In this document: piece after piece, positions 1 to 64,000 of the stretch
Layout: each line of letters begins with the position of its first letter
Numbering within the stretch: the first letter of the stretch is position 1
Origin: Anaerolineae bacterium
GTDB taxonomy: Bacteria > Chloroflexota > Anaerolineae > Aggregatilineales > Phototrophicaceae
DNA length: 64,000 bases
Assembly (NCBI GenBank): GCA_022843745.1
Contig: JALHNB010000015.1
Location: 1 to 64,000, forward strand
Direction of reading: 5' to 3'
The notes under the pieces: generated by a model
Databases searched by the model: none
Seen by the model: the letters and a program-made list of their open reading frames with translations, nothing else
Told to the model about the DNA's origin: nothing
Program-made: the position numbers and the translations under genes

Positions 1-140
1 TGTTCAAATTGCTCTTCTGTTACACTGGTCGGGATAGTGCTCATGGTTATTTTCCTTTGTGAGGCTTTTAACCACTTTGCACTATCCTTCTCTTTTTGAA
101 AAGCTTGAATCACTTCTATTAAATACGGATAACGCGCCAA
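1..140 (-). CDS. Partial protein of unknown function, cut by window start
   Basis: The minus strand is open from about 188 down to base 1, bounded upstream by a TGA next to an R1-type palindrome. An ATG at 44 is preceded by AAAGGA at a workable distance and would begin MSTIPTSVTEEQFE. The same frame also reads like protein upstream of that ATG (for example ARYPYLIEVIQAFQKEK), so a TTG at 140 is a possible earlier start. Only the N-terminal part lies in the window and I do not recognise the family with confidence. It could be the start of a transposase or the end of a degraded gene. Confidence 0.35.
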   Translation of the reverse strand, partial: MARYPYLIEVIQAFQKEKDSAKWLKASQRKITMSTIPTSVTEEQFE

Positions 141-147
141 CGATTTC

Positions 148-208
148 GTAGGGGCACGATGTATCGTGCCCTCTCAGGTAAACCTCATGGATAGGTGAAT
201 AGTTACTT
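148..208. repeat. R1 palindrome with a flanking block repeated at 23.9 kb
   Basis: Bases 148-171 are a GTAGGGGC-type palindrome with the core CACGATGTATCGTG. The following roughly 35 bases (CTCAGGTAAACCTCATGG and onward) recur in reverse complement at about 23905-23961, so this is a dispersed repeat of about 60 bp rather than a lone palindrome. Confidence 0.75.
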
Positions 209-302
209 GAACTTGCGCGATTCAGTGGAGGAAAAGCGAAGAAACAGGTTGGCAGTTTATTGGTAAACTAATTGATTCTGTTCAGCACCCCCAGAGGCCT
301 GC

Positions 303-356
303 ACTGACTAACCTGACCGCACTGAGTGCACTGACTGCACTGACTGCACTGAGTGC
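303..356. repeat. 9-bp tandem repeat, about six units
   Basis: Units ACTGAGTGC and ACTGACTGC alternate at 321-356 (four clean copies), preceded by two degenerate units from 303. The array lies just downstream of the end of the minus-strand antitoxin/MazF-like gene. No function is evident. Confidence 0.85.
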
Positions 357-369
357 GCCGACATAAATA

Positions 370-972
370 TCACCGTTCGAAAAATGACATCTGCAAAAAC
401 CGCAACCCCGCCAATATCTGGTTGACCCGCCTCTCATCAAGCGACCCGATGTATGCCCCCAACTGCGCTTTATCAACCGTCGATACTTTCGATGCTTCCA
501 CGACACTCTGCCTGGATAAATTAGCTTCCCCCTCTTCGAGCAGCACATTACCTGGCAGACTTGCCCGCTTGATGTTCGATGTCAGCGCACACGCAACAAC
601 AGTCTGGATACGGCTGTGATTAAAGACATTATCCTGAATGACGACATGCGGATGCGGAATGCCCGGTTCCACCCCGCCCGCATCTTCTAACTGCACCCAG
701 AAAATATCACCCTGATTAATAACCGCCCGCCCTGCCCCGCTTTGCGCTGCCGCTTGAGCATCCTGAGAGGCCGCAGGCTTTTTAGTCATATCATGCTGAT
801 CTTGAAGCCCTGGATTATTTTCATCAAGAATGCTTCGCGAGTTACTGATGAACTGCTCAATCGCGATCTCAAATAACTCCCCTTGCGAGATGTTCATACT
901 CAGCGCCAGCGTCTCAGCCTCATCGAATAGCGTCTTCCGAATCGCGATAGATGTTTCCACCGTTCCAGCCAT
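370..972 (-). CDS. Single-chain antitoxin-MazF/PemK-like fusion protein
   Basis: The 200-residue protein has two parts. Residues 1-45 (MAGTVETSIAIRKTL, then an amphipathic helix) look like a small DNA-binding antitoxin domain of ribbon-helix-helix or similar type. Residues 46-84 are an A/Q/D-rich linker. Residues 85-192 look like a MazF/PemK ribonuclease toxin: NQGDIFWVQL is the first strand, PHVVIQDN follows, and ALTS carries the Thr (T131) matching the conserved toxin Thr. The Arg of the usual R-P pair appears to be His107 (HPHVV), which may weaken catalysis. Type II toxins are normally encoded separately from their antitoxins, so an in-line fusion is unusual. GGAAAG lies upstream of the ATG. 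No separate antitoxin gene is adjacent. The toxin family is fairly sure; the antitoxin class is inferred. Confidence 0.75.
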   Translation of the reverse strand: MAGTVETSIAIRKTLFDEAETLALSMNISQGELFEIAIEQFISNSRSILDENNPGLQDQHDMTKKPAASQDAQAAAQSGAGRAVINQGDIFWVQLEDAGGVEPGIPHPHVVIQDNVFNHSRIQTVVACALTSNIKRASLPGNVLLEEGEANLSRQSVVEASKVSTVDKAQLGAYIGSLDERRVNQILAGLRFLQMSFFER

Positions 973-1123
973 AAACTATATCTTTCCGATTTTTCTCGAC
1001 ATCATTGCCTATCGCCAATCACTCTTCTCGGTAAATATCCACCGCTTGCGATATTTACATGCGTGTACCCAGCCAGCATTCACCTGTCTTTTGCTCCCCC
1101 TCGCTTACTTCGCAATACGAGAT

Positions 1124-1222
1124 GTTTAGAAAACACCTGCAAAATGTCGTCTGTAGGGGCATGGCGTGCCATGCCCTTCTGCAAAAACACCTCTGATTCC
1201 CCAACAGTGTCGTGTCGTAAAC
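1124..1222 (-). repeat. R4 composite repeat, copy 1 (intergenic 973-1336)
   Basis: Read on the minus strand this has a left arm TTTACGACACGACAC, a GGTGTTTTTGC block, an R1 palindrome (1153-1176, core CATGGCGTGCCATG), then TTTTGCAGGTGTTTTCTAAA. The same order of blocks occurs at 16614-16720 and 16768-16877 with different palindromic cores. The rest of the gap 973-1336 holds only the tandem repeat described next. Confidence 0.7.
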
Positions 1223-1297
1223 TCACTTGCGGAGACGCGCAGCAGATGGGCGTGAGGTTGTATTCTCATTTAACTTCATCTTTTGCTTTTGCTGACC

Positions 1298-1329
1298 AGC
1301 TTCCCAGCTTCCCAGCTTCCCAGCTTCCC
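1298..1329. repeat. 8-bp tandem repeat AGCTTCCC x4
   Basis: Four perfect tandem copies of AGCTTCCC lie just past the 3' end of the nucleoside hydrolase gene. A related unit (GAAGCGGG) occurs in tandem just past the stop of the second STAND regulator at about 34361. Confidence 0.85.
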
Positions 1330-1336
1330 AGCCCAC

Positions 1337-2248
1337 CTACCTCGACAGCCGATCAATCAGCATCGTCTCAAATCGCTCGACATTCACACCCAGCGCCACC
1401 CGCGCATTCTCCGGGTGTTGATCCGATGGTGTCCGCATCAGAGTCGCCCCGGCAGATAAGCGCCCGCCCGTTTCGACATCCACGTGCAGCAGTTCATAAG
1501 ACAAGATGTCCGGCTGAATCACCGCTGCGACAGCCAACGGATCGTGCATATGTGTCCAGCCACGCGCCGCGAACGGTGGATAAATCTCGACCTGTGTCGC
1601 CACCGCTTCATGATACGGCGTCCCACCCGCGCGAATTTTTGCCGCGCCATCCTGACGGATATGCACCCTTGTCGTCACGTCCAGCGGGATCAGCGTGATC
1701 GGTGCGCCCGAACTCATAACGATATGCGCGGCCTCAGCATCGCAAATAATATTATGTTCAGCATAAGGCATATACATGCCATTCGCGCCGCGCTGTACCC
1801 CACCCATAATCGTCAGTCCAGCCAGATTTTGCGCCAATTTCGGTTCGCGCAAAAAAGCCATCGCCGCGTTTGTCAGCGGCCCGACGCAAATCAAATGAAT
1901 CTCGCCGGGGTTCTCCATGACTATGCGAATAATATAATCGACGGCAAATTCCGGCAGCGGCATAACCGTTTCATCGTCCGCATCCAGTAGACCTTTGCCC
2001 TCATGCCCACCCCAATAAACCGGGCGCAGATTCATAATCGTCCGGCGCATCCCGCCCATCACAGGCACATCCAGCCGCCCGCGCAGTTTGAGCAGCTTCA
2101 GCGCCATCCGCGCCCGCAGCACCACATCGCCATAAACGCACGTCACGCCTTCAAGCTGTAACTCTGGAGACCCCAGAATCAGCGCCAGCGCCACGCAGTC
2201 ATCAACATCTGTCCCAATATCCGTATCAAAAATTACTCGTGTCGGCAT
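1337..2248 (-). CDS. Inosine/uridine-preferring nucleoside hydrolase family protein
   Basis: The 303-residue length is typical of this family, which hydrolyses the N-glycosidic bond of ribonucleosides in purine and pyrimidine salvage. The N-terminal calcium-binding signature is FDTDIGTDVDD (residues 7-17, Asp8, Asp10, Asp16 and Asp17). VGPLTNAA lies at 122-129, EHNIICDAEAA at about 164-174, and the C-terminal HDP metal ligand at 235-237. There is no signal peptide, so it should be cytoplasmic. GGAG precedes the ATG by a normal spacing. The gene stands alone between repeat-rich gaps. Family assignment is strong; base specificity cannot be read from sequence. Confidence 0.9.
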   Translation of the reverse strand: MPTRVIFDTDIGTDVDDCVALALILGSPELQLEGVTCVYGDVVLRARMALKLLKLRGRLDVPVMGGMRRTIMNLRPVYWGGHEGKGLLDADDETVMPLPEFAVDYIIRIVMENPGEIHLICVGPLTNAAMAFLREPKLAQNLAGLTIMGGVQRGANGMYMPYAEHNIICDAEAAHIVMSSGAPITLIPLDVTTRVHIRQDGAAKIRAGGTPYHEAVATQVEIYPPFAARGWTHMHDPLAVAAVIQPDILSYELLHVDVETGGRLSAGATLMRTPSDQHPENARVALGVNVERFETMLIDRLSR

Positions 2249-2310
2249 AAAATTTTGCTCCTTTTGTCCGCAAGATTAACGCAAAAAAACAACCGAGGCG
2301 AACCCCGGCT

Positions 2311-2342
2311 GTCTTGGTTGTCTTGGTTGTCTTGGTTGTCTT
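2311..2342. repeat. 9-bp tandem repeat GTCTTGGTT
   Basis: About three and a half tandem copies of GTCTTGGTT sit in the gap upstream of the nucleoside hydrolase. The same gap holds an R1 palindrome at 2402-2425 and an R2 hairpin half (CCCTCGCCCC...GTGAGGGG) at about 2462-2502. Confidence 0.8.
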
Positions 2343-2519
2343 AAAATCTATCCATCATATGTCTGGGCGACGCGCTGCCTCACCTTATGAACCATGAACT
2401 TGTAGGGGCGCAGCGTGCTGCGCCCACCATCGGTTTTAGAGCGTCGCGACAGGTTTTAAAGTCCCTCGCCCCTTGTGGGAGAGGGATTTAGGGTGAGGGG
2501 TTGACTCCACCGCTATCCC

Positions 2520-3671
2520 CTACGACTGCGCCGGAATCGCGTTCCCGAACATCTCGCCAATGCTTTCCAGCGGGATAACCGTCGCATCTTCCGGCGTGGT
2601 AATTGGCGCGACGCTGTTGAACTGATCCTGCGTGATGGTCATATCGAACGAAATCTTCGGCGCTGCGCCTGTTTCGCCCATTGATTCCATCATCTGCGCC
2701 ATGTCCATCGCGAACAGAATCTGCATACTGTGAACATATTTGTCAGTGGTGCCAATGGTCTCAATTACCGTGACATCGACATCATCAAACATGGTTGTCA
2801 CCATACTGAGCACTTCTTCAAGCTCTTCTTCCGACACTTCCTGCCCAGTGGCTTCCATCTGTGCGGTCATCTGGTCGCGCAGCAACTCGGCCATCGCTGG
2901 GTCGGAATATACGGCTCCCAGGTCAACGGTGATCTCAAAAGTCGCCATATCCGATGAGCCGTCGTCCGTGCGGGCAATCGTCCCAAATTTCGCCATACTT
3001 GCAGGGTCTTGCGCCATCGACAGCAGTTCCGGGTTCATGCCCATCGTCGTCATGTCGCCCATGCTTCCCATCATCGCGCCCATCTGCGGGCCTAACATGC
3101 GCAGCAAACCAGCCACATCCAGCCCGTACCAGCCGGAAGCGTCAATCTCGCCCAAAAATGCTTTTAGCGTATCCAGATTGATGTAGCCCGTTCCATCGAC
3201 CAGCTTGACTTCCAGCGCGAGATCGCTCGGAAAATCGTCGCCCATTTCCGCCATCAGTTCCGGCGGCAGCGAAAGCTGAAGGTTCAGATCGAGGTCAATC
3301 TCTGCCAGCGCGTCCGCAGCCACGTCCATCAGTGCGCCCATGTCTTCCATCGACATGTCTTCCGGGGTCATTCCGGCGGACATTTCGCGCACCGCATCAC
3401 CGCCCGTATAGGCGACGTTGCCATTAATGCTGAAGCTGATTGGTGCTTCCATGTCTGGAACACCGTCCATCTGGAAATTCATCTCAAAATTGGCGTTCGA
3501 TGAGTCCAGTGCCGTCATCGCCGCTTGCGATTCCGTCAGCAGCGTACAGTCTGCCTCAGCTAGGTCACCGCAAAAAGTGGTCACGTCCTGTGCCAGCGTT
3601 GCGCCGCCAAACACCATAAGTACAACCAAAAGTAAGCTGATCATTTTTGTTGTCCTGAACTTCTTAGACAT
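2520..3671 (-). CDS. Secreted protein of unknown function
   Basis: The ATG at 3671 is chosen because GAGAAAGG lies directly upstream; a TTG six codons earlier lacks support. The protein is 383 residues. It starts with basic residues and a hydrophobic stretch (MISLLLVVLMVFGGATLAQ) that reads as a Sec signal peptide. Mature residues include two Cys near the N-terminus (FCGDLAEADC). The rest is acidic, very Met-rich and rich in beta-prone segments such as SFSINGNVAYTGG and MTITQDQFNSV. The pattern resembles secreted lipid- or polymer-associated beta proteins, but I recognise no family. It stands alone, with no partner gene suggesting a role. Confidence 0.8.
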   Translation of the reverse strand: MSKKFRTTKMISLLLVVLMVFGGATLAQDVTTFCGDLAEADCTLLTESQAAMTALDSSNANFEMNFQMDGVPDMEAPISFSINGNVAYTGGDAVREMSAGMTPEDMSMEDMGALMDVAADALAEIDLDLNLQLSLPPELMAEMGDDFPSDLALEVKLVDGTGYINLDTLKAFLGEIDASGWYGLDVAGLLRMLGPQMGAMMGSMGDMTTMGMNPELLSMAQDPASMAKFGTIARTDDGSSDMATFEITVDLGAVYSDPAMAELLRDQMTAQMEATGQEVSEEELEEVLSMVTTMFDDVDVTVIETIGTTDKYVHSMQILFAMDMAQMMESMGETGAAPKISFDMTITQDQFNSVAPITTPEDATVIPLESIGEMFGNAIPAQS

Positions 3672-4233
3672 CGGATTTACCTTTCTCAAAACGATAATAT
3701 TTTTATTGTAGCATTGCTTCTCAGTTCAAAATCCCTCTAGGATTGAGGGTTGTGGCTGTGAACGTTTGTGCATTATATCACAATCGCATTGCTGAGAAAA
3801 CCCCATACAACGTAGGCCGACACTCCTGAAAAGCTCCTCTCTCGCTTGCGGATGACCAACGGGAATGCCTGTGGAACACCTGCCTTCTATCCGCCAAATC
3901 CACACATCCGTGTAGGGGCGCAGCGTGCTGCGCCCTTGTCACTGCAAATCTTCTCACTCCCACATCATTTGTAGGGGCGCACAGCCGTGCGCCCTTTCCC
4001 AATGCACCCATTAACTACCCCTTCGATACGCCTCTTTGCGCCCTTTTTCCGCGTCCTTGTGTCTCCCCGAATCGCCCATCTTCGTAGGGGCGCAGCGTGC
4101 TGCGCCCGAATTTCCCCGCTTTTGCCCCCGACTATCGACCATCGACTACCGAACCTAGAACACCCATTTCGAAAATGAGCGATTTGCGCAAAATCATGTT
4201 AGAATCGCGTGAAATCGCAGACAGGGAAAAATC
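3672..4233. repeat. Intergenic region with three R1 palindromes
   Basis: This 562-base gap separates the secreted-protein gene and parA, which are divergently transcribed. R1 palindromes lie at 3912-3935 (core CGCAGCGTGCTGCG), 3971-3994 (core CGCACAGCCGTGCG) and 4084-4107 (same core as the first). No convincing gene is present; the short open frames are repeat-derived. Confidence 0.7.
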
Positions 4234-5052
4234 ATGCGCACAATCGCCATCGTCAATCGAAAAGGTGGAGTCGGCAAAAGCACGATGTCCACGCACATTG
4301 CTGCGGGTCTGGCGACTCTCGGCTACCGCGTCGCTCTGGTCGATACCGACAGCCAGGGTCATTCCAGTTTGCTGCTGGGAATGCCGGACGAAAACGGCCT
4401 CTTCAAGCTGCTCATCGAAAAACAACCGCTCGAAAATGTGGTTCGGCTCGTTCCCACAGACCGCTATGCGCCCACCGATCACCCGCCTTTAGGTGAGCTT
4501 TTCATCCTGCCTTCCAGCGAGAAAACCCACCAGATTCCGCACCAGCTTGAGCCGGACGAGAGCTTCCTTTTCCTGCAACGCATGGAAGAAATGGCCGAAC
4601 ATTTTAATCTCGATGTCGCCATTGTCGATACAGCCCCTACCATGTCCCCGCTGGACAGCTCCGTTTATCTGGCGACGGACGGCTTTATTTACGTCACCGA
4701 GTGCGAACGTCTGAGTTTCGACGGCGTGCAAACGGCGATTGAACACATGGAGCGCTTCGGCAAAATCCGCCGCAAATATCTCCAGCGCGACAGCCGCATC
4801 GTCGGCATTATTCCCAATAAATTACGCGCCGATACCCGTCTGCATCGCCACAATGTCAGCCAGTTAGCCGAAGCGTTCCCCGGCCTTGTCTGGACACCGA
4901 TCACGCTGCGGGTGCTGTGGGCAGAAGCCACCAACGTCAGCGAATTGGTTTATACCTACGCACCGTCGGGCGTGGAAGCGCGCGATGCCTGGAAGATGGT
5001 CGAGAACACAGTCAGGATGCTGGAATCATGGCAAACCGCCGAGACAAACTAA
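4234..5052 (+). CDS. parA: ParA/Soj-family partition ATPase
   Basis: The 272-residue protein carries the deviant Walker A box KGGVGKST (residues 10-17) with the signature Lys10, the A' box VDTDSQGHSS (36-45) and a Walker B-like VAIVDTAPT. ParA proteins dimerise on ATP, bind DNA non-specifically and pull ParB-bound DNA apart. AGGGA precedes the ATG. The 3' end overlaps the start of the ParB-like gene by 25 bases, so the two are cotranscribed. Neither replication genes nor the usual gidA/gidB neighbours are visible, so this may be a secondary or element-derived partition locus rather than the main chromosomal one. Confidence 0.9.
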   Translation: MRTIAIVNRKGGVGKSTMSTHIAAGLATLGYRVALVDTDSQGHSSLLLGMPDENGLFKLLIEKQPLENVVRLVPTDRYAPTDHPPLGELFILPSSEKTHQIPHQLEPDESFLFLQRMEEMAEHFNLDVAIVDTAPTMSPLDSSVYLATDGFIYVTECERLSFDGVQTAIEHMERFGKIRRKYLQRDSRIVGIIPNKLRADTRLHRHNVSQLAEAFPGLVWTPITLRVLWAEATNVSELVYTYAPSGVEARDAWKMVENTVRMLESWQTAETN

Positions 5053-6353
5053 ATCAATCCACACCTTTTGGATCGTTGAAACGCATCCCATCCGCGCAAG
5101 AGATGCTCACGGATATGGCACCCGATGATGGGCCAGAGCCGATTGAGATGGTCAATATTTTCGACATTCTGCCAGACCCGCAGCAGCCGCGCCGCGCCGT
5201 GCCGCTGTCGATTTTAGCGGGCTGGAATGGCGAAACCGCTTCGATCAAAACCCAACTGCTCGACCCCTGGTTCAATGCGTATGGTCATGAGGTCGGGCTG
5301 GATTACAACGAAGTCAAGAGCATTGTCGAAGCCGTCATTTGGGGCAAATCACCGGATCGTGAAGAATCACACAATCCCAAACCTTATGAGGCCAGCTTGT
5401 TCAAAGTAGTGGAATTGGCAGCCAGTATTCGCGATCAAAGGCTCATCAATCCCATCACGATCTTCAACATAAAACACAGCGATCAATACCAGATTGAGAC
5501 GGGTGAACGGCGTTGGCTGGCCTATCATCTTCTCGCTACGATTGAAGATGCGGGCTGGTTTAAGATACCCGCGCGGGTCATCGAAGCCCCCAATATCTGG
5601 AAGCAAGCTTACGAAAACAACACCCGCGACAACCTCAACGCCATTGCCAAAGCCCGTCAATTTGCGCTCCTTTTGATGGACATCCTCCGAAAAACGCATC
5701 ATTTCGAGGATTTTATGGAGTTCAGAAATGAGCAGGATTTTTATGCTCAGGTCGCCGATGGCAGCCGATACTCTATCCCGCGCGGCAGCGGCGAAAAGCT
5801 GGTCACGGCGATTGGCCTTCAGAACCCGCGCCAGCTTCGCGATCTGCGACGACTGCTCAAACTGCCGCCGGAAATCTGGCAGGAAGCCGATGAGCGTAAC
5901 TGGCGTGAAGGTCGCTTGCGGCAAATGCTGGAGGAATCGGGCGGCGACGACGATAAGTTAATGAAGCTTTTTGAGGCCGAAGCCATGCACGACGACGGCA
6001 TCGAATATAGCGTCCCAATTGGGACGGCTCACGCGGCGGATGACGATAGCGTCCCAATTGGGACGGCTGAATCGGCGAAACATGAAAAGGCCTCGCCAAC
6101 CCGCAAGCCTGTTAAAGCCAGATTGAAAAACGCGATCCTGCCACGTCAGTTTGAGCGCGATCTTAAACACGCGGCAAAGATGACAAAAGCCATTGATCGC
6201 CTCAAGTTTGTGCCGAACACAAACCTAAATCGCAATGACCCCAAAGTCGTCAGTCTATTAGCCGATTATGCGAACACTTTACGAGCGATTGCGGATAACA
6301 CAGACCGTCTGATAGACCTGCTCAACCAGGGTGATGACAGCGATTCGGTGTGA
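5028..6353 (+). CDS. parB: ParB-like partition protein with in-frame palindromic repeat
   Basis: The start is placed at the ATG at 5028 (MANRRDKL), inside the end of parA; the open frame extends further upstream but reads as parA in another frame. The protein has 441 residues. A short N-terminal segment with EMVNIFDILPDPQQPRR matches the ParB nuclease-fold entry motif. The signature GERR box is present as ETGERRWLA near residues 157-165, followed by a helical region where a helix-turn-helix is expected. Unusual is an insertion of about 70 residues between the PQQPRR motif and the GERR box. Residues near 328-346 hold two copies of SVPIGTA, encoded by two 16-bp palindromes. The end is basic and helical, plausibly for dimerisation. 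Confidence 0.8.
   Translation: MANRRDKLNQSTPFGSLKRIPSAQEMLTDMAPDDGPEPIEMVNIFDILPDPQQPRRAVPLSILAGWNGETASIKTQLLDPWFNAYGHEVGLDYNEVKSIVEAVIWGKSPDREESHNPKPYEASLFKVVELAASIRDQRLINPITIFNIKHSDQYQIETGERRWLAYHLLATIEDAGWFKIPARVIEAPNIWKQAYENNTRDNLNAIAKARQFALLLMDILRKTHHFEDFMEFRNEQDFYAQVADGSRYSIPRGSGEKLVTAIGLQNPRQLRDLRRLLKLPPEIWQEADERNWREGRLRQMLEESGGDDDKLMKLFEAEAMHDDGIEYSVPIGTAHAADDDSVPIGTAESAKHEKASPTRKPVKARLKNAILPRQFERDLKHAAKMTKAIDRLKFVPNTNLNRNDPKVVSLLADYANTLRAIADNTDRLIDLLNQGDDSDSV
6011..6065. repeat. Twin 16-bp perfect palindromes inside parB
   Basis: CGTCCCAATTGGGACG occurs at 6011-6026 and again at 6050-6065, in the same reading frame, each encoding SVPIGTA. The spacing is 39 bp (13 codons). Perfect palindromes of this length in a partition gene could be ParB-binding sites or a small in-frame mobile repeat. 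Confidence 0.8.
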
Positions 6354-6923
6354 TCCTGGCAGTTCGTCAAGAAAATGATTTAAGAACCAAAATGCTGGGC
6401 GAGGCAGCGCCTCTCCCCTATGATGACGATGTCTGTAAGGGCGACCCGGCGGGTCGCCCAATCCATAAAAACCTTCTTGATGGACTACTAAAAGCATGTC
6501 AAAGTGCGATCATAGGCGATAGATTTTACGTCGCGTTGATTGACCGCAGCGATGGCTTTTGACGGTGATAAGTGGGATTCGAGTAAACGGTATAATGGGG
6601 TTTGGAAAAGGTTCGCAAATCCCAAAAAGCACATCTTCCGTGATCCTGACTTATCAGGGACTTTTCCCAAGTCCCCCTCCCCTACCATTTCCTAACCCTC
6701 TCGCAATCGTGAAAAACGTGCAAAAAAGCGTGTTTTTACGCATTTTGATGTCATTTTTGCGGTAGGGGAGGGCAGGGGACATGATCCATTTGCGATAAGG
6801 GAGGACAGGAGTTATTACCCAAAGAGCGCTTTTTGGGATTTCAAATCACCGCCGTTGGGTTCGCTCCCGACCCGAAAATAGGCTATATTCTGGTCAGGGT
6901 TTGACGCGGAGACACGCTGGCAA
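6354..6923. repeat. Intergenic region with an R1 palindrome and a long inverted repeat
   Basis: The 570-base gap holds an R1 palindrome at about 6435-6459 (core CGACCCGGCGGGTCG). It also has a pair of long inverted arms: 6671-6686 (GTCCCCCTCCCCTACC) and 6761-6780 (GGTAGGGGAGGG plus GGGGAC), separated by 74 bases. The arms could fold into a large hairpin. No gene is supported here. Confidence 0.65.
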
Positions 6924-8066
6924 ATGTTCGAAAATTTCCTCAATAGCATCTATGGCAATCAACAACCGGACACACCCACGCGGGTCATTCTCGTGGTCGC
7001 GTTCATCATCATCACGTGGATCGCGCAGCGGTTTTTGCGGCAGATTATCGTGCGCCTCGTGGTCGGTGCGATCAAAACTTTCGCCCGCATCAGCCGCCTC
7101 GATCTTCAGTTTGATCGGGATTTGAGTAGTCACATCGCGCCGCCGATCCGCCTGTTGGTCGTCGTCGTCGGGCTGCGGCTGACGCTCGCGTTCCTCAATC
7201 TGGCAGCGCCGTTTGTCGTCCTTGCCGATCAGATCACCGCCACGATTGTGACCATCTGCATCTTCGCCGTGCTGTATCAGATCATGGAAGTCATCGCCCA
7301 GCATTACATCAACCACTCGCGTGAAGATGGTTCGCGACTCGACGAAACGCTGATCCGTTTTGCTCGTCAGGTTCTGATTGTTGTTATTCTGATCTTCGCG
7401 ATCACGCTCATTCTTCAGCGTTGGGGATTGGATGTCGGCGCACTCTTTGCCGGGTTGGGGATCGCAAGTCTGGCGGTTGCGCTGGCGGCTCAGGACGCGC
7501 TGGCAAACATCATCGCCTATATCGCGATTGTGCTGGATGCGCCGTTCAAAGTGGGCGATTCCATCGCGATTGATAAGCAGGTCGTCGGCAAAATTCAGGA
7601 GATCAGCTTTCGCAGTACCCGTATCCGCACGCGCGATAATTCGTTGATGGTCATCCCGAACCAGACTATCGCCAACGCCAGCGTCGTCAATTGGGCGCGG
7701 GTTCGCAAGCGCCGCGTGGATATGAAACTGGGCATCACCTACAGCTCCACGCCCGAACAGATACAGGCCGTTCTCGCCGACATCCGCGAACTGCTCACCA
7801 ATCATGAGGCGGTTACACCTGATCGCTTTGTGGTCGAATTTGTGGAATTCGGCGAAAGTGCGCTCCATCTGCAAGTGTATTTTCTGGTGAAGTCGCCGAC
7901 CTGGGAGGATTTCCAGGCTGTCAGGACAGACATCAACCTTCAGATCATGCGGATCATGCAGAAGCACCAGGTTTCGATGGCGCTCCCCAGCCACAATATT
8001 TACATCGACAATGATTTATCTGCGCGTGGGAAGCAGGATACAAAGCCGACTGTTTCCGATCCATAA
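6924..8066 (+). CDS. MscS-family mechanosensitive channel
   Basis: The protein has 380 residues. Several hydrophobic segments lie in the first half (about 20-40, 75-95, 100-120, 150-170), then the pore-lining helix GLGIASLAVALAAQDALANIIAY with the Gly/Ala packing typical of MscS TM3. The conserved post-pore segment follows: DAPFKVGDSI, then RSTRIRTRDNSLMVIPNQTI, which is the beta-domain signature. The C-terminal domain is alpha-beta. These channels open on membrane tension and release solutes during hypo-osmotic shock. The gene is monocistronic. Family assignment is very strong. Confidence 0.95.
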   Translation: MFENFLNSIYGNQQPDTPTRVILVVAFIIITWIAQRFLRQIIVRLVVGAIKTFARISRLDLQFDRDLSSHIAPPIRLLVVVVGLRLTLAFLNLAAPFVVLADQITATIVTICIFAVLYQIMEVIAQHYINHSREDGSRLDETLIRFARQVLIVVILIFAITLILQRWGLDVGALFAGLGIASLAVALAAQDALANIIAYIAIVLDAPFKVGDSIAIDKQVVGKIQEISFRSTRIRTRDNSLMVIPNQTIANASVVNWARVRKRRVDMKLGITYSSTPEQIQAVLADIRELLTNHEAVTPDRFVVEFVEFGESALHLQVYFLVKSPTWEDFQAVRTDINLQIMRIMQKHQVSMALPSHNIYIDNDLSARGKQDTKPTVSDP

Positions 8067-8309
8067 CCTGTTTATAACTTTGTCCAACCTCACCCCCAGC
8101 CGCTGCGCGTCTCCAATGCGTTGGAGAGGGGGAGTCAAAACAAATTTTCTGTAGCGGGATTCAATTTCAAATTGAATATTCAAACACCTTCTTACAAATG
8201 CTAGCAAATCTTTTTATATTTTTCACAACCCCTCACGACTCCCCGGCAATCATTGCTCGTATGATGAGTTTAATATCATTCCGTCATCATACCCGTATCG
8301 GGGGAACAC

Positions 8310-8633
8310 ATGCTCAGTTACATTCGCAGGCGGTTATTCGCCGCACCGCAAAAACTTCAGGAACTTGAAAAAGGCCAGGGGCTTGTTGAATACGCGCTCA
8401 TTCTGGTGCTGGTCGCTGTCGTCGTCATTATCACGCTGTCACTCGTCGGTGGAGCCGTCCGGGAAATTTATGGCGATGTGCTTTGTACCATGACCAATGG
8501 CACAGCGGCTGAATATGGGAACGTGGCTTCCGGCGCGGGGCCAGGTGCAATGATTTATGAGCCGGATAATGCCCTTGCGCCTAGCTGCTGGATATGGGAC
8601 GGCACAGCGTACAACGACGCGGGCGCTCCATAA
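8310..8633 (+). CDS. Flp/Fap-type (type IVb) pilin subunit
   Basis: This 107-residue protein has a basic leader and the prepilin motif KGQGLVEYALILVLVAVVVI. Cleavage after Gly22 would leave Glu27 at position +5, as in type IVb pilins, followed by a hydrophobic helix of about 20 residues. A GGGGGAA Shine-Dalgarno precedes the ATG. Two Cys in the C-terminal part (CTMTNG and PSCW) could form a disulfide. No tad secretion or prepilin peptidase genes are adjacent, so assembly genes must lie elsewhere. A strong terminator follows. Confidence 0.88.
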   Translation: MLSYIRRRLFAAPQKLQELEKGQGLVEYALILVLVAVVVIITLSLVGGAVREIYGDVLCTMTNGTAAEYGNVASGAGPGAMIYEPDNALAPSCWIWDGTAYNDAGAP

Positions 8634-8679
8634 GCCGTCTATTTCGCGAAAAAACGGCGATTTACAGCGATTTACCCAC

Positions 8680-8715
8680 GCGCGGCTCTAAGACAACATG
8701 AGCCGCGCTTTTTTT
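8680..8715 (+). terminator. Rho-independent terminator after the pilin gene
   Basis: A perfect 9-bp stem (GCGCGGCTC / GAGCCGCGC) with an 11-base loop is followed by seven T residues. It lies 47 bases past the pilin stop and also fits between the convergent XRE gene and the pilin. Confidence 0.9.
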
Positions 8716-8730
8716 GCCTCTGGCGCAGAA

Positions 8731-9123
8731 TTACAGGTCGCGCGTTTTATTGGCTTCCTTCGCCAAAACGATCAGCGCATTTTCTTTTTCCTCGGATGCC
8801 AAAATCCAATCCATGACCATCAGCAGGTGAAGCTGACCGATCTCGCTCAAGCGTTGAGCGCGGGCGTTAATTTCATCGAGCAGGTCGGTCTGAATCTCGT
8901 AGCCGCACATTTCCAGCAAATCCTTGACGGGCATATCGAGCGCTTTGGCAAGGGCGTTGCGGCTGGCGGTGTCGTTGAGTGGCAGCGGATGCCGCCCACG
9001 CTCCCAATGGCTCACCGAGGCGCGAGTCACATCAAGGCCGAGTTCGAGCAGGCGATCCGCAAAATCTTCCTGAGTCAGCCCCAGGTCGATGCGGCGTTTT
9101 TTGAGAAGTGGCAGGGGATTCAT
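8731..9123 (-). CDS. XRE-family helix-turn-helix regulator
   Basis: The 130-residue protein has an N-terminal cro/C1-type domain: LKKRRIDLGLTQEDFADRLLE, then VTRASVSHWERGRHPLP, which is the recognition helix signature. LAKALDMPVKDLLEMCGY closes the domain. Residues 75-125 form a helical tail, possibly for dimerisation. It is convergent with the pilin gene and has no obvious operator within the repeats upstream. The target is unknown. Confidence 0.9.
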   Translation of the reverse strand: MNPLPLLKKRRIDLGLTQEDFADRLLELGLDVTRASVSHWERGRHPLPLNDTASRNALAKALDMPVKDLLEMCGYEIQTDLLDEINARAQRLSEIGQLHLLMVMDWILASEEKENALIVLAKEANKTRDL

Positions 9124-9741
9124 CGCGTATCAGCCCGTCAGCTAGTCAGCATTTCAGCTAGAACTCGGTCAAAAATTGGGTGGTCAGGGTATTTCAAGGG
9201 TAGGTTTTTAATGCAACCTCACCCCCAGCCCCTCTCCGCAAGCGAGAGAGGGGAGAAAAAAAGAAGCTTTGGGATGAGGAAATGGTATCGAAAACAAAAA
9301 ATCACCTCTGAAAGGTCGGCATGGTGGGTTTTCAGATGGGCGCACGGCTGTGCGCCCCTACAAGTCATGTGTTCACCATAGGGTTCAAAATTAGCGCAAA
9401 TGTGCGATGAATGCAATGGGAATTGGCGGCAAAAGCCATAAGATGCGACGGGAATAGGGCAATCGTAGTCTGTGCGGCAAGAAGGGGGAAGCTGGTTTTG
9501 GTAGGATGGGAAAAGCGGGTCAGCGTATGGGTTCATGAGGGCGCACAGCCGTGCGCCCCTACAAAGCCAAATCCGTTCGATAGGCACTTAGCGGTTAGCA
9601 AAAGACCCGAATACGGAAAGGTTGATCCGTTAAAAGAGTTTCGATGATAAAGAAAATGGGTATTCAAAACGCAAATATTAAAGACAAAAACAATTGGAGA
9701 GTTGTATTAGTATGCAAGCATTATGCTTAGACAAAGGTTTT
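9124..9741. repeat. Repeat-filled intergenic region, including an R3 element
   Basis: An R3 element lies at about 9186-9318: inverted ends TTTCAAGGGTAGG and CACCTCTGAAAGG flank an R2 hairpin (CTCACCCCC...GAGAGGGGAG). The homologous block inside the glycosidase-like gene at 49181-49304 shows that this is a mobile unit. R1 palindromes lie at 9338-9361 and about 9538-9562 (cores CGCACGGCTGTGCG and CGCACAGCCGTGCG). No gene is supported. Confidence 0.7.
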
Positions 9742-10971
9742 ATGCGGAAAATTGTTGTGATTCTGGTGGTTGGGCTTTTGGGGGTGTTAACGGCACAGGC
9801 GCAGGATACCGCGTTGAGCGTCCAAGTGGCGGCGGTGGTCGATGGCGGGGTCATTGTCAAGACACCGACTGGCGAGATCATGATCGACGTGGAGGGGCAA
9901 GTCTCGAACATTACCTGGAACGACACGGGCGATCAATTGGCGATGCTGGTTTTTGATGAGGAACTCGATTTGTATACCGCTGATTTTGACGGCAACGTGA
10001 CCAGACTGGATACGGGTGCGCTGGAAGTTTTTCCGCCGACATTCACTGGCGACGGCAATATTCTGTATGTCGAACAAGGTGAAAACCGAGTGCTTGATCC
10101 AGAGATTGATTACAAAGTCTCGCTGATGGAGATCGCGCCGGAAGCTGATGCGCAACCGACCAAGCTTGGTGAATTTTCGATGCTGTTGGAATGCGACGGT
10201 GGCTCAACGTTACCGATGGAATGGCAGTATTGGAGCGAAGCAGGCGCGTTCGGCAACGCGATGATGCTGGAAGAAACCCGCATTGGTATCCTGCACAGCA
10301 CCACATGCGGAGGGACAGGCTTTGCATTATATGACCTGGAAACAGGCGTTGATCGCGTACTGGCTGAGGGCGAGAATGTGAGTCGCGGGGTGCTTTCAAG
10401 CGATGAGCAAAAGCTGGCAGCCATTCGGACTGCGTTCAATCCGCCAGAACATGATCGCTCATTGGTGCTGATTGATCTGGCGACTGGCGGCATCACCGAT
10501 ATTGAGACGGAATACCAGCCCGATCAGGTGACGTGGGGATTGGATACGGCGATTTATTACAGTGTGCGTGAAAATCTCGGCAATCTACTGGAGATGATTT
10601 CGCCGGAAGAGCAGGCGATTGTCAAAAAGCAGGCATTTAATCAAGAGCCGGATGCGCAGATTGATATTCCGAAGTATGCGGTGAAGATCCAGCAGGTTGA
10701 TCCGGCAGGACAGCTGCCGGAAGTGACGGTTTACGAAAGTGAAGCGTTTGCCATTGGGCGCATGGCAGCGACGCCGGACGGGTTGTTATTCAGCCAGATC
10801 GCGAACGGCGAGTTCTGGATACGCGGCGTGTTGGACGGCACTATCGTCCCACAAAATCAGGTTGCGTCGCGGGAAGCTGTGCCAGTGACGTTGTATCTGC
10901 TTAATCTGGTGGGCGAGGAGCCGGAGCACATCGGGCAGGGGATGACGGGGTTTGTGGTGGGGAGAAATTAA
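9742..10971 (+). CDS. Secreted beta-propeller-like protein
   Basis: The ATG at 9742 (MRKIVVILVVGLLGVLTAQAQ) gives a compact signal peptide with AAAGG just upstream; an ATG at 9712 is an alternative. The protein has 409 residues. The mature part repeats short beta modules such as ITWNDTGDQLAMLVFDEELDLYTADFDGNVTRL and LSSDEQKLAAIRTAFNPPEHDRSLVLIDLATGGI, the pattern seen in TolB/WD40-type propellers. Two Cys pairs are possible (LECDGG, TTCGG). It should be exported. I cannot name a substrate; no neighbouring gene suggests a complex. Confidence 0.7.
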   Translation: MRKIVVILVVGLLGVLTAQAQDTALSVQVAAVVDGGVIVKTPTGEIMIDVEGQVSNITWNDTGDQLAMLVFDEELDLYTADFDGNVTRLDTGALEVFPPTFTGDGNILYVEQGENRVLDPEIDYKVSLMEIAPEADAQPTKLGEFSMLLECDGGSTLPMEWQYWSEAGAFGNAMMLEETRIGILHSTTCGGTGFALYDLETGVDRVLAEGENVSRGVLSSDEQKLAAIRTAFNPPEHDRSLVLIDLATGGITDIETEYQPDQVTWGLDTAIYYSVRENLGNLLEMISPEEQAIVKKQAFNQEPDAQIDIPKYAVKIQQVDPAGQLPEVTVYESEAFAIGRMAATPDGLLFSQIANGEFWIRGVLDGTIVPQNQVASREAVPVTLYLLNLVGEEPEHIGQGMTGFVVGRN

Positions 10972-11548
10972 CCCCCTTTCAAGAGTAGGTATTTAATACA
11001 ACCTCACCCCAACCCTCCCTGTGGTCGTCCGCAGGCGAGAGAGGGGAGGAAATACTGGCTATGCGAAATTGATGATTGGTGAGAATGTTATGGGTGTGGG
11101 CAACCATTCAAGAGGGCGACCCGCCGGGTCGCCCCTACAGGCAGGAAAACGCAGCAGCATATTTTTGTGAGAGGTGGCGAGTATTTGGGTGCAAGGCCCC
11201 ACAGGCATTTCCTTCAGTCACTGTGCGCCCCTACAAAAACGGGTCGCGATTGCCGATGGGTTTGTGAAGTGGAGAAATGGATCAGGGGAAAAGTTAATGA
11301 CAGATAAATCGTAACATTCGACTATTTCACGAATTACACTAGTATCTGCGCCTTCCAGAAGGCCATTTTTGTCAAAATACTCACCCAAATAAGCTCCAAA
11401 AATCATCTGAGACCCATATTTCTAACCGTAGACCATTCACATCCTACTCATTTGTGAATAACGTAAAGCTAATCCATAAAAATCATAGTTTAAGGGTGGT
11501 TAAAATGAAAAGCCGTTACTTACGAATAGCTATATATGGAGATTTACT
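10972..11548. repeat. Intergenic region with R2/R3 and R1 repeats
   Basis: An R2/R3-like block begins at about 10980 (AGAGTAGGTATTTAATACAACC) and an R1 palindrome lies at 11114-11138 (core CGACCCGCCGGGTCG). The last 200 bases are AT-rich and lead to the DUF4397 gene, with GGAG just upstream of its ATG. No gene is supported. Confidence 0.6.
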
Positions 11549-12214
11549 ATGGTACGGAAATTGAGTCTATTGTTAATTGTGATCGCTGCACTGGCATTCG
11601 GTGTGGGCATGACATCGGCTTCAGGAAGCGCTACGGCTTATGTCGTACACGGGATTCCGGGGCTGGTGGTCGATGTTTATGTGAATGGGCAATTATTCGC
11701 TGAAGATTTCGCTCCCGGCACCGTCGCTGGCCCGCTGACTGGCCCGGCAGGTACGGCAAGTCTGGCGATTGTCCCGGCGAATGGCGACCCGGCTACACCC
11801 GCGCTGGCGGCTACACTGACCGTGAATGCGGGTCAAAATCTGACGCTGGTCGCGCATCTGGACGCTGACGGAGCGCCGACCCTGAGCGTATTCGAGAATG
11901 ATGTTACCAAGACCAGCAATGCGCGTATTGTGGTTCGCCATACCGCCGCCGCACCCGCTGTTGATCTGCTGCTGTTCCCCGGCACACCCTCCGAGCAGCG
12001 ACTTGGCCCCCTGAGCAACGGGCAGGAAGCCCAAGTCGAAGTTCCTGGTGGTACCTACACAGGCGCACTTGTTCCCACTGGCACATCCGATATTGTCATT
12101 GGCCCGGCGGACTTCGCCTTTTCAAGCGGTAAAGCCTACTTCGTCTATGTGATCGGTTCACTGGCGGGTGGTACGGCTGGGCCTCTGCTTCAGGTGATTA
12201 ACGTCGGTTCGTAA
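11549..12214 (+). CDS. Secreted DUF4397-domain protein
   Basis: The 221-residue protein starts with a clear signal peptide (LSLLLIVIAALAFGVGMTSASG). The mature part contains two similar beta-rich modules. The first is AYVVHGIPGLVVDVYVNGQLFAEDF and the second is ARIVVRHTAAAPAVDLLLFPGT, the characteristic DUF4397 opening in which a short R/Y-V-x-H motif precedes a VDVYV-type strand. The domain is found in exported proteins of unknown function across many phyla. It is followed by a strong terminator and appears monocistronic. Confidence 0.88.
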   Translation: MVRKLSLLLIVIAALAFGVGMTSASGSATAYVVHGIPGLVVDVYVNGQLFAEDFAPGTVAGPLTGPAGTASLAIVPANGDPATPALAATLTVNAGQNLTLVAHLDADGAPTLSVFENDVTKTSNARIVVRHTAAAPAVDLLLFPGTPSEQRLGPLSNGQEAQVEVPGGTYTGALVPTGTSDIVIGPADFAFSSGKAYFVYVIGSLAGGTAGPLLQVINVGS

Positions 12215-12249
12215 GATAGCGTCCTGAAAATCAGGGCAGTAAAAACTAA

Positions 12250-12285
12250 AACAGTCCGCGAAGAAGTTTCGCGGGCTGTTTTTTT
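12250..12285 (+). terminator. Rho-independent terminator after the DUF4397 gene
   Basis: The stem AACAGTCCGCGAA / TTCGCGGGCTGTT (one wobble pair, five-base loop) is followed by a T run. Confidence 0.92.
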
Positions 12286-12347
12286 GTTTTGATTCCTTAT
12301 GAGAAGGGTAATTTTTTACGGGTGCGAAGTTTGGATCGTGAAGCGAT

Positions 12348-13805
12348 TCATCTGGGAGAGTCTGATTTTTTGAAGTCCATAGCGCCGTCGTTGAGAAGGG
12401 AGAAGCGCATTATCAGCATATCCTTGAGGTAGTTTTGATAAACTTTCCAGGGTCGTTTTGCGCCCTGACGAGGCAGGGAATCGGCAGCGCGCTGGATATA
12501 ACCCGACGTGAAATCAATGAATGTTTGTGGTTCAAATGACGGGTCTTTGATGCGCGGTACACATTGATTATAGCCGCGCCGATCCATGTAATTGAGCAGT
12601 TTGCAAACATATTCGCACGTGAGTTCACACCTCAGCGTCCAGGAGGCGTTGGCATAACCAAAAACCGACGCGAGATTCGGGATATTGCTATACATCAACC
12701 CTTTATAGGCCACGGTGTCTGACAGCTTCACGGGTGTTTCATCAACAAGAAGCTGAACGCCGTCCATCAGCTTCATGACGAGTCCGGTTGCTGTCACGAT
12801 GATGTCGGCAGTCAGGGTTTCACCTGACCTGAGCTGGATGCCGTTTTCAGTGAACGTCTCGATCTCATCGGTGACGACAGAGACTTTGCCGGCCTTGATC
12901 GCGTTGAACAAATCGGAATCGGGCACCAGGCATACCCGTTGATCCCAGGGGTTATATTTTGGGGTAAAGTGCGTTTTGACATCAAAATCAGAACCCAACG
13001 CGGCCTGTACCCCCTGAATCATGGCAGCCTTCGCCGCAGCGGGATACGAACGCGCGAGATAGAAATAATACATATTCAGCAAAATATTTTTCCAGCGGGC
13101 AATTGAAAAGGCTGTACGGGCTGGTAAGAAACGGCGTAATTTATTCGCGAGGGCATCTTCAGACGGCTCTGAAGCAATAAAGGTCGGGGAACGCTGAAGC
13201 ATGACCACGTGTCCGGCTTTTTCAGCCAGAGCCGGGGCAAGTGTGACTGCCGTCGCGCCACTACCAACGACAACGATTCGTTTTCCAACATAGTCTAAAT
13301 CCTGCGGCCATGCCTGGGGATGCACCATACGGCCTTGAAAACGCTCGACCCCTGCCCAATCGGGAGTGTAACCCTTATCGTAGGTATAATATCCGGTACA
13401 CATCAGCAGGAAATTGCAGGTAAACTGAACCGTTTCCTTCCCACGCTGGACATCCACTGTCCACAACATTTCATCGGATGACCAGGCTGCCCGGCACAGG
13501 CGATGTCCAAAGCGAATGTGTTTATCAATACCATACTCGGCGGCTGTCTCTCGGATATATTCTAAAATTGTTGGGCCGTCGGCGATGGTTTTCGGGTTTT
13601 GCCAGGGGCGAAAGGTATAGCCAAGCGTATACATATCGGAGTCGGAGCGAACGCCTGGGTAACGAAACAAATCCCATGTCCCGCCGATGGCATCGCGCCC
13701 TTCGAGCATCGTAAAGGTCTTGCCGGAGCAGCGCGTTTGCAGATAATAGGCCGCTGCAATCCCCGAAAGCCCCGCGCCGACTATTAATACATCGGTGTGT
13801 TCCAT
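12348..13805 (-). CDS. FAD/NADPH flavin monooxygenase with Baeyer-Villiger fingerprint
   Basis: The 485-residue protein has an N-terminal FAD-binding GAGLSG (residues 10-15), a GGTW motif (41-44) and a second nucleotide fold GSGATA (181-186) for NADPH. The Baeyer-Villiger fingerprint FxGxxxHxxxW(P/D) is met exactly by FQGRMVHPQAWP at 156-167. Enzymes of this type insert oxygen next to a carbonyl or oxidise heteroatoms. ATATGLV near residue 340 is the conserved C-terminal motif. AAGGG precedes the ATG. The neighbouring minus-strand PhyH dioxygenase is separated by a repeat-containing gap, so a shared pathway is only possible. Substrate unknown. Confidence 0.92.
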   Translation of the reverse strand: MEHTDVLIVGAGLSGIAAAYYLQTRCSGKTFTMLEGRDAIGGTWDLFRYPGVRSDSDMYTLGYTFRPWQNPKTIADGPTILEYIRETAAEYGIDKHIRFGHRLCRAAWSSDEMLWTVDVQRGKETVQFTCNFLLMCTGYYTYDKGYTPDWAGVERFQGRMVHPQAWPQDLDYVGKRIVVVGSGATAVTLAPALAEKAGHVVMLQRSPTFIASEPSEDALANKLRRFLPARTAFSIARWKNILLNMYYFYLARSYPAAAKAAMIQGVQAALGSDFDVKTHFTPKYNPWDQRVCLVPDSDLFNAIKAGKVSVVTDEIETFTENGIQLRSGETLTADIIVTATGLVMKLMDGVQLLVDETPVKLSDTVAYKGLMYSNIPNLASVFGYANASWTLRCELTCEYVCKLLNYMDRRGYNQCVPRIKDPSFEPQTFIDFTSGYIQRAADSLPRQGAKRPWKVYQNYLKDMLIMRFSLLNDGAMDFKKSDSPR

Positions 13806-14024
13806 ATTGATACCCTTTCAATCCGTCGAAGCAAAGGCATATTTGATGGATACAACGTCTTGCGCCCATACGCATACACCTCACCCCCAACCTCTTCACA
13901 AGGGCAGGTTTTAATACTACCTCACCCCCAACCCCTCTCCGCAAGCAGAGAGGGGAGCAAATGCGGGTGATGGTGTGGAATGGGTATTTGACGCTGATGA
14001 GGTTACATCCACATATTCTTAGAA

Positions 14025-15053
14025 TTAGAAGGCGGAGAGGACGGATTGGGCGGCCTGGGCTTGCGGCGTGGTGGGGTCGCGCTTCACGATACGGCGGAGG
14101 TGGATGAGCGCCCGTTCATCGCCTGATTTGCCAAGCTCCAACGCTTCGTCAAAGCCCTTATTCGAGTAGCTGAAGTCTCTCGGCACAACCGGATTGTCGT
14201 ACTGCTTCCAATAATATTTCAAGTCGTCCGATTTCCAGTTGCGATAGACATCTTCCCATTCCAGATTATTGAAAATATTCAGATGCGGGTCGAGCATGTG
14301 GTCGGCAATCGCGTCACCAATCGCCAGATAGCGGTTATCCAGCGAAACGCGGAGGCGATCTTCGGTGTAGTTGGGCAGCGCTTTGTGAACCATCAACGAC
14401 TCGAAAATCAACGTGTCGCCGATTTCATAATTTGTCGAATGCCATTCGCCGTCCAGTTCGTCGGTGTTGATGCATAGCGCACCCGCGCCAAGTGAAAAAT
14501 GATGATCCATGACCTTGTTGACCTTATGCGATCCGGCGAGGACGGCTAACCCGCCAAGCTCTATGGGGCAATCGCCAACGGGCGCCCATGCGGTAAAGGT
14601 CTTAAAATTGCCCTGAAAGTGGACGAAATCCTGATGGATGGGGGTCGTATGCTCAGTGTATTTGGGAAACCAGAGCCGCGCGATTTTTTGCGGGTGCGGC
14701 ATGACCGGGCGACCTGCAATTTTCGCAAGCATGTTCATGATTTCCGGCTCGTGGGCGGAATCGTGGAAAGCTTCGAGTTTATAGACGTTGTGGTAGACAT
14801 CGGTGTATTCGGGATCGCCCTCGGTGCATTGACGGGTGACATCGGCAATGCCGTCCATCGGGTCTGTGCCAGCGACGATCCAGCCGCCTTCCTGCATGAC
14901 GGTGAGCATCTCGCGGCGCAAAGCACGCAATTTATCGGCATTCTGAAGCTGCTTAAAAAAGAGATAGCCTTCGTCATCTAAACGGCGGCGCAGTTCTTCG
15001 GGGTCATTTTGCGCGTCGTTGGAGACTCGCAATTCCTTTAATGTCTCAGCCAT
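14025..15053 (-). CDS. Phytanoyl-CoA dioxygenase (PhyH) family Fe(II)/2-oxoglutarate enzyme
   Basis: The 342-residue protein shows the double-stranded beta-helix facial triad: His140 and Asp142 in TTPIHQDFVHFQG, and distal His223 in FESLMVHKALPN. Arg235 in LRVSLDNRY fits the 2-oxoglutarate-binding Arg. WAPVGDCPIELGGLAVLAGSH is the typical PhyH mid segment. These enzymes hydroxylate small substrates using iron and 2-oxoglutarate. AAAAGGAG precedes the ATG. Substrate unknown; many bacterial members act on secondary metabolites. Confidence 0.9.
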   Translation of the reverse strand: MAETLKELRVSNDAQNDPEELRRRLDDEGYLFFKQLQNADKLRALRREMLTVMQEGGWIVAGTDPMDGIADVTRQCTEGDPEYTDVYHNVYKLEAFHDSAHEPEIMNMLAKIAGRPVMPHPQKIARLWFPKYTEHTTPIHQDFVHFQGNFKTFTAWAPVGDCPIELGGLAVLAGSHKVNKVMDHHFSLGAGALCINTDELDGEWHSTNYEIGDTLIFESLMVHKALPNYTEDRLRVSLDNRYLAIGDAIADHMLDPHLNIFNNLEWEDVYRNWKSDDLKYYWKQYDNPVVPRDFSYSNKGFDEALELGKSGDERALIHLRRIVKRDPTTPQAQAAQSVLSAF

Positions 15054-15347
15054 CGGAAACTCCTTTTCTCAAGAACGAAATTTATGGTCAGTATAACGCT
15101 TTTTTGGGAGGTGGTGTAATACCGATTGGCAATTCGCGGCGAGGTAGGGACAAGGGCGCACGGCTGTGCGCCCCTACGGTGTAGGGCATAGGTTAAGCGT
15201 AGATCGCGCGTCGTGAAGCGGGGAGGGGATGGACATATGATGAGGGGAAAGAAGCTAGTCAGCTAGTCAGCTAGAAGCAAAGTGCAAAGGCAAAAAGCGC
15301 AGCGCAGGGACACGAAGAAGCAAAGGCGCGGAGGAAGGGGTTTAAAA

Positions 15348-16520
15348 GTGAAGCGAAAATTGTTGTTTTTGAGTCTGATGTTGTTGGTGTTTGGGTATGG
15401 GGTGGTTGGGGCGCAGGTGGCGACGGATTTTGTGGTGTATTCGACAGGGCAGATGTTTGAAAATGGCGTGATGCTGTGGCGGGCGGACACGGGGTTTGTG
15501 TGGTCGCTGGCGCGGGATGGGCAGGTCTTCAATTTTCCGCTGGATGCGTATGCCACACTACCGGAAAATCGCAACCGCGAGAATCGGACGTTTTGGCCGC
15601 AGTTCGGATTCGGGAAAATCTGGGCGAATAACCAGCATATTCGTGATCTGTTTGGCGGGGCGATCTGGCAGGAAGTCGGCTTCAACATGGGCGTTCACCA
15701 GGAGGGCAGCACGTATTATCTGCGGCAGACGAACGGCACGATTTACCAGATCAGGCCGAATAATACCTGGGAATATGTGCAGGAGATGCCCAATTCTGGC
15801 GTGCCGATTATTTATAATTTTGATGTATCACCGAATCCGGCCAGCGCGGGGACGACACTTTCGCTTAATTGGAGCATGGCAGGCGCGGAAGTGGCGCTGA
15901 TCGAAGCCTATGATGTGACGAACGACATTATGATGGAGCTGATCCCGGATTTGCCGCTGGCAGGAATGACGACATTTGAGATTCCAGCGGACATATCGGC
16001 GACAGCTATTGAGTTCCGGCTGTATGCGGCGAATCGAGGCGAGTCAGACACGGATGCGCTTTACAAACGGCTGATTTACACCCTGGCGACGGTGGAGGTC
16101 ATAGGGCCGATGATCTATGAAAATAACCCCGGCGCGACGTTTCAACAATTTGAGCGCGGATTCATGATCTGGCGGGCGGATACGAACGATATTTATGTGC
16201 TGTACAATGCCAGAAATTCAGGGACGAATGGAGGCGGGTCGTATACGATTTATTCTGGTGGCGAATATGTCGGTCTGCCGGAGAATCCGATTAGCAACGT
16301 GCCAGCGGGTCGCATCCGCCCGGAAAATGGTTTTGGCAAGGTGTGGGGGAATATTCCACAGGTGCGCAACCAGATCGGCTGGGCAACACTGGCCGAAACG
16401 GGGTATCTGGCGGCGGCGCGGTTGGAAAACAGCGTGCCGGTGGCGATCACGATCCCTGATGGGCGGACGGTGTATCTGGATGCGGCGGGGAGTCGGTGGG
16501 ATTGGGTGGATGGGCGGTAG
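15348..16520 (+). CDS. Secreted protein with a duplicated GFGK-W module
   Basis: The GTG at 15348 is chosen because GGAAGGGG lies upstream and the product starts with KRKLLFLSLMLLVFGYGVVGAQ, a signal peptide. The protein is 390 residues. Two homologous segments flank a central beta domain. The first has FENGVMLWRADTG, then PENRNREN, QFGFGKIWANNQHIRDLFG and EVGF. The second has FERGFMIWRADTN, PENPIS, ENGFGKVWGNIPQVRNQIG and ETGY. This points to internal duplication of a roughly 100-residue module. The middle part (FDVSPNPASAGTTLSLNWSM) resembles an immunoglobulin-like fold. I recognise no named family; a cell-surface role is inferred. Confidence 0.75.
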   Translation: MKRKLLFLSLMLLVFGYGVVGAQVATDFVVYSTGQMFENGVMLWRADTGFVWSLARDGQVFNFPLDAYATLPENRNRENRTFWPQFGFGKIWANNQHIRDLFGGAIWQEVGFNMGVHQEGSTYYLRQTNGTIYQIRPNNTWEYVQEMPNSGVPIIYNFDVSPNPASAGTTLSLNWSMAGAEVALIEAYDVTNDIMMELIPDLPLAGMTTFEIPADISATAIEFRLYAANRGESDTDALYKRLIYTLATVEVIGPMIYENNPGATFQQFERGFMIWRADTNDIYVLYNARNSGTNGGGSYTIYSGGEYVGLPENPISNVPAGRIRPENGFGKVWGNIPQVRNQIGWATLAETGYLAAARLENSVPVAITIPDGRTVYLDAAGSRWDWVDGR

Positions 16521-16613
16521 TAGGTCAGATTTAAGAGGGCACGATACATCGTGCCCCTACGAGAACGGTTCGCGTTAACCGAGTTATTTGCGGGACAGAG
16601 CAATAATCAGACG

Positions 16614-16720
16614 GTGTACGACACTTTGGGGGAATCGGCGGTGTTTTTGCGCAAGGGCAGGTCTGAGACCTTCCCCCTACGGGCTGCATCTTGCAGGTGT
16701 TTTTCTAAACGTGTCGTGTT
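16614..16720 (+). repeat. R4 composite repeat, copy 2
   Basis: The blocks are TACGACACTTTGGGGG, GGCGGTGTTTTTGC, an R1 core (GGGCAGGTCTGAGACC), TTGCAGGTGTTTTTCTAAA and CGTGTCGTGTT. The two ends are inverted relative to one another. It lies in the 586-base gap 16521-17106, which also holds an R1 palindrome at 16537-16560 (core CACGATACATCGTG). Confidence 0.7.
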
Positions 16721-16767
16721 GCGAATCCTCATGGCGAGACTTAAAAACATACCCTGATTACCGTGTG

Positions 16768-16877
16768 TTTACGACACGACACTTTGGGGAAATCGACCTT
16801 GTCTTATGGAAGGGCAGATCTGAGACCTGCCCCTACAGGCCGGATTTGCAGGTGTATTTTTAAAAGTGTCGAGTTGC
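16768..16877 (+). repeat. R4 composite repeat, copy 3
   Basis: This copy has the same block order as 16614-16720: TTTACGACACGACACTTTGG at the left, an R1 core GGGCAGATCTGAGACCTG, then TTTGCAGGTGTATTTTTAAA and AGTGTCGAGTTG. The following bases up to 16960 contain a block with AATATTCAAACAGG that recurs at 8180, 23450 and 58840. Confidence 0.7.
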
Positions 16878-17106
16878 AAACCGAATTCAGAGAAGGGCAA
16901 AACAGGTTTTGTGGGGCGAGTGTTGATGTAAAACGAATATTCAAACAGGTTTAAGGCAATTTTCAAAAAGTTTCTAAGGTTCGGGGCGACAACCGGAAAA
17001 GGTCAAATTTACCCAAAAATTCGGCAAGGTTGTTGTTGGCGACCCATTTGACAGCGATTTTGTTTAGGCTTATAGTCTCCTTGCCACAATTAAGGGAGTT
17101 TAATTT

Positions 17107-18693
17107 ATGTCTAAACACAACAAACGTTACCTGTCTTACCTATGGGTTCTACTTGCAATTGTCGTTCTGTCGATCAGTGCGGTTGGGGCGCAGGATGAAA
17201 GTCCATTGATCGTCGCGACTCAGATCGACGATGTGATCACGCTTGACCCGGCGCGTTCATTTGAAACGACGAACTTAACTGTCCAACATGCGACTTATGA
17301 TACGCTGCTGGAAATTCGCTCAGATGATTTGAACACGATCATGCCGGGATTGGCGCAAAGCTGGGAAGTTTCGGATGATGGGCTGGTTTATACCTTCCGT
17401 CTGTATGAAGGCACGACTTTCGCATCCGGTAATCCACTGACGGCGGAAGATGTGCGTTTCTCGTGGACACGGCTGAAAAATATCAAGGGTAATCCTTCAT
17501 TCTATGTCGATGCCGTTGCCAGCGTAGAAGCGACGGACGAACTGACCGTGACGGTCACACTTTCCGCGCCGACTCCGGCCTTCGCGACGATTGTTACCGC
17601 GCCTGCGTTGAGCGTTCTCGACAGTGTGCTGGCGAAAGAACATGGCGCAACCGATGCCGAGGATGCTGATGTGACGGACACCGCCAATGACTGGTTAACC
17701 CAGAATTCGGCAGGGTCGGGGCCGTTCATCCTCACAAGCTGGACACCACTCGGCGAAATTACGATGGTGCGCAACGATAATTACTGGCGCGGTCCGGCGA
17801 CATTGTCCGGCGTGACGCTCCGCCAATCGTCCGATGCCACGACCAGCTTGCAGCTTTTGGAGCGCGGCGACGTGGACATTTATGAAGATATTGACAAGGA
17901 TCTGGCGGCGCAGGTGCAGGCAAATGCCGATTTGCAGCTTGTCAGTGGGCAAACGCTGAATCTCACGTATCTGGCGATCTCGCCGGACGCGAAATTTGAG
18001 CTGCCGCTGAGTGATGCGCTGGTGCGTCAGGCGATTGCGAAATCCATTGATTATGATGGAATCATCAACGGCCTGCTTTCCGGCTATGCGGATCGTCCGC
18101 CTGTTATCCTGCCGCTAGGCGTGGCGGGGTCTGACCCATCGAAGCGCTATGAACGCGATGTCGAAGGCGCGAAGTCACTGCTGGCTGAAGCGGGATTCCC
18201 CGATGGCTTTGAGATGACGATTTATGCGGGACAAAGTTCATCGGCGGGTATTCCGAATGAAACGCTGGCGGCCAAAATTCAGGCTGATCTGGCAGAAGTC
18301 GGGATCACCGCTTCGATTGATCTGCGCCCGAATACCGATTTCTTGACTGCCTACCGTGCGCAGGAGCTTCCGTTCCTGTTCGCGACCTGGACACCGGATT
18401 ATCTTGACCCCAGCATGTGGTCAGATTATTTCTCGTACCCGGACAGCGGCCCAGCGGCACGTATTCTGTTGAACCTGCCAGAGTTGGCGGAAATCGCGAC
18501 CCAGGCGGCGGCGGAAAGTGACCCGGCTGCACGCGAGGCGCTCTATGTACAGTACCAGGATTTGCATGTGGCGCAGGCTTCGTTTGTGCCGCTGTTCCAG
18601 CCGCAGCAGTTGTACGCGATGGGGAGCAATGTTCAGGGCTTTGTATACCATCCGGTGTACTCGATGGATTTCTACGCGATGAGCAAGTCGTAA
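17107..18693 (+). CDS. Peptide/nickel-type ABC transporter substrate-binding protein
   Basis: The 528-residue protein has a signal peptide (LSYLWVLLAIVVLSISAVGAQ) and the SBP_bac_5 pattern: ITLDPARSFETTN, then YDTLLEIRSDDLNTIMPGLAQSWEVSDDGLVYTFRL and GNPLTAEDVRFSW. It should bind short peptides or similar ligands outside the membrane and deliver them to the permeases encoded next. AGGGAG precedes the ATG. No lipobox Cys is visible at the cleavage site. The gene leads an operon-like run with two permeases; the ATPase subunits are not in the window. Confidence 0.93.
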   Translation: MSKHNKRYLSYLWVLLAIVVLSISAVGAQDESPLIVATQIDDVITLDPARSFETTNLTVQHATYDTLLEIRSDDLNTIMPGLAQSWEVSDDGLVYTFRLYEGTTFASGNPLTAEDVRFSWTRLKNIKGNPSFYVDAVASVEATDELTVTVTLSAPTPAFATIVTAPALSVLDSVLAKEHGATDAEDADVTDTANDWLTQNSAGSGPFILTSWTPLGEITMVRNDNYWRGPATLSGVTLRQSSDATTSLQLLERGDVDIYEDIDKDLAAQVQANADLQLVSGQTLNLTYLAISPDAKFELPLSDALVRQAIAKSIDYDGIINGLLSGYADRPPVILPLGVAGSDPSKRYERDVEGAKSLLAEAGFPDGFEMTIYAGQSSSAGIPNETLAAKIQADLAEVGITASIDLRPNTDFLTAYRAQELPFLFATWTPDYLDPSMWSDYFSYPDSGPAARILLNLPELAEIATQAAAESDPAAREALYVQYQDLHVAQASFVPLFQPQQLYAMGSNVQGFVYHPVYSMDFYAMSKS

Positions 18694-18826
18694 GCATCTT
18701 ACCCCTCACCCTAAATCCCTCTCCCACAAGGGGCGAGGGACTTTAAAGTCATATTTCTACCCTTTCCGATATAGTAATAGAAAGGGTAGAAGGTGAGAAT
18801 ATTCGCAAGCAGAGTAAAAAATCCCC

Positions 18827-19843
18827 ATGCTGTTTCGTTATGTTCTCCGACGATTGATTCTGGCCATTCCGATGATGTTGGGCATCTCGCTGGTGTTGTT
18901 CCTTATCTACAACATCGTGCAGGTTGACCCGCTGGTGATGATTGTCGGTGAACGGGCGCTGGATAAGCCGGAGATCGTGGACGCGGCGATCCGAAAATGG
19001 GGGCTGGATCGCCCGATCTGGGAGCAGTACATCACGTATGTGCTGAATATGCTGCGGGGCGATTTTGGCGATTCCTTCCTGACGAAACGACCCGTCGTGG
19101 ATGATCTGGTTGCGTTTCTCCCAGCGACGGCGGAACTGGCGCTGAGTTCGCTGGCCTTCGCGACGCTGATGGGGATACCGTTGGGGATTCTGGCGGGTGT
19201 CAAACATCGCAGCCGTATCGACAAAAGCTTGTGGTTTGTGTCGCTGCTGAATGCGTCGCTGCCGCCGTTCTGGACAGGGCTTATTTTTTTGACGATATTT
19301 TATTTTTATCTGGGTGTCGCGCCTGGCCCCGGACGGCTCGATCCGCGCATGACCGCGCCGGAACGCATTACGGGATTGTTTACCGTCGATTCGATTCTAG
19401 CGGGGAATTGGGCGGGGTTTGTGAGTGCGCTCCACCATCTGATGCTGCCAACGCTGATTTTGGGCGGTTTTACGCTGGCGCTGGTGCTGCGAGTAACACG
19501 GGCGGCGATTATTGAGGAAATGCGGCGCGATTATATCCGCACAGCACGAGGCAAGGGTTTGAGCGAACGGCGCACGATCACCGGACACGCGCTGCGGAAT
19601 GTGATGATCCCGCTGGTGACGATTTTAGGATTGGCGTTCGCGGGGTTGTTAAGCGGCGCGGTGATGACGGAAACGGTTTTTGAGTGGCCGGGGCTGGGGC
19701 AGTATCTCGTCAAAGCGGCGGTCAATCTGGATTATCCAGCGATTCAGGGTGGGACGCTCTTAATTGCCCTGTTTTACGTGGTCGTGAATATGATCGTCGA
19801 TATTCTGTATGGGATTCTTGATCCGAGGGTGCGATATGGGTAA
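18827..19843 (+). CDS. DppB-type ABC transporter permease
   Basis: This 338-residue integral membrane protein starts LFRYVLRRLILAIPMMLGISLVLFLIYNI, the conserved N-terminus of DppB/OppB permeases. It carries the EAA-like cytoplasmic loop RDYIRTARGKGLSERRTITGHALRNVMIPL, which docks on the ATPase. TETVFEWPGLGQYLVKA is a further family signature. It follows the binding-protein gene after 133 bases. A shortened R2-like hairpin lies between the two genes. Confidence 0.95.
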   Translation: MLFRYVLRRLILAIPMMLGISLVLFLIYNIVQVDPLVMIVGERALDKPEIVDAAIRKWGLDRPIWEQYITYVLNMLRGDFGDSFLTKRPVVDDLVAFLPATAELALSSLAFATLMGIPLGILAGVKHRSRIDKSLWFVSLLNASLPPFWTGLIFLTIFYFYLGVAPGPGRLDPRMTAPERITGLFTVDSILAGNWAGFVSALHHLMLPTLILGGFTLALVLRVTRAAIIEEMRRDYIRTARGKGLSERRTITGHALRNVMIPLVTILGLAFAGLLSGAVMTETVFEWPGLGQYLVKAAVNLDYPAIQGGTLLIALFYVVVNMIVDILYGILDPRVRYG

Positions 19844-19984
19844 TACAACCCCTCCCCTAGCCTTCCCCATTTCGCAAGCTCATGGAGAGGGAGAAAAGAT
19901 GGGCAGGTCTGAGACCTGCCCCTTCAAGCGCGACGATTTCACATGGACGTGGCGGGTTGACTTTAGTAGGGGCGCATCGCGATG

Positions 19985-20168
19985 CATACGCATTAAGCTA
20001 AGGAATTAAACCCGTTTTTGAAGGCTTTTTAGGCATAAAGCCGCAACGATTCTCGCCGCAAAAGCCTAAAAGCGACCATGAAACTGGTGTAATGCAGTGG
20101 ATGATAGGTTCAAAAAGTACCTTTTCAAGCCTGTTTTACCCTCAAAATGTCTTAGCTTAATGCCTATG
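19985..20168 (+). mobile_element. 184-bp MITE (R5), copy 1, inserted in an R1 palindrome
   Basis: The element starts CATACGCATTAAGCTAAG and ends with CTTAGCTTAATGCCTATG, an 18-bp inverted repeat with one mismatch. It is flanked by the 10-bp direct repeat CATCGCGATG (19975-19984 and 20169-20178). Removing the element and one direct repeat restores a complete R1 palindrome. No open frame is inside, so it is non-autonomous. Confidence 0.88.
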
Positions 20169-20385
20169 CATCGCGATGCGCCCCTACTAAAGTCAACCTC
20201 ACCCCCAACCCCTCTCCAATGGCTTGGAGAGGGGAGAAAAGACAGGTGTGGTAGATTGATTGGCAGGCGACCCGGTGGGTTCAAAGGGGCGGCGTTTGAA
20301 AAGGGCTTGATCTATCATGCCCCTACGAATGCGGCGGGTTCATATGGAGCGTGGCGGGTTGATTAAGATAGGGCGCACAGCCGTG

Positions 20386-20569
20386 CATACGCATTAAGCT
20401 AAGGAATTAAACCTGTTTTTGAGCGCTTTTTAGGCACAAATCGACAACGATTCTTGCGGAAACTGCCCAAAAGCGACTATAAAATCGGAGTAAAACAGTG
20501 AGGTATAGGTTCAAAAAGCACCTTTTCAAGCCTGTTTTACTCTCAAAATGTCTTAGCTTAATGCCTATG
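20386..20569 (+). mobile_element. 184-bp MITE (R5), copy 2, inserted in another R1 palindrome
   Basis: This copy has the same length and ends as copy 1 and is roughly 85% alike by eye. The flanking 10-bp direct repeat is CACAGCCGTG (20376-20385 and 20570-20579), different from copy 1, so this is an independent insertion. It again sits at the centre of an R1 palindrome. Confidence 0.88.
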
Positions 20570-20722
20570 CACAGCCGTGCGCCCCTACGGTGATGGTGTC
20601 ACGAGAGGTTAAACAGGGCGACCCGGCGGGTACGCCCCTACAGAGAACGCAGATTGGCGAAGGGCGCACGGCTGTGCGCCCTTACAAGCCGATGAAAAGT
20701 CACATCATATGAAGGGTCAAAA

Positions 20723-21604
20723 TTGGCGACGACGCAGCAGTTAAGCACACCCACGACGGAAGTCAGCTTTCGCGAAAATATTGGCAGGGCAGTGGCGCAC
20801 GCGCGGAAATATCCGTCGATGTGGGTTGGGCTGACGATTCTGATCCTGTTCATACTGGTGATCGTGCTCGCCGATGTGATCGCGCCCGTTGACCCGCTGG
20901 CGCAGGATTTGACGTTCCGGCTGAAGCCTCCGACGAGCGAACATCCTTTCGGAACGGATGAACTCGGACGCGATATTTACAGCCGCGTGGTACACGGTGC
21001 GCGGATTTCGCTGCCAGCGTCGTTTTTCGTGGTGATCGTGTCGGTGATTGTGGGAACATTTTTGGGTGCGCTGGCGGGATTTTTAGGCGGTGCGGTGGAT
21101 GAAGTGATTATGAGGATCGCCGACGTGACGCTGGCGTTTCCGTCAGTGGTGCTGGCGCTGGCGATTTCGGCATTTCTTGGCCCCAGCCTGACCAACGCGA
21201 TTATCGCGGCGTGTGTGGTTTTGTGGCCGGAGTACGCGCGGCTGATGCGCTCACAAGTGCTGGTCGTGCGCTCGTTTGAGTTTGTGATGGCGGCGCGTTC
21301 GCTGGGGATGCGCGAACTGATTATTCTGGTGCGCCATATTCTGCCGAACACCTGGACACCGCTGATTATCAAAGCCGCGCTGGACGTGGGCGGGATTATC
21401 CTGCTGGTATCGGCGCTGAGTTTTCTCGGATTGGGAGTCACGCCGCCCGCGCCGGAGTGGGGCGCAATGATCGCGATGGGGCGCACCAAGTTTTATCAAT
21501 GGTGGCTGGCGACATTCCCCGGCATCGCGATTCTGCTGGTGATTTTCGCGTGTAATCTGTTGAGCGAGGGGTTACGGAATTGGCTTGATCCGAATTACAA
21601 GTAG
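20723..21604 (+). CDS. DppC-type ABC transporter permease
   Basis: The start is a TTG at 20723 with GAAGGG upstream; no in-frame ATG fits better. The 293-residue protein has the DppC hallmarks: DPLAQDLTFRLKPPTSEHPFGTDELGRDIYSRVVHGARIS, an OppC N-terminal signature. The EAA loop is VMAARSLGMRELIILVRHILPNTWTPLIIKAALDVG, and the family ending LSFLGLGVTPPAPEWGAMI follows. It pairs with the DppB-type permease across the repeat-filled gap. The ATPases must come from elsewhere. Confidence 0.94.
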   Translation: MATTQQLSTPTTEVSFRENIGRAVAHARKYPSMWVGLTILILFILVIVLADVIAPVDPLAQDLTFRLKPPTSEHPFGTDELGRDIYSRVVHGARISLPASFFVVIVSVIVGTFLGALAGFLGGAVDEVIMRIADVTLAFPSVVLALAISAFLGPSLTNAIIAACVVLWPEYARLMRSQVLVVRSFEFVMAARSLGMRELIILVRHILPNTWTPLIIKAALDVGGIILLVSALSFLGLGVTPPAPEWGAMIAMGRTKFYQWWLATFPGIAILLVIFACNLLSEGLRNWLDPNYK

Positions 21605-22046
21605 GGGGTCAGCGGGTCAGCGTTTTTAGAGCAGGGCATGATGATTGGTCTGTCTCATAATTAGTACGGTTTACCCCTCCCCCAACCTTTCCTTCGGTCA
21701 CCCATTTCGCAAGCTCATGGAGAGGGGAGTCAGACAAATCTCATATCCGATTTATTTGCGGGACAGCGCAATGATGCGATTTAAAAAATAAACTGGAGTA
21801 CGAATTTCGTAAGGGCGAGGCATGCCTCGCCCCTACAGTTCGCATCTTGCAGGCGTTTTCTAAAGTGTCGTGTTAAGAGCGCGAGGGACGAAGAGTTAAA
21901 AAATCCTGATTACCGGGTGAGAGAGGCCGTATAGTGGCAGGGTAAAACCGCGATTTGCAGAACCTATCCAAGCGCTATATACTCCGCAATGATATTCAAA
22001 ATTTCGCCGTCTTCTCGATTAAATTATGTTTAAGGACAATCAAAAA
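21605..22046. repeat. Intergenic region with R2, R1 and part of an R4 composite
   Basis: An R2 hairpin lies at about 21674-21730. An R1 palindrome at 21813-21836 (core CGAGGCATGCCTCG) is followed by the right half of an R4 composite (CATCTTGCAGGCGTTTTC, then AAAGTGTCGTGTT). The phrase TTTATTTGCGGGACAGCGCA at about 21750 and the later CCTGATTACCG also occur upstream of the other binding-protein gene at about 16580 and 16752. Confidence 0.65.
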
Positions 22047-23360
22047 ATGGCTAAAAAAGACTCCGTTTCTCAGTCGGGCCGTATGTCACGGCGTTCATTC
22101 TTAAAGGGAAGTGCTGCCGCTGCTGGCGCGATTGCTCTCAGCCGCACGATTTCGATGCCGGGGATGCGCACTGTCCGAGCGCAGGGCAATAGTATCAACG
22201 TTTATTATTGGGCCGAAACGAACAACGATTTTCAGCCCGTGCTTGATCTGTTCACGGAAGAAACCGGTATCAGCGTCAATTACACCGTTGCTCCGGCGGA
22301 TTACCTGACCCATCAGCAGTTGGTATCCACACAGTTGGCTTCGTCAGATGCGGGTATTGATGCCTATCATCTCGATGATTTCCAGGTGGCGATTTATGGC
22401 GCGGCGGGCTGGCTGACACCGCTGGACGGCATTGTCGAGCAGGGCGGCATTGATCTGGAAGATTTCCCAACGACACTGCTCACCGATGTGTCCTCATGGG
22501 ACGGCGTTCTCTATCGCATTCCCTGGGGTAACGACACTGAACTGTTCATGTATCGCACCGATTGGTTCGAAGAAGAAGGTCTGGCAATTCCGACAACCTG
22601 GGACGAGCTTCTCGAAACCGCTAAAGCACTGACCACGCCAGATCGCTACGGCATCGCCCTATCTGCTAAAAATAACGGCGTTCTCGGTAACGACATTCAG
22701 CACTGGACGAACCAGGCTGGCGGCGCGATCAACCATCTTGATGCCCCCGGTTCGCGTGATGCGCTGCTGTTCTACAAGGCGCTGTTCGCGGAACATATGG
22801 TTGCCCCGGCTTCGACACCTCAAGAAGACTACACCTCTGTACTTCAGGGCTTTCTGGATAACAGATACGCCATGTGGTGGACATGGGACGGCTTCCTGGG
22901 GACGATGCGCACTGATGTGGACTTCTGGCAGGATCAGGTCTCGGCATTTATCCCGCCAAAAGGCCCGGAAAACAACCAGACGACAACCGCATCCTGGGGC
23001 TGGGGCGTTAACGGCTTCAGCGAAAAACAAGACCTCGCCGCGCAATGGATTCAGTTTATCGCCCGTTCAGATGTCATGAAAATGATGATTGCTCGTGGAC
23101 GTGTTCCGGCTCGTATGTCCCTGTGGGCTGACCCGGATGTTCAGGATGCCGCGCCTTCCTCGGTCTTCCTCAATGACCTGGCTGCATCTGGAGACGCTGT
23201 CAAGGCGCGTCCTGTGACCCCCAGCATTCAGGAAATCTACGATGTGGCTGAAACGAATGTCCATGCCTTCCTGACCGACCAGAAAGATGTTGACGCGGCT
23301 ATCGCTGATGCTATGGCGGAAATCAATCCGATCCTCGAGCGCGATATGGCTGGTGGGTAG
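22047..23360 (+). CDS. Family 1 (sugar-type) ABC substrate-binding protein, Tat-exported
   Basis: The ATG at 22047 is chosen for its AAGGA; an upstream in-frame ATG at 22026 has no Shine-Dalgarno. The protein is 437 residues. The twin-arginine motif SRRSFLK followed by an Ala-rich hydrophobic stretch marks Tat export. The mature part matches SBP_bac_1: WAETNNDFQPVLDLFTEETGISVNYT, LDGIVEQGGIDLEDFP and WGNDTELFMYRTDWFEEEGLAIPTTWDELLETAK. It should bind oligosaccharides or polyols. It leads the operon with two sugar-type permeases downstream. Confidence 0.93.
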   Translation: MAKKDSVSQSGRMSRRSFLKGSAAAAGAIALSRTISMPGMRTVRAQGNSINVYYWAETNNDFQPVLDLFTEETGISVNYTVAPADYLTHQQLVSTQLASSDAGIDAYHLDDFQVAIYGAAGWLTPLDGIVEQGGIDLEDFPTTLLTDVSSWDGVLYRIPWGNDTELFMYRTDWFEEEGLAIPTTWDELLETAKALTTPDRYGIALSAKNNGVLGNDIQHWTNQAGGAINHLDAPGSRDALLFYKALFAEHMVAPASTPQEDYTSVLQGFLDNRYAMWWTWDGFLGTMRTDVDFWQDQVSAFIPPKGPENNQTTTASWGWGVNGFSEKQDLAAQWIQFIARSDVMKMMIARGRVPARMSLWADPDVQDAAPSSVFLNDLAASGDAVKARPVTPSIQEIYDVAETNVHAFLTDQKDVDAAIADAMAEINPILERDMAGG

Positions 23361-24160
23361 AAACTAACCTCACCCCCTAACCCCCTCTCCGAATTCAGAG
23401 AGGGGGAAGCAAAACAGGAAACAAGTTTGCTGGGGTGGAGTGTAAAAGTGAATATTCAAACAGGTTCTAATAGATCGTAGCAAGCAACTGAGCGAATTTT
23501 CAGTGCAAGGGCAGGTTTATGCGGTTTAAGAAAGTAGTCGAGATAACGATTTAAGATGGGAACGATACATCGTGCCCCTACGAAAACGTCGTCACGTTAT
23601 CCCGATTAATTCTAAAAAGGGCAGGTCTGAGACCTGCCCCTACAGACTACGTTCTGCCTGAATGTGTTGTGAATCCCAGTGGGTGAGAAAGCTGTCGCTC
23701 AGTTAGCAGGCATGGGGTTCATCCCTATGAAATCTACGAAAACAGAAAACAGGGCGCACGGCTATGATAGTGCTACAGGATAATAATAGTGTGGTGGGTC
23801 TTACCTCACCCCTAAATCCCCTCTCCGCAAGCGAGAGAGGGGACTTTCAAGACCTCATGTAATCTTTTGTGAACTGCCGATCACATGAGGGTTGAGAAAT
23901 TGGTAACTATTCACGTAGCCATGAGGTTTACCTGAGAGGGCACGATACATCGTGCCCCTACGAGCAGCGTAAGCCGCTTGAGCTATACAAAAATCACGGA
24001 TACGTGAATAAATACTGAAATTGTTACCGCGCTATCCTGTGGAGGATCACAAACGTGCGCCCCTACAGCAGATCACCGTCTGGCCCATGTGCCACAAATA
24101 TTATCCGTTCCTAAGTACCTCACCATATCATCGCTCGACCATCATCGAGAGAGGTGTTTA
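23361..24160. repeat. 800-base repeat-filled gap inside the sugar importer operon
   Basis: The gap holds an R2 hairpin at about 23367-23412, R1 palindromes at about 23558-23581 and 23617-23642, a further R2 hairpin at about 23803-23845, and the 60-base repeat shared with 148-208 at about 23905-23961. No gene is supported. Confidence 0.7.
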
Positions 24161-25096
24161 TTGTCCAGTATAACTACCACCACGCCTACCAAGCAGCCTA
24201 TCGCTCGATCTCGCGGCCTGAGCCTGCGCACAAAGCAAATTTTGCTGGCGTATGCGCTGGTCGCGCCCGTTGTCATCTGGCGGCTTTTCACGACGATTTA
24301 TCCGTTTATCGCGACTTTGCTGCTGAGTTTCCAGGATAACAGCCCGATCCGGCGCAAAGCAGAATATATCGGCCTGGAAAATTATGAGCAGCTTTTCCAG
24401 GACTTGCGTGTGCGCGAATCTCTGGGATTCACGCTGACGTTCACCGTGATCTCGGTCACGCTCCAGATTCTGCTGGGATTGGGCATCGCCGAGCTGCTGA
24501 ACCGCCGCTTCCGGGGGCGCAATATTGTGCGGGCGATTAACCTGCTGCCCTGGGCCATGCCAGCGATTGTCATCGGCACGGCTGGCACGTGGATCTTCAA
24601 TACCGATTATGGTCTGGTGAACGACATCATCTGGCGACTGACCGGAAACCGACCCCTGTGGTTGGTTGAGGCATTCACCGCGCAGTTGGCGGTGGTGTTG
24701 ATTGATGTCTGGAAAAATACGGCTTTTGTCGCCATTATCTTTTTGGGTGGCTTGCAGGGCATCTCCGGCGAGCTTTATGAAGCGGCTAAAATCGACGGCG
24801 CGAATGGAATGCAGCGCTATCGTTTTATCACTGTTCCGCTGATGCTGCCGCTGATCCTGTCCATGACTATTTTTATCTCTATTTTCCGCGTCCTGACGTT
24901 TGAGGTGATCTACGCGCTGACCGCAGGCGGGCCGGGATCGGCCACATCGGTGCTGTCGTATGCAGTCTATCTCGAAGGTTTCAGGGTGCTGAATTTTGGC
25001 TATGCGTCGTCGATTGCGATGCTGTTATTTGTGATCGTCCTGGTGATGGGTATCGTAGGCTTTGTGTTCCTACGCCGCGCCGTCGAGCGATTGTAG
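24161..25096 (+). CDS. MalF/UgpA-type sugar ABC permease
   Basis: A TTG at 24161 with GAGAGAGGTG six bases upstream is the best start; a GTG at 24089 is possible but leads through non-conserved residues. The 311-residue protein has six predicted membrane segments. Family marks include PFIATLLLSFQD, EYIGLENYEQLFQD and the EAA loop LYEAAKIDGANGMQRYRFITVPLMLPLI, plus LTAGGPGSATSVLSYAVY. It partners the MalG-type permease 140 bases downstream. Confidence 0.94.
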   Translation: MSSITTTTPTKQPIARSRGLSLRTKQILLAYALVAPVVIWRLFTTIYPFIATLLLSFQDNSPIRRKAEYIGLENYEQLFQDLRVRESLGFTLTFTVISVTLQILLGLGIAELLNRRFRGRNIVRAINLLPWAMPAIVIGTAGTWIFNTDYGLVNDIIWRLTGNRPLWLVEAFTAQLAVVLIDVWKNTAFVAIIFLGGLQGISGELYEAAKIDGANGMQRYRFITVPLMLPLILSMTIFISIFRVLTFEVIYALTAGGPGSATSVLSYAVYLEGFRVLNFGYASSIAMLLFVIVLVMGIVGFVFLRRAVERL

Positions 25097-25236
25097 TTAA
25101 ATTTTACCCCTCCCCCGCCCCTCCCCATTTCGCAAGCTCATGGAGAGGGGAGAAAACAGTTTATGGGGCAGGGGCAGGGGCAGGGTAGGATATTTAGAGA
25201 GATTTTAAGCGTTACAGAGATACGAAGGAAGTATGT

Positions 25237-26091
25237 ATGACTACTTTTCAACTCGGCAAACAAGCTCGCAGAATCCTTTTTGGGCTGCTGGTGCTGGTAT
25301 TCGTCCTCATTATTCTCCTGCCAATTTACTACATCTTCCTCACGGCATTTGTCGCGGGGCCGCGTTTATTTACGTCACCGCTGACTTATTTCCCCACGAA
25401 TATCAGCTTTGAACGCTTCGTGAATGTGCTGGACTCGCTCCCGATCTGGCGCTATCTGTTCAATACGGTATTCCTGGCGGTGACATCGGCAGTGATCGCG
25501 CTGGTGATCTGCCTACTGGCGGCCTATGCCATCGTGCGCGTGAATTTTCCTGGCGCGAATCTTGTCCTGATCGGCCTGCTGGCTTCGAGTATGCTGCCGC
25601 CATTCACGACTGTGATCCCGCTGTTCCAGATGTACCAGACGTTAAAGCTGATGAATACGCTGCAAGGGTTACTGATCCTGTATGTCAGCGCTATGCTGCC
25701 GGTGACGACCTGGGTGCTGGTCTCGTTTATCCGACAAATTCCGGCGGAAATCGAAGATGCGGCACGGGTGGATGGCGCGGAATTCTGGCGGATGCTGTGG
25801 TACATCACGCTCCCGCTGCTGCGTCCGGGCATGGTAACGATGGGACTCATTAATTTTATCGTCGGCTGGAACGAATTTTTCATCCCGCTGATTTTCGCAC
25901 GTGGGATCGAGAGCAAGGTTATCACGATGGCGCTGAGCGAGGCGCAGTCGGTGGGAAGCTCGTCACAGTTTTACCAGAACTGGGGCAATATGTCCGCCGT
26001 CGCGATTTTGGCGACTGTGCCTGTGTTCCTGCTGACGTTGTTCTTCCAGCGGCAGATCACGGACGGCATCTCATCGGGGGCGATTAAGTAG
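25237..26091 (+). CDS. MalG/UgpE-type sugar ABC permease
   Basis: The 284-residue membrane protein has a MalG-type N-terminus (LIILLPIYYIFLTAFV). The EAA loop is IEDAARVDGAEFWRMLWYITLPLLRPG, and VGWNEFFIPLIF is a family signature. GAAGGAAGT precedes the ATG. With the upstream binding protein and MalF-type permease it completes the membrane part of a sugar importer. No MalK-type ATPase is present; a shared ATPase elsewhere is common in such systems. Confidence 0.94.
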   Translation: MTTFQLGKQARRILFGLLVLVFVLIILLPIYYIFLTAFVAGPRLFTSPLTYFPTNISFERFVNVLDSLPIWRYLFNTVFLAVTSAVIALVICLLAAYAIVRVNFPGANLVLIGLLASSMLPPFTTVIPLFQMYQTLKLMNTLQGLLILYVSAMLPVTTWVLVSFIRQIPAEIEDAARVDGAEFWRMLWYITLPLLRPGMVTMGLINFIVGWNEFFIPLIFARGIESKVITMALSEAQSVGSSSQFYQNWGNMSAVAILATVPVFLLTLFFQRQITDGISSGAIK

Positions 26092-26142
26092 GCGGGTCAG
26101 CGGGTGTCGTTTCACAGAACCCCTCCCCTCAATCCTTTTCAA

Positions 26143-26250
26143 GGGTAGGTTTTTAATACAACCTCACCCCCAACCCCTCTCCGCAAGCGAGAGAGGGGAG
26201 AAAAACAGGGGATTTGGGGTAAACAATCGATGATAAAAACAAAAACCTGC
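26143..26250. repeat. R3 element downstream of the sugar permease
   Basis: The block opens AAGGGTAGGTTTTTAATAC, contains an R2 hairpin (CTCACCCCCAACCCCTCTCC...GAGAGGGGAG) and ends near AAAAACAAAAACCTGCC. It parallels 9186-9318 and the coding copy at 49181-49304. An additional R2 fragment follows at about 26270-26300. Confidence 0.65.
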
Positions 26251-26340
26251 CATAGAAAACCCCAGACCATCCCCATTTCGCAAGCTCATGGAGAGGGGAG
26301 CAAAAGGCGGTTGCTGGGCGGCGGAAGCGATCAAAATGGA

Positions 26341-26382
26341 AAAAGCGTCCCGGTGTATTTAACAATACACTGGGACGTTTTG
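26341..26382. terminator. Hairpin terminator between the sugar importer and STAND regulator 1
   Basis: A long stem (AAAAGCGTCCCGGTGTATT / AATACACTGGGACGTTTT) with a short loop can work in both directions. Similar CGTCCCGG-type stems follow the first BBE gene (31675) and the hydrolase pair (45883). Confidence 0.85.
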
Positions 26383-26409
26383 CATTTCAGGGCAAGATTC
26401 ATCATCATT

Positions 26410-26438
26410 TTGCTGAATATTATTCTGCGATGTAAAAT
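26410..26438 (+). promoter_or_regulatory. Promoter of STAND regulator 1
   Basis: A -35-like TTGCTG (26410-26415) is followed 17 bases later by TAAAAT (26433-26438), which is preceded by TG. The same TGTAAAATGGG phrase with a 17-base spacer precedes STAND regulator 3. Confidence 0.65.
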
Positions 26439-26471
26439 GGGTGACAACAAATGAACCTGTAAGGTGTTCAA

Positions 26472-29237
26472 ATGAGCGCCCATAATCTGCCACGACCATC
26501 TACGCCCTTTGTCGGCAGAGCCGAGGAAGTGGCGCAAATCGCACACCTGCTCAATGGTGGTGACTGCCGCCTGCTAACCCTGACTGGCACGGGTGGGATC
26601 GGCAAAACGCGGCTGGCGGTTGAAGTGACGCAGATGATTGCGAGGATGAGCGAAAAACAGGTTGCCCCGACGACCTTCGCACATGGTGTTCATTTCGTAA
26701 ATTTCCAGCCTGTCGCATCTATTGACGTATTTGCCTCCACCGTGGCGGATGCGCTCAACATTACGGGACGGGAACATCCCCAAACCCGCCTCCTGAACTT
26801 CCTCCGCGAGAAAGAAATGCTGCTGGTGTTCGATAATCTTGAGCATTTGCTAAATGGCATTGAGTGGATTAGTGATGTGTTGGCAAACGCAAGCAAGTTA
26901 AAAATACTCACCACGTCGCGTGAAGCACTGAAGCTCCAGGAAGAATGGTTGTATCCTATTCGAGGGTTGTCGTTTCCTACCGATACCGATGAAAGTGAAG
27001 TCGAACGATATGAGGCTGTCCAGGTTTTTCTCCAAAGCGCCCGCCGTGTACAGCCGGACTTTTTGATCGCTCGTGAGCAGAGAGGGTTGATTCGTATCTG
27101 CCGCCAAACAGAAGGCATTCCATTGGCGGTGGAAATGGCGGCTTCATGGGTCAATGTGCTGTCATGCGAGCAGATCGCTGATGAAATGCAGAACAGCATG
27201 AATTTTTTGACAGCGTCTGCCCGCAATCTACCTGAACGCCACCGCAGTATGCGTGCCGTATTCGATCATTCCTGGGGGCTGTTATCTGAAAATGAGCGCC
27301 AGGTTTTCAGGAAATTATCTATTTTTCACGGCGGGTTTACATTGGATGCTGCTGAACAGGTGACTGGAGCAAAGCTGCTCGTGCTGGCGGCGCTTGTGGA
27401 AAAATCACTTGTTCGGAGGCTGCCTTCAGGCCGATGGGATATGCACCAACTGCTGCGACAATTCGCAGAGGAGAAACTTCGCGAATCTATTGAGGAAAAA
27501 AACGCTGTTCGGGATCGACACTGTGCCTATTACGCCGAGTATCTCCATCAATTGACTAAACATATGCGATCCGATGGGGAACATAGCGCCCTGCAAGCGA
27601 TTGAGAAAGAACTCGATAATGTGCGGGCGTGCTGGGAACGGGCTATCGAACAAATCAATATTGAGGCATTCAAAAAATGTCAGGAATCGCTACGCGTATT
27701 TTATCATGTACAAGATCGCTTTCATGAAGGCGAAAGCATATTTGGCAGGGCAGTGGCGGCTTTAGAGCGAGTAGAACCGGGTGAAGCGCGAGATGTTACA
27801 TTGGCGCTGCTGCTCATCGGGCATGGGAAATGCTGTTTGAGACTCGGTCAACACCAGCGGGCAAAAGAAATGCTGGAAAGCAGCGTCGCAATCCTGCGCC
27901 ATTACAAGGTCTATCGAGAACTCGGTTGGGCGCTCTATGATCTTTCGCGTGTTCTGCACGAACGAGAGGAATTCCGGGAAGCAGCGAGGGTAGAGCAGGA
28001 ATCGCTGGCGCTTGGAAAGGCCGCCGGAGACATCGCGCTCATTGCCTGGTCATATTTTGAACTAAGCTGCACCGTTCGCATGTATGGCAACTATTCCGAC
28101 TCGCTGCATTTCATGCAGGAGAGCGTTTCGCATCTCATCAAGTCCGGGGATGAGGATGGTATCGCAATTGGATTGCGCGGCCTGGGTGAACGACTGCGAG
28201 AACGCGGTGAGTATTATCGAGCAAAACCGATTTACCAGCAGGCCATTGCCATCCACCGAAAACTGAACTACAAAACAAAATTATCTACCGTGCTGGAAGG
28301 CTATGGAGCAACTCTATTCGCACTGGGCCAATATGAAGCAGCCAGGGAAATAATCGAGGAAAGCCTGGCGATTGCGCGTGAGTTAGGTTTTCCCCGCAGA
28401 CTGGCTTTTTCGTTGATTAGTCTTGCTAACGTAAGCCTGTCGCTTGGTGATCTTGATGCGGCGGAACGCTACTTTCATGAAAGCCTGATGGTTTCCACTA
28501 AAACTGCCGAACCCTGGCAGCAAGCACTATCGACAAAGGGTTTGGGACGCATCGCCTTTCGACGGGGGCAGTATGATGATGCAAAGGCGTTCTTTCAAGA
28601 AAGTCTGGTCGTCAATCGAAATATGGAATTTCGTTTAGAAACTGCCACCAGCCTTAGTGAACTGGGCAGTGTTGCAGTTGTGCAAGGAAACATGCTCGAA
28701 GCCCGACGATTTTTTCGAGACTCACTGAGTATCGGGCTTGAGATACAGCTTACGCCTGTGCTTCTCGAAATCATGATGGGTATCGCCGGATTGTTCGTGG
28801 CAGAAGGTGAACATGCAAAGGCGATAAAGCTTGTGGCGACCATCGTCGATCATCCTGCAAGTCATCATGTGGTGAAAGATAGAGCTAGAGAAGCTTCCGA
28901 GATTTTAAATCCGTTGAAGGCTGAATATTCACCACCTGCCCGGAAACGTGAGGAAGCTGTCGACGTATTAGCGGCTGAACTCCTGGGCGAACTCACTGCC
29001 ACACTGGGAGAAACTGTCCTGCAAGTCCAACAGATGCTGGTTGAACCCCTGAGCCAAAGAGAGCTGGAAGTTTTAACACTGGTCGCTGAAGGGTTTACCA
29101 ACCGGGATATTGCCATTCAGCTTTACATTGGCATCAGCACCGTCAAAAAGCACATGAACCATCTCTACCGCAAACTGGATGTCAAAAACCGCACGCAAGC
29201 CGTTGCCCGCGCCCGCGAGTATAAAATTCTGCGGTGA
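26472..29237 (+). CDS. STAND ATPase-TPR-LuxR transcriptional regulator 1
   Basis: The 921-residue regulator is of MalT/NB-ARC style. TPFVGRAEEV (11-20) opens the ATPase. The Walker A box is GTGGIGKT (39-46), Walker B is MLLVFDNLEHLL near 115, and ILTTSREAL and GIPLAVEMAASWV (the GLPLA motif) follow. Residues about 270-340 form a winged-helix segment and about 380-800 carry TPR-like helical repeats. The C-terminus is a LuxR helix-turn-helix: LSQRELEVLTLVAEGFTNRDIA and STVKKHMNHLYRKLDVKNRTQA. Such proteins change oligomeric state when a ligand binds the TPR/NB part. It has no repeat insertion after the Walker A helix, unlike its two paralogs. Confidence 0.93.
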   Translation: MSAHNLPRPSTPFVGRAEEVAQIAHLLNGGDCRLLTLTGTGGIGKTRLAVEVTQMIARMSEKQVAPTTFAHGVHFVNFQPVASIDVFASTVADALNITGREHPQTRLLNFLREKEMLLVFDNLEHLLNGIEWISDVLANASKLKILTTSREALKLQEEWLYPIRGLSFPTDTDESEVERYEAVQVFLQSARRVQPDFLIAREQRGLIRICRQTEGIPLAVEMAASWVNVLSCEQIADEMQNSMNFLTASARNLPERHRSMRAVFDHSWGLLSENERQVFRKLSIFHGGFTLDAAEQVTGAKLLVLAALVEKSLVRRLPSGRWDMHQLLRQFAEEKLRESIEEKNAVRDRHCAYYAEYLHQLTKHMRSDGEHSALQAIEKELDNVRACWERAIEQINIEAFKKCQESLRVFYHVQDRFHEGESIFGRAVAALERVEPGEARDVTLALLLIGHGKCCLRLGQHQRAKEMLESSVAILRHYKVYRELGWALYDLSRVLHEREEFREAARVEQESLALGKAAGDIALIAWSYFELSCTVRMYGNYSDSLHFMQESVSHLIKSGDEDGIAIGLRGLGERLRERGEYYRAKPIYQQAIAIHRKLNYKTKLSTVLEGYGATLFALGQYEAAREIIEESLAIARELGFPRRLAFSLISLANVSLSLGDLDAAERYFHESLMVSTKTAEPWQQALSTKGLGRIAFRRGQYDDAKAFFQESLVVNRNMEFRLETATSLSELGSVAVVQGNMLEARRFFRDSLSIGLEIQLTPVLLEIMMGIAGLFVAEGEHAKAIKLVATIVDHPASHHVVKDRAREASEILNPLKAEYSPPARKREEAVDVLAAELLGELTATLGETVLQVQQMLVEPLSQRELEVLTLVAEGFTNRDIAIQLYIGISTVKKHMNHLYRKLDVKNRTQAVARAREYKILR

Positions 29238-29629
29238 AAGAGATTGTTTGGCACTAAAAATGCCGTTTCACAGAACCCCTCCCTAAATCCCTCCCCATTT
29301 CGCAGGCTCATGGAGAGGGATTTGAAGGCCACGCGACTCCCTAACTTACTGTTACAAATTCACCCCCTTATCCCCAAAACTTCACCTTTTGGTTGACGCA
29401 CCTTCACCTGGCGGTGCGCTAGTCTATGCGCAATGTTGGGCAGTTATGGAAGCCCAGATGCAAATATCCGGGCAACTGTGACTGTCCGGCAGTTTTGGCA
29501 GCAAAGCATGGAATCGCTCAAAAAATTAGCCGAGAAACGATGCGATGGAGACAGCAGCGAGATCGAGGCGACATTTCAGAGGCGATGTGATTTTTGATGG
29601 TCGGTTCAGAGATATTGAGGATGGGGGCG
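29238..29629. other. Intergenic region, one R2 half, otherwise featureless
   Basis: An R2-like hairpin (CCCTCCC...CATGGAGAGGG) lies at about 29275-29320. The rest shows no convincing gene, terminator or promoter. A GAGG box at 29620-29623 belongs to the next gene. Confidence 0.5.
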
Positions 29630-30217
29630 ATGAAACAGAATCCCAGCTCTCTACGATTGATGTCCGTTGTATTCGCCATGACTGTCGCCCTGGGCGCGGC
29701 AACAGTGGGCGCTATGGCATTGGCGCATGCCCGCGAACCGCAGGTCAATCCGTTTGCGGCTTTTGCCAACGTTTTCCCAGCACAGTCGGGGAGTGCCGTT
29801 GAAGCACACGGATTTTCATGCGACCAGGGCAGGTTCAATAACTACGATGACCAATTCGAAATGACTTGCGTATTAGAGCCTGTGACTGGCGTGTTTGCTC
29901 GTGTGGTTGTTCTGATTTCGGGGGATGCCATTCAACGAGTCACGTTTCTGATGCGTAAAAGTATCCGGGTTGGCGACCTGGAGATGCACTTCAAGACACG
30001 CAGTTATCATGGCACTGAGCAAACGATTTTTTTCTCATGGCAGGGGAGCTTTGGGAGTGCGTCAATGGTCGCGGATCGTGAGGGATTCTCGCTGTTTCGG
30101 CAGGTGTGGCAGGTGAATTTTTCAGATAAGCCGCTGGTGTGGCATATCAAAGTCCATTCCTCATCTGCCAAAAACAATCAACTTATTCAAAGAAAAGTTT
30201 CGAACGCTTTATATTAG
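29630..30217 (+). CDS. Small exported protein of unknown function
   Basis: The ATG at 29630 has GAGG nine bases upstream. The 195-residue product begins MKQNPSSLRLMSVVFAMTVALGAATVGAMALAHA, a signal peptide or anchor. The mature part has two Cys (FSCDQGRF, MTCVLEP) that could pair, and alternating beta strands (VFARVVVLISGDAIQRVTFLM). I recognise no family. It ends 19 bases before the BBE oxidase gene, so the two are probably cotranscribed. Confidence 0.65.
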   Translation: MKQNPSSLRLMSVVFAMTVALGAATVGAMALAHAREPQVNPFAAFANVFPAQSGSAVEAHGFSCDQGRFNNYDDQFEMTCVLEPVTGVFARVVVLISGDAIQRVTFLMRKSIRVGDLEMHFKTRSYHGTEQTIFFSWQGSFGSASMVADREGFSLFRQVWQVNFSDKPLVWHIKVHSSSAKNNQLIQRKVSNALY

Positions 30218-30236
30218 GTAGAGGAGTCAATAGATT

Positions 30237-31652
30237 ATGGTCGCTGTAGGAGAAACAACGGTTCTTGCTGAGGCGCTGGTGCAAGGGTTAAAGGCCAATT
30301 TTCGTGGGGCTGTACTTGTGCCAGGAGATGCCAGTTATGACGAGGTTCGGGTTATCTCGAACGCGATGCACGACAAACGACCTGCTGTGATCGCCCGCTG
30401 CACGGGGACTGCGGATGTGATCGCTGCCGTCAACTTTGCCCGCACGAATCATCTGCTGGTGGCGGTGCGTGGTGGCGGTCACAACGTCGCTGGAACTGGC
30501 TCGTGTGACGGGGGCATCATGATCGACCTGTCAGCAATGACGGGCGTGCATGTCGATGAAAAAGCGCGGATCGTCCGGGCGCAGGGCGGCGCGACCTGGG
30601 GTGACGTTGACCGCGAGACACAGGTTTTCGGTTTGGCGACGGCAGGTGGAGTCGTCTCAACCACCGGGGTTGGCGGCCTTACGCTTGGCGGCGGGTTGGG
30701 CTGGCTGCGGCGCAAGTATGGGTTAAGCATTGATAATGTGCTGTCGGTTGAACTCGTCACTGCCAATGGCGAATTTGTAAGAGCCAGCGAGACGGAGAAC
30801 GCCGAACTGTTCTGGGGGATTCGTGGCGGCGGCGGCAATTTTGGGGTCGTCACCTCGTTCGAGTTCCGCCTGCATCCTGTCGGGCCAAATGTCATGTTCT
30901 GCGGAGTCTGGTATCCCGCCGAAGATGCCAGAAGAATTCTACCTATTTGGCGCAAGTTCATGGAAAGTGCGCCAGAAGAATTATCGTCAAGCGCGTTCTT
31001 CTGGTCTGTACCCGCGATCCCGGAAATTCCGGCAGCACTGCATAACCGACGGGCGATTATTCTCGGCGCGGTCTACTGCGGCGCGGCGGAAGAGGGCGAA
31101 CGGGTTGTTCAACCGCTGCGGGAATTGGGCGCACCGCTGCTCGATCTGAGCGCGATTATGCCCTGGACAACCGTGCAGGCCGCGTTCGATCCATTTTTCC
31201 CGAAAGGCAAACGTCACTATTATTTCAAATCCCGCTATCTGAGCAATCTCAACGACGAGACTATCGAGGCGTTGATTCCCAACTCTGTAAATCCGCCTGT
31301 ACCCTCGGTGCTGGTCGTCCTCTGGAATTACGGCGGGGCAATGAGCCGCGTTGGGGCGGATGCGACGGCCTTCATGGGACGCAGCGCACCGTTCCTCCTG
31401 AGTGTGGATGGAATCTGGGATGACCCTGCGGATACGGACAGGGTGATTGCTTATTCGCGTCGCTTCCTAGCGGAAATGGAACCGTATTCACCGGGTGGAC
31501 TCTACGTGAATTTCGCGGGGTTGGGCGAGGAGGGCGAGAAGCTGGTACAGGCGGCTTATGGTTCGCATTATGACCGGCTGGTGGCGCTCAAGAACAAGTA
31601 TGACCCGACCAATCTGTTCCATTTGAATCAGAATATCAGGCCGAGCGTGTAG
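30237..31652 (+). CDS. BBE-type FAD-linked oxidoreductase 1
   Basis: The 471-residue protein has a PCMH-type FAD-binding domain. VAVRGGGHNVAG carries His82, the expected covalent FAD attachment residue. GGVVSTTGVGGLTLGGGLGWL and GIRGGGGNFGVVTSFEF are classic signatures. The C-terminal YDPTNLFHLNQNI marks the berberine-bridge-enzyme domain. No Cys lies in the GGVVSTTG loop, so bi-covalent flavin is unlikely. These enzymes oxidise sugars, alkaloids or alcohols with O2. GAGGAG precedes the ATG. A paralog lies at 42423. Confidence 0.94.
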   Translation: MVAVGETTVLAEALVQGLKANFRGAVLVPGDASYDEVRVISNAMHDKRPAVIARCTGTADVIAAVNFARTNHLLVAVRGGGHNVAGTGSCDGGIMIDLSAMTGVHVDEKARIVRAQGGATWGDVDRETQVFGLATAGGVVSTTGVGGLTLGGGLGWLRRKYGLSIDNVLSVELVTANGEFVRASETENAELFWGIRGGGGNFGVVTSFEFRLHPVGPNVMFCGVWYPAEDARRILPIWRKFMESAPEELSSSAFFWSVPAIPEIPAALHNRRAIILGAVYCGAAEEGERVVQPLRELGAPLLDLSAIMPWTTVQAAFDPFFPKGKRHYYFKSRYLSNLNDETIEALIPNSVNPPVPSVLVVLWNYGGAMSRVGADATAFMGRSAPFLLSVDGIWDDPADTDRVIAYSRRFLAEMEPYSPGGLYVNFAGLGEEGEKLVQAAYGSHYDRLVALKNKYDPTNLFHLNQNIRPSV

Positions 31653-31674
31653 CGGTCAGCGTTTAGTTTAAAAA

Positions 31675-31713
31675 AACGTCCCGGCGTGTTGGGAAAATGC
31701 GCCGGGATGTCTT
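31675..31713. terminator. Hairpin terminator after BBE gene 1
   Basis: The stem ACGTCCCGGCG / CGCCGGGATGT lies soon after the stop codon, flanked by an A run on the left and by TCTT on the right. It belongs to the same stem family as the hairpins at 26341 and 45883. Confidence 0.75.
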
Positions 31714-31747
31714 AACGGGAGATCGTCTAACAGTCCTTGCTGTCACT

Positions 31748-31776
31748 TTACCGAATGGCGGCGATCCATGTACAAT
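31748..31776 (+). promoter_or_regulatory. Candidate promoter of STAND regulator 2
   Basis: TTACCG (31748-31753) and TACAAT (31771-31776, preceded by TG) are 17 bases apart. The -10 overlaps an ATG at 31768, which argues that translation starts downstream at the GTG at 31813. Confidence 0.5.
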
Positions 31777-31812
31777 AACTGCATCACACAAACATCATCA
31801 GGATATTTTATC

Positions 31813-34359
31813 GTGCTGCCCCGACATTCAACGCCATTTATTGGCAGAGCCGAGGAAGTAGCCGAAATCGCGCATCTGCTCAACAATCCAGCTTGCCAAC
31901 TGCTGACGTTGGCTGGCCCCGGCGGGATTGGTAAAACGCGGCTGGCGCTGGAAGTGGCGCAAGGGTTTGCGGCGGTAGAAACAAAAGAGATCAATGACGC
32001 GCGAAACACAAGGGCAGGTCTGAGACCTGCCCCTACGCATTTTACACATGGGGTTCATTTTGTCCCGTTACAAGCGCTTGCTTCGCCCGATTTTCTGATG
32101 TCCACGATTGCCGAAACGCTGAATTTCCAGTTTCATTCCGGCGACTCAAAACAACAACTCCTGCACTATTTCCACGACAAGGTGCTGCTGCTGGTGCTGG
32201 ATAATTTTGAGCATCTGATGGACGGCGCGGAACTACTCTCTGAAATTCTGAATAACGCGCCGGGAGTGCGGATTCTGGCGACCTCACGCGAACGGCTCAA
32301 CCTGCTCGAAGAGTGGGTTTTTGATGTGCGCGAACTCCGATTTCCCACAAATGAAGGCGAAACGGAAATTGATTCTTACGACGCGGTACAGTTGTTTATG
32401 CAGCACGCGCGGCGTGTCCACAGTGGCTTTACGCTTTCGGCATCGCAAAAACCGGCTGTGATCCGCATCTGCCGTCTGGTGGGAGGGATGCCGCTGGCAA
32501 TCGAACTGGCGGCGGCATGGGTGCGAGTGCTGCCGTGCGAATCTATTGCCGACGAAATTGAGCGCAGCCTGGATATTCTGGAGTCATCGGCGCGCAACAT
32601 AGAGGATCGTCACCGGACGATATGGGCGGCGTTCGAACCCACATGGCGGCGACTGCCCGTTGATGAAGCGGACGTTTTTAAAAAGCTGGCGGTGTTTCGC
32701 GGTGGTTTTACACGCGAGGCGGCGGAGCAGATTACAGGCACATCGCTGCGCACACTTTCGGCGCTGGTCGATAAATCGCTGATCCGGCGCGAAGCGGATG
32801 GGCGTTACCAGATGCACGAACTCCTGCGCCAGTATGCCGATGAACAGCTTTCAAAAAGCGACGAAGCTGCCACAAAAACACATGACGCACACACAAACTA
32901 CTACATGAGACTTTTAGGTCGCCGGGAGATGGATCTGTATTCCGCCCGGCAGCGTGAAACCATCCAGGAATTAGAGGCTGAACTCGATAATATTCGCGCG
33001 GCCTGGCAGCAGGCTGTTGATGAGGCGAATGTGATGGCGTTCCAAACGGGAGGGTTCGCTTATTACGATTTTGCAGACCTGCGGGGGCGTTACCAGGAGG
33101 GTATTGATGCTATCGAAAAGGCAATCAAACGTCTGAAATCCATTGCGGCTGACCCAGAACGCGATTTTGCACTGGCGATTCTGCATAACGCCATCAGCGG
33201 GCTTTACATCCGTGTGGGGCGATTTGAAGAGGCGCGAAAGGCTGTTGAGACGAGCATTGCCGCTTACCGTGAACTTGGGCGGCGGCCTCATCCCGGATTC
33301 GCGACAGAACCGCTGAGTGGAATGGGGCTGCTTTCGCTGACCACAGGCGATTACGACGCGGCGGTCATGTACTGCGAAGAGGCGATTCAAGCTGTCGATG
33401 CCGATGACAAACTCAATATTATGTTCGCGAAGTATGTGTTGGCGAGCGCGACCTATTCGCAGGGAAATTCGCAAGCGGCCTTCGATCATGCACAGCAGGC
33501 TTATCAGATCAGCCAGGAATTCGGCGACGATTATTTTGGCTCGTATATTCTGATCGTGATGGGCAATGTGGCGCAAGCGCTGGAAGATTATGATAAAGCC
33601 TGGGAATACTACGAGACCAGCTACAAAATCAAGAAGGATTTTAAGGAGTACGGCGGGATGGCGTTCGCGCTGAACTACCTGGGGCGGATCGCGTTGCTGC
33701 GGGAAGATTATGCGGAAGCGAAAAGGCTTTTTCAGCAGGGATATGATCTCTATCGGGATGTCAATGATCCGGGTGGAATCGCGACATCAAATTTTGGATT
33801 GGGCGATAACGCGCTGGCAGAAGCCGAATATTCAGCAGCACAGACTTACTTTTATGACGCGCTGGTGATGGCAACAGACATCCATTGGACACCGTTAATT
33901 CTGGCGATTCTGGCCGGGGTCGGTGATCTGCTGCTGCGATCCGGTGACACCGAACAAGCGGCTGAATTATTGGCACTGGCCGCCCAGCACCCGGCAAGCG
34001 AACCGCCTACCTGCCGGAGAGCTAATCAACTGCTGAAGCAACATGCTTTGGGGAAAACACAGCGCAAAGTATCTGATCTGGATGCGACGGTGCGGCGGGT
34101 ATGCGAGATGCTTAAAGCGCCGAAGCATTATCCGATTGATACTCAACCTCTAAGCCCGAAAACGGTTGACGCGCTTTCGGAACGGGAGATCGAGATTCTG
34201 CGGCTTTTGGCGCAGGGAATGACCAACCAGGAAATTGCCGAAGCATTATTTCTCGTTCTGGGGACGATCAAGGCGCACAACAATCACATTTTCAGCAAGC
34301 TGGGCGTGAAGAATCGGACACAGGCAATCAAGCGGGCGCAGGAATTGGGGCTGATTTAG
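31813..34359 (+). CDS. STAND ATPase-TPR-LuxR transcriptional regulator 2
   Basis: The GTG at 31813 is chosen because CAGGAT lies just upstream, as in regulator 3, and because the earlier ATG at 31768 falls in the likely -10 box. The 848-residue product has TPFIGRAEEV, Walker A GPGGIGKT near residue 35, Walker B LLLVLDNFEHLM, SRERLNLLEEW, GMPLAIELAAAWV and VFKKLAVFRGGFTREAAEQI. A TPR-rich middle (FDHAQQAYQISQEFGDDYFGSYI and similar) follows. The C-terminus is LSEREIEILRLLAQGMTNQEIAEALFL, a LuxR domain. A short R1 repeat is translated in frame shortly after the Walker A helix. Regulators 2 and 3 are closer to one another than to regulator 1. Confidence 0.92.
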   Translation: MLPRHSTPFIGRAEEVAEIAHLLNNPACQLLTLAGPGGIGKTRLALEVAQGFAAVETKEINDARNTRAGLRPAPTHFTHGVHFVPLQALASPDFLMSTIAETLNFQFHSGDSKQQLLHYFHDKVLLLVLDNFEHLMDGAELLSEILNNAPGVRILATSRERLNLLEEWVFDVRELRFPTNEGETEIDSYDAVQLFMQHARRVHSGFTLSASQKPAVIRICRLVGGMPLAIELAAAWVRVLPCESIADEIERSLDILESSARNIEDRHRTIWAAFEPTWRRLPVDEADVFKKLAVFRGGFTREAAEQITGTSLRTLSALVDKSLIRREADGRYQMHELLRQYADEQLSKSDEAATKTHDAHTNYYMRLLGRREMDLYSARQRETIQELEAELDNIRAAWQQAVDEANVMAFQTGGFAYYDFADLRGRYQEGIDAIEKAIKRLKSIAADPERDFALAILHNAISGLYIRVGRFEEARKAVETSIAAYRELGRRPHPGFATEPLSGMGLLSLTTGDYDAAVMYCEEAIQAVDADDKLNIMFAKYVLASATYSQGNSQAAFDHAQQAYQISQEFGDDYFGSYILIVMGNVAQALEDYDKAWEYYETSYKIKKDFKEYGGMAFALNYLGRIALLREDYAEAKRLFQQGYDLYRDVNDPGGIATSNFGLGDNALAEAEYSAAQTYFYDALVMATDIHWTPLILAILAGVGDLLLRSGDTEQAAELLALAAQHPASEPPTCRRANQLLKQHALGKTQRKVSDLDATVRRVCEMLKAPKHYPIDTQPLSPKTVDALSEREIEILRLLAQGMTNQEIAEALFLVLGTIKAHNNHIFSKLGVKNRTQAIKRAQELGLI
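32010..32036. repeat. R1 repeat translated inside STAND regulator 2
   Basis: AGGGCAGGTCTGAGACCTGC and the following CCCTAC form an R1 palindrome within the ATPase coding region. It adds about RAGLRPAPT between the Walker A helix and the conserved FTHGVHF segment without breaking the frame. Confidence 0.85.
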
Positions 34360-34845
34360 CGAGAAGCGGGGAAGCGGGGAAGTGGGGAAGTCCACCCTCC
34401 ACCAAATCGGGTCAAGTCCAAGTCCAACCTCACCCCCAGCCCCTCTCCGCAAGCGAGAGAGGGGAGAAAAGCAGAGGGTTTATGACGCGATAGTTTTGGG
34501 GGAACTCGCGGTGGGGGTGCGCATGTGCAGCAAGGGCAGGTCTGAGAGGGTGTTGAAAAAGGGCTTCATAATACGACCCCTCCCCATTTCGCAGGCTCAT
34601 GGAGAGGGGAGAAATGCTGCTTTTAAATCCCTCGCCATGAGGGTTTACGACACGACACTTTTGGGAAATCGGCGGTGTTTGTGCGCATGGGCAGCAAGGG
34701 CAGGTCTGAGACCGGCCCCTACGGAAATACATCCCTCATAATTTCTGTGGTTAGGCTCATCAATCACGCGCGGGATACCATTTTGCGAGATGTTATTGGG
34801 GCATGTAAAATGGGCGATCAACCATGAATCAGCAGGATTTTCACG
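34360..34845. repeat. Intergenic region with R2, R1 and partial R4 repeats
   Basis: After the stop come 8-bp tandem units (GAAGCGGG) at about 34363-34390, R2 hairpins at about 34427-34465 and 34578-34612, and two partial R4 composites. The clearer one is at 34642-34721 (TTTACGACACGACACTTTTG, GGCGGTGTTTGTGCGC, R1 core). No gene is supported. Confidence 0.65.
34783..34811 (+). promoter_or_regulatory. Promoter of STAND regulator 3
   Basis: TTGCGA (34783-34788) and TAAAAT (34806-34811, preceded by TG) are separated by 17 bases. The -10 context ATGTAAAATGGG is the same as at regulator 1. Confidence 0.65.
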
Positions 34846-37425
34846 TTGATCGCATCCAAACTCCCTCGACAGTCAACACCCTTCATAGGACGCGCGAAGG
34901 AAGTGCGCGAAATTGGGCAACTGCTGGATGATCCGGCTTGCCAGCTCTTGACGCTGGTCGGCCCCGGCGGGATCGGCAAAACGCGGCTGGCGGTTGAAGT
35001 CGCAGAAGCAATTAACCCTCACCCCCAACCCCTCTTCCCACGGGGACTTCCTTCGGGCGCCCTCAAGGGGCGAGGGGAGAAAATGCAAGACGGGAGTGCA
35101 ATGGGTATCCGTACAAATTTCGCGGATGGGGTGTATTTTGTGCCATTGCAGGCGCTGACATCGCCGGATTTTATCGTGGGCGCGATTGCCGAAGCGCTTG
35201 GCTTTCAATTCTATGCGGGTGATTCCAGGCGGCAGCTTCTCGATTATCTGCGTGACAAAACGATGCTGCTGGTGATGGATAATTTTGAGCATCTGATGGA
35301 CGGCGTGACGCTGGCATCAGAGATTTTGGAGGCCGCGCCGGGGGTACGGATTCTGGTGACCTCCCGCGAACGGCTGAACCTGCTCGAAGAGTGGGTTTTT
35401 GATGTGCATGAACTCAAATATCCAACGAACGATGCCGAAGCCGAGATGGAGAATTATGAAGCGGTGCAGTTGTTCATCCAGCACGCGCAACGGGCGTATC
35501 GCAGTTTTAACCTGACGGACGAACAAAAACCCGCTATCACACGAATCTGCCGATTGGTAGATGGGATGCCGTTGGGAATCGAATTGGCGGCATCGTGGGT
35601 GCGGGTGCTGTCGTGCGATGCGATTGCCGACGAGATCGAGCGCAATCTGGACATTCTGAACACGCCCATGCGCAATATCGAACCGCGCCACCGAACCATG
35701 CGGGCGGCGTTCGAGCCAACCTGGAACAGGCTGTCTGTCGCAGAAAGTCAGGCTTTTAAGCGGCTGTCGGTTTTTCGCGGCGGTTTTTCGCGCGAGGCGG
35801 CGGAAGTCGTGGCAGGTGCTTCCCTGCGCACACTCTCGGCGCTGGTCGATAAATCGCTGCTGCGGGTGGGCGCGAACGGGCGATATGACATCCACGAACT
35901 GCTGCGACAATATGCTGGGGAGCAGCTTTCGCCGGAAGAACACGATCAGGCGCACGGACGGCACAGCGCTTATTACGCGGAAGTGCTGCACCAGCAATGG
36001 GAGCATCTCAGGGGCAGACATCAAAAACAGGCACTTCGGGAGATTGAAGCGGAACTTGATAACGTGCGGGCAAGCTGGAAATGGGCAGCCACGCACCAAC
36101 AAACCGATTCTCTCGACAAAATGATGGACAGCCTGTGGTTTTTTTATGATATTTACGCGCATAACCAGGAGGGGTGGCAGGCTTTCCAAATGGCGGTGGA
36201 GAGTCTGACTAGGGATGCGTTTTTGAGGCAACCTCACCCCCCAGCCCCCTCTCCGCAAGCAGAGAGGGGGAGTAAAAATCAGCCTGGCGAAAAAGGCATT
36301 CAAAAATCTTCTCAGGCTGAGAGTGTGACGATGGGGAGGCTGCTGGCGCAGCAGGGCGGGTTTGCGTTTAGTCTGACGCAGCCCAAGCAGGCGCGTCAAC
36401 TCCTGGAAAATGGCCTGACGATTTTGCGCCAGCATGAGGCGCATCGAGATACTGCCTTTGCGCTGCTGCGGTTGAGCGAAGTCACCATGTTTCATGAAAG
36501 TAATCCGGCAGCGGCGAAACTCTATCTTCAGGAAAGCCTGATGATTTACCAGCAAAGTGGCGACGAATGGGGAATCGCCTATGCGATACGCTGGCTGGGT
36601 TTCGCGGCGCTGCTTTTAGAGGATTTTGAGGAAGCACGGCGGCTGGGCCAGGAAAGCTTTGCCACGTATCAGAAAACGGGCGATCTGGGGGGTATGGCTA
36701 TCGCGCTTTCGATTGTGGGGCTGGCGGCGCTGGGGATGCAGGATTATCCGACTGCCAAACAAGCCGGACAGGAAAGCCTGGCATTGTGCCGGGAAATTGG
36801 CCTGCATTGGGCGATGGTGCAGGGATTGCTGGCGGCAGCAGGAGCGACCTGCGCATTGGGCGAATATGACGAATCCAGGCGATTTTTTCAGGAAAGCCTG
36901 AAGATTACATCCGAGCGCCGATTTATTGGCGATATTTTGTGGACGTTTGTGGAAAGCGCCAATTTGTGGATGGCGTTCGGCAGGCAGGAATGGGCTGTCG
37001 AGCTTCTGACGTTTTCGCTGCATTATCCGATCCCTCCGGCGATAGGCACAGCGCCGATTTTGCGTCTGCTGGCAAAACTGGAAGCGGAGATGCCTGCTGG
37101 TGTGTTCCAAGCCGCCAGCGAACGCGGAAAAATGCGCGACCTGGACGCAACTGTAAGCGAGGTGCTTGCCGAACTCGAAGCGCTGGATACCAGCGTGACG
37201 GCAGCACGTTCAACATCGTCCCGGTCATCCGTCGATTCTCTCAGCGAACGCGAAATGGAAATTCTACGACTGCTAGCGGACGGGCTGACTAATCAGCAAA
37301 TCGCTGAAAAGCTGTTCCTCGTCCTGGGAACGGTCAAATCGCATAATAACCATATTTTTAGCAAACTCGGCGTGAAAAACCGGACACAGGCGATTAAGCG
37401 GGCAGGGGAGTTGGGGTTGGTTTAG
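34846..37425 (+). CDS. STAND ATPase-TPR-LuxR transcriptional regulator 3
   Basis: The start is a TTG at 34846 with CAGGAT upstream. The 859-residue protein matches regulator 2 closely: TPFIGRAKEV, Walker A GPGGIGKT (39-46), Walker B MLLVMDNFEHLM, ILVTSRERLNLLEEW, GMPLGIELAASWV and FKRLSVFRGGFSREAAEVV. Helical TPR repeats such as ARRLGQESFATYQKTGDLGG follow, then a C-terminal LuxR domain (LSEREMEILRLLADGLTNQQIAEKLFL). Two repeat-derived peptides are embedded: one after the Walker A helix (35014-35083) and one between the winged helix and the TPRs (36229-36277). Both keep the frame. The HET-like gene follows on the same strand. Confidence 0.92.
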   Translation: MIASKLPRQSTPFIGRAKEVREIGQLLDDPACQLLTLVGPGGIGKTRLAVEVAEAINPHPQPLFPRGLPSGALKGRGEKMQDGSAMGIRTNFADGVYFVPLQALTSPDFIVGAIAEALGFQFYAGDSRRQLLDYLRDKTMLLVMDNFEHLMDGVTLASEILEAAPGVRILVTSRERLNLLEEWVFDVHELKYPTNDAEAEMENYEAVQLFIQHAQRAYRSFNLTDEQKPAITRICRLVDGMPLGIELAASWVRVLSCDAIADEIERNLDILNTPMRNIEPRHRTMRAAFEPTWNRLSVAESQAFKRLSVFRGGFSREAAEVVAGASLRTLSALVDKSLLRVGANGRYDIHELLRQYAGEQLSPEEHDQAHGRHSAYYAEVLHQQWEHLRGRHQKQALREIEAELDNVRASWKWAATHQQTDSLDKMMDSLWFFYDIYAHNQEGWQAFQMAVESLTRDAFLRQPHPPAPSPQAERGSKNQPGEKGIQKSSQAESVTMGRLLAQQGGFAFSLTQPKQARQLLENGLTILRQHEAHRDTAFALLRLSEVTMFHESNPAAAKLYLQESLMIYQQSGDEWGIAYAIRWLGFAALLLEDFEEARRLGQESFATYQKTGDLGGMAIALSIVGLAALGMQDYPTAKQAGQESLALCREIGLHWAMVQGLLAAAGATCALGEYDESRRFFQESLKITSERRFIGDILWTFVESANLWMAFGRQEWAVELLTFSLHYPIPPAIGTAPILRLLAKLEAEMPAGVFQAASERGKMRDLDATVSEVLAELEALDTSVTAARSTSSRSSVDSLSEREMEILRLLADGLTNQQIAEKLFLVLGTVKSHNNHIFSKLGVKNRTQAIKRAGELGLV
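35014..35083. repeat. R2-like repeat translated inside STAND regulator 3 (site 1)
   Basis: CCCTCACCCCCAACCCCTCT and a downstream CAAGGGGCGAGGGGAGAAAA are R2 ends. Between them a Pro/Gly-rich peptide (PHPQPLFPRGLPSGALKGRG) is encoded. The position corresponds to the R1 insertion in regulator 2. Confidence 0.85.
36229..36277. repeat. R2 repeat translated inside STAND regulator 3 (site 2)
   Basis: CAACCTCACCCCCCAGCCCC with a downstream GCAGAGAGGGGGAGTAAAAA encodes QPHPPAPSPQAERGSK in frame. The segment is absent from regulators 1 and 2. Confidence 0.85.
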
Positions 37426-37576
37426 GTTGGAGTCGGTAGTCAATAGTCGTTAGCATTAGATTGTTGAGCGTTCGTGTGAGCTTATTTACCCCTCCCCAAC
37501 CCTCCCCATTTCGCAAGCTCATGGAGAGGGAGTAAAACGGCGGCGCAGATGTCGAATAGATACCGAGTTTGGGCTT

Positions 37577-38626
37577 GTGAAAGAGGCAGAGGTGGGTGAC
37601 GCAATTCAGGGGTTGATGGCGATTGATATTGGCGCGGTGGATGAGCAGGCGTTTACGACAATCCAGACCGGACGCGCGGTAATGATTGACAGACTGCCGA
37701 CGGTTTACGCGCCGCCGGATAGCTCCAAAGCGGCTGTTTTATCGTGGCGATGGGATATTGACTTAGAGCCGGTGGAGCCGGGGTTCAACATCTCGCGAAA
37801 TGTTTTTATCGCGATTGATGAGGCGAAACGACTAGGCTTCGACCATCTGTTTATGGACATGGTTTCAATCAACCAGAAGCTGCAAGGCGATGCGCTGATC
37901 GCGGAGGTCATCCATTTTTCGAGTTTATATCGCCACCTTCCCGTGATTGCGGCCTACGATAAGCCCAACGAGAAAGAATGGCTGCACACGATGAGACGAC
38001 CCTGGCTGTTTCATGAAGCGCGTTTGTACCGCAGCAATCCCACACAGGTGGCGTATGTGGGGTATGTGCCGGAACAGGGGTGCGGCGATTGGGGATTTTT
38101 GCATATGGTCGAGCGTGTCTGGGAGTCCGGCCTTACCAAGTCGATTTTGTATGTTCTGGTCGGGACGGTAGGGATGGGCGAACTTTCCGATCTGCGATTT
38201 TTGCATCCCCAACATGCCGACATACTTGAAGCGGCACACCGACAGATGTCGCGAAATGATTATCTGCTGACGGCGGCGATTCTGGTTCAACAAAGTGAGG
38301 CAGATACGCGCCTGAATGAGGATCAGAGTATCGAGGATGTTCCGTTCGATCATTATGTGTTGATCCTCAACGGGTCGGGCGGTTATGTCTACAGCAAGGA
38401 CATTTTGCTGGACGGCAAAAAAGTCGGCGACTGGAAGCACAGCATGTCGAATACCGGAAATTCGCGCTATCGGCTGGACGTTGCGGCAGATGCCGAGTCT
38501 ACGATCCGGCAGTTTTTGGGCATGGAGGCAGCGGGGGAGGGGAGTGCTTCGCAAAATGTTGTGCGGGAGGTTGTTGAGAAGGATGGTGTCAGGCCACGCT
38601 TGACGGTTGTGGATGCGGGTGGGTGA
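37577..38626 (+). CDS. HET (heterokaryon incompatibility)-domain-like protein
   Basis: The 349-residue protein shows, in order, three segments that resemble the HET domain of fungal incompatibility proteins: AVLSWRWD (53-60, usual L-S-Y-x-W-G), LFMDMVSINQ (91-100, usual W-I-D-x-x-C-I-N-Q) and RPWLFHEARL (141-150, usual R-x-W-T-x-Q-E-x-L). VIHFSSLYRHLPVIAAYDK at 111-129 fits the helix and strand expected between them. The C-terminal third (DHYVLILNGSGGYVYSKDILLDGKKVGDWKHS) is unrecognised. No signal peptide is seen. The GTG at 37577 has no clear Shine-Dalgarno; an ATG at 37616 with AGGGG is an alternative. It follows regulator 3 by about 150 bases on the same strand. Confidence 0.65.
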   Translation: MKEAEVGDAIQGLMAIDIGAVDEQAFTTIQTGRAVMIDRLPTVYAPPDSSKAAVLSWRWDIDLEPVEPGFNISRNVFIAIDEAKRLGFDHLFMDMVSINQKLQGDALIAEVIHFSSLYRHLPVIAAYDKPNEKEWLHTMRRPWLFHEARLYRSNPTQVAYVGYVPEQGCGDWGFLHMVERVWESGLTKSILYVLVGTVGMGELSDLRFLHPQHADILEAAHRQMSRNDYLLTAAILVQQSEADTRLNEDQSIEDVPFDHYVLILNGSGGYVYSKDILLDGKKVGDWKHSMSNTGNSRYRLDVAADAESTIRQFLGMEAAGEGSASQNVVREVVEKDGVRPRLTVVDAGG

Positions 38627-38729
38627 GGCTGAGAACCCCTCCCCAACCCCTCCCCATTTCGCAAGCTCATGGAGAGGGGCTTAAAAAGCAGAGGTTTAGG
38701 GATAGAGACAAAGGGTTAGCAAACGGCGC

Positions 38730-39563
38730 TCAAAATACGTCTAGGTCTTTGGCGGAGGCGAAGGGGCCGTCGTAGCGTTCTTGAATTTCGGCGATGAGTT
38801 TTTCTTCGGATGCGCTCCACCACAACTGATGATGCAGAAGCAGCAGGCCGGGGCGAGTCCGGTTGGCGATTTCGGCCAGTTCGTAAGCGGATGTATGCAC
38901 CCGCGAGTGATAGGCCTGCCATTCGGGCGGTATTTTTTTGAAGGCATCCACGCAGTAGACCTCGTGAATGAGTACATCGCAGCCTTGCGCATGTTCCAGA
39001 AGTGTATCCACAGGACAAGTATCCCCTGACAGGACAATCGTTTTATCGGGCGTAGTGAATTTGTAGCCATAGGCCAGCATATTTCCATGTTGAACAGGGA
39101 AAGCTTCGACGGTGACGTTCTCGTCCTTATAGACGATTCCAGCTTCGATCTCGTGGGCATTGACTTTGCAGCCATTGGGATCGGCGGGGTGGGCGCTCAG
39201 GTGTTCGTCGATGTTGGCCTGATACGCCGCGATAATGTGATCGGTCATCGACTTCAGACCCAGCGGCCCATAGACCTCTAACGGATTGACGCGATCCTGA
39301 ATCCAGGCTGTGAAGATCAGATCGGGATAGCCAGCGCAGTGGTCGGCGTGAAAATGAGTCAGGAAGGCGCGAGTCATATTCTGTGCCTGCAAAGACTCGA
39401 TGCCTTTAAGCTGGCGAGCCTGTACCACGCGCAGCATGACACTCGGCCCAAAATCGAGCAGATAGGGCTGACCGTTCACGATAATCGCGGTTGATGCCCC
39501 GACACGATGGGCATCCGGGCGGGGTGTTCCTGTTCCGAGCGTGACAATCTGGGTCTGCGACAT
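38730..39563 (-). CDS. Metallo-beta-lactamase-fold hydrolase (RNase Z/arylsulfatase-like)
   Basis: The 277-residue protein has the di-zinc motif THFHADH (69-75), then VLSGDTCPVDTLLEHAQGCDVLIHEVYC, which supplies the bridging Asp and a His. LLLHHQLWW supplies a late His. The glycine-rich start LGTGTPRPDAHRVGAS matches the RNase Z/AtsA-like branch. GGAGATGAACC precedes the ATG. It is convergent with the HET-like gene. The exact substrate (tRNA 3' ends, a sulfate ester or a lactone) is unresolved; the length is near that of bacterial arylsulfatase-like members. Confidence 0.9.
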   Translation of the reverse strand: MSQTQIVTLGTGTPRPDAHRVGASTAIIVNGQPYLLDFGPSVMLRVVQARQLKGIESLQAQNMTRAFLTHFHADHCAGYPDLIFTAWIQDRVNPLEVYGPLGLKSMTDHIIAAYQANIDEHLSAHPADPNGCKVNAHEIEAGIVYKDENVTVEAFPVQHGNMLAYGYKFTTPDKTIVLSGDTCPVDTLLEHAQGCDVLIHEVYCVDAFKKIPPEWQAYHSRVHTSAYELAEIANRTRPGLLLLHHQLWWSASEEKLIAEIQERYDGPFASAKDLDVF

Positions 39564-39937
39564 GGTTCATCTCCGGCTAGTGTGGATTATTTCAGTATAG
39601 CTTGTCTCACAAGTGATATGGCAATTTGATGAAGCGGACGAGAGATCAGGGCAGGTCTGAGACGTGCCCCTACAAGGCGCTGCATCGTTATGCAAAGGTG
39701 TCGGGTCGTGTTGATATGAAGGGCGCACAGCTGTGCGCCCCTACAAATGGCGATTCCATAAAGAACCAGACTTTTAAAGTCTCCTGTGAGCCGTACTGCA
39801 CCGTTATAAGATTACGAAGGTTATATCTCCGCTTTAATCCCAGGTTTATAACTTTGGTTAGACGACAGCATCAGCGGATTACTGCTAATTTATAAACATC
39901 GGCATAACGAAACACAAAATCACAACTACAGGAGAGC
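39564..39937. repeat. Intergenic region with two R1 palindromes
   Basis: R1 palindromes lie at about 39650-39673 (core CAGGTCTGAGACGTG) and 39721-39744 (core CGCACAGCTGTGCG). The first is followed by CTGCATCGTTATGCAAAGGTG, resembling the right arm of an R4 composite. The remaining bases up to the AOC-like gene show no further feature. Confidence 0.6.
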
Positions 39938-40492
39938 ATGATGTTTGGTAAACGATTTTTCGCAGTTCTGATCGCCATCGCGGTGATCGCAGCAGGGGCA
40001 TACGCAGTTCTGGCACAGCCGGACGACACCGTGATGCGCTTTCAAGTCGCAGAAGATGGCAACCGCTTCGTCTTTGGAAAAGAGCAGTTGTTCCCGGATG
40101 GGATGCCTGCTTACGGCTCACCGTTCGTCACGCAGGGGTATCTGTACCCTGAAGGTACGCTCAACGGCACCAACGGTGTTCTGCCGAATGGTGAAGCAGA
40201 ATTTCCTGATCTGGTGATCGGCACCTGGACGTGCTACGGCTACATGATCGGCGAGGGCGCACACGCCACCACCGGGGAATGGGTCGTCTCGACGCAGATT
40301 TACAAGTTCAACAATGGCGACACGGTTGTCAGCAACGGCTTTGAGATCGCTGATCTCGACATGCCGGTCAGCCGCGCGATCACCGGCGGCACGGGCGAAT
40401 TTGCCAGCGCCAGCGGCGAACAGGTGCAGGTGCTGCATGGCTTCACCGAAGCGATGGGCGTGAACCTGACCGTCGAGTTGAAGGTGGAGTAA
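39938..40492 (+). CDS. Exported allene-oxide-cyclase/dirigent-like barrel protein
   Basis: The 184-residue product (an ATG one codon later is equally possible) starts with FFAVLIAIAVIAAGAYAVLA, a signal peptide. The mature part is beta-rich. AITGGTGEFASASGEQVQ carries the GGTGxFxxAxG-type motif of the dirigent/AOC-barrel superfamily, and PDLVIGTWTCYGYMIG and WVVSTQIYKF look like barrel strands. In plants such proteins steer coupling or cyclisation; in bacteria the role is unknown. ACAGGAGAGC precedes the ATG. The haloperoxidase-like gene lies downstream on the same strand. Confidence 0.65.
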   Translation: MMFGKRFFAVLIAIAVIAAGAYAVLAQPDDTVMRFQVAEDGNRFVFGKEQLFPDGMPAYGSPFVTQGYLYPEGTLNGTNGVLPNGEAEFPDLVIGTWTCYGYMIGEGAHATTGEWVVSTQIYKFNNGDTVVSNGFEIADLDMPVSRAITGGTGEFASASGEQVQVLHGFTEAMGVNLTVELKVE

Positions 40493-40753
40493 CCCCTCCC
40501 CCAACCGCTGCGCGTCTCCGCAAGCGATAGAGGGGAGCAAAACAGAGCAGTAAGGGCAGGTCTAAGACCTGCCCCTACAAATTCTGATGATGTGGGGCAA
40601 GGTTTGGGCGAACGGCTGTGCGCCCCTACAAAGCCTGTGGTCTGGAACACGAGTTGGGCGAGGCGTTGCTTCGGCCCTACAGCTCATCGACCAATTCGAA
40701 CATTGCAAGCACCAAATACAAAATATCGCCTTCGGGCAAACAGGAGAAAGATC

Positions 40754-42187
40754 ATGGCAAACCCAATCATGATGCTGACCGCAAACGTGGATCATCCACG
40801 ATATCTCGCTCCATGTGAGAATGACCGATATTCGCTAGCAGGCTTCCTGGCGTGTCGATCCAACTGGTTCATCCTCGCGCTTCTGATATTGGCGATTTTT
40901 CCAGCTTATGCTCAGGCGCAGACAGCACAGACGGAAGCAGCGCCAGCATCGAGCTACAGCGCTGATGTCGCGCAGGGCTGGTCTGATCTGCATCTTAAGC
41001 TGGTGCGACGGACGTGGGGGTTTTCGCCTCCGGTAGCGGCACGGGCATTCGGATACCTGGGCGTGACGCTTTACGAATCTGTCGTTCCGGGGATGCCAGA
41101 TCATCAATCACTGGCGCATCAACTCAGTGAATTGGGCGATCTGCCTCAGCCTGAGCCAGGTGTCAGTTATCACTGGCCTACGGCGGCGAACAGTGCGCTG
41201 GCGGCGATGACCCGTTCGCTATTCGCGACGACCAATACTGGCAACAAAGCAGCGATTGAAAACCTGTACGAGCAGTATAACGCGCAATTTCTGGCGGAAA
41301 TCGACAGCTCCACTTTTGAACGTTCCAGCGAATATGGCGAGATGATCGCCAGCGCGATTTTCGAATGGTCGATGACGGACGGCGGACACGAAGGCTATAA
41401 ACGAAATTTTCCGGCGGATTATGAAGCGCCTGTTGGCGCAGGCATGTGGGAATCGACTCAACGGGCGAAGGGGCAGCCATCACGGGCGATGCAACCGACA
41501 TGGGGCAATAACCGCACCTTTGTCCCGGCGACGAGCGAAGCGTGTGAGGTCGCACCGCCACTCGAATATTCGGAAGACCCGGACTCGGACTTTTATGCCG
41601 ATGCGCTGGAAATTTACGAGACGGTGAATGAATTGACACCGGAACAGCTTGAGATCGCGCGTTTCTGGGCAGACGATCCGTTCCGAACTGCGACACCTGC
41701 GGGACATTCGGTATCGCTGCTAACACAGACGCTCGAAAATGAGCAGGCAACGCTGGACGTGGCGGCTGAGGCCTACGCCAAAATGGGTATTGCCCTGGCG
41801 GATGCGTTTATCAACTGCTGGCGCGACAAGTATGTTTACAATCTGGTGCGGCCTGTCACCTATATTCAGCGCGTAATTGATCCACAATGGCATTCGGTGT
41901 TGATTACGCCGCCGTTCCCGGAATATCCGTCCGGTCACTCGGTGGAGTCGAGCGCCGCCGCGCAAATTCTGACCCAATTATTTGGCGAGGATTACGCCTT
42001 CACCGACCACACCCACGATGAATGGGGAATGACAGCGCGTTCATTTGAGTCGTTTGCGGATTTTGCGGAGGAAGCAGGCTACTCGCGGATGTACGGCGGC
42101 ATTCATTATCGCACAGCCGTTGAAAATGGATGGGAGCAGGGGAAGTGCGTGGCTGAACGGGTGAATGGGCTGCGGTTTCGGGTGTAG
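40754..42187 (+). CDS. Vanadium-haloperoxidase/PAP2-like exported protein
   Basis: The ATG at 40754 has AGGAGAAAG directly upstream. The 477-residue protein has a hydrophobic stretch (WFILALLILAIFPAYAQAQ) preceded by an unusually long N-terminal extension of about 40 residues. The vanadate or phosphate pocket motifs are present: KYVYNLVRPVTYI (K-x6-RP, near 360), EYPSGHSVES (PSGH, near 391) and SRMYGGIHYRTA (SR-x5-H, near 444). The last motif has Ala where many acid phosphatases have Asp, as in haloperoxidase-type members. It could oxidise halides or remove phosphate; sequence favours the haloperoxidase-related branch. Confidence 0.85.
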   Translation: MANPIMMLTANVDHPRYLAPCENDRYSLAGFLACRSNWFILALLILAIFPAYAQAQTAQTEAAPASSYSADVAQGWSDLHLKLVRRTWGFSPPVAARAFGYLGVTLYESVVPGMPDHQSLAHQLSELGDLPQPEPGVSYHWPTAANSALAAMTRSLFATTNTGNKAAIENLYEQYNAQFLAEIDSSTFERSSEYGEMIASAIFEWSMTDGGHEGYKRNFPADYEAPVGAGMWESTQRAKGQPSRAMQPTWGNNRTFVPATSEACEVAPPLEYSEDPDSDFYADALEIYETVNELTPEQLEIARFWADDPFRTATPAGHSVSLLTQTLENEQATLDVAAEAYAKMGIALADAFINCWRDKYVYNLVRPVTYIQRVIDPQWHSVLITPPFPEYPSGHSVESSAAAQILTQLFGEDYAFTDHTHDEWGMTARSFESFADFAEEAGYSRMYGGIHYRTAVENGWEQGKCVAERVNGLRFRV

Positions 42188-42422
42188 GTTTTAATGCAAC
42201 CCCGCCCCCGCCCCGCCCCATTTCGCAAGCTCATGGAGAGGGGAGTGAAGGCAGATGCCAGATGGGAGGTATCACAGTGGTGCGCCCTTACGGAAAAGAT
42301 CGCAATTTCGATCAGCAGGACAATCGGCAAAGCAAAAATCGACATAACAATAACAAAAATCGGCACAACAAAAATCGACATACAACATAGCGATGAAACG
42401 GTAAAGAAAAGGGTAATGCAAA

Positions 42423-43844
42423 ATGAGTACAGTGATCCGAGGGCAATACATGAACGAGCATAATATCCGGGCGTTCCAGCACCAGCTAGAGGGACAGGTT
42501 ATTCGCCCCGGCGATGCGGAATATGATGCGGCACGCGCGATCTGGAACGGCATGATTGACCGCCACCCGGCGCTGATCGTCCGGTGCGCTAATGTGCAGG
42601 ATGTTGTCCACGCGGTGAATTTCGCGCGGGAAAACAATCTGCCGCTGGCGTTGCGGGGCGGTGGGCATAACGTGGCAGGTCACGCGGTCTGCGACGATGG
42701 CCTGGTGATTGACTTTTCGAATATGAAAAACATCGAGGTTGACCCGGCAGCGCGAACCGCGAAGGCACAGGGCGGGGCGACCTGGGGCGATCTGGACGCG
42801 GCGACACAAGTTTATGCGCTTGCCGCGCCGGGTGGTGTCGTTTCAAAAACAGGCATCGCCGGACTGACACTGGGCGGGGGCTATGGATGGCTGCGGAATA
42901 AATATGGCCTGAGCTGCGATAACCTGATCGGCGCGGAGGTCGTGACGGCGGATGGGGAAATTATCCACGCCAGCGAAGACGAAAATTTCGACCTGCTGTG
43001 GGGTTTACGCGGCGGCGGCGGCAATTTCGGCGTTGTGACTACGTTTGAATATCAATTGCATCCGCTGGGGCCGGAGGTGATGTTTGTTTTCGTACTGCAC
43101 GATGGCAGCGGCGAAAATATGAAAAAAGGTTTGCAGTTTTACCGCGAATTTTCCGCAAACGCGCTGGATGAAGTCAGCACGATTGCGGTGTGCGGGAATG
43201 TACCGCCTGATCCGGGTTTTCCGACAGAATTACATGGTCATCCTTATGTGCTTTTTGGTGGACTCTACGCGGGTTCAGCCGAAGAAGGCAAAAAGGTGCT
43301 GCAACCGCTGCTCGATTTTGGCAAGCCACTGCTGGACTTCAGCGGGGTCAAGCCCTATGTCGAAGCGCAGCAATCCTGGGACGCGGATTATCCCGACGGA
43401 CATCGCTACTACTGGAAATCGCTCAACCTGTCGAGCTTTAGCGACGAGGTGATTGACCGGATCGTCAAACATGCACGTCTGATGAAGTCGGGACACAGCA
43501 CGATTGACATCTGGCAGATCGGCGGGGCGGTGAGCCGGGGCAGCGCGGAGGCAAGCGCGTTCAACGGACGGCAGGCGGCATTTTTGCTGAGTCCAGAGGC
43601 GAACTGGGAACATGCGGGTGATGACGACATGAACATCGCGTGGCTGCGCGAGATGATTGCCGATATGCAGGAATTTTCGGACGGCAGTATTTACCTCAAC
43701 TTCCCTGGTTTCCAGGAAGAAGGTGATGCGCTGATCCAGAAAGCGTTCGGGGCGCAGTATGAACGGCTGGCAGCGCTGAAACGCAAGTATGATCCGACGA
43801 ATCTGTTCAGCCTGAACCAGAATATCAAGCCGGATAGTCGTTAG
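42423..43844 (+). CDS. BBE-type FAD-linked oxidoreductase 2
   Basis: This 473-residue paralog of the gene at 30237 has LALRGGGHNVAGHAV with the flavin-linking His82, GGVVSKTGIAGLTLGGGYGWL, GLRGGGGNFGVVTTFEY and the terminal YDPTNLFSLNQNI. An ATG at 42450 with GAGGG upstream is an alternative start. No Cys is seen at the second flavin site. It lies 235 bases after the haloperoxidase-like gene, with an R2 hairpin between. Confidence 0.94.
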   Translation: MSTVIRGQYMNEHNIRAFQHQLEGQVIRPGDAEYDAARAIWNGMIDRHPALIVRCANVQDVVHAVNFARENNLPLALRGGGHNVAGHAVCDDGLVIDFSNMKNIEVDPAARTAKAQGGATWGDLDAATQVYALAAPGGVVSKTGIAGLTLGGGYGWLRNKYGLSCDNLIGAEVVTADGEIIHASEDENFDLLWGLRGGGGNFGVVTTFEYQLHPLGPEVMFVFVLHDGSGENMKKGLQFYREFSANALDEVSTIAVCGNVPPDPGFPTELHGHPYVLFGGLYAGSAEEGKKVLQPLLDFGKPLLDFSGVKPYVEAQQSWDADYPDGHRYYWKSLNLSSFSDEVIDRIVKHARLMKSGHSTIDIWQIGGAVSRGSAEASAFNGRQAAFLLSPEANWEHAGDDDMNIAWLREMIADMQEFSDGSIYLNFPGFQEEGDALIQKAFGAQYERLAALKRKYDPTNLFSLNQNIKPDSR

Positions 43845-43869
43845 TCGTTAGTCGTTGGTCATTGGTCGT
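43835..43869. repeat. 7-bp tandem repeat overlapping the stop of BBE gene 2
   Basis: Three TAGTCGT units and two TGGTC(A/G)T units run from within the last codons into the flanking DNA, so the stop codon TAG itself belongs to the array. R1 palindromes follow at about 43901-43924 and 44040-44063. Confidence 0.85.
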
Positions 43870-44133
43870 TAGCTTTCAGGCGACATTTCGAAAATTCAAA
43901 GGGCGCACGGCTGTGCGCCCCTACAGGCCGTGCCTTGCCCGTTTTTCAGACGTGTTACTAAGCACATGGGAAAGGGGCGAAAATCAGTAATCGAACAGGC
44001 AACACAACCAATACGACCAAACTGAAAATGTGGGATATAAGGACAGGTCTCAGACCTGCCCCTACGGAAAACATCCGCGCTTTTTCGGTAGTTGAACTTT
44101 ATAAGTATCTATACAAATAACAGGAGACAAGAC

Positions 44134-44976
44134 ATGAACACGTCATCAACAAAAGAAATCACAATCGACAAGGTAGTTCGTGTGCCGCAGGTCTATTTCG
44201 CGAACGTGCAGCTTTCTACGGGCATAGACATGCACTATGCGGAATATGGGGATGCCGACGGAGAACCCATCCTCTTTCTGCATGGTTTCACCGACTCGTG
44301 GTTCTCGTTCAGCCCAGTTCTGGAATACCTGCCGCCGAAATATCACGTTTTTATGCTGGATCAGCGCGGGCATGGGAATTCCAGTAAGCCTGAGACGGGA
44401 TATGAAATCGGTGATTTTGCCGCTGATGCCATCGCGTTTATGAAGGCCTTGAAGCTAGAGCCGGTTACACTTATCGGGCATTCGATGGGCAGCTTTGTGG
44501 CGCAGCGTGTAGCCGTGACCGCGCCAGAGCTTTTATCACGGCTCATTCTGGTTGGCTCGGCGGCTGACCCACGCACGGATGACATGACGGGATTTCTTGA
44601 GGCGGTAATGGCCCTGGAAGACCCGGTTCCAGAAGCATTCGCACGGGACTTCCAGATCAGCACGATCTATAGGGAACTGCCCGATGATTTCATGCTCAAG
44701 GTCGTTTCGGAGAGCATGAAGCTGCCAGCACTGGTGTGGCGATTGGCCTTAAGCCATATCCTCAGCAGCAGCGTCATATCGCCGCTTGATCGCATTCAGA
44801 TGCCAACTCTGGTGATATGGGGTGATCGGGATACGATTTTTTCCAAAGCCGAGCAGGAAGTGTTGACGGCAAGCATTCCCCAGGCAGAGCTGCATGTCTA
44901 TGAGGAAACAGGTCACGCGCTGCATTGGGAACAGCCTGAGCAGTTCGCACGCCAGCTTGAGGCGTTCATACGTTAG
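44134..44976 (+). CDS. Alpha/beta hydrolase 1 (tandem pair)
   Basis: The ATG at 44134 has AGGAGA upstream. The 280-residue enzyme has the oxyanion loop LFLHGFTDSW, the nucleophile elbow GHSMGS (Ser117), the acid Asp in LVIWGDRDT and the base His in ETGHALHWEQP. This is a complete catalytic triad of the epoxide-hydrolase/haloperoxidase-like branch. It is exported or cytoplasmic without a visible signal. The next gene begins 32 bases later and is very similar over its full length, so the pair arose by tandem duplication. Confidence 0.93.
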   Translation: MNTSSTKEITIDKVVRVPQVYFANVQLSTGIDMHYAEYGDADGEPILFLHGFTDSWFSFSPVLEYLPPKYHVFMLDQRGHGNSSKPETGYEIGDFAADAIAFMKALKLEPVTLIGHSMGSFVAQRVAVTAPELLSRLILVGSAADPRTDDMTGFLEAVMALEDPVPEAFARDFQISTIYRELPDDFMLKVVSESMKLPALVWRLALSHILSSSVISPLDRIQMPTLVIWGDRDTIFSKAEQEVLTASIPQAELHVYEETGHALHWEQPEQFARQLEAFIR

Positions 44977-45007
44977 CGGTCAGCGAGGAATAACAGGAGA
45001 TATCATC

Positions 45008-45859
45008 ATGGATTCACGATCAACAAAAGAAGTCATGCTCGACCAGATTGTCCAGGTGCCGCAGGTGCATTTCGCGACGATACAGCTTTCAACAGGCATT
45101 GATATGCACTACGCCGAATATGGCGACCCGGCGAGGAAACCAATTGTCTTTCTACATGGTTTCACCGACTCGTGGTTCTCATTTAGCCCGGTGCTGAAAT
45201 ATCTGCCGCCGAACTATCACGTTTTAATGCTCGATCATCGCGGGCATGGGAATTCCAGCAAGCCGGAGACGGGGTATGAAATCGGTGATTTTGCTGCCGA
45301 TACGATTGCGTTTATGAGCGCGTTGGAGCTTCAGAATGTCACATTGATCGGTCATTCGTTGGGCAGTTTTATCGCGCAGCGTGTGGCCGTGACCACGCCG
45401 GAATTGATCGCACGGCTGATTCTGATTGGATCATCAAATGACCCACGCACGGATGATCTGATGCCCTTTCTGGACGCCGTGAACGCTTTGGAAGACCCCG
45501 TTCCGGAAGAATTCGCGCGTGGATTCCAGGTCAGCACCATTTATGGGAATCTCAGTGACGAGTTCATGCGACAGGTGGTTTCCGAAAGCATGAAGCTGCC
45601 GGCGCGCGTATGGCATCAGACATTAAATGAACTTCTGAGCGAAAAAGGTATCACGCCATTTGCGCAGATTCAGATGCCGACGCTTATTCTCTGGGGCGAG
45701 CAGGATACAACCTGGCTGAGGGCAGCGCAGGAGATATTGGCAGCAGGGATTCCCCAGGCAGAATTGGTCATCTACGAGGAAACGGGTCACGCGCTGCATT
45801 GGGAACAGCCTGAGCGATTTGCGCGTGAGCTTGAGGATTTTATGGCGGTGCGTGGTTAG
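45008..45859 (+). CDS. Alpha/beta hydrolase 2 (tandem pair)
   Basis: The ATG at 45008 has ACAGGAGATATC upstream. The 283-residue product aligns with hydrolase 1 from STKE onward: VFLHGFTDSWFSFSPV, the nucleophile elbow GHSLGS, LILWGEQDTTW and ETGHALHWEQPERFA. The acid region reads GEQDT where the sister has GDRDT, so the catalytic Asp is probably the later one in both. A strong terminator follows, ending the transcription unit. Confidence 0.93.
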   Translation: MDSRSTKEVMLDQIVQVPQVHFATIQLSTGIDMHYAEYGDPARKPIVFLHGFTDSWFSFSPVLKYLPPNYHVLMLDHRGHGNSSKPETGYEIGDFAADTIAFMSALELQNVTLIGHSLGSFIAQRVAVTTPELIARLILIGSSNDPRTDDLMPFLDAVNALEDPVPEEFARGFQVSTIYGNLSDEFMRQVVSESMKLPARVWHQTLNELLSEKGITPFAQIQMPTLILWGEQDTTWLRAAQEILAAGIPQAELVIYEETGHALHWEQPERFARELEDFMAVRG

Positions 45860-45882
45860 CTTTTAGCGGTTAGCCCATTAAT

Positions 45883-45917
45883 GCGTCCTGGCGTATGGAA
45901 ATACGCCGGGACGTTTT
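45883..45917 (+). terminator. Rho-independent terminator after the hydrolase pair
   Basis: The stem CGTCCTGGCGTAT / ATACGCCGGGACG (one wobble, GGAA loop) is followed by TTTTGTTT. Confidence 0.92.
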
Positions 45918-45957
45918 GTTTACAGCGAGGTTACGGCGGCGAAAGGAATATCCGCGT

Positions 45958-46950
45958 TCATGATTGGCGTTGATGCCAGAGGGCGAGAAGTTCGTCCTCG
46001 CGCTCCTGAGTCAGGACGAATTGTTTGAGGACTTCGCTGAACATATCGGGCTTGTAGATTCCAGAGCGCACCCAGTCGAGGGTTTGCTCAATCGTGGTTT
46101 TCAGCGGCGTGAAAGTCAGGCCTGTGTCGAGGGCGCGCTGGACGCTGACGTTCATAGCAGCCTGCGACTCTTTCGGCACCCAGTAGGTGAGGCCATCGAC
46201 ACCCCCGATACCCTGTTCTTTAAGGAAAGCATCGCCTACATAGGTGATGGTTGTGGGTTTGCCTGTCACTTCAACGATGGTGTCGAGCAGTTCGTGCATC
46301 GGGAAGGGCGTACCCGTGAGGTTGAAATCGCCGCTTAATTTTTGCTCAACCGCGCCCAGCATCCAATCGGCGGCATCACGCGCGTGAATAAACTGGATGG
46401 GCTGGTCAGGAGTCGCGGCAATTTTTTCGCCGCCTTTATCAAAGCGCTGCAAGAGGTAGGGCAGGCGGGTGATCGGGTCGTATTGACCGACAACGAAACC
46501 GAGGCGGGCATTTAAAGTGCGTTCACCGTAAATTTCGGCGACGATTTGCTCACAGACGACTTTTAACGCGCCGTAATCCGACAGAACATCCTCGCTGGCG
46601 GGGTTCGCGAGTTCAAGGAGAGGGCCGGTTTCGGAGAGATCGTTTATATCTGAATAGACAGAAATGGTGGAAACGAAGATGTAGCGGTCCACTGCGTCGC
46701 GCAAAAATTCCGCCGACTGGCGCACAATGCGCGGGACATAGCCGGAGGGGTCATAAACGACATCCCACTTGCGCCCACGTAAAACCTCCAGGCCGCCGTC
46801 GCGATCCCCGTGAATTTCTTCGACGTGGGGATAGATGCCGGGGTCGGTGCGGCCTCGATTAAAAAGTGTCACGTTATGGCCTGCGTCGAGTGAAGCCTCG
46901 ACCAGATGCCGCCCGACGAACTGCGTACCGCCGATGATGAGAACGTCCAT
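45958..46950 (-). CDS. NAD-dependent epimerase/dehydratase (extended SDR-like)
   Basis: The ATG at 46950 (MDVLIIGGTQFVGRHL) has AAAGGAC upstream; a longer frame runs into the preceding gene and is not used. The 330-residue protein has the GGTQFVG nucleotide motif, FVSTISVYSD, and SDYGALKVVCE with the Tyr-x-x-x-Lys pair of extended SDRs. Many members act on nucleotide sugars or isoflavonoid-type substrates. It starts one base after the stop of the preceding gene, so the two are cotranscribed. Confidence 0.9.
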   Translation of the reverse strand: MDVLIIGGTQFVGRHLVEASLDAGHNVTLFNRGRTDPGIYPHVEEIHGDRDGGLEVLRGRKWDVVYDPSGYVPRIVRQSAEFLRDAVDRYIFVSTISVYSDINDLSETGPLLELANPASEDVLSDYGALKVVCEQIVAEIYGERTLNARLGFVVGQYDPITRLPYLLQRFDKGGEKIAATPDQPIQFIHARDAADWMLGAVEQKLSGDFNLTGTPFPMHELLDTIVEVTGKPTTITYVGDAFLKEQGIGGVDGLTYWVPKESQAAMNVSVQRALDTGLTFTPLKTTIEQTLDWVRSGIYKPDMFSEVLKQFVLTQEREDELLALWHQRQS

Positions 46951-46951
46951 T

Positions 46952-47617
46952 TTAGAGTCCTTTACTTTGCTGGTTGATGTTGACAACTTCATCACATAAA
47001 TCTTTTAGTTTATTTGTCAGATCGATAGGTAGCAAAACTAACGCGCCTGAAGATTTTAATAGATTGATTGTTTCATCAAACAGGTAAGCGTGAGCGTCAA
47101 AAATAAATCCGGATTCGATGTAGGGAAAGCAAAAAACGCGCCTTCCATTTGCCAAACCAACCGCACAGCTTGCCCGCCATCCCTCATTACTGAATTGCCT
47201 CATCAAGCGCGTATATCTTTCGGGTGTCAATTTAAAATGGCGTATAATTTCATCTTCTGATCGTAAATATTGATTTTGAACGGTTCGAAAACCATATCGT
47301 ATTTGCGCTTTGAGCGATTGAGTGATGAAACCAAAACGCTTAATTTCACTGCGGCGCACTAACCAGGAATCGCGTTTTCGGTCTTCGATGTCGTAAGGCT
47401 TCCCGTTTCGTTCAATCGTGCCACTTTGCTGGTTGAACGCACCACCGATTAACATAGATGCTGCTTCAGCATCCAGGTCTATAGGCGCACTGAGCATGTA
47501 AGATTTTCCGAATTGAAACTCGTAGCTGAAATCATTCAAGCGGCAAAGGTCTTGGCTCTTTCGGTAACCAGACAATACCCCTTCATAGCTGACATTTTTT
47601 ATGGTCAATGTATCCAT
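46952..47617 (-). CDS. Degenerate ABC-ATPase-like protein lacking nucleotide motifs
   Basis: The 221-residue protein follows the order of an ABC ATPase without its catalytic boxes. LTIKNVSYEGV is the first strand. YMLSAPIDLDAEAASMLIGG stands where Walker A is expected but has no GxxGxGKS. QQSGTIERNGKPYD matches the usual D/S-G-x-I-x-x-N-G step. QFSNEGWRASCAVGLANGRRVFCFPYI stands where the LSGGQ signature and Walker B are expected, and ALVLLPIDLTNKLKDLCDEVVNI resembles the switch and C-terminal helices. It is therefore likely inactive as an ATPase. It heads a two-gene operon with the epimerase. The homology is by pattern, not proven. Confidence 0.6.
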   Translation of the reverse strand: MDTLTIKNVSYEGVLSGYRKSQDLCRLNDFSYEFQFGKSYMLSAPIDLDAEAASMLIGGAFNQQSGTIERNGKPYDIEDRKRDSWLVRRSEIKRFGFITQSLKAQIRYGFRTVQNQYLRSEDEIIRHFKLTPERYTRLMRQFSNEGWRASCAVGLANGRRVFCFPYIESGFIFDAHAYLFDETINLLKSSGALVLLPIDLTNKLKDLCDEVVNINQQSKGL

Positions 47618-47734
47618 TGTTTGTCTGGTCTATTTTGTAATGGGTCAGAAAATCAAGCCGATAACGAGACAATTGTAGCTTCAGTGTGATAATCCGGCGA
47701 AGCGCGTGTCATCAACACCGAATTAGGTTTCTTG

Positions 47735-48032
47735 TGGGGATGACCGGGTAAGAGATGTGGTAATCTGGATGGTAGATGGAAAGGGCGGCTCGCGAGCCGC
47801 CCCTACGGACGCTACGACAAAACGTAAGCCATTGGGTCAACTGATCGGTGCATTTAAAACAGTATCCACCAAACACATCAATCTCCAACGTCAAACGCCG
47901 GGGGAGGTACTGTGGCAGCGCAATTATTACGAACACATCATTCGCGACGAGAGCGACCTGGATCGCATCCGATTTTATATTGAGAATAATCCGTCACGCT
48001 GGATTGAGGATACGGAATATCCAGGGACATAA
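47735..48032 (+). pseudogene. RAYT (REP-associated Y1 transposase) C-terminal remnant
   Basis: A frame from about 47757 reads VIWMVDG, an R1-type palindrome (GGGCGGCTCGCGAGCCGCCC, about 47785-47804), then LGQLIGAFKTVSTKHIN, TPGEVLWQRNYYEHIIRDE and RIRFYIENNPSRW. These are the conserved end motifs of the REP-associated tyrosine transposases of the IS200/IS605-like group. The N-terminal half with the HUH motif is missing or degraded, so it should be inactive. The gap 47618-48166 otherwise holds only an R1 palindrome at about 48090-48112. Confidence 0.8.
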
Positions 48033-48166
48033 AATCGCGGCTTATGGGAGTCGTGTGATGGTGACGAAATGGGCGAGGCAACTGGGCGAGGCATGCCTCG
48101 CCCCTACGAAGACACACATCTGAGAATTTATCGGCATCGGAAATTCCATACGCCCAATATGATAAG

Positions 48167-51100
48167 ATGGTGCTTGTTCTGAAAATGAATGAGATCATAA
48201 ATCGTATGCTCAAAAACCTTCCAAAGTTCTACACCCGTGCTGCGGTACTGCTGATGCTCGGTATCGCGCTAATCTCCGTCCGACCTCCTCAAATAACCAG
48301 CCAAGAGTCGATTATCAACCTCGTGGTGAACGGGGATTTTGAAACGGGCGATCTATCGGCATGGGAAGAAATCGGAAACACGACAATCGACTCGCAGGAT
48401 CAACATGCGGGGACTTTTTCGGCGCATGTGACGGATTCCTCCACGCCGCGTCAGGGCTGGATTGAGGTCACGCCGGGGAAAACCTATGTGGCTACGGCGT
48501 GGTTTAAATGGGTGGCGATGTCCGACAGCGATTGGGGCAGCAGCCGATTTACCGTCAATGACGGGGATTTTCAGGAAATCGGCGGGATCAGTAATTTGGA
48601 TCAACGCTACGAGCAAAATATCTGGAACAAGATCGCGTTCACGTTCGTGCCAGCCACAGACCTCGTGATGGTCAGTTTCGGCGTGTTTGGGCCGGAGTCT
48701 ACGATTGACCTGTATTTTGATGACATCATGCTGTTTGAAAAAACGAGCAATGTTCCGGCAGAAATTCAGCCGGAAGCAGATGTTATCAGCGGCACACCGC
48801 CATTAATCGTGAGTTTTTCCGCGAATGCCGACGACAGCGATGGGGCAGTCGCGTTGTATCAGTGGACATTTGGGGATGGCGCAGAGGCGAGAACCGCCAA
48901 CGCCGAGCACACCTATGTTTCGCAAGGCACATTCACCGCCACGCTCAATGCGTTTGACAACGACGGCGCGAAATCCAGCCAAAATCTGGTTATCACCGTG
49001 ACCGATCCGCAAGCGCCTCAAATCGAAATCAGCGCACCATCGTCGACGGAATTATTCACGACAGCGGACGCGGTGACAGCGCTTTCTGGCACAACACACT
49101 CGGATTCCAGCCCGATTGCCAGCGTGGTCTGGGATAATGTGAGTTCGGGCGATGCGGGTGAAGCACCCCTCACCCCCAGCCTTTCAGTAGGTATTTTATG
49201 CAACCCCTCACCCCCAACCCCTCTCCCTCAAGGGGCGAGGGGAGAAAAACAGAGGTTTTGGGATGAGGAAACTGTGCCAAAAACAAAAAGCCTACCCCTG
49301 AAAGTCGCGCCCCTCGCTTACGCGACAGAGGGAGGGGGTGAGGAATGCGAGACATTCAATTGGGCTGTCGAGGCGATTCCTTTGAAGCCGGGCGAGAATG
49401 AGATACTTATCACGGCAACAGATGCGGAGGGTAAGGTCGCGACGGATCGGATATGGATTACCCGAAGCATTGACGCACCCTCTATCGAAAATATTTCAAC
49501 GAATACGACCACGCCGCGAGTCTATGAAAAATATGAGGTGACGTTTGATGTCACCACCATCGCCGAGCAGTACATGTTTATGTACGATCCTGACCCGCCG
49601 GAAGGGGTCGAGCACTATTCCGGCGTGACGGTTGAAGGGGTCATCATGCTGCCGGACGGCGAGCAGGTTACGCATCCGGCGTTTTATTTTGAGGGTACGA
49701 CACGGGTCGGAAATATTTACGAACTCACGGGCGAGCAAAACTGGAAGCTGCGATACAGCCCCCAGCAGACGGGTGTTCATCAGGTTTCGCTGCGAGTCAC
49801 CGATCAATCAGGAACGGTCACGACTCCGGTTGGGTCATTTACCGCCGAAGCGCCGATTCGACCCGGATTTATTCAAGTCTCGGAGCATGACCCGCGCTAT
49901 TTTGAGTATTCGAACGGCACGCTGCATTGGCCTATTGGCATGACGTGGACGGGGGCGGAAATTCCAGAAAACGGGGAAGCGCCTTCGGTGATTAATTATG
50001 ATCGCCCCTGGATGGCGGGAAGGGGCGCGTGGTCTGCAAACTGGGCGCGGTGGAAAAGCAGCGCTGAACAACATGGCAACGAAGGCAGAGGGATTCATTA
50101 CAGCATTCTTGAGCATTATCCCGGCAGCGAGATTTCGCAGTATATTCACACGCCTGACGGCTCCCGAATGTGGATTAGCTGCTTCCTGGACGAGGATTTT
50201 TGCGCCCAGATCGAAAGCGGGAGAACGTATCAGGTCAAGCTGCGGGTGAAAACGCAAGGGATCAACGGGCCAGCGCAAGCCGATTTACCTTATGGATTGG
50301 TCATCAAAAATCACGATTGGCCGCCGGACGATTTTGAGAGAGAAATGCGATCCGCACCAAGCTGGATACCGATGATTGACCAGGATAAAGACTGGCACAC
50401 TATCGTCACCCGCGTGACCGCGCAGAATGACAGCGATGATTTCACCATTTATCTGGATAACGTGACCGCCGGGGAAGCGTTTGTTGATGAATTTTCCATC
50501 CGCGAGGTGCTGGCAGATGGCTCATTGGGGCCGGAGCAGATTCGCAATCCGAGGGCTGACTGGCATACTTATGTCGAGCAGCGCCCGATGGCGGCCTTTG
50601 ACGAAGCGATCACCACAGGGGAAACCAACGGCATCAACCTGCGCTATGTCGTGCATGATAAAAATGACCGTCTGATTAATTCGCTCACCGCTTATGGCGT
50701 GTTCGCGGATTTTGGCGGCGGGTATTATCAACCGGAAAATACCAAAGCTACGTGGCTGCAAAAGCAGTGGTGGCGATACCTTGTTGCGCGGCTGGGATAT
50801 TCGACAGCCGTGTTTGGCTGGGAACTCAACAATGAAGGCCCGCCGGACGACGGAACAGGCAGCCACGCCCGAACCGCGCAGATTTTTGCCCGATGGGTAC
50901 ACGAACTGGACGCTCATCCTCACCTCGCGAATACGTCGTTCTGGTGCTGCTGGGAGCCGACATTCTGGGGCGACGATTCACAGTTTCCCGATGTGGATTT
51001 TGGCGATATTCACCATTATGGCCCGGCAACGGATATGGTGCAGTGGTATCTCGACGAGGCGATCCCCGTTATTAGTTCCCAGGTGGGCAAGCCTGTGGTG

Positions 51101-51655
51101 CGGGGCGAAACCGGAATTATGGAAGGCAGCAGCACCAATGACCCGGATTCGTCGTTACTCAGCCCGAATCCGGGTATCTGGTATCACAACATGCTCTGGA
51201 GTCAGCTTCACTACTCGGCGATGTTTGAGATTGGGTACTGGTATTCGGAACATGGCGAGGCGATTATCGGCGGACGCACCCCACACGCGAGGGCATTCGC
51301 AAATTTCGTCCACGATTTAGACCTCAACGCGGGCGGGTATGAGGACATCGCGGCGACGAGCGATCAGGCGAAATTTCGCATTCTCGGTCAGAAGAATATC
51401 GCCAAAAACAGCGCTCACGGGTGGATTAACCATTCCGATCACACCTGGAAAAACGTGATGGATTATGGTGTGCCAGCGGCGGTATCGGGGACGGTGAGTT
51501 TTAGCATGAATCCGAACACTTTTTACACCGTGAGCTGGTACGACACGTATAGCGGAAGCTTCATCCGTGTCGAGCAGATTATTACGGATGCTTCGGGCAA
51601 CTTGACGCTTTCAGTTGAAAATCTGAGTGCGGATGTGGCGTTTAAGATCGATTAA
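48167..51655 (+). CDS. Large secreted glycosidase-like protein with carbohydrate-binding and PKD domains
   Basis: The 1162-residue product has alternative starts at 48185 or 48206. A signal segment (AAVLLMLGIALISV) is followed by a carbohydrate-binding-like beta-sandwich (NLVVNGDFETGDLSAW to TIDLYFDDIMLFE, about 45-192), then a PKD domain (PPLIVSFSANADDSDG, YQWTFGDG, about 205-285). After further beta domains comes a catalytic-like region: LHWPIGMTWTG, GWELNNEGPPDDG (candidate acid/base Glu near 888) and KPVVRGETGIMEG (candidate nucleophile Glu near 980), the pattern of clan GH-A glycosidases. An insert of about 60 residues near 333-392 is made of nested repeats. Substrate unknown. Confidence 0.8.
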   Translation: MVLVLKMNEIINRMLKNLPKFYTRAAVLLMLGIALISVRPPQITSQESIINLVVNGDFETGDLSAWEEIGNTTIDSQDQHAGTFSAHVTDSSTPRQGWIEVTPGKTYVATAWFKWVAMSDSDWGSSRFTVNDGDFQEIGGISNLDQRYEQNIWNKIAFTFVPATDLVMVSFGVFGPESTIDLYFDDIMLFEKTSNVPAEIQPEADVISGTPPLIVSFSANADDSDGAVALYQWTFGDGAEARTANAEHTYVSQGTFTATLNAFDNDGAKSSQNLVITVTDPQAPQIEISAPSSTELFTTADAVTALSGTTHSDSSPIASVVWDNVSSGDAGEAPLTPSLSVGILCNPSPPTPLPQGARGEKQRFWDEETVPKTKSLPLKVAPLAYATEGGGEECETFNWAVEAIPLKPGENEILITATDAEGKVATDRIWITRSIDAPSIENISTNTTTPRVYEKYEVTFDVTTIAEQYMFMYDPDPPEGVEHYSGVTVEGVIMLPDGEQVTHPAFYFEGTTRVGNIYELTGEQNWKLRYSPQQTGVHQVSLRVTDQSGTVTTPVGSFTAEAPIRPGFIQVSEHDPRYFEYSNGTLHWPIGMTWTGAEIPENGEAPSVINYDRPWMAGRGAWSANWARWKSSAEQHGNEGRGIHYSILEHYPGSEISQYIHTPDGSRMWISCFLDEDFCAQIESGRTYQVKLRVKTQGINGPAQADLPYGLVIKNHDWPPDDFEREMRSAPSWIPMIDQDKDWHTIVTRVTAQNDSDDFTIYLDNVTAGEAFVDEFSIREVLADGSLGPEQIRNPRADWHTYVEQRPMAAFDEAITTGETNGINLRYVVHDKNDRLINSLTAYGVFADFGGGYYQPENTKATWLQKQWWRYLVARLGYSTAVFGWELNNEGPPDDGTGSHARTAQIFARWVHELDAHPHLANTSFWCCWEPTFWGDDSQFPDVDFGDIHHYGPATDMVQWYLDEAIPVISSQVGKPVVRGETGIMEGSSTNDPDSSLLSPNPGIWYHNMLWSQLHYSAMFEIGYWYSEHGEAIIGGRTPHARAFANFVHDLDLNAGGYEDIAATSDQAKFRILGQKNIAKNSAHGWINHSDHTWKNVMDYGVPAAVSGTVSFSMNPNTFYTVSWYDTYSGSFIRVEQIITDASGNLTLSVENLSADVAFKID
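49165..49343. repeat. Nested R3-in-R2 repeat inside the glycosidase-like coding region
   Basis: The outer parts (CACCCCTCACCCCCAG at 49165-49180, and 49305-49343 ending GGAGGGGGTGAGG) resemble R2 ends. Between them 49181-49304 is an R3 element with inverted ends CTTTCAGTAGG and CCTACCCCTGAAAG and an internal R2 hairpin. The whole block is translated without a stop. Confidence 0.8.
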
Positions 51656-51674
51656 AAATGTCTGTATTGGGTGA

Positions 51675-53090
51675 TCAAAAATGCGACACCACCAAATCAG
51701 GACGGTCTGAGCAGATGCCGTTGACTCCAAGGGCTTTCAGAGCGGCGATTTCGGCAGGGCGTTCCTCATGCCAGGTGATGATGCCAAGTCTGGCAGCGCG
51801 CACACGGCCTAACCACGTTTCCGTCAGCAGAAGGTGGGGCTGATCGGCACGGCTTTCCCAGCAGGGATGCACATAATCGGCCTGAGTCGCCTGGGCAAGG
51901 GCGACAGGATCAATCGTCGGCGCGCCAAACAGAATCGAAGTGCGAACTTCAGGCCGGTTCGCCTTAATTTCCGCGATCATGTCCGGCGAAAACGCGCTGA
52001 AAATCACATGTCTGGTGAAGCGTTGATCGTCCACGATCCTGAACATGTGCTGCGCGGCATTGCGATTGAGCGCCTTCATGTCCAGATAGATGCCCAAGCC
52101 GATGCTGTGGCACTGGCGAACCAGTTGCTCAAACGACATGACGGCTGCTTTTTCCTGAAGCTGATCGAACGTCAACTGTGAAATTAATCCGTCCACACCG
52201 TAGACCCGCCGCAAGCTGTCGTCGTGGGAAATAACAGGCACGTCATCGGCAGTGATGCGCATATCGACCTCCACCATATCCGCGCCCATATCGGCGGCAA
52301 TGTGAATAGCATCCGCCGTATTCTCCTGGGCGTAGGCGGATGCACCGCGATGGGCAATCGTCAGTACGCGCCGTTCATGATGCGGAATCGTGCGGTCAAG
52401 CTCATCCAGCCACCAGCAAATGCGCTGCGGAATCCACGTTTTCAGGCTTTCCCAGGTCGTAAAGACTGCCTGATCCAACGAAAACCGCTGGGAAAATTCA
52501 AACGTTGGCTCAAAAAGCTGGCGTTCGAGAAATGTCTGCACAAGCTGATCGTTATTCGGCGTGTTATGCGTGATGATGCCGTCAAACAGGGGTGTCACCA
52601 ATACACCTCGCAGTGAACGGCGGGAAGTACAGCTTTGTAGGGTGATCGACTTGCGCTCGATCAACCAGTGGGGAGCAGGCGCAAAGGCGTGCTTTCCCGG
52701 CTCTGAAAATAACGCCAGTCGCCCATCTTCAAGCGGAAGATTGCCAGCAGCATCTACCATTCGATGGAAGCCGCCATGCCAACTGGCCTCGGCATTGACC
52801 AGCAGGCCGTCGGAATCCAGATATATCCAGATATGTTCGAGTTCGTAGAGATGGCTGATGTCCCAATCCCACCAGACCGCATACTCGATGGCGATCCCAT
52901 CCGCAACCTCAATCATGCGTGGAAAAGATGGAGAGGGTGCTGTCTGGTGAAAGATGGTGCAGCCAACAGCCAATGGTAAAAATGGCTCGGCGGAATCGAA
53001 ATAAATGAGCGGGGCGTGTTTGAGGGCGCGATCAAAGCCGGGCTGAGACAGGCGATCTAAAAGCGCAAAATTCTCGCTATCAGTGGACAT
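51675..53090 (-). CDS. Glycerophosphodiester phosphodiesterase with an extra N-terminal domain
   Basis: The 471-residue protein has a C-terminal GDPD domain from about residue 240: LTIAHRGASAYAQENT (catalytic His and Arg), MVEVDMRITADDVPVISHDDSLRR (metal-binding Glu/Asp and second His) and IYLDMKALN. Residues 1-230 form a separate domain with PFLPLAVGCTIFHQ, VWWDWDISHLYELEHIWIYLD and ASWHGGFHRM. It somewhat resembles Vps62/DUF946-type folds but is not confidently assigned. No signal peptide is present. AAGGAAAAA precedes the ATG. It would release sn-glycerol-3-phosphate or a similar product; the front domain may choose the substrate. Confidence 0.88.
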   Translation of the reverse strand: MSTDSENFALLDRLSQPGFDRALKHAPLIYFDSAEPFLPLAVGCTIFHQTAPSPSFPRMIEVADGIAIEYAVWWDWDISHLYELEHIWIYLDSDGLLVNAEASWHGGFHRMVDAAGNLPLEDGRLALFSEPGKHAFAPAPHWLIERKSITLQSCTSRRSLRGVLVTPLFDGIITHNTPNNDQLVQTFLERQLFEPTFEFSQRFSLDQAVFTTWESLKTWIPQRICWWLDELDRTIPHHERRVLTIAHRGASAYAQENTADAIHIAADMGADMVEVDMRITADDVPVISHDDSLRRVYGVDGLISQLTFDQLQEKAAVMSFEQLVRQCHSIGLGIYLDMKALNRNAAQHMFRIVDDQRFTRHVIFSAFSPDMIAEIKANRPEVRTSILFGAPTIDPVALAQATQADYVHPCWESRADQPHLLLTETWLGRVRAARLGIITWHEERPAEIAALKALGVNGICSDRPDLVVSHF

Positions 53091-53267
53091 CGATTTTTTC
53101 CTTTTTGGAATATCGATTTTACCATTTTCTGCGCCTTTGTGCCCATTACGGTCTGGTTGTGATCATCGAAATCCGAGTGTTTGACCACAGCAAAAATTGA
53201 AGATCGAAAATGCCGGGCGCAGCCGTGCTACGCCCCTACAAATGCAGGCGGATCGTAGAAGGATGGT

Positions 53268-54014
53268 TTACCATTCACCCTTGCGGCCAAAGTGATCGAG
53301 GGCGGCCTGACGGAAGGCTTTCCCGGCCTGGCTCATCGCCTCTAGCACTTCTTCGCTGGAACGGCCTGCCGAGCTGCGGGCGGCGGCGATCACGGTGTCG
53401 CACTCGTTACCGTCCATAAACAGGGCAGCATCCAGAATTCTGGGCTGATCCTCTTCGGGAATGACGATGAAGCCATGTTTATCGGCATGGATCAACTGGC
53501 CTGGCTCAACCGGACAGCCGAAAACCTCGACGGGGACATTCCAACGGACAGGCACACTGTAGGCATGACCGACGCATAAACGTGCCGCCAGCGCCTTAAA
53601 ACCCGCGTTGGTCATCTCATCAACATCGCGGATCGCGCCATCGGTGATCGTGCCGACGCAGCCCAACGCGCGGTGACGGTTGGAATTGACTTCGCCCCAG
53701 AACGAGCCAATGACATTGGGCTGATCGAGGTCTTGGACGACGACGATTTTCGGGCCGGGGACGCTGGCGATATAGGCAAGACATTCCATTGTGGCGTTAG
53801 GATTGGTTTTCTGGTGCTGCGCGTTGCTGGGTTCGATCACGATGGTGACGGCGTAACCGATCATCGGCCCCATTTGCGGCATATAATCGCGCGTTTCGGT
53901 ACGGTTGACATGCGTCCGGCGGTCATGCTGGGTGATTTGCTCCCAGCCGTTGTAGATGGTGGGCGTGTTCACGCGCTTCAGACGGAGCAGTTCGCTGTGG
54001 GAGAGGGTTGGCAT
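53268..54014 (-). CDS. RraA/HMG-aldolase-like family protein
   Basis: The 248-residue protein carries the family core GTITDGAIRDVDEM (121-134; Asp125, Gly126, Arg129, Asp130), which binds a divalent metal and the pyruvate-like group in 4-hydroxy-4-methyl-2-oxoglutarate aldolases. MGPMIGYAVTIVI and VVVQDLDQPNVIGSFWGEVN are also typical. It is longer than RraA itself (about 160 residues), with extra N- and C-terminal helices. An RNA-related role is therefore less likely than a small-molecule lyase. Divergent from comB. Confidence 0.88.
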   Translation of the reverse strand: MPTLSHSELLRLKRVNTPTIYNGWEQITQHDRRTHVNRTETRDYMPQMGPMIGYAVTIVIEPSNAQHQKTNPNATMECLAYIASVPGPKIVVVQDLDQPNVIGSFWGEVNSNRHRALGCVGTITDGAIRDVDEMTNAGFKALAARLCVGHAYSVPVRWNVPVEVFGCPVEPGQLIHADKHGFIVIPEEDQPRILDAALFMDGNECDTVIAAARSSAGRSSEEVLEAMSQAGKAFRQAALDHFGRKGEW

Positions 54015-54255
54015 TGGTATTTTCTTTCTAAAATGAGTTATCTATAGCTATGCGATGAACCCCTCCCCCGACTCTGCTACGCGAAAAGGGTAGAATTTTA
54101 ATACTACCCCTCCCCCGACCTTTCCTTCGGTCACCCATTTCGCAAGCTCATGGAGAGGGGTAAGATCACTACTTGTCTACAAGAGAGCAAGATCACCGCT
54201 TATACGCAGGAGGGTATAGAATCTCTTATATTGTTATCCAGATAGGATACCGAAT

Positions 54256-54969
54256 ATGACCATCTATGCGCAAACACCATTTGACATGCGTTGTGAGTGG
54301 GGGCTGGCTGGGGTTCAACATCTGATGCCGGAGAGCGATGTCATCATCATCGTTGATGTGCTGTCGTTTACCACGTGCGTTGAGATTGCCACATCGCGCG
54401 GCGCGGTCATCTTTCCTTATAAGGGGGACGCGGCTGCGGAATTCGCTGAGGAAAAAGGCGCGATTCTTGCTGGGCGGGATCGCACGGCGCAGTTTTCACT
54501 TTCGCCGCAAAGCCTGATGAGGGTTGAAGCGGGAATCAGGCTGGTGCTTCCATCGCCGAATGGCTCGGCGCTTTCGACGGCGACAGGAGATGTGCCAACT
54601 TTCGCGGCGTGTTTGCGGAATGCGGAGGCTGTGGCGCGGGCGGCTCAAAAAGTTGGAAACAAAATTGCTGTGATCCCGGCGGGCGAACGCTGGAAACACG
54701 ACTATAGTTTGCGTCCGGCGCTCGAAGATTGGATAGGTGCGGGGGCGGTTATCAGCAGCCTGAGTGGCAGCAAGTCCGCCGAAGCGCAGGCCGCAGAACA
54801 CATCTTTCGAGCCTATCAGAATGATTTGTTATCGGTATTCAAGACCATCGGTTCAGGCATTGAACTTATCCAACAAGGGTTTTTGTTGGATGTTGAACTG
54901 GCCGCCGCGCTCAACATCAGCCAAACCGTACCCCGGCTGATGGACGGAGCGTATACAAAAATTTCCTAG
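54256..54969 (+). CDS. comB: 2-phosphosulfolactate phosphatase-like protein (ComB family)
   Basis: The 237-residue length fits ComB. VIIIVDVLSFTTCVEIATSRGAVIFPY is the conserved start, LVLPSPNGSALS the phosphate-binding loop, and VIPAGERW with DWIGAGAVISSL the late motifs. ComB hydrolyses 2-phosphosulfolactate in coenzyme M-type sulfolactate chemistry in archaea; bacterial relatives often have an unproven substrate. AGGA precedes the ATG. Confidence 0.88.
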   Translation: MTIYAQTPFDMRCEWGLAGVQHLMPESDVIIIVDVLSFTTCVEIATSRGAVIFPYKGDAAAEFAEEKGAILAGRDRTAQFSLSPQSLMRVEAGIRLVLPSPNGSALSTATGDVPTFAACLRNAEAVARAAQKVGNKIAVIPAGERWKHDYSLRPALEDWIGAGAVISSLSGSKSAEAQAAEHIFRAYQNDLLSVFKTIGSGIELIQQGFLLDVELAAALNISQTVPRLMDGAYTKIS

Positions 54970-55159
54970 ATTCTCCTCGATCTTTTCCTATATCTTATGG
55001 CTCTCCAGCGGGAATAGACGAATGTAATCTCGTAAAGAGGGTGTATGTCAATTTACACATCGAGGGATCATCATGTACATTCAGAGTAGGAAAGATTGTA
55101 CTCCGTGTTCGTGCTCGATACTCTCGACCTCAATTGAGGGAGTTTATCAGGGAGGAAAA

Positions 55160-55588
55160 ATGAACGTCGGCGAGCTTATGACCAAACAGCCTGTGACGAT
55201 CCAACAAGAAGCGACACTGCGTACTGCGCTGGAAACGATGGAGCAGACTGGATGCCATCACATGCCAGTGGTCAACCATCTCGGCACACTGACTGGCGTC
55301 ATTACGTCTCACGATTGCCGCCAAGCGCTCAATCTGCCACTGCTCGTGCGCCACCAATGGCAGGATAACAAGATGCTTGATCTTCTTCCGGTAACTGTCA
55401 TCATGACGTTAGCCCCCAGGGTGGTTCAGGAGAATACCTTAGCTGAAGAAGCGATTTCCTTGATGCTGGATAACCGTATCGGCTGTTTGCCAGTGATGCG
55501 CGGTAAAACTCTGGTTGGAATAGTCACGACCACCGACTTCCTGCGGGCTTTTGCCAAACACCTGAAACGTCAGCCTACACCCATGTAA
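55160..55588 (+). CDS. Tandem CBS-domain protein
   Basis: The ATG at 55160 has GGGAGGAAA directly upstream; earlier in-frame codons are not conserved. The 142-residue protein is almost entirely two CBS motifs. The first is VGELMTKQPVTIQQEATLRTALETMEQTGCHHMPVVNHLGTLTGVITSHD and the second is VIMTLAPRVVQENTLAEEAISLMLDNRIGCLPVMRGKTLVGIVTTTDFLRAF. Such proteins bind adenine nucleotides and act as energy-sensing regulators. A partner is not evident. Confidence 0.93.
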   Translation: MNVGELMTKQPVTIQQEATLRTALETMEQTGCHHMPVVNHLGTLTGVITSHDCRQALNLPLLVRHQWQDNKMLDLLPVTVIMTLAPRVVQENTLAEEAISLMLDNRIGCLPVMRGKTLVGIVTTTDFLRAFAKHLKRQPTPM

Positions 55589-55731
55589 ACAGGGCGTTCG
55601 ACATCCGCAAAACATCCTTGAAGAAAAGATAGATTTGGGGTCGTGAGCGCACATGGCTATTCTGGGAAAACAGAATTAAACGCTTTGACTTTTAGAGTTT
55701 CCGGATTGCAGGGCTGATTCGCTGAGTTTCG

Positions 55732-56142
55732 TCACGCTGGAATCCACTCGACATTGACCCGCGCGGCACGGCTTCCGTCGATGGTCGCCTCTAATATTTT
55801 GCAGCGTGCGTCCCTGATCTGCTCCCAGGTGATGCCTGAAAGCGGCACTTTGATGCGCTTGATCCAGGCATCATCATCGGCACGGCGGTAACTCAGATAC
55901 AGGAAGCGATCTTTGGGTGTGCCGTGTGCATAGGGGCCGAGAAAATTGGGCGGGTTTCCCGGCTTGACCTGGGCGTCACACTCAAAAATGATGAGGTCGT
56001 CCGGCAATGTTTCGCCTTCGACTAATGTGCCATTTTTATCTTGCAGGCCGAAAACAGCAGGCTCGCCATCACATTCTGGCGCAGGGGGATTGGCGCAGAT
56101 GAGGCGCAGGTGGAATTTGAGCGGTTTGGAGACGGGCATCAT
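55732..56142 (-). CDS. DUF5990-like protein
   Basis: The 136-residue protein reads LKFHLRLICANPPAPECDG, then VFGLQDKNGTLVEGE, NPPNFLGPYAHGTPKDRFLYLSYRR and RIKVPLSGITWEQI. This pattern fits the DUF5990 family, which is of unknown function. GGAGTAGAC precedes two in-frame ATGs. The gene starts three bases after the preceding minus-strand gene, so they share an mRNA. Confidence 0.75.
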   Translation of the reverse strand: MMPVSKPLKFHLRLICANPPAPECDGEPAVFGLQDKNGTLVEGETLPDDLIIFECDAQVKPGNPPNFLGPYAHGTPKDRFLYLSYRRADDDAWIKRIKVPLSGITWEQIRDARCKILEATIDGSRAARVNVEWIPA

Positions 56143-56144
56143 GT

Positions 56145-56438
56145 CTACTCCGATTCCGTGTTTTTTACAGTAATTAACGCGTAAGCATCTTTTAACCGCA
56201 TTGGCAGTTTTTCTGTTGTAGCATTATCCAACCCAAAACTAACACTATACTTACATCGCCGGCACGAAAGTCGCTCAGTTTTAGTGATTTGCTGCGAATC
56301 AATACGATAGATTACGTTAAAGTGTAACAGAATATAACTTTTTCGTGTATGAATTCCGGGAAATTCGGTGGCGTTTTTTAGGCTAAGCGCGGGTTGTGTG
56401 CCGACGAAATGACTGGCAACGGAAATCTCGGTACTCAT
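56145..56438 (-). CDS. Small protein of unknown function, cotranscribed with the DUF5990 gene
   Basis: The 97-residue protein has GAAGAGG upstream of the ATG at a good spacing and ends immediately before the DUF5990 gene. It contains a paired SCRRC segment in the middle and a LHFNVIYRID strand. No family is recognised. The tight coupling suggests a real gene. Confidence 0.6.
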   Translation of the reverse strand: MSTEISVASHFVGTQPALSLKNATEFPGIHTRKSYILLHFNVIYRIDSQQITKTERLSCRRCKYSVSFGLDNATTEKLPMRLKDAYALITVKNTESE

Positions 56439-56678
56439 AAATGCCTCTTCATCTCAACTCAGGGAAGGGATTTATCGGAGTATAGCACAAATATTCTATT
56501 CAGGCTATAGGGTGGGAGAAGATTTAATGATGTTTGACGAGGTGTAATAGTGTGGGGATAATTAATTTTATGGATAGGAAGTGGCGAATTTAGGCACATA
56601 TGCAGGTGAACCTGTGCCGGAAGGGGCGATTTAAGTACAATCATTTGTAATGTCGAGTGATAAAGCTGTGAGGGCAAA

Positions 56679-56927
56679 ATGGTCGATAAAGTTGCCATGA
56701 CGATTCATGTTACGCTAGAAGAACGCCAGCAGATTGAAGAGATGGCGCGTGAACGCGGATATGAGGATACAGAGGCTTACGTTTTAGCACTCATCCATTC
56801 TGATACAGCAATATCGGATGAAAAAGAACAAATTCTGGATGATATTCGCCAGGGTTTGCGGGAAATCAAAGCCGGATTAGGCCGCCCCATTTCTGAACTG
56901 TGGGACGAGCTTGAAAATGACGACTAA
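56679..56927 (+). CDS. Antitoxin-like protein of a RelE/ParE-type pair
   Basis: The 82-residue protein starts MVDKVAMTIHVTLEERQQIEEMARERGYEDTEAYVLALI, a ribbon-helix-helix-like DNA-binding pattern, followed by an acidic C-terminal tail (ISELWDELENDD) suited to wrapping a toxin. It overlaps the toxin gene by 11 bases, the normal arrangement for type II systems. Autoregulation of its own promoter is likely by family knowledge. Confidence 0.8.
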   Translation: MVDKVAMTIHVTLEERQQIEEMARERGYEDTEAYVLALIHSDTAISDEKEQILDDIRQGLREIKAGLGRPISELWDELENDD

Positions 56928-57267
56928 GCCACCTGTCGAAGTTATTTATGCACCCGTTTTTACAAGAGCTATCAAGCGGCTGCATAAGAAATTTCCAAAA
57001 GTCGCAATTGAGCTTCGGCCTTTAATCCAGCAATTGGAAAATGGCGAGACACCTGGCGATCAAGTACAAGGTACAGGGTACACTGTTTATAAAGCACGTG
57101 TCAGAAATAGCCAAGCTCAACGCGGAAAAAGCGGTGGCTTGAGAGTTATTTACTATATTAAAAGAGCAGAACGAGTCATTCTGGTTACTATTTATTCTAA
57201 AACAGAGCAAGTTGACATCACAGCCGACGAAATACGGCGAATCATCGAAGAATTTGAATCGGAATAA
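56917..57267 (+). CDS. RelE/ParE-superfamily toxin
   Basis: The ATG at 56917 is chosen over a TTG two codons earlier. The 116-residue protein has VIYAPVFTRAIKRLHKKFPKV, then QVQGTGYTVYKARVRNSQAQRGKSGGLRVIYYIKRAERVILVTIYSKTEQ, the RelE/ParE beta-sheet with conserved basic residues. It either cleaves mRNA on ribosomes (RelE-like) or poisons gyrase (ParE-like); sequence alone does not decide. Basic and Lys/Arg-rich as expected. Confidence 0.88.
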   Translation: MTTKPPVEVIYAPVFTRAIKRLHKKFPKVAIELRPLIQQLENGETPGDQVQGTGYTVYKARVRNSQAQRGKSGGLRVIYYIKRAERVILVTIYSKTEQVDITADEIRRIIEEFESE

Positions 57268-57322
57268 TTAGAACGGGCGACGCGGTGCATCGCCCCTACA
57301 GAAATCGTGCGGATGTAATGCT

Positions 57323-58579
57323 TTAGCGGGTGGCGGTGAGGCCGATGGTGGTGCTGCACGCCTGACCATCAAAGACGGCGTTGGCGACCATTTGCCCGGT
57401 AATCGTGTTCGCGTTGGCAACATTGAGGGTCAACTGCGCATTGCCGTTGGAAATCTCAATCGAGCCGAAATAAGAACCTGACCCGGTGCGGCTGAAGGGT
57501 GAACCATCAAAGAACATGGTGCTGCCCGAAATCGAGATGGCAACCGTAAACGAGGTCGGGCTGAAAACTTCTGTGGTCGGCACATGGAAATTGCCTGTAC
57601 CTGCGCAGGAAGCGTCGGCTTCGCTGTTGAGCGTGACCGTCCACAGGCCGCCGGATGGAACCGCGCCACTCTGATTGGTATCGCCGCCGCTGTTACTGCC
57701 GCTGTCCGTATTGGCAGGCGGATTCGAATTACTGGTGATCGGCACAACCGGCGGGGCAGAAGCATCGACAACCGCGTCGCAATCGCCTGACTCGCTGATC
57801 TCAGCCTGGGCGACCCAGATTTCGGCGGCGGCACTTTGCGGCGCGGCGGCATCCTTATCGAGTTGATACCAGACATTCTGATCATCATCGACAAATTGAC
57901 CCTGTACTTCGAAATCGTCACCGGGCGGGAGAAACGCCACTGACGAACGATTTTCGCCAGGGCCAACACGCAGGCGAGCCGTATCCCGCGAATCGGTGCT
58001 GACAAAGCAGGGTTCACCACTGGCAGCACTGGCGACACTGGCAGCTTCATCGGCAGATTTGAAAGTGCGCAGAATGGCCAGCAAAGCATCTTCGAGTTCG
58101 TCGGTTTCGCCCACGCTGGCAACCCCATCGACAAACGCAAATTCCAGATCGCCCAATTCAATAACGTAGCTAACACCCTCGAACTCATCACCTTCAAGAT
58201 CGTAGTAGACACGCGAGGCGGGGTGTCCGGCGATTTGAACCGAGTCGATCGTGTCCGCATCCGGCTCCCAATCGAAAAGAGCGACATTGATGTCTACCAT
58301 GAGGTCGACAACATCCGGCGACTTGCCCAACGTGACGACCTCGGCGACCTGCGGCGGGGTGAGGATGTAGACTGTAAAATCGGCGTTATTGAGATAGATA
58401 CCGTCGCTATCACCGTCGGCTTCAAAGTCCCAATCGTCGGGAACAGAGATGATATAACCTTCGGGCAGGTCGATATTTTGGGTCAGATTGTCCTGGGCAG
58501 CGGCGGGAAAAGCCAGCAACATAGGTGTCAGTAGTGCAAATAATAAAAGCAGCACCGTTAAACGTAAAGTTATTTTCAC
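57323..58579 (-). CDS. Secreted protein with an SH3-like domain and a Ser/Asn linker
   Basis: The GTG at 58579 has GGGGG upstream. The 418-residue protein has a signal peptide (LLLLFALLTPMLLAFPAAAQ). Residues 30-175 form a globular domain (YIISVPDDWDFEADGDSDGIYL). Residues 190-275 resemble a bacterial SH3 domain (TARLRVGPGENRSSVAFLPPGDDFEVQGQFVDDDQNVWYQL) with flanking Cys. A Ser/Asn/Gly linker (about 285-310) precedes a beta-sandwich domain ending NANTITGQMVANAVFDGQACSTTIGL. A wall- or matrix-binding role is inferred. Confidence 0.8.
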   Translation of the reverse strand: MKITLRLTVLLLLFALLTPMLLAFPAAAQDNLTQNIDLPEGYIISVPDDWDFEADGDSDGIYLNNADFTVYILTPPQVAEVVTLGKSPDVVDLMVDINVALFDWEPDADTIDSVQIAGHPASRVYYDLEGDEFEGVSYVIELGDLEFAFVDGVASVGETDELEDALLAILRTFKSADEAASVASAASGEPCFVSTDSRDTARLRVGPGENRSSVAFLPPGDDFEVQGQFVDDDQNVWYQLDKDAAAPQSAAAEIWVAQAEISESGDCDAVVDASAPPVVPITSNSNPPANTDSGSNSGGDTNQSGAVPSGGLWTVTLNSEADASCAGTGNFHVPTTEVFSPTSFTVAISISGSTMFFDGSPFSRTGSGSYFGSIEISNGNAQLTLNVANANTITGQMVANAVFDGQACSTTIGLTATR

Positions 58580-58873
58580 AGAACCCCCTGTATTAATTCT
58601 TTGTATGACCGATTATTTTATTTTAGGGGATAATTCTTTCAAAATCACAAAATGTTTCGGGGGATGGGTAAAATGGGAGGTCTTGGCAGTTTCTCGTAAA
58701 AGTGGAATCAAAGGTAAATGGTTTAAGAACCTATTTGAATGTTCGTTCAACCTCACCCCCCAGCCCCCTCTCCGCAAGCGAGAGAGGGGGAGTCAATACA
58801 GGTTTTCTGTGGCGGATGTCAGGCAAATAATGAATATGCAAACAGTCTTAAGGCAATTTTCAAACAGGTTATT

Positions 58874-59248
58874 TTAAGGGGCGGCGGCGGCGCGAATAGC
58901 AGCGGCGAGTTGGTCGATGGTGACTGTTTTCGTCACGGAACTGTGTGCACCGGCTTCGAGCGCCTGATTAATCAATTCCGTTTCAACACTGCTGGTCAGC
59001 ACGACCACCTGAATATGCGGGAATTTCTGGCGGATGATTCGAGTCGCGACGATACCATCCATCACGGGCATGATTAAGTCCATCAAGACCACATCCGGCT
59101 GAAGCTGCTCGGCTAGTTCAACAGCCTGTTTACCATTCTGAGCTTCCCCAACCAATTCCAGATCATCCCATACTTCAAAGACTGCGGATAACCCACGACG
59201 GACGTTCGGATGGTCATCAACGATCAATACTCGAATATTAGCTTGCAT
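58874..59248 (-). CDS. Stand-alone response regulator receiver
   Basis: The 124-residue protein is only a receiver domain of NarL type: VLIVDDHPNVRR supplies the acid pocket, VVLMDLIMPVMDG the phospho-Asp, and VVVLTSSVETEL and AGAHSSVTKTVT the conserved Thr/Ser and Lys. The usual DNA-binding domain is absent. It lies 82 bases after the histidine kinase gene on the same strand and is the likely phospho-acceptor. Confidence 0.9.
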   Translation of the reverse strand: MQANIRVLIVDDHPNVRRGLSAVFEVWDDLELVGEAQNGKQAVELAEQLQPDVVLMDLIMPVMDGIVATRIIRQKFPHIQVVVLTSSVETELINQALEAGAHSSVTKTVTIDQLAAAIRAAAAP

Positions 59249-59330
59249 AATGGTGGAACATGGGTATTTTCAAAATCCCACCTTACCATAGTTTATGTAT
59301 TACCAGCATATGAATTCAGCAATTCGGTTT

Positions 59331-60863
59331 TCATGATGGAAGCGCCCATGAGAGAATGATTTCTGTTCCCTGTCCTCTTTCGCTGAAAACATCGTAGGAT
59401 GCACCGATGAGGGCTGCCCGTTCGCCCATACTCTTTAGGCCCATACCGACTGCGCGTGTTTGCGGATCGAACCCGCGACCATTATCACGGATTCGCAAGA
59501 TAAGCTGCTGGTTTTCGCAGATGAGCGAGATATGCACTTCGGAGGCCTCACTATGTTTGACAATGTTATTGAGGCTCTCCTGAACAATGCGATAGAGCGT
59601 AATATGGACGTTTTCTGGCAAAGCCTGTTCAAATTCTACCGTGCAGGAAATGTTGATTTCTTGCCGCGCCCGAACGGTTTCGCTCAATTGCCCAAATAAA
59701 TCCTTCAGGCTGCGCCCGACAATCTTGGCCGGGTGAAGCTGGGTCAGCAGCGTTTGCATTTCCAGGGTCGCGCCCTGGGTGAGCGCAGTCAACTCCTCCG
59801 TTTTTTCTTTGGCCTGTTCGGGGTTACGATCCCACAGGCGCGGCAATATCTGGCTGATCACGCTGATCGCAAACAAATTCTGGCTGACAGAATCGTGCAA
59901 ATCGCGGGCTAAACGTCGGCGTTCTTCCGAGGTCGCACGCTCGTGTTCGTCCTCATAGGAGCGTGCGCGTTCAAGCGCCTGAGCGCACTGCTGCGCCAGA
60001 ATCCGGAAAAAATTCTGATCATCCTCGCTGAAGTGCTGGGGCTGCGGGAACGAAATACTGACAGCACCAATCGTTTGACCGTCAATCATGACTGGCGTGA
60101 CAGCGGTAGCCTGGGTGCTTACGCCGTTAAAAGAAGCCTGAAAATCGGGAAACTGGGTCAGATGATCTTCCAGCGTCTCAAGCCAGAGGGGTTGTCCCGT
60201 GCGTATAACATGAGCAACTGGCACAGGGGCATCCAGCGAGATGCGCTGGTAGGGCGATAGAATCTCGATGTCACGACCATTACGGCTGAGGATCGCGATG
60301 ATTCCCAGATGGCCGTGCAGCGCTGCACTCACGTGATCGGCAATCAGGCTGGATAAATCATCCGAGGTCATGACCGCCGCCAATTCCGCCGTCAGTTTTT
60401 GAAGCAGTTTGGTTTGCTGCTCACTGGCGCGTAGAGCATTCTCGGTTTCCTGATGGGCGATTATTTCGCGTTGTAGCTCAGTATTTCTTCCGGCCAATTC
60501 CAGGGAAAGGCGGCGCGTTCGCAGCAGCACCTCTACACGCGCCAGCAGTTCGATTTTTTCGATGGGCGTGAAAATAAGCTCGTCGATACCCTGACCGAGT
60601 TGGCGCGTCATCATGCGGACATCGGGCCGGGTTGTCACCAGCAGAAAAGGCAGAAACAGGGATTTCTCATTTTCTTTGCGTGTTCGAATCTGCGTCCATA
60701 AGCGATTGAGCATCATGCCGTCAAAGATGCCTAAATCGAAATTTTCTTTAAGGCTGTCTTCGGAATCGGCAAGAATGACGGCATAGCGCTCCTCCAGATA
60801 AGTTTGCAGGAGGCGGCGGTTCTCTTTATGATCGATAGCAAGCAGAATTCTGATCTTATTCAT
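59331..60863 (-). CDS. Hybrid sensor histidine kinase (degenerate receiver, GAF, HisKA_3, HATPase)
   Basis: The start is the ATG at 60863, with GGGGG nine bases upstream; an ATG three codons earlier lies against that box. The 510-residue protein has a receiver-like N-terminus (ILLAIDHKENRRLL, GIFDGMM) in which the usual Lys segment reads IFTPIEK, so it may not be phosphorylated normally. A coiled coil precedes a GAF domain (LLQKLTAELAAVMTSDDLSSLI to ALERARSYE). The phosphoacceptor segment RRRLARDLHDSVSQNLF (His in LHDS) and the ATPase boxes QESLNNIVKHSEA and RDNGRGFDP follow, with a GMGLKSMGERAALIGA lid. Downstream of the receiver gene, overlapping it by 8 bases. Confidence 0.92.
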   Translation of the reverse strand: MNKIRILLAIDHKENRRLLQTYLEERYAVILADSEDSLKENFDLGIFDGMMLNRLWTQIRTRKENEKSLFLPFLLVTTRPDVRMMTRQLGQGIDELIFTPIEKIELLARVEVLLRTRRLSLELAGRNTELQREIIAHQETENALRASEQQTKLLQKLTAELAAVMTSDDLSSLIADHVSAALHGHLGIIAILSRNGRDIEILSPYQRISLDAPVPVAHVIRTGQPLWLETLEDHLTQFPDFQASFNGVSTQATAVTPVMIDGQTIGAVSISFPQPQHFSEDDQNFFRILAQQCAQALERARSYEDEHERATSEERRRLARDLHDSVSQNLFAISVISQILPRLWDRNPEQAKEKTEELTALTQGATLEMQTLLTQLHPAKIVGRSLKDLFGQLSETVRARQEINISCTVEFEQALPENVHITLYRIVQESLNNIVKHSEASEVHISLICENQQLILRIRDNGRGFDPQTRAVGMGLKSMGERAALIGASYDVFSERGQGTEIILSWALPS

Positions 60864-61233
60864 GGGATACATCCCCCATCAGAGTGCGAATAATAGTGGT
60901 TAGTTCGCGCGTGACAAGCGGCTTGAACAGGACGCCATGCGCACCATGTGAGATACTTTCCTGCCGGATATTGATTAATTTCTGTGGAGATATGACCAGA
61001 AGTGGTACGCCGAGTTCGGTGAGCTTCTCACAATACGCCCATATATTTCGATCAAATCCAGAAATATCGATGAGGGCGATGCCAATATTCTCCGGGTGTT
61101 CTAAAATCTGCTCCAGGCTTTCCAACGCGGAGACAGAAACCGTTTCATAGCCTTCTTTGCCGAGAAACTGGGCTAATAATTCGAGGTTACGCTGGTTTCG
61201 GTCAATAGTTAAAATGCAGGAGTGAGACCCCAT
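60856..61233 (-). CDS. Stand-alone receiver between kaiC-like and kinase genes
   Basis: This 125-residue divergent receiver has ILTIDRNQRNLELL (only one acid in the usual pair), ALIDISGFDRN (phospho-Asp candidate), PLLVISPQ and GVLFKPLVTREL with the conserved Lys. Its ATG overlaps the stop of the KaiC-like gene (TAATG), showing translational coupling. It probably relays between the ATPase and the kinase; that link is inferred. Confidence 0.85.
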   Translation of the reverse strand: MGSHSCILTIDRNQRNLELLAQFLGKEGYETVSVSALESLEQILEHPENIGIALIDISGFDRNIWAYCEKLTELGVPLLVISPQKLINIRQESISHGAHGVLFKPLVTRELTTIIRTLMGDVSHE

Positions 61234-62720
61234 TAATTTTTATCCGTCTCTTGCCAGTGAGGTGTACCGGAAAGGATGCCCCGCAGGTCGCTGAGGGGTT
61301 TACCCACTTTTATGCCAGACTGGGTGATTTCAAATTCACGAAGGGTTTTCTGAAAGTCCGAGAAGCGTTTCTTCAAAACCCCGATTGCCCGCCGCAATTC
61401 ACCCCGCAGTTCCAGATAGCGCAAAAAGATGATGGTGTCCGCAATATAACTGACGGATATTTCGGTTGCGCGAAACTGCCCCATAATGTCTTCGATTTCA
61501 TTAATCAGGATGACGGCGACCCCCATGCTCTGGAGATATTTACTCAGGCTGTGGAGATGCAGCACCAAATCTTCGCCGCGCACAGACAGCTTATAACCGG
61601 ACAGGCTGTCGATCATGATAATCGCCGCGCCTTTTTCCTCGACATCTTTACGCACCATGCGGGCAAACTCATCCGGTGTGTAATAAAGCGGTTCTACCTG
61701 CACAACCGAAAGATTGCCATCCTTTGCCATCGACGCGATGGGTATATTGATATTCTGGCTGCGGCTCATGAGCAGATCGACCCGTTCCTCGAAGGAGTAG
61801 ATGACGGATCGCTCACCACGTTCGGCAGCTTCTTTCATAAACTGCAACCCCAGGGTGGTTTTGCCTACACCTGTCGGCCCGCTGATAATGGTGATGGTGC
61901 TGCGTTCAAGACCACCATGAAGCAGCTCATCCAATTCCGGCAACCCTGAAGGCAGTATATCCGTCGTAAACGTTTGCATCACTTCAGAAGCAGGCAGCAA
62001 GCGCGGGAAAACTTCCATGCCGTGATCGCTCAAACGCATGGAGTGTTCACCACTCATAAAATCAGACCCTCTGAATTTGATGATACAAACGCTGCGCGTC
62101 TCATGGTCATGTTCGAGGCGGATAATGCCGTCGCTCATGTACTGTAAATCGTCGTCGGGCTGTGCCAAACTGTCTTCCGAGGTAAAAACCACTGTTGCGC
62201 CACTATCGACCAGGAAGCGCAGAAAAGAGTGCGTCTGGCGGCGGAATTGCAGATCATCGCTGGAAAGATAGCGGAAATGCGTCATGGCATCGATAAAAAC
62301 GCGAACGGGCTTTAATTCTTCAACCTGAGCCGTGATGCGCTCTGTGGTCGGCTCACGCTCAACATCGGCTGGGGAGAAAATGTCATAACTCTGAACCTGG
62401 GAGAAAAAGTCCGGGGAGGGGGCAAGATCGAGAAAATCCACGCCGTCGAGATCAAAACCGATGCTGGCTGCATTTTTGCGAATCTGATCTTCGGTTTCGC
62501 CCATCGTGAGAAATAAGGCACGCTCACCTTTGGCAACACCCGCCGTCAGAAAATGTAAACCCAGGATGGTTTTGCCACTGCCTGGGTTGCCATGCAGCAA
62601 ATACGCGCGTTGGGGAACCAACCCACCATGTAAAATTTCATCCAGCCCAGTAATGCCCGTTTCCATACGTCCACTCAGGCCTGAGTTGAGATTTTCATGC
62701 TTGCTATCGAGTTGAGTCAT
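61233..62720 (-). CDS. KaiC-like double RecA-fold ATPase
   Basis: The 495-residue protein has two RecA-type ATPase halves. CI has GNPGSGKT (44-51) and CII has GPTGVGKT (281-288), both after a TGITGLDEIL or SGLPELDELL start motif. In CI the twin catalytic Glu of KaiC appears as Gly-Glu (74-75), whereas CII keeps Glu-Glu (311-312). Around 419-425 the sequence TEISVSY aligns with the KaiC phosphorylation loop so that Thr419 and Ser424 match T426 and S431 while T432 is Tyr425 (alignment from memory). No kaiA or kaiB is nearby. The gene leads the operon with a receiver and a histidine kinase. Confidence 0.93.
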   Translation of the reverse strand: MTQLDSKHENLNSGLSGRMETGITGLDEILHGGLVPQRAYLLHGNPGSGKTILGLHFLTAGVAKGERALFLTMGETEDQIRKNAASIGFDLDGVDFLDLAPSPDFFSQVQSYDIFSPADVEREPTTERITAQVEELKPVRVFIDAMTHFRYLSSDDLQFRRQTHSFLRFLVDSGATVVFTSEDSLAQPDDDLQYMSDGIIRLEHDHETRSVCIIKFRGSDFMSGEHSMRLSDHGMEVFPRLLPASEVMQTFTTDILPSGLPELDELLHGGLERSTITIISGPTGVGKTTLGLQFMKEAAERGERSVIYSFEERVDLLMSRSQNINIPIASMAKDGNLSVVQVEPLYYTPDEFARMVRKDVEEKGAAIIMIDSLSGYKLSVRGEDLVLHLHSLSKYLQSMGVAVILINEIEDIMGQFRATEISVSYIADTIIFLRYLELRGELRRAIGVLKKRFSDFQKTLREFEITQSGIKVGKPLSDLRGILSGTPHWQETDKN

Positions 62721-62835
62721 TATCCCAGTTCCATTAAATTGAGGATTAAGATTGCGAGTTTATTTTACCCTAAACATCAAGAGTTTAAAATTATTACACA
62801 AAAGGTTCCAAAACAATCAAATGAGGATTTATGAC

Positions 62836-63783
62836 ATGAAAAAAATACTGGTGGTTGGCGGGGTGTCGATTGATACGATTATTCATCTGGACAGGCTGCC
62901 AGAAGGCGTGCCACAGACGCTTTTCGCGAAAGCCACGCATCAGGCGGTTGGCTCGACAGGCGCGGGGAAAGCGCTGAATCTCAACCGACTCGGATTCGAG
63001 GTGACACTGCACGCGATGATCGGCGATGATGCGCCGGGGAGGTTGATTCGCGAAAATTTTGAGCGCGAAAATCTGCGCTTCCTTTATGATGTCGATCCGA
63101 AAGGCACGGAGCAGCATGTGAACCTGATGGACGGGGAGGGCGGACGGATTTCGATTTACACGAACGCGGGAACTTTTGAGCCGGAAGTCGATCTGGTACG
63201 GCTGGAAAGTCTGATCGCGGAAACGGATATTCTGGTCGTCAATATCCTCAATTACTGCCGACAAATTCTGCCGCTGGCGAAACGACGCCACAAGGAAATC
63301 TGGTGCGATATTCACGATTATGACGGCAAAAATCCGTATCATCAGGATTTTATCGAGGCGGCGGATTACCTGTTCATGAGTGCCGACGCGATGCCGGATT
63401 ATCGCGATTTTATGCGGCGAATGATCGAGGCGGGCAAAAAACTCGTTGTCTGCACAAGGGGAAAGGAGGGGGCGGTATTAGCGACCCCTCCCCATTCGCA
63501 AGCTCATGGAGAGGGGAGCAATACGGCGTTCGAGCAATCACCCCGTAACAATTTTATCGAGATGGCTGCGATTCGGAGCTATCCGGTAGTAGATACGAAT
63601 GGGGCGGGGGACAGCTTTTTCGCGGGGTATCTGTATGGATACGAGCAGGGATATGCAGCGGAGAAATGTTCGCAACTGGCGACGATTGCGGGTGGGTTGT
63701 GCGTCTCGTCGCGCGAACTGGTGCATCCGGCAATGAGCACGGCGAAATTGGAGGCGGAATATCGTGTACATTATGAAGAGTAG
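62836..63783 (+). CDS. PfkB-family sugar kinase
   Basis: The ATG at 62836 follows AGGA at a good spacing; an upstream in-frame ATG at 62821 is less likely. The 315-residue protein begins KKILVVGGVSIDTIIHLDRLPEG, has GSTGAGKALNLNRLGF (sugar-binding and PfkB signature 1 region), and ends with VVDTNGAGDSFFAGYLYGYEQG, PfkB signature 2 with the catalytic Asp. An R2 repeat is translated in frame about 35 residues before that signature. It is divergent from the KaiC-like operon. It phosphorylates a sugar or nucleoside; the substrate is not readable. Confidence 0.93.
   Translation: MKKILVVGGVSIDTIIHLDRLPEGVPQTLFAKATHQAVGSTGAGKALNLNRLGFEVTLHAMIGDDAPGRLIRENFERENLRFLYDVDPKGTEQHVNLMDGEGGRISIYTNAGTFEPEVDLVRLESLIAETDILVVNILNYCRQILPLAKRRHKEIWCDIHDYDGKNPYHQDFIEAADYLFMSADAMPDYRDFMRRMIEAGKKLVVCTRGKEGAVLATPPHSQAHGEGSNTAFEQSPRNNFIEMAAIRSYPVVDTNGAGDSFFAGYLYGYEQGYAAEKCSQLATIAGGLCVSSRELVHPAMSTAKLEAEYRVHYEE
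63484..63518. repeat. R2 repeat translated inside the PfkB kinase gene
   Basis: ACCCCTCCCCATTCGCAAGC and the adjoining TCATGGAGAGGGGAG encode TPPHSQAHGEGS, between GAVLA and the conserved C-terminal part. The frame is kept. The same block is a standard intergenic repeat elsewhere in this window. Confidence 0.85.
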
Positions 63784-63858
63784 TGGGATAGGAGAGGTGT
63801 TACATCGGTCACGATGATTCGTACCCCTACGAAAGCCGTGTACCTTTTACAGAGCGCT

Positions 63859-64000
63859 TCACGGACGCTCCGGCAGGATGAGATCGGGTTGATAGGCGCT
63901 GGGATGTTGCGAGAGGATGGCGAGGAACTGCTCGATGCGCTCCGGCGGCATGTCCTCGGCCTGAATATCGCGGGAGATGGCAGTCCCCGCCTGCGAATCC
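63859..64000 (-). CDS. Partial protein, C-terminal end only
   Basis: A minus-strand frame enters from the right edge, runs through ISRDIQAEDMPPERIEQFLAI and ends in LILPERP before a TGA at 63859. It is about 46 residues. I do not recognise a family, but the coding bias and the clean stop support a real gene that starts outside the window. Confidence 0.55.
   Translation of the reverse strand, partial: DSQAGTAISRDIQAEDMPPERIEQFLAILSQHPSAYQPDLILPERP

Follow-up and report, generated by a model that had tools for sequence, protein, structure and literature searches.

Miniature elements with IS231-like ends at the centers of GTAG-tagged REP-like palindromes in a genome of the Chloroflexota

The IS231 subgroup of the IS4 family has ends of the form CAT-------AA--TAA--- and target duplications of 10–12 bp, and nearly all reports of it come from the Bacillus cereus group (PMC2266710). 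REPs are known as targets of five IS families, and all copies of ISRm22, an IS4-family element of Sinorhizobium meliloti, lie in REPs at the axis of palindromy (PMC1525189). GTAG-tagged REPs were defined by Di Nocera et al. 2013 (PMC3733652). The window analyzed here, which is the whole stretch of 64,000 nucleotides from contig JALHNB010000015.1 of an Anaerolineae bacterium, contains two MITE copies that recall these systems. Their coordinates and those of the surrounding features are listed in Table 1.

Table 1. Features of the two MITE insertions and their surroundings in the window
Feature	Position	Strand	Remarks
Upstream gene, binding-protein-dependent ABC transporter permease	18827..19843	+	BPD_transp_1
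Split R1 palindrome, left arm, copy 1	19966..19974		GTAGGGGCG
Target duplication, left, copy 1	19975..19984		CATCGCGATG
MITE copy 1, 184 bp	19985..20168	+	terminal inverted repeats 18 bp: 19985-20002, 20151-20168
Target duplication, right, copy 1	20169..20178		CATCGCGATG
Split R1 palindrome, right arm, copy 1	20179..20187		CGCCCCTAC
Split R1 palindrome, left arm, copy 2	20371..20375		GGGCG
Target duplication, left, copy 2	20376..20385		CACAGCCGTG
MITE copy 2, 184 bp	20386..20569	+	terminal inverted repeats 18 bp: 20386-20403, 20552-20569
Target duplication, right, copy 2	20570..20579		CACAGCCGTG
Split R1 palindrome, right arm, copy 2	20580..20588		CGCCCCTAC
Intact R1 palindrome	20662..20681		GGGCGCACGGCTGTGCGCCC; empty site of this kind within the same intergenic region
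Downstream gene, a second such permease	20723..21604	+	OppC_N, BPD_transp_1

Both insertions lie within the 879-bp gap 3' of the upstream permease gene. A preliminary description of this DNA had reported two 184-bp elements with 18-bp inverted ends and 10-bp direct repeats, and direct reading of the sequence confirms them: the ends are CATACGCATTAAGCTAAG and CATAGGCATTAAGCTAAG, matched at 17 of 18 positions, and the window contains four end matches, where shuffles predict 0.02. The likeness of ends and duplications to IS231/IS4-type elements, which that description had pointed out, agrees with the published subgroup (PMC2266710); CATACGCATTAAGCTAAG coincides with the IS231 form at every listed position, and the direct repeats, of 10 or 11 bp, fall in the published range. 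When the flanks are joined without the insert, ctttagtaggggcgCATCGCGATGcgcccctactaaag and attaagatagggcgCACAGCCGTGcgcccctacggtga are obtained, and the palindrome GGGCG-CAN6TG-CGCCC is restored at both sites, so that each direct repeat is the exact center of an R1 palindrome, as had been claimed. The length of the duplication should be read with care, since the element starts with C and ends with G while the target has G and C around the 10-mer, and the duplication at the window sites can thus be counted as 10 or 12 bp.

The R1 palindromes, which serve as the targets, look like GTAG-tagged REP-like sequences. The intact form (GGGCGCANNNNNNTGCGCCC) occurs in 209 exact copies in the 7.96-Mb draft genome, and the reversed control pattern in none. 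Among the 20 R1 copies in the window, the GTAG/CTAC tag is found on one side in 17 and on both sides in none; R1 thereby agrees with the definition of GTAG-tagged REPs as high-copy palindromes of 20–40 bp with a GTAG tag at one end only. The window also has GGGCG palindromes with a different inner sequence, which are used by none of the seven MITE copies of the genome. The first target site without its insert is a perfect 50-bp palindrome, in which GGTTGACTTTAGTAGGGGCGCATCGCGATG overlaps with its own complement at the core. This palindrome (19955-19984 and 20169-20198) reaches 11 bp past the usual R1 arms, unlike the other R1 copies in the window, which end at or near the arms.

Of the seven MITE copies in the draft genome, six are complete and one is cut off at the end of a contig. 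Short, multicopy and bounded by 18-bp terminal inverted repeats, they have the features of a MITE, including a 10-bp target duplication in all six complete copies. Inspection of the flanking bases of each copy places all seven at the exact center of R1: GGGCG-CANNNNNNTG is present on the sequenced side of every copy, and the same 10-mer followed by CGCCC is present on the opposite side of the six complete ones. For random insertion, seven of seven in R1 would have p ~1e-32, a simple product to be read as an order of magnitude only. The target preference that had been deduced from the two window copies therefore holds throughout this genome; it is strong, though not absolute in the relative described below. 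Six different cores are used, namely CATCGCGATG, CACAGCCGTG (twice), CACTGCCGTG, CAATATATTG, CAAGGTCTTG, and CATAGCTGTG in the cut copy. Three complete copies and the cut copy are mutually 99–100% identical and occupy different targets, which means that they moved recently, and their different cores show that an element does not take its core along when it moves. These data bear on the alternative that the R1 halves and the MITE form one larger composite, bounded by the R1 arms as outer inverted repeats and transposed as a whole. Such a composite would account for the R1 arms beside every copy in this genome, but it is already contradicted by the near-identical MITEs with different cores and different flanks and by the hundreds of R1 palindromes that are uninterrupted.

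Whether the two window copies are separate events should be considered with their flanks. The left flanks of both copies are homologous over about 60 bp, a feature absent from the preliminary description, and none of 500 shuffles gives an equally good match; tandem duplication therefore had to be considered. The homology (19917-19960 and 20318-20362) ends in GTGGCGGGTTGA, a 12-mer that is unique within the window. A single insertion followed by tandem duplication of a segment of about 400 bp, by which the two copies would represent one event, is also in keeping with the copy spacing of 401 bp. However, the right flanks show no match past the palindrome, and the duplications agree within each copy but differ between the copies at four of the 10 positions. 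The window copies are mutually 86% identical, and copy 1 is 92% identical to the C64 group. In a quartet test, copy 1 joins the C64 group and copy 2 joins C16 in 96% of bootstraps (8 sites vs 3 and 2), and the split of the window copies has a maximum-likelihood support of 82. Against these observations, the tandem duplication of an already inserted copy is quite unlikely. The two insertions are likely independent, as was first proposed, judging from the differing duplications and the quartet test. The simplest reading is that an R1-bearing segment was duplicated, a step that we infer from the flanks, and was then hit twice.

Elements with the same ends are numerous in one more of the 98 family genomes, designated G012 (MAG Chloroflexi bacterium ANAER1 bin.52, JAIUNI01). 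Its MITEs are 186–187 or 339–340 bp long and have an end sequence of about 23 bp in common with the window MITEs. Among 14 paired elements, 10 have R1 on both sides, one has it on one side, and three lie outside canonical R1; the duplications at these three non-R1 sites are 11 bp long. All 17 single ends lie in R1. In a few pairs, R1 is present on both sides but the cores differ, as would result from recombination between copies or from joining during assembly. A third kind of element, 124 bp long (L072:1501-1624), lies in R1 with the 10-bp duplication CATGGCTGTG. It holds GTAG/CTAC palindromes inside, and repeats of this kind are thus nested. Exact intact R1 numbers only 34 in G012, beside numerous split sites, and R1 targets may become limiting there. 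The composite explanation is further opposed by the G012 elements that carry the same ends and 11-bp duplications without R1 arms, and by the recurrence of the same arrangement around quite different interiors; we regard it as very improbable.

Traces of related elements are found in several other genomes. G015 has a truncated relic of the G012 transposase element in R1. Elements of G098 and G105 (L099, L113, L116, L122) whose ends are similar, for example CATAGGCATTAAGCTAAG, have CCCCCT/AGGGGG-rich repeats beside them in place of R1, which suggests that they are cousins with another target repeat. G011 has a 460-bp IS4-like remnant with diverged ends (L208:1337-1796), which has a full R1-kind palindrome with the core AACATGTT on each side, at the edge of the palindrome and not at its center. 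In G009 (L105), a gene for a Y1/RAYT-type transposase is located near a lone end motif in an R1-like site. A scan for the end motif in about 85,000 genomes gave the known relatives and, elsewhere, scattered unpaired matches that look like chance, and scanning IMG/VR gave no elements.

The preliminary description had proposed a trans-acting IS4-family transposase and a search for an autonomous IS with the same ends. In the genome's own assembly, searches with the end pattern, PF01609 and NF033592 found no autonomous same-ended IS4-type element, but G012 carries an element that shares their ends and their target and encodes the N- and C-termini of an IS4-type transposase. Nine contig ends of G012 break off slightly more than 100 bp inside this element, whose ends are identical over the assembled 100+ bp. 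One kind of end contains an ATG reading MSTSQFTAKAEQMKQF, and the other end encodes the C-terminus APLLKRIDDDFQRFALKTIRRKSPSTLQLLIQFGA, with the frame confirmed and the stop codon inside the terminal repeat. All nine sequenced ends lie in R1. Each of the four left ends finds a partner among the five right ends by its 10-bp core, and the remaining right end shares an 11-bp core with a MITE-type left end. Because some cores recur, these ends could also be paired in other ways. The MITE and the IS have only the terminal repeats in common.

With regard to the catalytic DDE residues and the Y(2)R(3)E(6)K signature, the two termini are the parts of the G012 transposase that are assembled. A 1.2-kb element in G045 encodes a broken transposase that has a C-terminus 53% identical to the one in G012 and contains YRIRFQLEWLFRTWK, a Y(2)R(3)E(6)K motif. 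This C-terminal homologue matches NF033592, the NCBIfam model of the IS4 family, at 1.3e-12, which is below the curated cut-off. Searching the whole class with the two termini of the transposase returned noise only. In the start region of the G012 element, GGTATTCTC...GAGAATACC directly precedes the ATG. In other IS4-family elements, the ribosome-binding site is sequestered in read-through transcripts, and we infer that this pair of sequences could act likewise.

The same-ended IS4-type element in a relative also bears on the idea of another mobilizer, for instance a Y1/RAYT transposase by which the REP-like palindromes would be spread as well. The genome does have two Y1_Tnp matches and abundant REP-like repeats. 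However, R1 does not flank the stronger Y1 gene, and, to our knowledge, 10–11-bp duplications and 18-bp inverted ends are not among the features of Y1 transposition. Such a mobilizer is hardly probable, even less so than the composite unit.

Taken together, it is very probable, as far as the sequences tell, that the 184-bp MITE family is moved in trans by an IS4-family, IS231-like transposase that targets R1 centers. The transposase would synapse the two 18-bp ends and capture the center of a GTAG-tagged REP-like palindrome (GGGCG-CANNNNNNTG-CGCCC) as the target. Staggered cuts about 10 bp apart would then duplicate the 10-bp core and leave one palindrome arm on each side. The MITE copies may have been moved by the G012-type transposase, or by a close relative of it that this genome has since lost or that its assembly lacks. 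The arms, not the core, appear to be read, because the six inner core bases are variable and often imperfectly palindromic. A symmetric transposase complex might read the two GGGCGCA half-sites, and recognition of the arms might take place either on duplex half-sites or on an extruded cruciform. We put forward only tentatively, as a rather doubtful generalization, that IS4-type transposases in this Chloroflexota order are each specialized for a different interspersed repeat, R1 here and the CCCCCT-rich repeats in G098 and G105. If true, repeat families would be dedicated landing pads, recognized through symmetric arms or a cruciform and not through the core sequence.

As for effects on the host, the window copies widen the gap between the two permease genes of the binding-protein-dependent transporter. 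Scanning for promoters and terminators gave no signal better than in shuffles. Regarding an RNA function of the MITE, neither an Rfam match nor base pairs with compensatory changes were found. Insertion into intergenic REPs is a plausible low-harm way for a transposon to spread.

Compared with the described systems, R1 resembles GTAG-tagged REPs in being short, palindromic, of high copy number and tagged on a single side, but this genome yielded no RAYT gene flanked by R1, its one clear Y1_Tnp gene having no R1 beside it, and R1 is not assigned to one of the published families (Di Nocera et al. 2013; PMC3733652). The MITEs resemble IS231 and the MIC231 cassettes in ends that start with CAT and have AA and TAA at the conserved positions, and in the 10–12-bp duplications; non-autonomous relatives with the same ends are also known for IS231 (PMC2266710). 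They differ in being 184 bp long without a gene, in belonging to the Chloroflexota and not to the Bacillus cereus group, the source of almost all reported IS231 elements, and in having as a target a REP-like palindrome with GGGCG arms outside the duplication. The IS231-like end type is thereby extended beyond that group. A parallel in target choice is ISRm22, likewise of the IS4-family type and placed in REPs at the axis of palindromy, whereas it is a full IS, with six-base duplications as reported in that work, in another REP family and another phylum (PMC1525189). ISs that target REPs are thus already known, and the present case is a clean new example of a known insertion behavior, by which the few elements known to enter REP-like palindromes now include a MITE/IS pair and a further phylum. 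With arms that are fixed and cores that vary, the determinants of target choice can be read here from natural sites.

Follow-up and report, generated by a model that had tools for sequence, protein, structure and literature searches.

How did two sister regulators of one bacterial genome come to carry two unrelated repeats in the same loop of their ATPase domain, and are the resulting peptides of any use to the proteins? The question is raised by a window of 64,000 nucleotides from an Anaerolineae bacterium (the whole stretch of DNA analysed here), which encodes three paralogous STAND ATPases, regulators 1, 2 and 3. We consider it very likely that the repeats R1 and R2 spread into one tolerant loop of the sister regulators after their duplication, each in frame, and that they were not purged from it.

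Sister regulators with different repeats in one loop

Regulator 1 (26472-29237), regulator 2 (31768-34359, 863 amino acids) and regulator 3 (34846-37425, 859 amino acids), all on the forward strand, consist of NB-ARC-type ATPase, TPR and LuxR-type HTH domains. According to Pfam and alignment motifs, regulators 2 and 3 have the P-loop NTPase with Walker A and Walker B, the TPR region and the C-terminal LuxR-type HTH that characterise LuxR-type NB-ARC/STAND proteins; TPR_12 and GerE score above the curated cut-off, and AAA_22, AAA_16 and NB-ARC partly below it. In a tree of 182 homologue rows calculated with the loop columns omitted, regulators 2 and 3 group as sisters with a support of 88. Two insert-free proteins, one from a related genome (G021) and one a paralogue encoded on contig C53, join them in a set of four rows with a support of 98, while regulator 1 is the more distant paralogue. 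With a dN of 0.24 and a dS of about 1.0-1.1 over 300 aligned codons, regulators 2 and 3 are under purifying selection, which makes it unlikely that either is a pseudogene.

In regulator 2, R1 (AGGGCAGGTCTGAGACCTGCCCCTAC) lies at 32011-32036 on the forward strand, is a flawless match to the pattern of its family and is translated in frame as RAGLRPAPT. The R2 block of regulator 3 (35014-35087, forward strand) is an imperfect palindrome with no GTAG tag that encodes an in-frame Pro/Gly-rich stretch and is matched at both ends by other R2 copies. In an alignment of 17 NB-ARC paralogues of the same genome, the P-loop helix (GKTRLA[LV]EVA) precedes and the F-x-[HD]-G-V-x-F segment follows both inserts. 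Counted from the Walker A lysine, the distance to the G of GVHF is 38 codons in regulator 2 (31936-32049, forward strand), as compared to a typical 17, and that to the G of GVYF in regulator 3 is 49 codons (34981-35127, forward strand). The initial annotation had located both repeats at the same point, right after the Walker A helix and before F-x-x-G-V-x-F. Both are indeed real, in frame and in the same loop, and R2 begins at the helix end, followed by about 10 non-repeat residues and NFADG; R1, however, provides the final 9 residues directly ahead of HFTHG, such that the two elements occupy opposite ends of a common loop. A second R2 copy in regulator 3 (36229-36273, forward strand), which had been missed, is also in frame and falls into a linker that connects two helices and is modelled with low confidence (model residues 457-477).

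AlphaFold2 models of regulators 2 and 3 (mean pLDDT 94.3 and 91.8, respectively) have confident domains, and both inserts map to a low-confidence loop that leads from the P-loop helix into the following strand. Judging from the fold and the model confidence, this loop is predicted to be surface-exposed. The repeats do not account for all of its extra length, as about 12 further non-repeat residues are present in the loop of regulator 2 and about 7 in that of regulator 3. No second copy of these parts was found in the 1.26 Mb of the genome that was read, and a repeat origin for the rest of both loops was therefore rejected. The loop of regulator 1 contains neither repeat, as had been noted from the outset, although it measures 26 residues instead of the usual 17, with a non-repeat extension of 9 residues in the part at 26631-26684 (forward strand). 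An eroded R1 in this loop was considered and rejected, as 1063 of 20000 random coding windows score equally well.

That the repeats were merely misjoined into the two genes during draft assembly is extremely improbable. The 7.96-Mb genome is divided into 117 contigs with a contamination estimate of 4.04%, and repeats are typical misassembly points, but such elements are shorter than one sequencing read, both genes have a reading frame that runs through the repeat, flanked on either side by conserved homologous sequence, and in-frame copies exist in other genes too. Since regulators 2 and 3 are sister genes with insert-free nearest relatives, two independent insertions after the duplication are most likely. 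A duplication would thus have given rise to the sister STAND regulators, and later R1, a GTAG-type REP, would have entered regulator 2 and the unrelated dispersed R2 regulator 3, both in frame. No genome was found to have either gene with an empty site, and neither insertion was seen as an event.

An insertion hot spot after the P-loop helix

The loop measures 17 residues in 144 of the 182 homologue rows, which were sampled by choosing 60 down one match list and taking the best 80 of 579 from another; among these best 80, the best-scoring named relatives of the STAND proteins of the window are mostly found in Chloroflexota genomes. Across the 200 profile columns, 18 of the 25 inserts of at least 6 residues fall on the neighbouring match positions 48 and 51, within the loop, in a count that includes regulator 1 and excludes regulators 2 and 3, which are split by the profile; three of the 182 rows, with apparent loop lengths of 5-7 residues, look like split alignments. 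In this alignment, the loop is the main long-insert site of the domain and an insertion hot spot, which, together with the low model confidence, supports the initial proposal that the site tolerates added peptides.

In the insert-free proteins that are most closely related to regulators 2 and 3, the loop comprises 15-17 residues. Nine unrelated loops of 23-30 residues were detected in six R1-free relatives (G005, G008, G009, G010, G013 and G018), and thus the loop also varies without R1. Equally long, unrelated loops in repeat-free homologues had been named in the initial annotation as an observation that would speak against its reading; long loops do occur in these relatives, but none reaches the 38 residues of regulator 2 or the 49 of regulator 3, and the relatives are not repeat-free, as several have REPs of their own near their RAYT genes. 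R1 as a general cause of long loops was rejected on the basis of the same nine loops and of G021, which has 56 R1 sites and only 17-19-residue loops among those read.

The length variation bears on the order of events. It is quite possible, even if we lean the other way, that the loop was first lengthened through ordinary indel drift and that the repeats are incidental passengers in a long, unconstrained loop. The long loops of regulator 1 and of the six R1-free relatives, all without R1, and the non-repeat extra sequence in both regulators would fit such an order, while the 15-17 residues of the nearest insert-free relatives stand against it. Drift of this kind is compatible with repeats having spread into a tolerant loop after the duplication and would alter only the sequence of events. 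In addition, a single simple insertion leaves the extra non-repeat sequence unaccounted for, and the loop may have been extended before the duplication, in the common ancestor.

In another lineage, the STAND loop of locus L192 contains a 7-nucleotide array (1661-1699) that is unrelated to R1 and R2. The unit has 84 matches in the genome of L192, 58 in G042, from which locus L196 derives, and 124 in G043, and none in G000, G008 and G044. No array was reported by the tandem finder in the loop of L196, which we read, by eye only, as a decayed relative of the L192 loop, and a loop from G043 (L209) is devoid of the unit. Given the array of L192 along with R1 and R2 here, this loop has taken up different genome-specific repeats in no fewer than two lineages. 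Two other long loops were examined as candidate repeats and rejected: that of L065 yields no more than weak and partial hits when compared with its own genome (25 nt at 92%, E 0.0025; 26 nt at 88%, E 0.2), and that of L209 has no match below E 0.27. A far-reaching and, in our estimate, unlikely extension would be that, in the STAND/NB-ARC regulators of bacteria, the loop following the P-loop helix repeatedly collects whichever dispersed repeat the genome contains, be it a GTAG REP, R2 or a 7-nucleotide array, and that sister regulators thereby gain new, fast-diverging peptides close to the nucleotide pocket, with possible effects on their oligomerisation.

Repeat families, their probable mobilisation and their depletion from genes

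R1 has the structure GGGCAGGTCT-N-AGACCTGCCC, with a 10-bp stem and a 1-nt loop, within the range of REPs (stem of about 6-13 bp, small loop). An exact GTAG flanks at least one side in 27 of the 29 copies examined and both sides in one of the 29, and a search of 464 kb returned 59 GTAG palindromes as opposed to none with a scrambled tag. From these sequence features, R1 can be classified as a GTAG-tagged REP. Its sites number 86 in this genome, 56 in G021 and 10 in G029, and at most two in each of the other 38 of the 41 genomes searched. Within the family its distribution is patchy, as, apart from this genome and G021, no site was present in the other 23 of the 24 same-family relatives searched, which suggests transfer or repeated loss. 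A bias of R1 between strands with GC skew was looked for and dismissed (11 versus 8). Beyond the sample of 1.264 Mb described below, a further R1 copy is situated inside a polyketide synthase gene.

R2, in turn, was counted in sequence stretches totalling 1.264 Mb, in which this imperfect palindrome has 27 copies, 22 of them on two contigs (C15 and C20). By eye, none of the 27 R2-like copies shows a GTAG at either end, which sets R2 apart from GTAG-tagged REPs, and it has no known mobiliser. The orientation of R2 tracks GC skew in 26 of the 27 copies, irrespective of the direction of the neighbouring gene, and C15 and C20 include the window; this pattern could reflect insertion tied to the replication strand or a distinct replicon. 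Another in-frame R2 copy of the window (49206-49241) falls within the gene of a PKD/CBM-domain protein, in a part that belongs to none of its recognised domains, and a third repeat (CCCCTCCCCATT..GCAAGCTCATGGAGAGGGG), one base short of its family consensus, lies in frame in a PfkB-family kinase gene at 63484-63518.

The elements would have spread by their own means, in the case of GTAG REPs probably by RAYT-mediated transposition. A C-terminal RAYT fragment is encoded at 47769-48032 (forward strand) with an NF047646 match below the cut-off and a GTAG REP (about 47783-47806) at its 5' edge; its N-terminal half is absent in that frame. Another RAYT gene of the genome is found at C49:5010-5570. 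The REPs at both places differ from R1 in their cores, and none of the RAYT loci read in this genome and its relatives was flanked by R1-type REPs. In 16 of the 23 RAYT-like places read in these genomes (loci L292-L321), a GTAG palindrome is present inside the gene, in a linker after the HUH motif. These intragenic palindromes are often identical or close to the REP that flanks the same gene, and their cores differ among genomes; in L302, the frame shifts at the internal palindrome. The match of intragenic and flanking REPs might reflect homing or self-regulation.

Across the 1.264 Mb, 85% of which is coding according to a simple codon-usage caller of our own rather than a published gene finder, genes contain 17 of the 188 repeat elements of all kinds, as compared to about 160 expected. 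This depletion fits the purging of harmful insertions and the survival of harmless ones, and consequently the two elements in one STAND loop would be survivors at a tolerant site: insertions are visible there because the loop is loosely constrained and they are hence not purged. The eight STAND loops of the sample were expected to contain 0.0046 repeats and contain two, for which a post hoc test gives a P of about 1e-5 under uniform placement and, again post hoc, of 4.5e-4 if 15% of coding sequence is assumed to tolerate inserts. The other repeat-bearing genes that were compared with Pfam encode a PKD-domain protein, a PfkB kinase, a glycosyltransferase, a PMT_2 protein and a polysaccharide exporter, and one has no Pfam match. 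Several copies occur in a DUF2142/PMT_2 membrane protein (three) and in an MBOAT and a weakly GDSL-like protein (two each). At L266:17426-18877 and L279:15944-19245 there are several REPs per gene, with three different REPs in one DUF2142/PMT_2 gene and two in each of the adjoining genes for the MBOAT and the weakly GDSL-like protein. A scan of less sequence with a lower repeat threshold also yielded a copy within a phosphoesterase gene (C15:82814) that is absent from the list of 188 elements.

The strong depletion also runs counter to the suggestion of the initial annotation that repeats are recruited as coding sequence, and functional recruitment of the repeat peptides is unlikely. In its strongest form, such a view would hold that the inserts are selected, with repeat-derived peptides in the loop of the nucleotide-binding domain tuning oligomerisation or partner choice and repeats being recruited to diversify sister regulators. 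What could be taken in its favour is that the sister paralogues have two unrelated repeats in one loop, that long loops also occur there in other genomes and that another lineage has a third type of repeat. The R1 and R2 inserts, however, share no sequence and are modelled with low confidence, repeats are generally depleted from genes, and 144 of the 182 homologue rows manage without an insert, and we thus regard selection for the inserts as very unlikely. Instead, with repeats having spread into a tolerant loop of the duplicated genes, the peptides would probably be neutral.

Comparison with known in-frame repeats

The locus offers a clean case of different selfish repeats marking the same tolerant site in duplicated proteins, and such repeats could therefore be read as a natural form of insertion mutagenesis by which permissive loops are mapped. 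In STAND proteins, one such loop is indicated, which takes up 20-30 extra residues and might be useful for tagging and for probing the role of this part of the domain. By sequence profile, the nearest solved structures are the nucleotide-binding domains of AfsR (E 1.7e-28), Apaf-1 and plant NLRs, and by fold search a STAND TPR sensor, resistosomes and CED-4.

No report of repeats in this STAND loop was found in the open-access literature searched, and the nearest precedents concern other hosts. Di Nocera et al. (2013, PMC3733652) describe GTAG-tagged palindromes that are mostly intergenic, catalogue in-frame REPs within genes, and show that the recB genes of two Xanthomonas species contain different REPs at nearly the same position. 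The elements studied here are similar in that short GTAG palindromes are mostly intergenic with few in frame within genes, but differ from the cases given there in that two unrelated elements, one of them not a GTAG REP, reside in sister paralogues of one genome and the host is the loop of a STAND regulator. Rickettsia palindromic elements, as characterised in the same source, carry CGTC tags, whereas R1 lacks this tag and ends in GTAG. According to the passages of Quentin et al. (2018, PMC6006769) on subclass 2.4 tnpAREP/RAYT genes, REPs between the HuH and Y motifs keep the frame and are thought to be tolerated in a peripheral extension. The RAYTs of the relatives studied here follow a similar pattern; the host described there, however, is the transposase itself and not an unrelated regulator. 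In-frame REPs in flexible loops have already been described, and the sister regulators add a further case that is mechanistically ordinary and has an unusually clear hot spot.

Follow-up and report, generated by a model that had tools for sequence, protein, structure and literature searches.

A probable IS4-type MITE nested in a REP-like hairpin within a protein-coding gene of an Anaerolineae bacterium

A stack of repeats in a glycosidase-like gene

The window (the whole stretch of 64,000 nucleotides that was analyzed, which is the first 64 kb of contig C15) belongs to a draft assembly of 117 contigs with 4% contamination, from a genome of 7.96 Mb. Within one of its long genes, a palindromic repeat (R2) encloses a longer repeat with inverted ends (R3), which in turn is built around another R2 hairpin, so that the stacking order at the site is R2 in R3 in R2. 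The features of this locus, and the two other full-length R3 copies of the window, are as follows.

48167-51655, plus strand: host gene, 1162 amino acids, with CBM_4_9, PKD, an interrupted Glucodextranase-B Ig-like domain and a glycosidase-like C-terminal part
49168-49177, plus strand: left arm of the outer R2 palindrome, CCTCACCCCC
49170-49180, plus strand: candidate left copy of an 11-bp target duplication, TCACCCCCAGC, identical to the right copy at 7 of 11 positions
49181-49304, plus strand: R3, probable IS4-type MITE, 124 bp, with ends CTTTC(---)AGTAGGT ... GCCTACCCCTGAAAG
49204-49244, plus strand: inner R2 hairpin, carried as cargo within R3
49305-49315, plus strand: candidate right copy of the target duplication, TCGCGCCCCTC
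49334-49343, plus strand: right arm of the outer R2 palindrome, GGGGGTGAGG
9191-9314, plus strand: intergenic full-length R3, flanks identical at 8 of 11 positions
26136-26259, plus strand: full-length R3 adjoining R1/R2-type hairpin sequence, flanks identical at 5 of 11 positions

The first-pass annotation had described a 124-bp R3 with inverted ends, related to an intergenic copy and lying in an R2 hairpin within a coding sequence free of stops, and our analysis bears out this description and adds the inner R2. The arms of the outer R2 are a perfect 10-bp palindromic match, and the open reading frame has zero stops across the outer R2, R3 and the inner R2. The gapped identity of R3 is 98/127 (77%) to the intergenic copy and 111/127 (87%) to the best copy, on contig C70. 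Its inverted ends agree at 14 of 20 positions, compared to 17 to 18 of 20 in the best R3 copies, because its left end is short by 3 nt. The nested stretch folds better than all 200 shuffled sequences both as DNA (181 nt, 49165-49345; z = −4.9) and as RNA (49160-49350; z = −4.3). Given that it also matches another contig at an E value of 2.8e-43 (40 of 143 candidates scored), the stretch is not a product of chance.

In a Pfam scan, the host protein matched CBM_4_9 and PKD. The sole full-length homologue found (L122, from an Anaerolineales MAG) is 47% identical to it and colinear throughout; both flanks of the insert align to this single protein, which has a 56-residue gap exactly at the R2/R3 segment. 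The comparison with orthologs lacking the insert, proposed in the first-pass annotation, therefore contradicts the alternative that the segment is a conserved part of the protein. The insert splits a Glucodextranase-B Ig-like domain between the residues GDAGEA and CETFNW. When the insert is removed and the flanks are joined, the Glucodextran_B profile is matched at positions 1-81 of 83 (E = 4e-4, below the Pfam gathering score), versus positions 51-81 only (E = 0.086) with the insert present. By these alignments, the R2/R3 segment is a late addition to the host gene. An AlphaFold model of residues 180-560, built on a two-row alignment, has a mean pLDDT of 44, a quality that does not allow the loop to be judged; the insert is its least confident region (pLDDT of about 24 to 28).

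The lengths and stop content of the repeats fit the survival of the reading frame. The window R3 plus one 11-bp duplication amounts to 135 bp, or 45 codons (138 bp for 127-bp copies), and the frame is kept for that reason. The sum of length and 11 is divisible by 3 for all 124- and 127-bp R3 copies; for 125-bp copies it leaves a remainder. The 127-bp R3 consensus is free of stops in frame +1, as well as in frames −1 and −3, and the window copy is read in frame +1, with frame −1 also open. Because R3 has zero stops in frame +1, the host gene gained a low-complexity loop, and 769 codons downstream of the insert are still open. The R2 consensus is stop-free in five of the six frames.

The R3 family, its transposase-bearing partners and its targets

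Of the 7.96 Mb of the genome, a profile scan covered about 767 kb, made up of repeat-rich contigs (about 425 kb) and 18 sample stretches. At E ≤ 1e-6 it returned 10 full R3 matches, 15 left-only and 4 right-only ones, and 32 limited to the R2 core. The full copies are 124 to 127 bp long and share a mean pairwise identity of 79%. R3 copies concentrate in contigs C15, C34, C50, C52, C68, C70, C85 and C116 (about 425 kb in sum). This clustering, together with the 4% bin contamination, raised the idea that these contigs belong to another organism. Their G+C contents, however, are similar, and a whole-genome model search (150 of 3274 candidates scored) found a nearly full-span R3 in C12 and a partial one in C73, which argues against strict confinement; tetranucleotide profiles, calculated from samples of unequal length, do not settle the origin of the contigs.

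The left-only copies (15) outnumber the right-only ones (4) and are found on C15, C52, C34, C50, C68, C85, C116 and C43. Some of them stop where the inner R2 has its 3′ end, which is what a deletion between the inner and outer R2 predicts. Judged by eye, such recombination may be the source of some partial copies, and of some only, because the end points of left-only matches are scattered between model positions 56 and 98.

R3 is short, has no transposase ORF and carries the terminal inverted repeats of three full-length elements, and thus has the makeup of a MITE. With up to one mismatch allowed, the shared end motif, TCARGGGTAGGTWTTT, was found in 30 of the 98 genomes of the bacterial family, with a maximum of 44 occurrences in a single genome, versus 0 to 3 per genome for the reversed motif. 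The full-length elements, which sit in other genera of this family, are L194 (genome G064; 1240 bp, 385-aa DDE transposase), L207 (G041; 1284 bp, 393-aa transposase, 48% identical to that of L194) and L223 (one-contig genome G080; 1394 bp, 319-aa transposase, 36% identical to that of L194), all with R3-type ends. The IS4 signature Y-2-R-3-E-6-K is present in all three transposases. L194, the one element for which the catalytic spacing was established, has D-61-D-103-E, within the IS4 range of D(60-110)D(100-150)E. Both the signature and this spacing fit the published IS4 definition (PMC2266710). The L194 transposase scores 33.9 bits against Pfam DDE_Tnp_1 (cut-off, 23) and 86.9 bits against NCBIfam IS4_2 (E = 1.3e-24), which is below the equivalog cut-off of 152.

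Relatives of the L194 transposase (E ≤ 1e-20) occur in 6 of the 98 genomes. The genome studied here yielded no transposase of the L194 group at that threshold, and a three-row transposase profile gave a single weak match in it (C41, E = 8.8e-5). Its Y1_Tnp domains amount to one good match (C101:2755-3096) plus one weak one. A RAYT origin of R3 was ruled out by the ends that R3 has in common with DDE-transposase elements and by the target duplications. At another locus, L195 (G063:C680:1-400), several end motifs of the IS group crowd into 300 bp and one element encloses a paired R2; MITEs seem to be stacked at this place.

Target duplications at R3 boundaries, which the first-pass annotation had suggested looking for, are present across the family. 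Among the sequences examined we found 44 end-to-end pairs, of which 42 were scored and 2, at contig edges, were dropped. The 42 loci were picked by eye for their end motifs (often close together) and not for duplications; they are a non-random sample, and related copies among them are not independent. The window R3 is absent from these pairs owing to the 3 nt missing from its left end, and one row (C15:26136-26586) is a script mispairing whose true copy was scored separately. A perfect 11-bp direct repeat flanks 15 of the 42 pairs, compared to 0.09 expected from re-paired flanks, and at least 9 of 11 positions match in 25 of the 42. Perfect repeats are absent at lengths of 5 to 9 and 12 to 16 bp, and one occurs at 10 bp; we attribute the excess at length 4 (8 versus 1.9 expected) to runs of G and C. 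L223, the sole copy from a one-contig genome, has a perfect 11-bp duplication, the flanks of L207 agree at 2 of 11 positions, and L194 lies at a contig edge. Among the 10 full R3 copies of this genome, the duplication is perfect in 4, matches at 8 of 11 positions in 2, and at 7, 5, 3 and 0 positions in the others (0 at C52:27737).

The flanks also identify the preferred target. R2-type words occur in the flanks of 20 of the 42 pairs versus 2.8% of background windows; two or more runs of four G or C are seen in the flanks of 27 pairs versus 6.6% of background windows. Typical targets (CCCCCAGCCCC, CCCCAAACCCC, GGGATTTAGGG and GGGGGCCGGGG) are an arm of an R2-type hairpin, and of the 38 elements shorter than 450 bp, 24 also contain R2-like words. 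Since the targets of the family are C-rich, REP-like hairpins, the nesting of R3 in R2, which the first-pass annotation had reported, is a family habit and not an accident.

That annotation had also taken the nested copy as direct evidence that R3 is mobile. Mobility is upheld, and it rests on the R3 family: on the inverted ends, the 11-bp duplications and the IS4-type partners. The window copy by itself is not direct evidence, because its flanks are identical at 7 of 11 positions, a level that 11% of random pairs reach.

R2 palindromes in other reading frames

When a repeat was counted as in frame if it had at least 80 open codons before it and at least 60 after it, 15 of 133 repeat clusters were within long open frames (17 rows, 2 of which are antisense duplicates). 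In a Pfam scan of 10 repeat-bearing ORFs, a domain clearly spans the repeat in three, a phosphoesterase (repeat at residues 184-211), a P450 (residues 391-407) and an AlkZ-like glycosylase (residues 138-165), and an Epimerase domain reaches the repeat edge in one. In the remaining ORFs the repeat is between Pfam domains (RecD2, ABC transporter and glycosyltransferase) or outside them. In-frame R2 thus resembles the Rickettsia palindromic elements (RPEs) in that its palindromes are in frame in unrelated conserved genes.

In-frame R2 copies in conserved genes are located at C15:82808-82890, C34:38951-39001, C50:20907-20992, C50:36926-37011, C70:25003-25101, C52:26381-26479 and positions 16261-16306 of a stretch of C20 (L112). 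The genes with in-frame R2 code for a phosphoesterase, a P450, AlkZ, RecD2, an ABC transporter, a glycosyltransferase and an epimerase, and the encoded peptides include SPPTPLPQGARGE. Within the window, a further in-frame R2 (36212-36277) lies in a gene for an ATPase/TPR/LuxR-type regulator (34828-37422). The window also contains paralogous repeats of 66 to 82% identity, at 44145-44444 and 45019-45318, and at 26487-26642, 31816-31971 and 34861-35016.

At four loci (L020, L023, L025 and L029, on C43, C115, C18 and C34), R2 units form opposed pairs of about 100 bp, like REPIN/BIME dimers. R1 and R2 are strongly biased to one strand on C15, C52, C34, C70, C85 and C50; over the whole of C15, for example, the R1 motif occurs 19 times on the plus strand and 0 times on the minus strand. 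On C52, the strand of R2 switches near 20 kb, where the sign of the GC skew also changes. The strand bias may reflect the direction of replication, and C50 does not fit, as it has five R1 motifs on the plus strand, none on the minus strand, and yet a negative skew.

Origin of the nested insert and comparison with known systems

We consider it likely that R3, one copy of which is nested here in an intragenic R2, is a MITE of an IS4-family group of IS elements that inserts into C-rich REP-like hairpins. An IS4-family transposase that targets such hairpins (R1/R2) and duplicates 11 bp would move the non-autonomous R3 in trans. At the window locus, an R2 palindrome would have landed in frame in a loop of the Ig-like domain of the glycosidase-like gene, and R3 would then have inserted into that R2. 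The outcome would be a low-complexity loop in a host protein 56 residues longer than its homologue, and this long protein would be made and would work.

For the window copy, transposition into R2 is the simplest reading that the sequence offers. The copy could instead have arrived by recombination between the R2 in the gene and an R2 elsewhere that already carried R3. The genome has many R2 units, the existence of 15 left-only and 4 right-only R3 copies suggests that exchange or deletion between R2 units may be common, and a clean duplication is missing at the window copy (7 of 11). Yet both R3 ends are complete save for 3 nt, and a match of 7 of 11 at the exact spacing of the family fits an eroded duplication; we regard recombination as improbable. 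We give slightly less credit to the possibility that the host gene is a pseudogene, or the stretch an assembly artefact, and that nothing is translated. Repeats of this kind can mislead assemblers, and the assembly is a draft with contamination, but the gene has 1162 stop-free codons, 769 of them downstream of the insert, both flanks match one homologue at 47% identity, and R2 repeats are in frame in other conserved genes as well. Nothing was found in favour of a third alternative, in which the segment would be ancient and conserved in the protein and its likeness to intergenic repeats secondary. We regard it as highly implausible: the homologue is without the segment, matching repeats are present at many other sites, and removal of the segment restores the domain profile.

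Beyond the insertion of R3 as an IS4-type MITE, we tentatively suggest that IS4-type MITEs act as shuttles for REP-like hairpins, with a hairpin as cargo and the same type of hairpin as target, so that repeats would grow by nesting. Equally tentative is the extension of such nesting to protein genes, where a stop-poor hairpin could be a tolerated landing pad that lengthens loops. REP-like repeats are usually treated as intergenic, and here they serve as landing sites for a mobile element with a repeat of this kind inside it. Aiming at tolerated, stop-poor hairpins would be a testable route for selfish DNA into coding sequence without breakage, and the transposase, end sequence, target and duplication length are now defined for experiments.

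Our literature search by repeat words, peptides and nesting terms found nothing on this repeat or its nesting, and the closest precedents among the sources cited here are the Rickettsia palindromic elements and the REP-targeting ISRm22. REP-targeting IS elements are known from five families, with ISRm22 of Sinorhizobium meliloti as the one IS4 member in that account, and nine of nine ISRm22 copies are in REP hairpins (PMC1525189). The group described here is like ISRm22 in its IS4-family transposase and REP-type hairpin targets. It differs from the ISRm22 account in that the C-rich hairpin targeted here belongs to a different bacterial group and full copies are fewer than the small MITEs that share their ends. 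Many of these MITEs enclose a target-type hairpin, and one is nested within a coding gene.

Within the IS4 family, the IS4 and IS231 subgroups make duplications of 10 to 13 and 10 to 12 bp, about one helix turn (PMC2266710), and share with our elements the YREK motif, a single ORF and this duplication size. The ends here, in contrast, begin with CT(T/G)TCAGGGGTAGG and not with CAT or -AATR, in elements of 1240 to 1394 bp. In Table 1 of PMC2266710, CT-permitting ends pair with duplications of 7 to 9 bp, and those of 10 to 13 bp with CAT or -AATR. The combination of CT with 11 bp therefore matches no subgroup in that table (IS4, IS231, IS10, IS50, IS4Sa, ISH8 and ISPepr1 were compared).

GTAG REPs are reported also from Chloroflexi, and REPs within genes are known from several species (PMC3733652). 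Similar to the GTAG/CGTC REPs with RAYT in that source, R2 forms hairpins, often in opposed pairs and some inside genes; unlike them, the R2 consensus is without a GTAG or CGTC tag, and R3 has long inverted ends, an 11-bp duplication and ends common to DDE-transposase elements. RPEs are palindromic repeats in frame in unrelated protein genes of Rickettsia (PMC10969869, PMC3733652). R2 resembles them in placement, and the RPE descriptions in these two sources are without a nested DDE-type MITE. What is new is the combination: a family of IS4-type MITEs that often carry their own target hairpin, with one copy nested in a hairpin that itself lies inside a gene, where the frame stays open.
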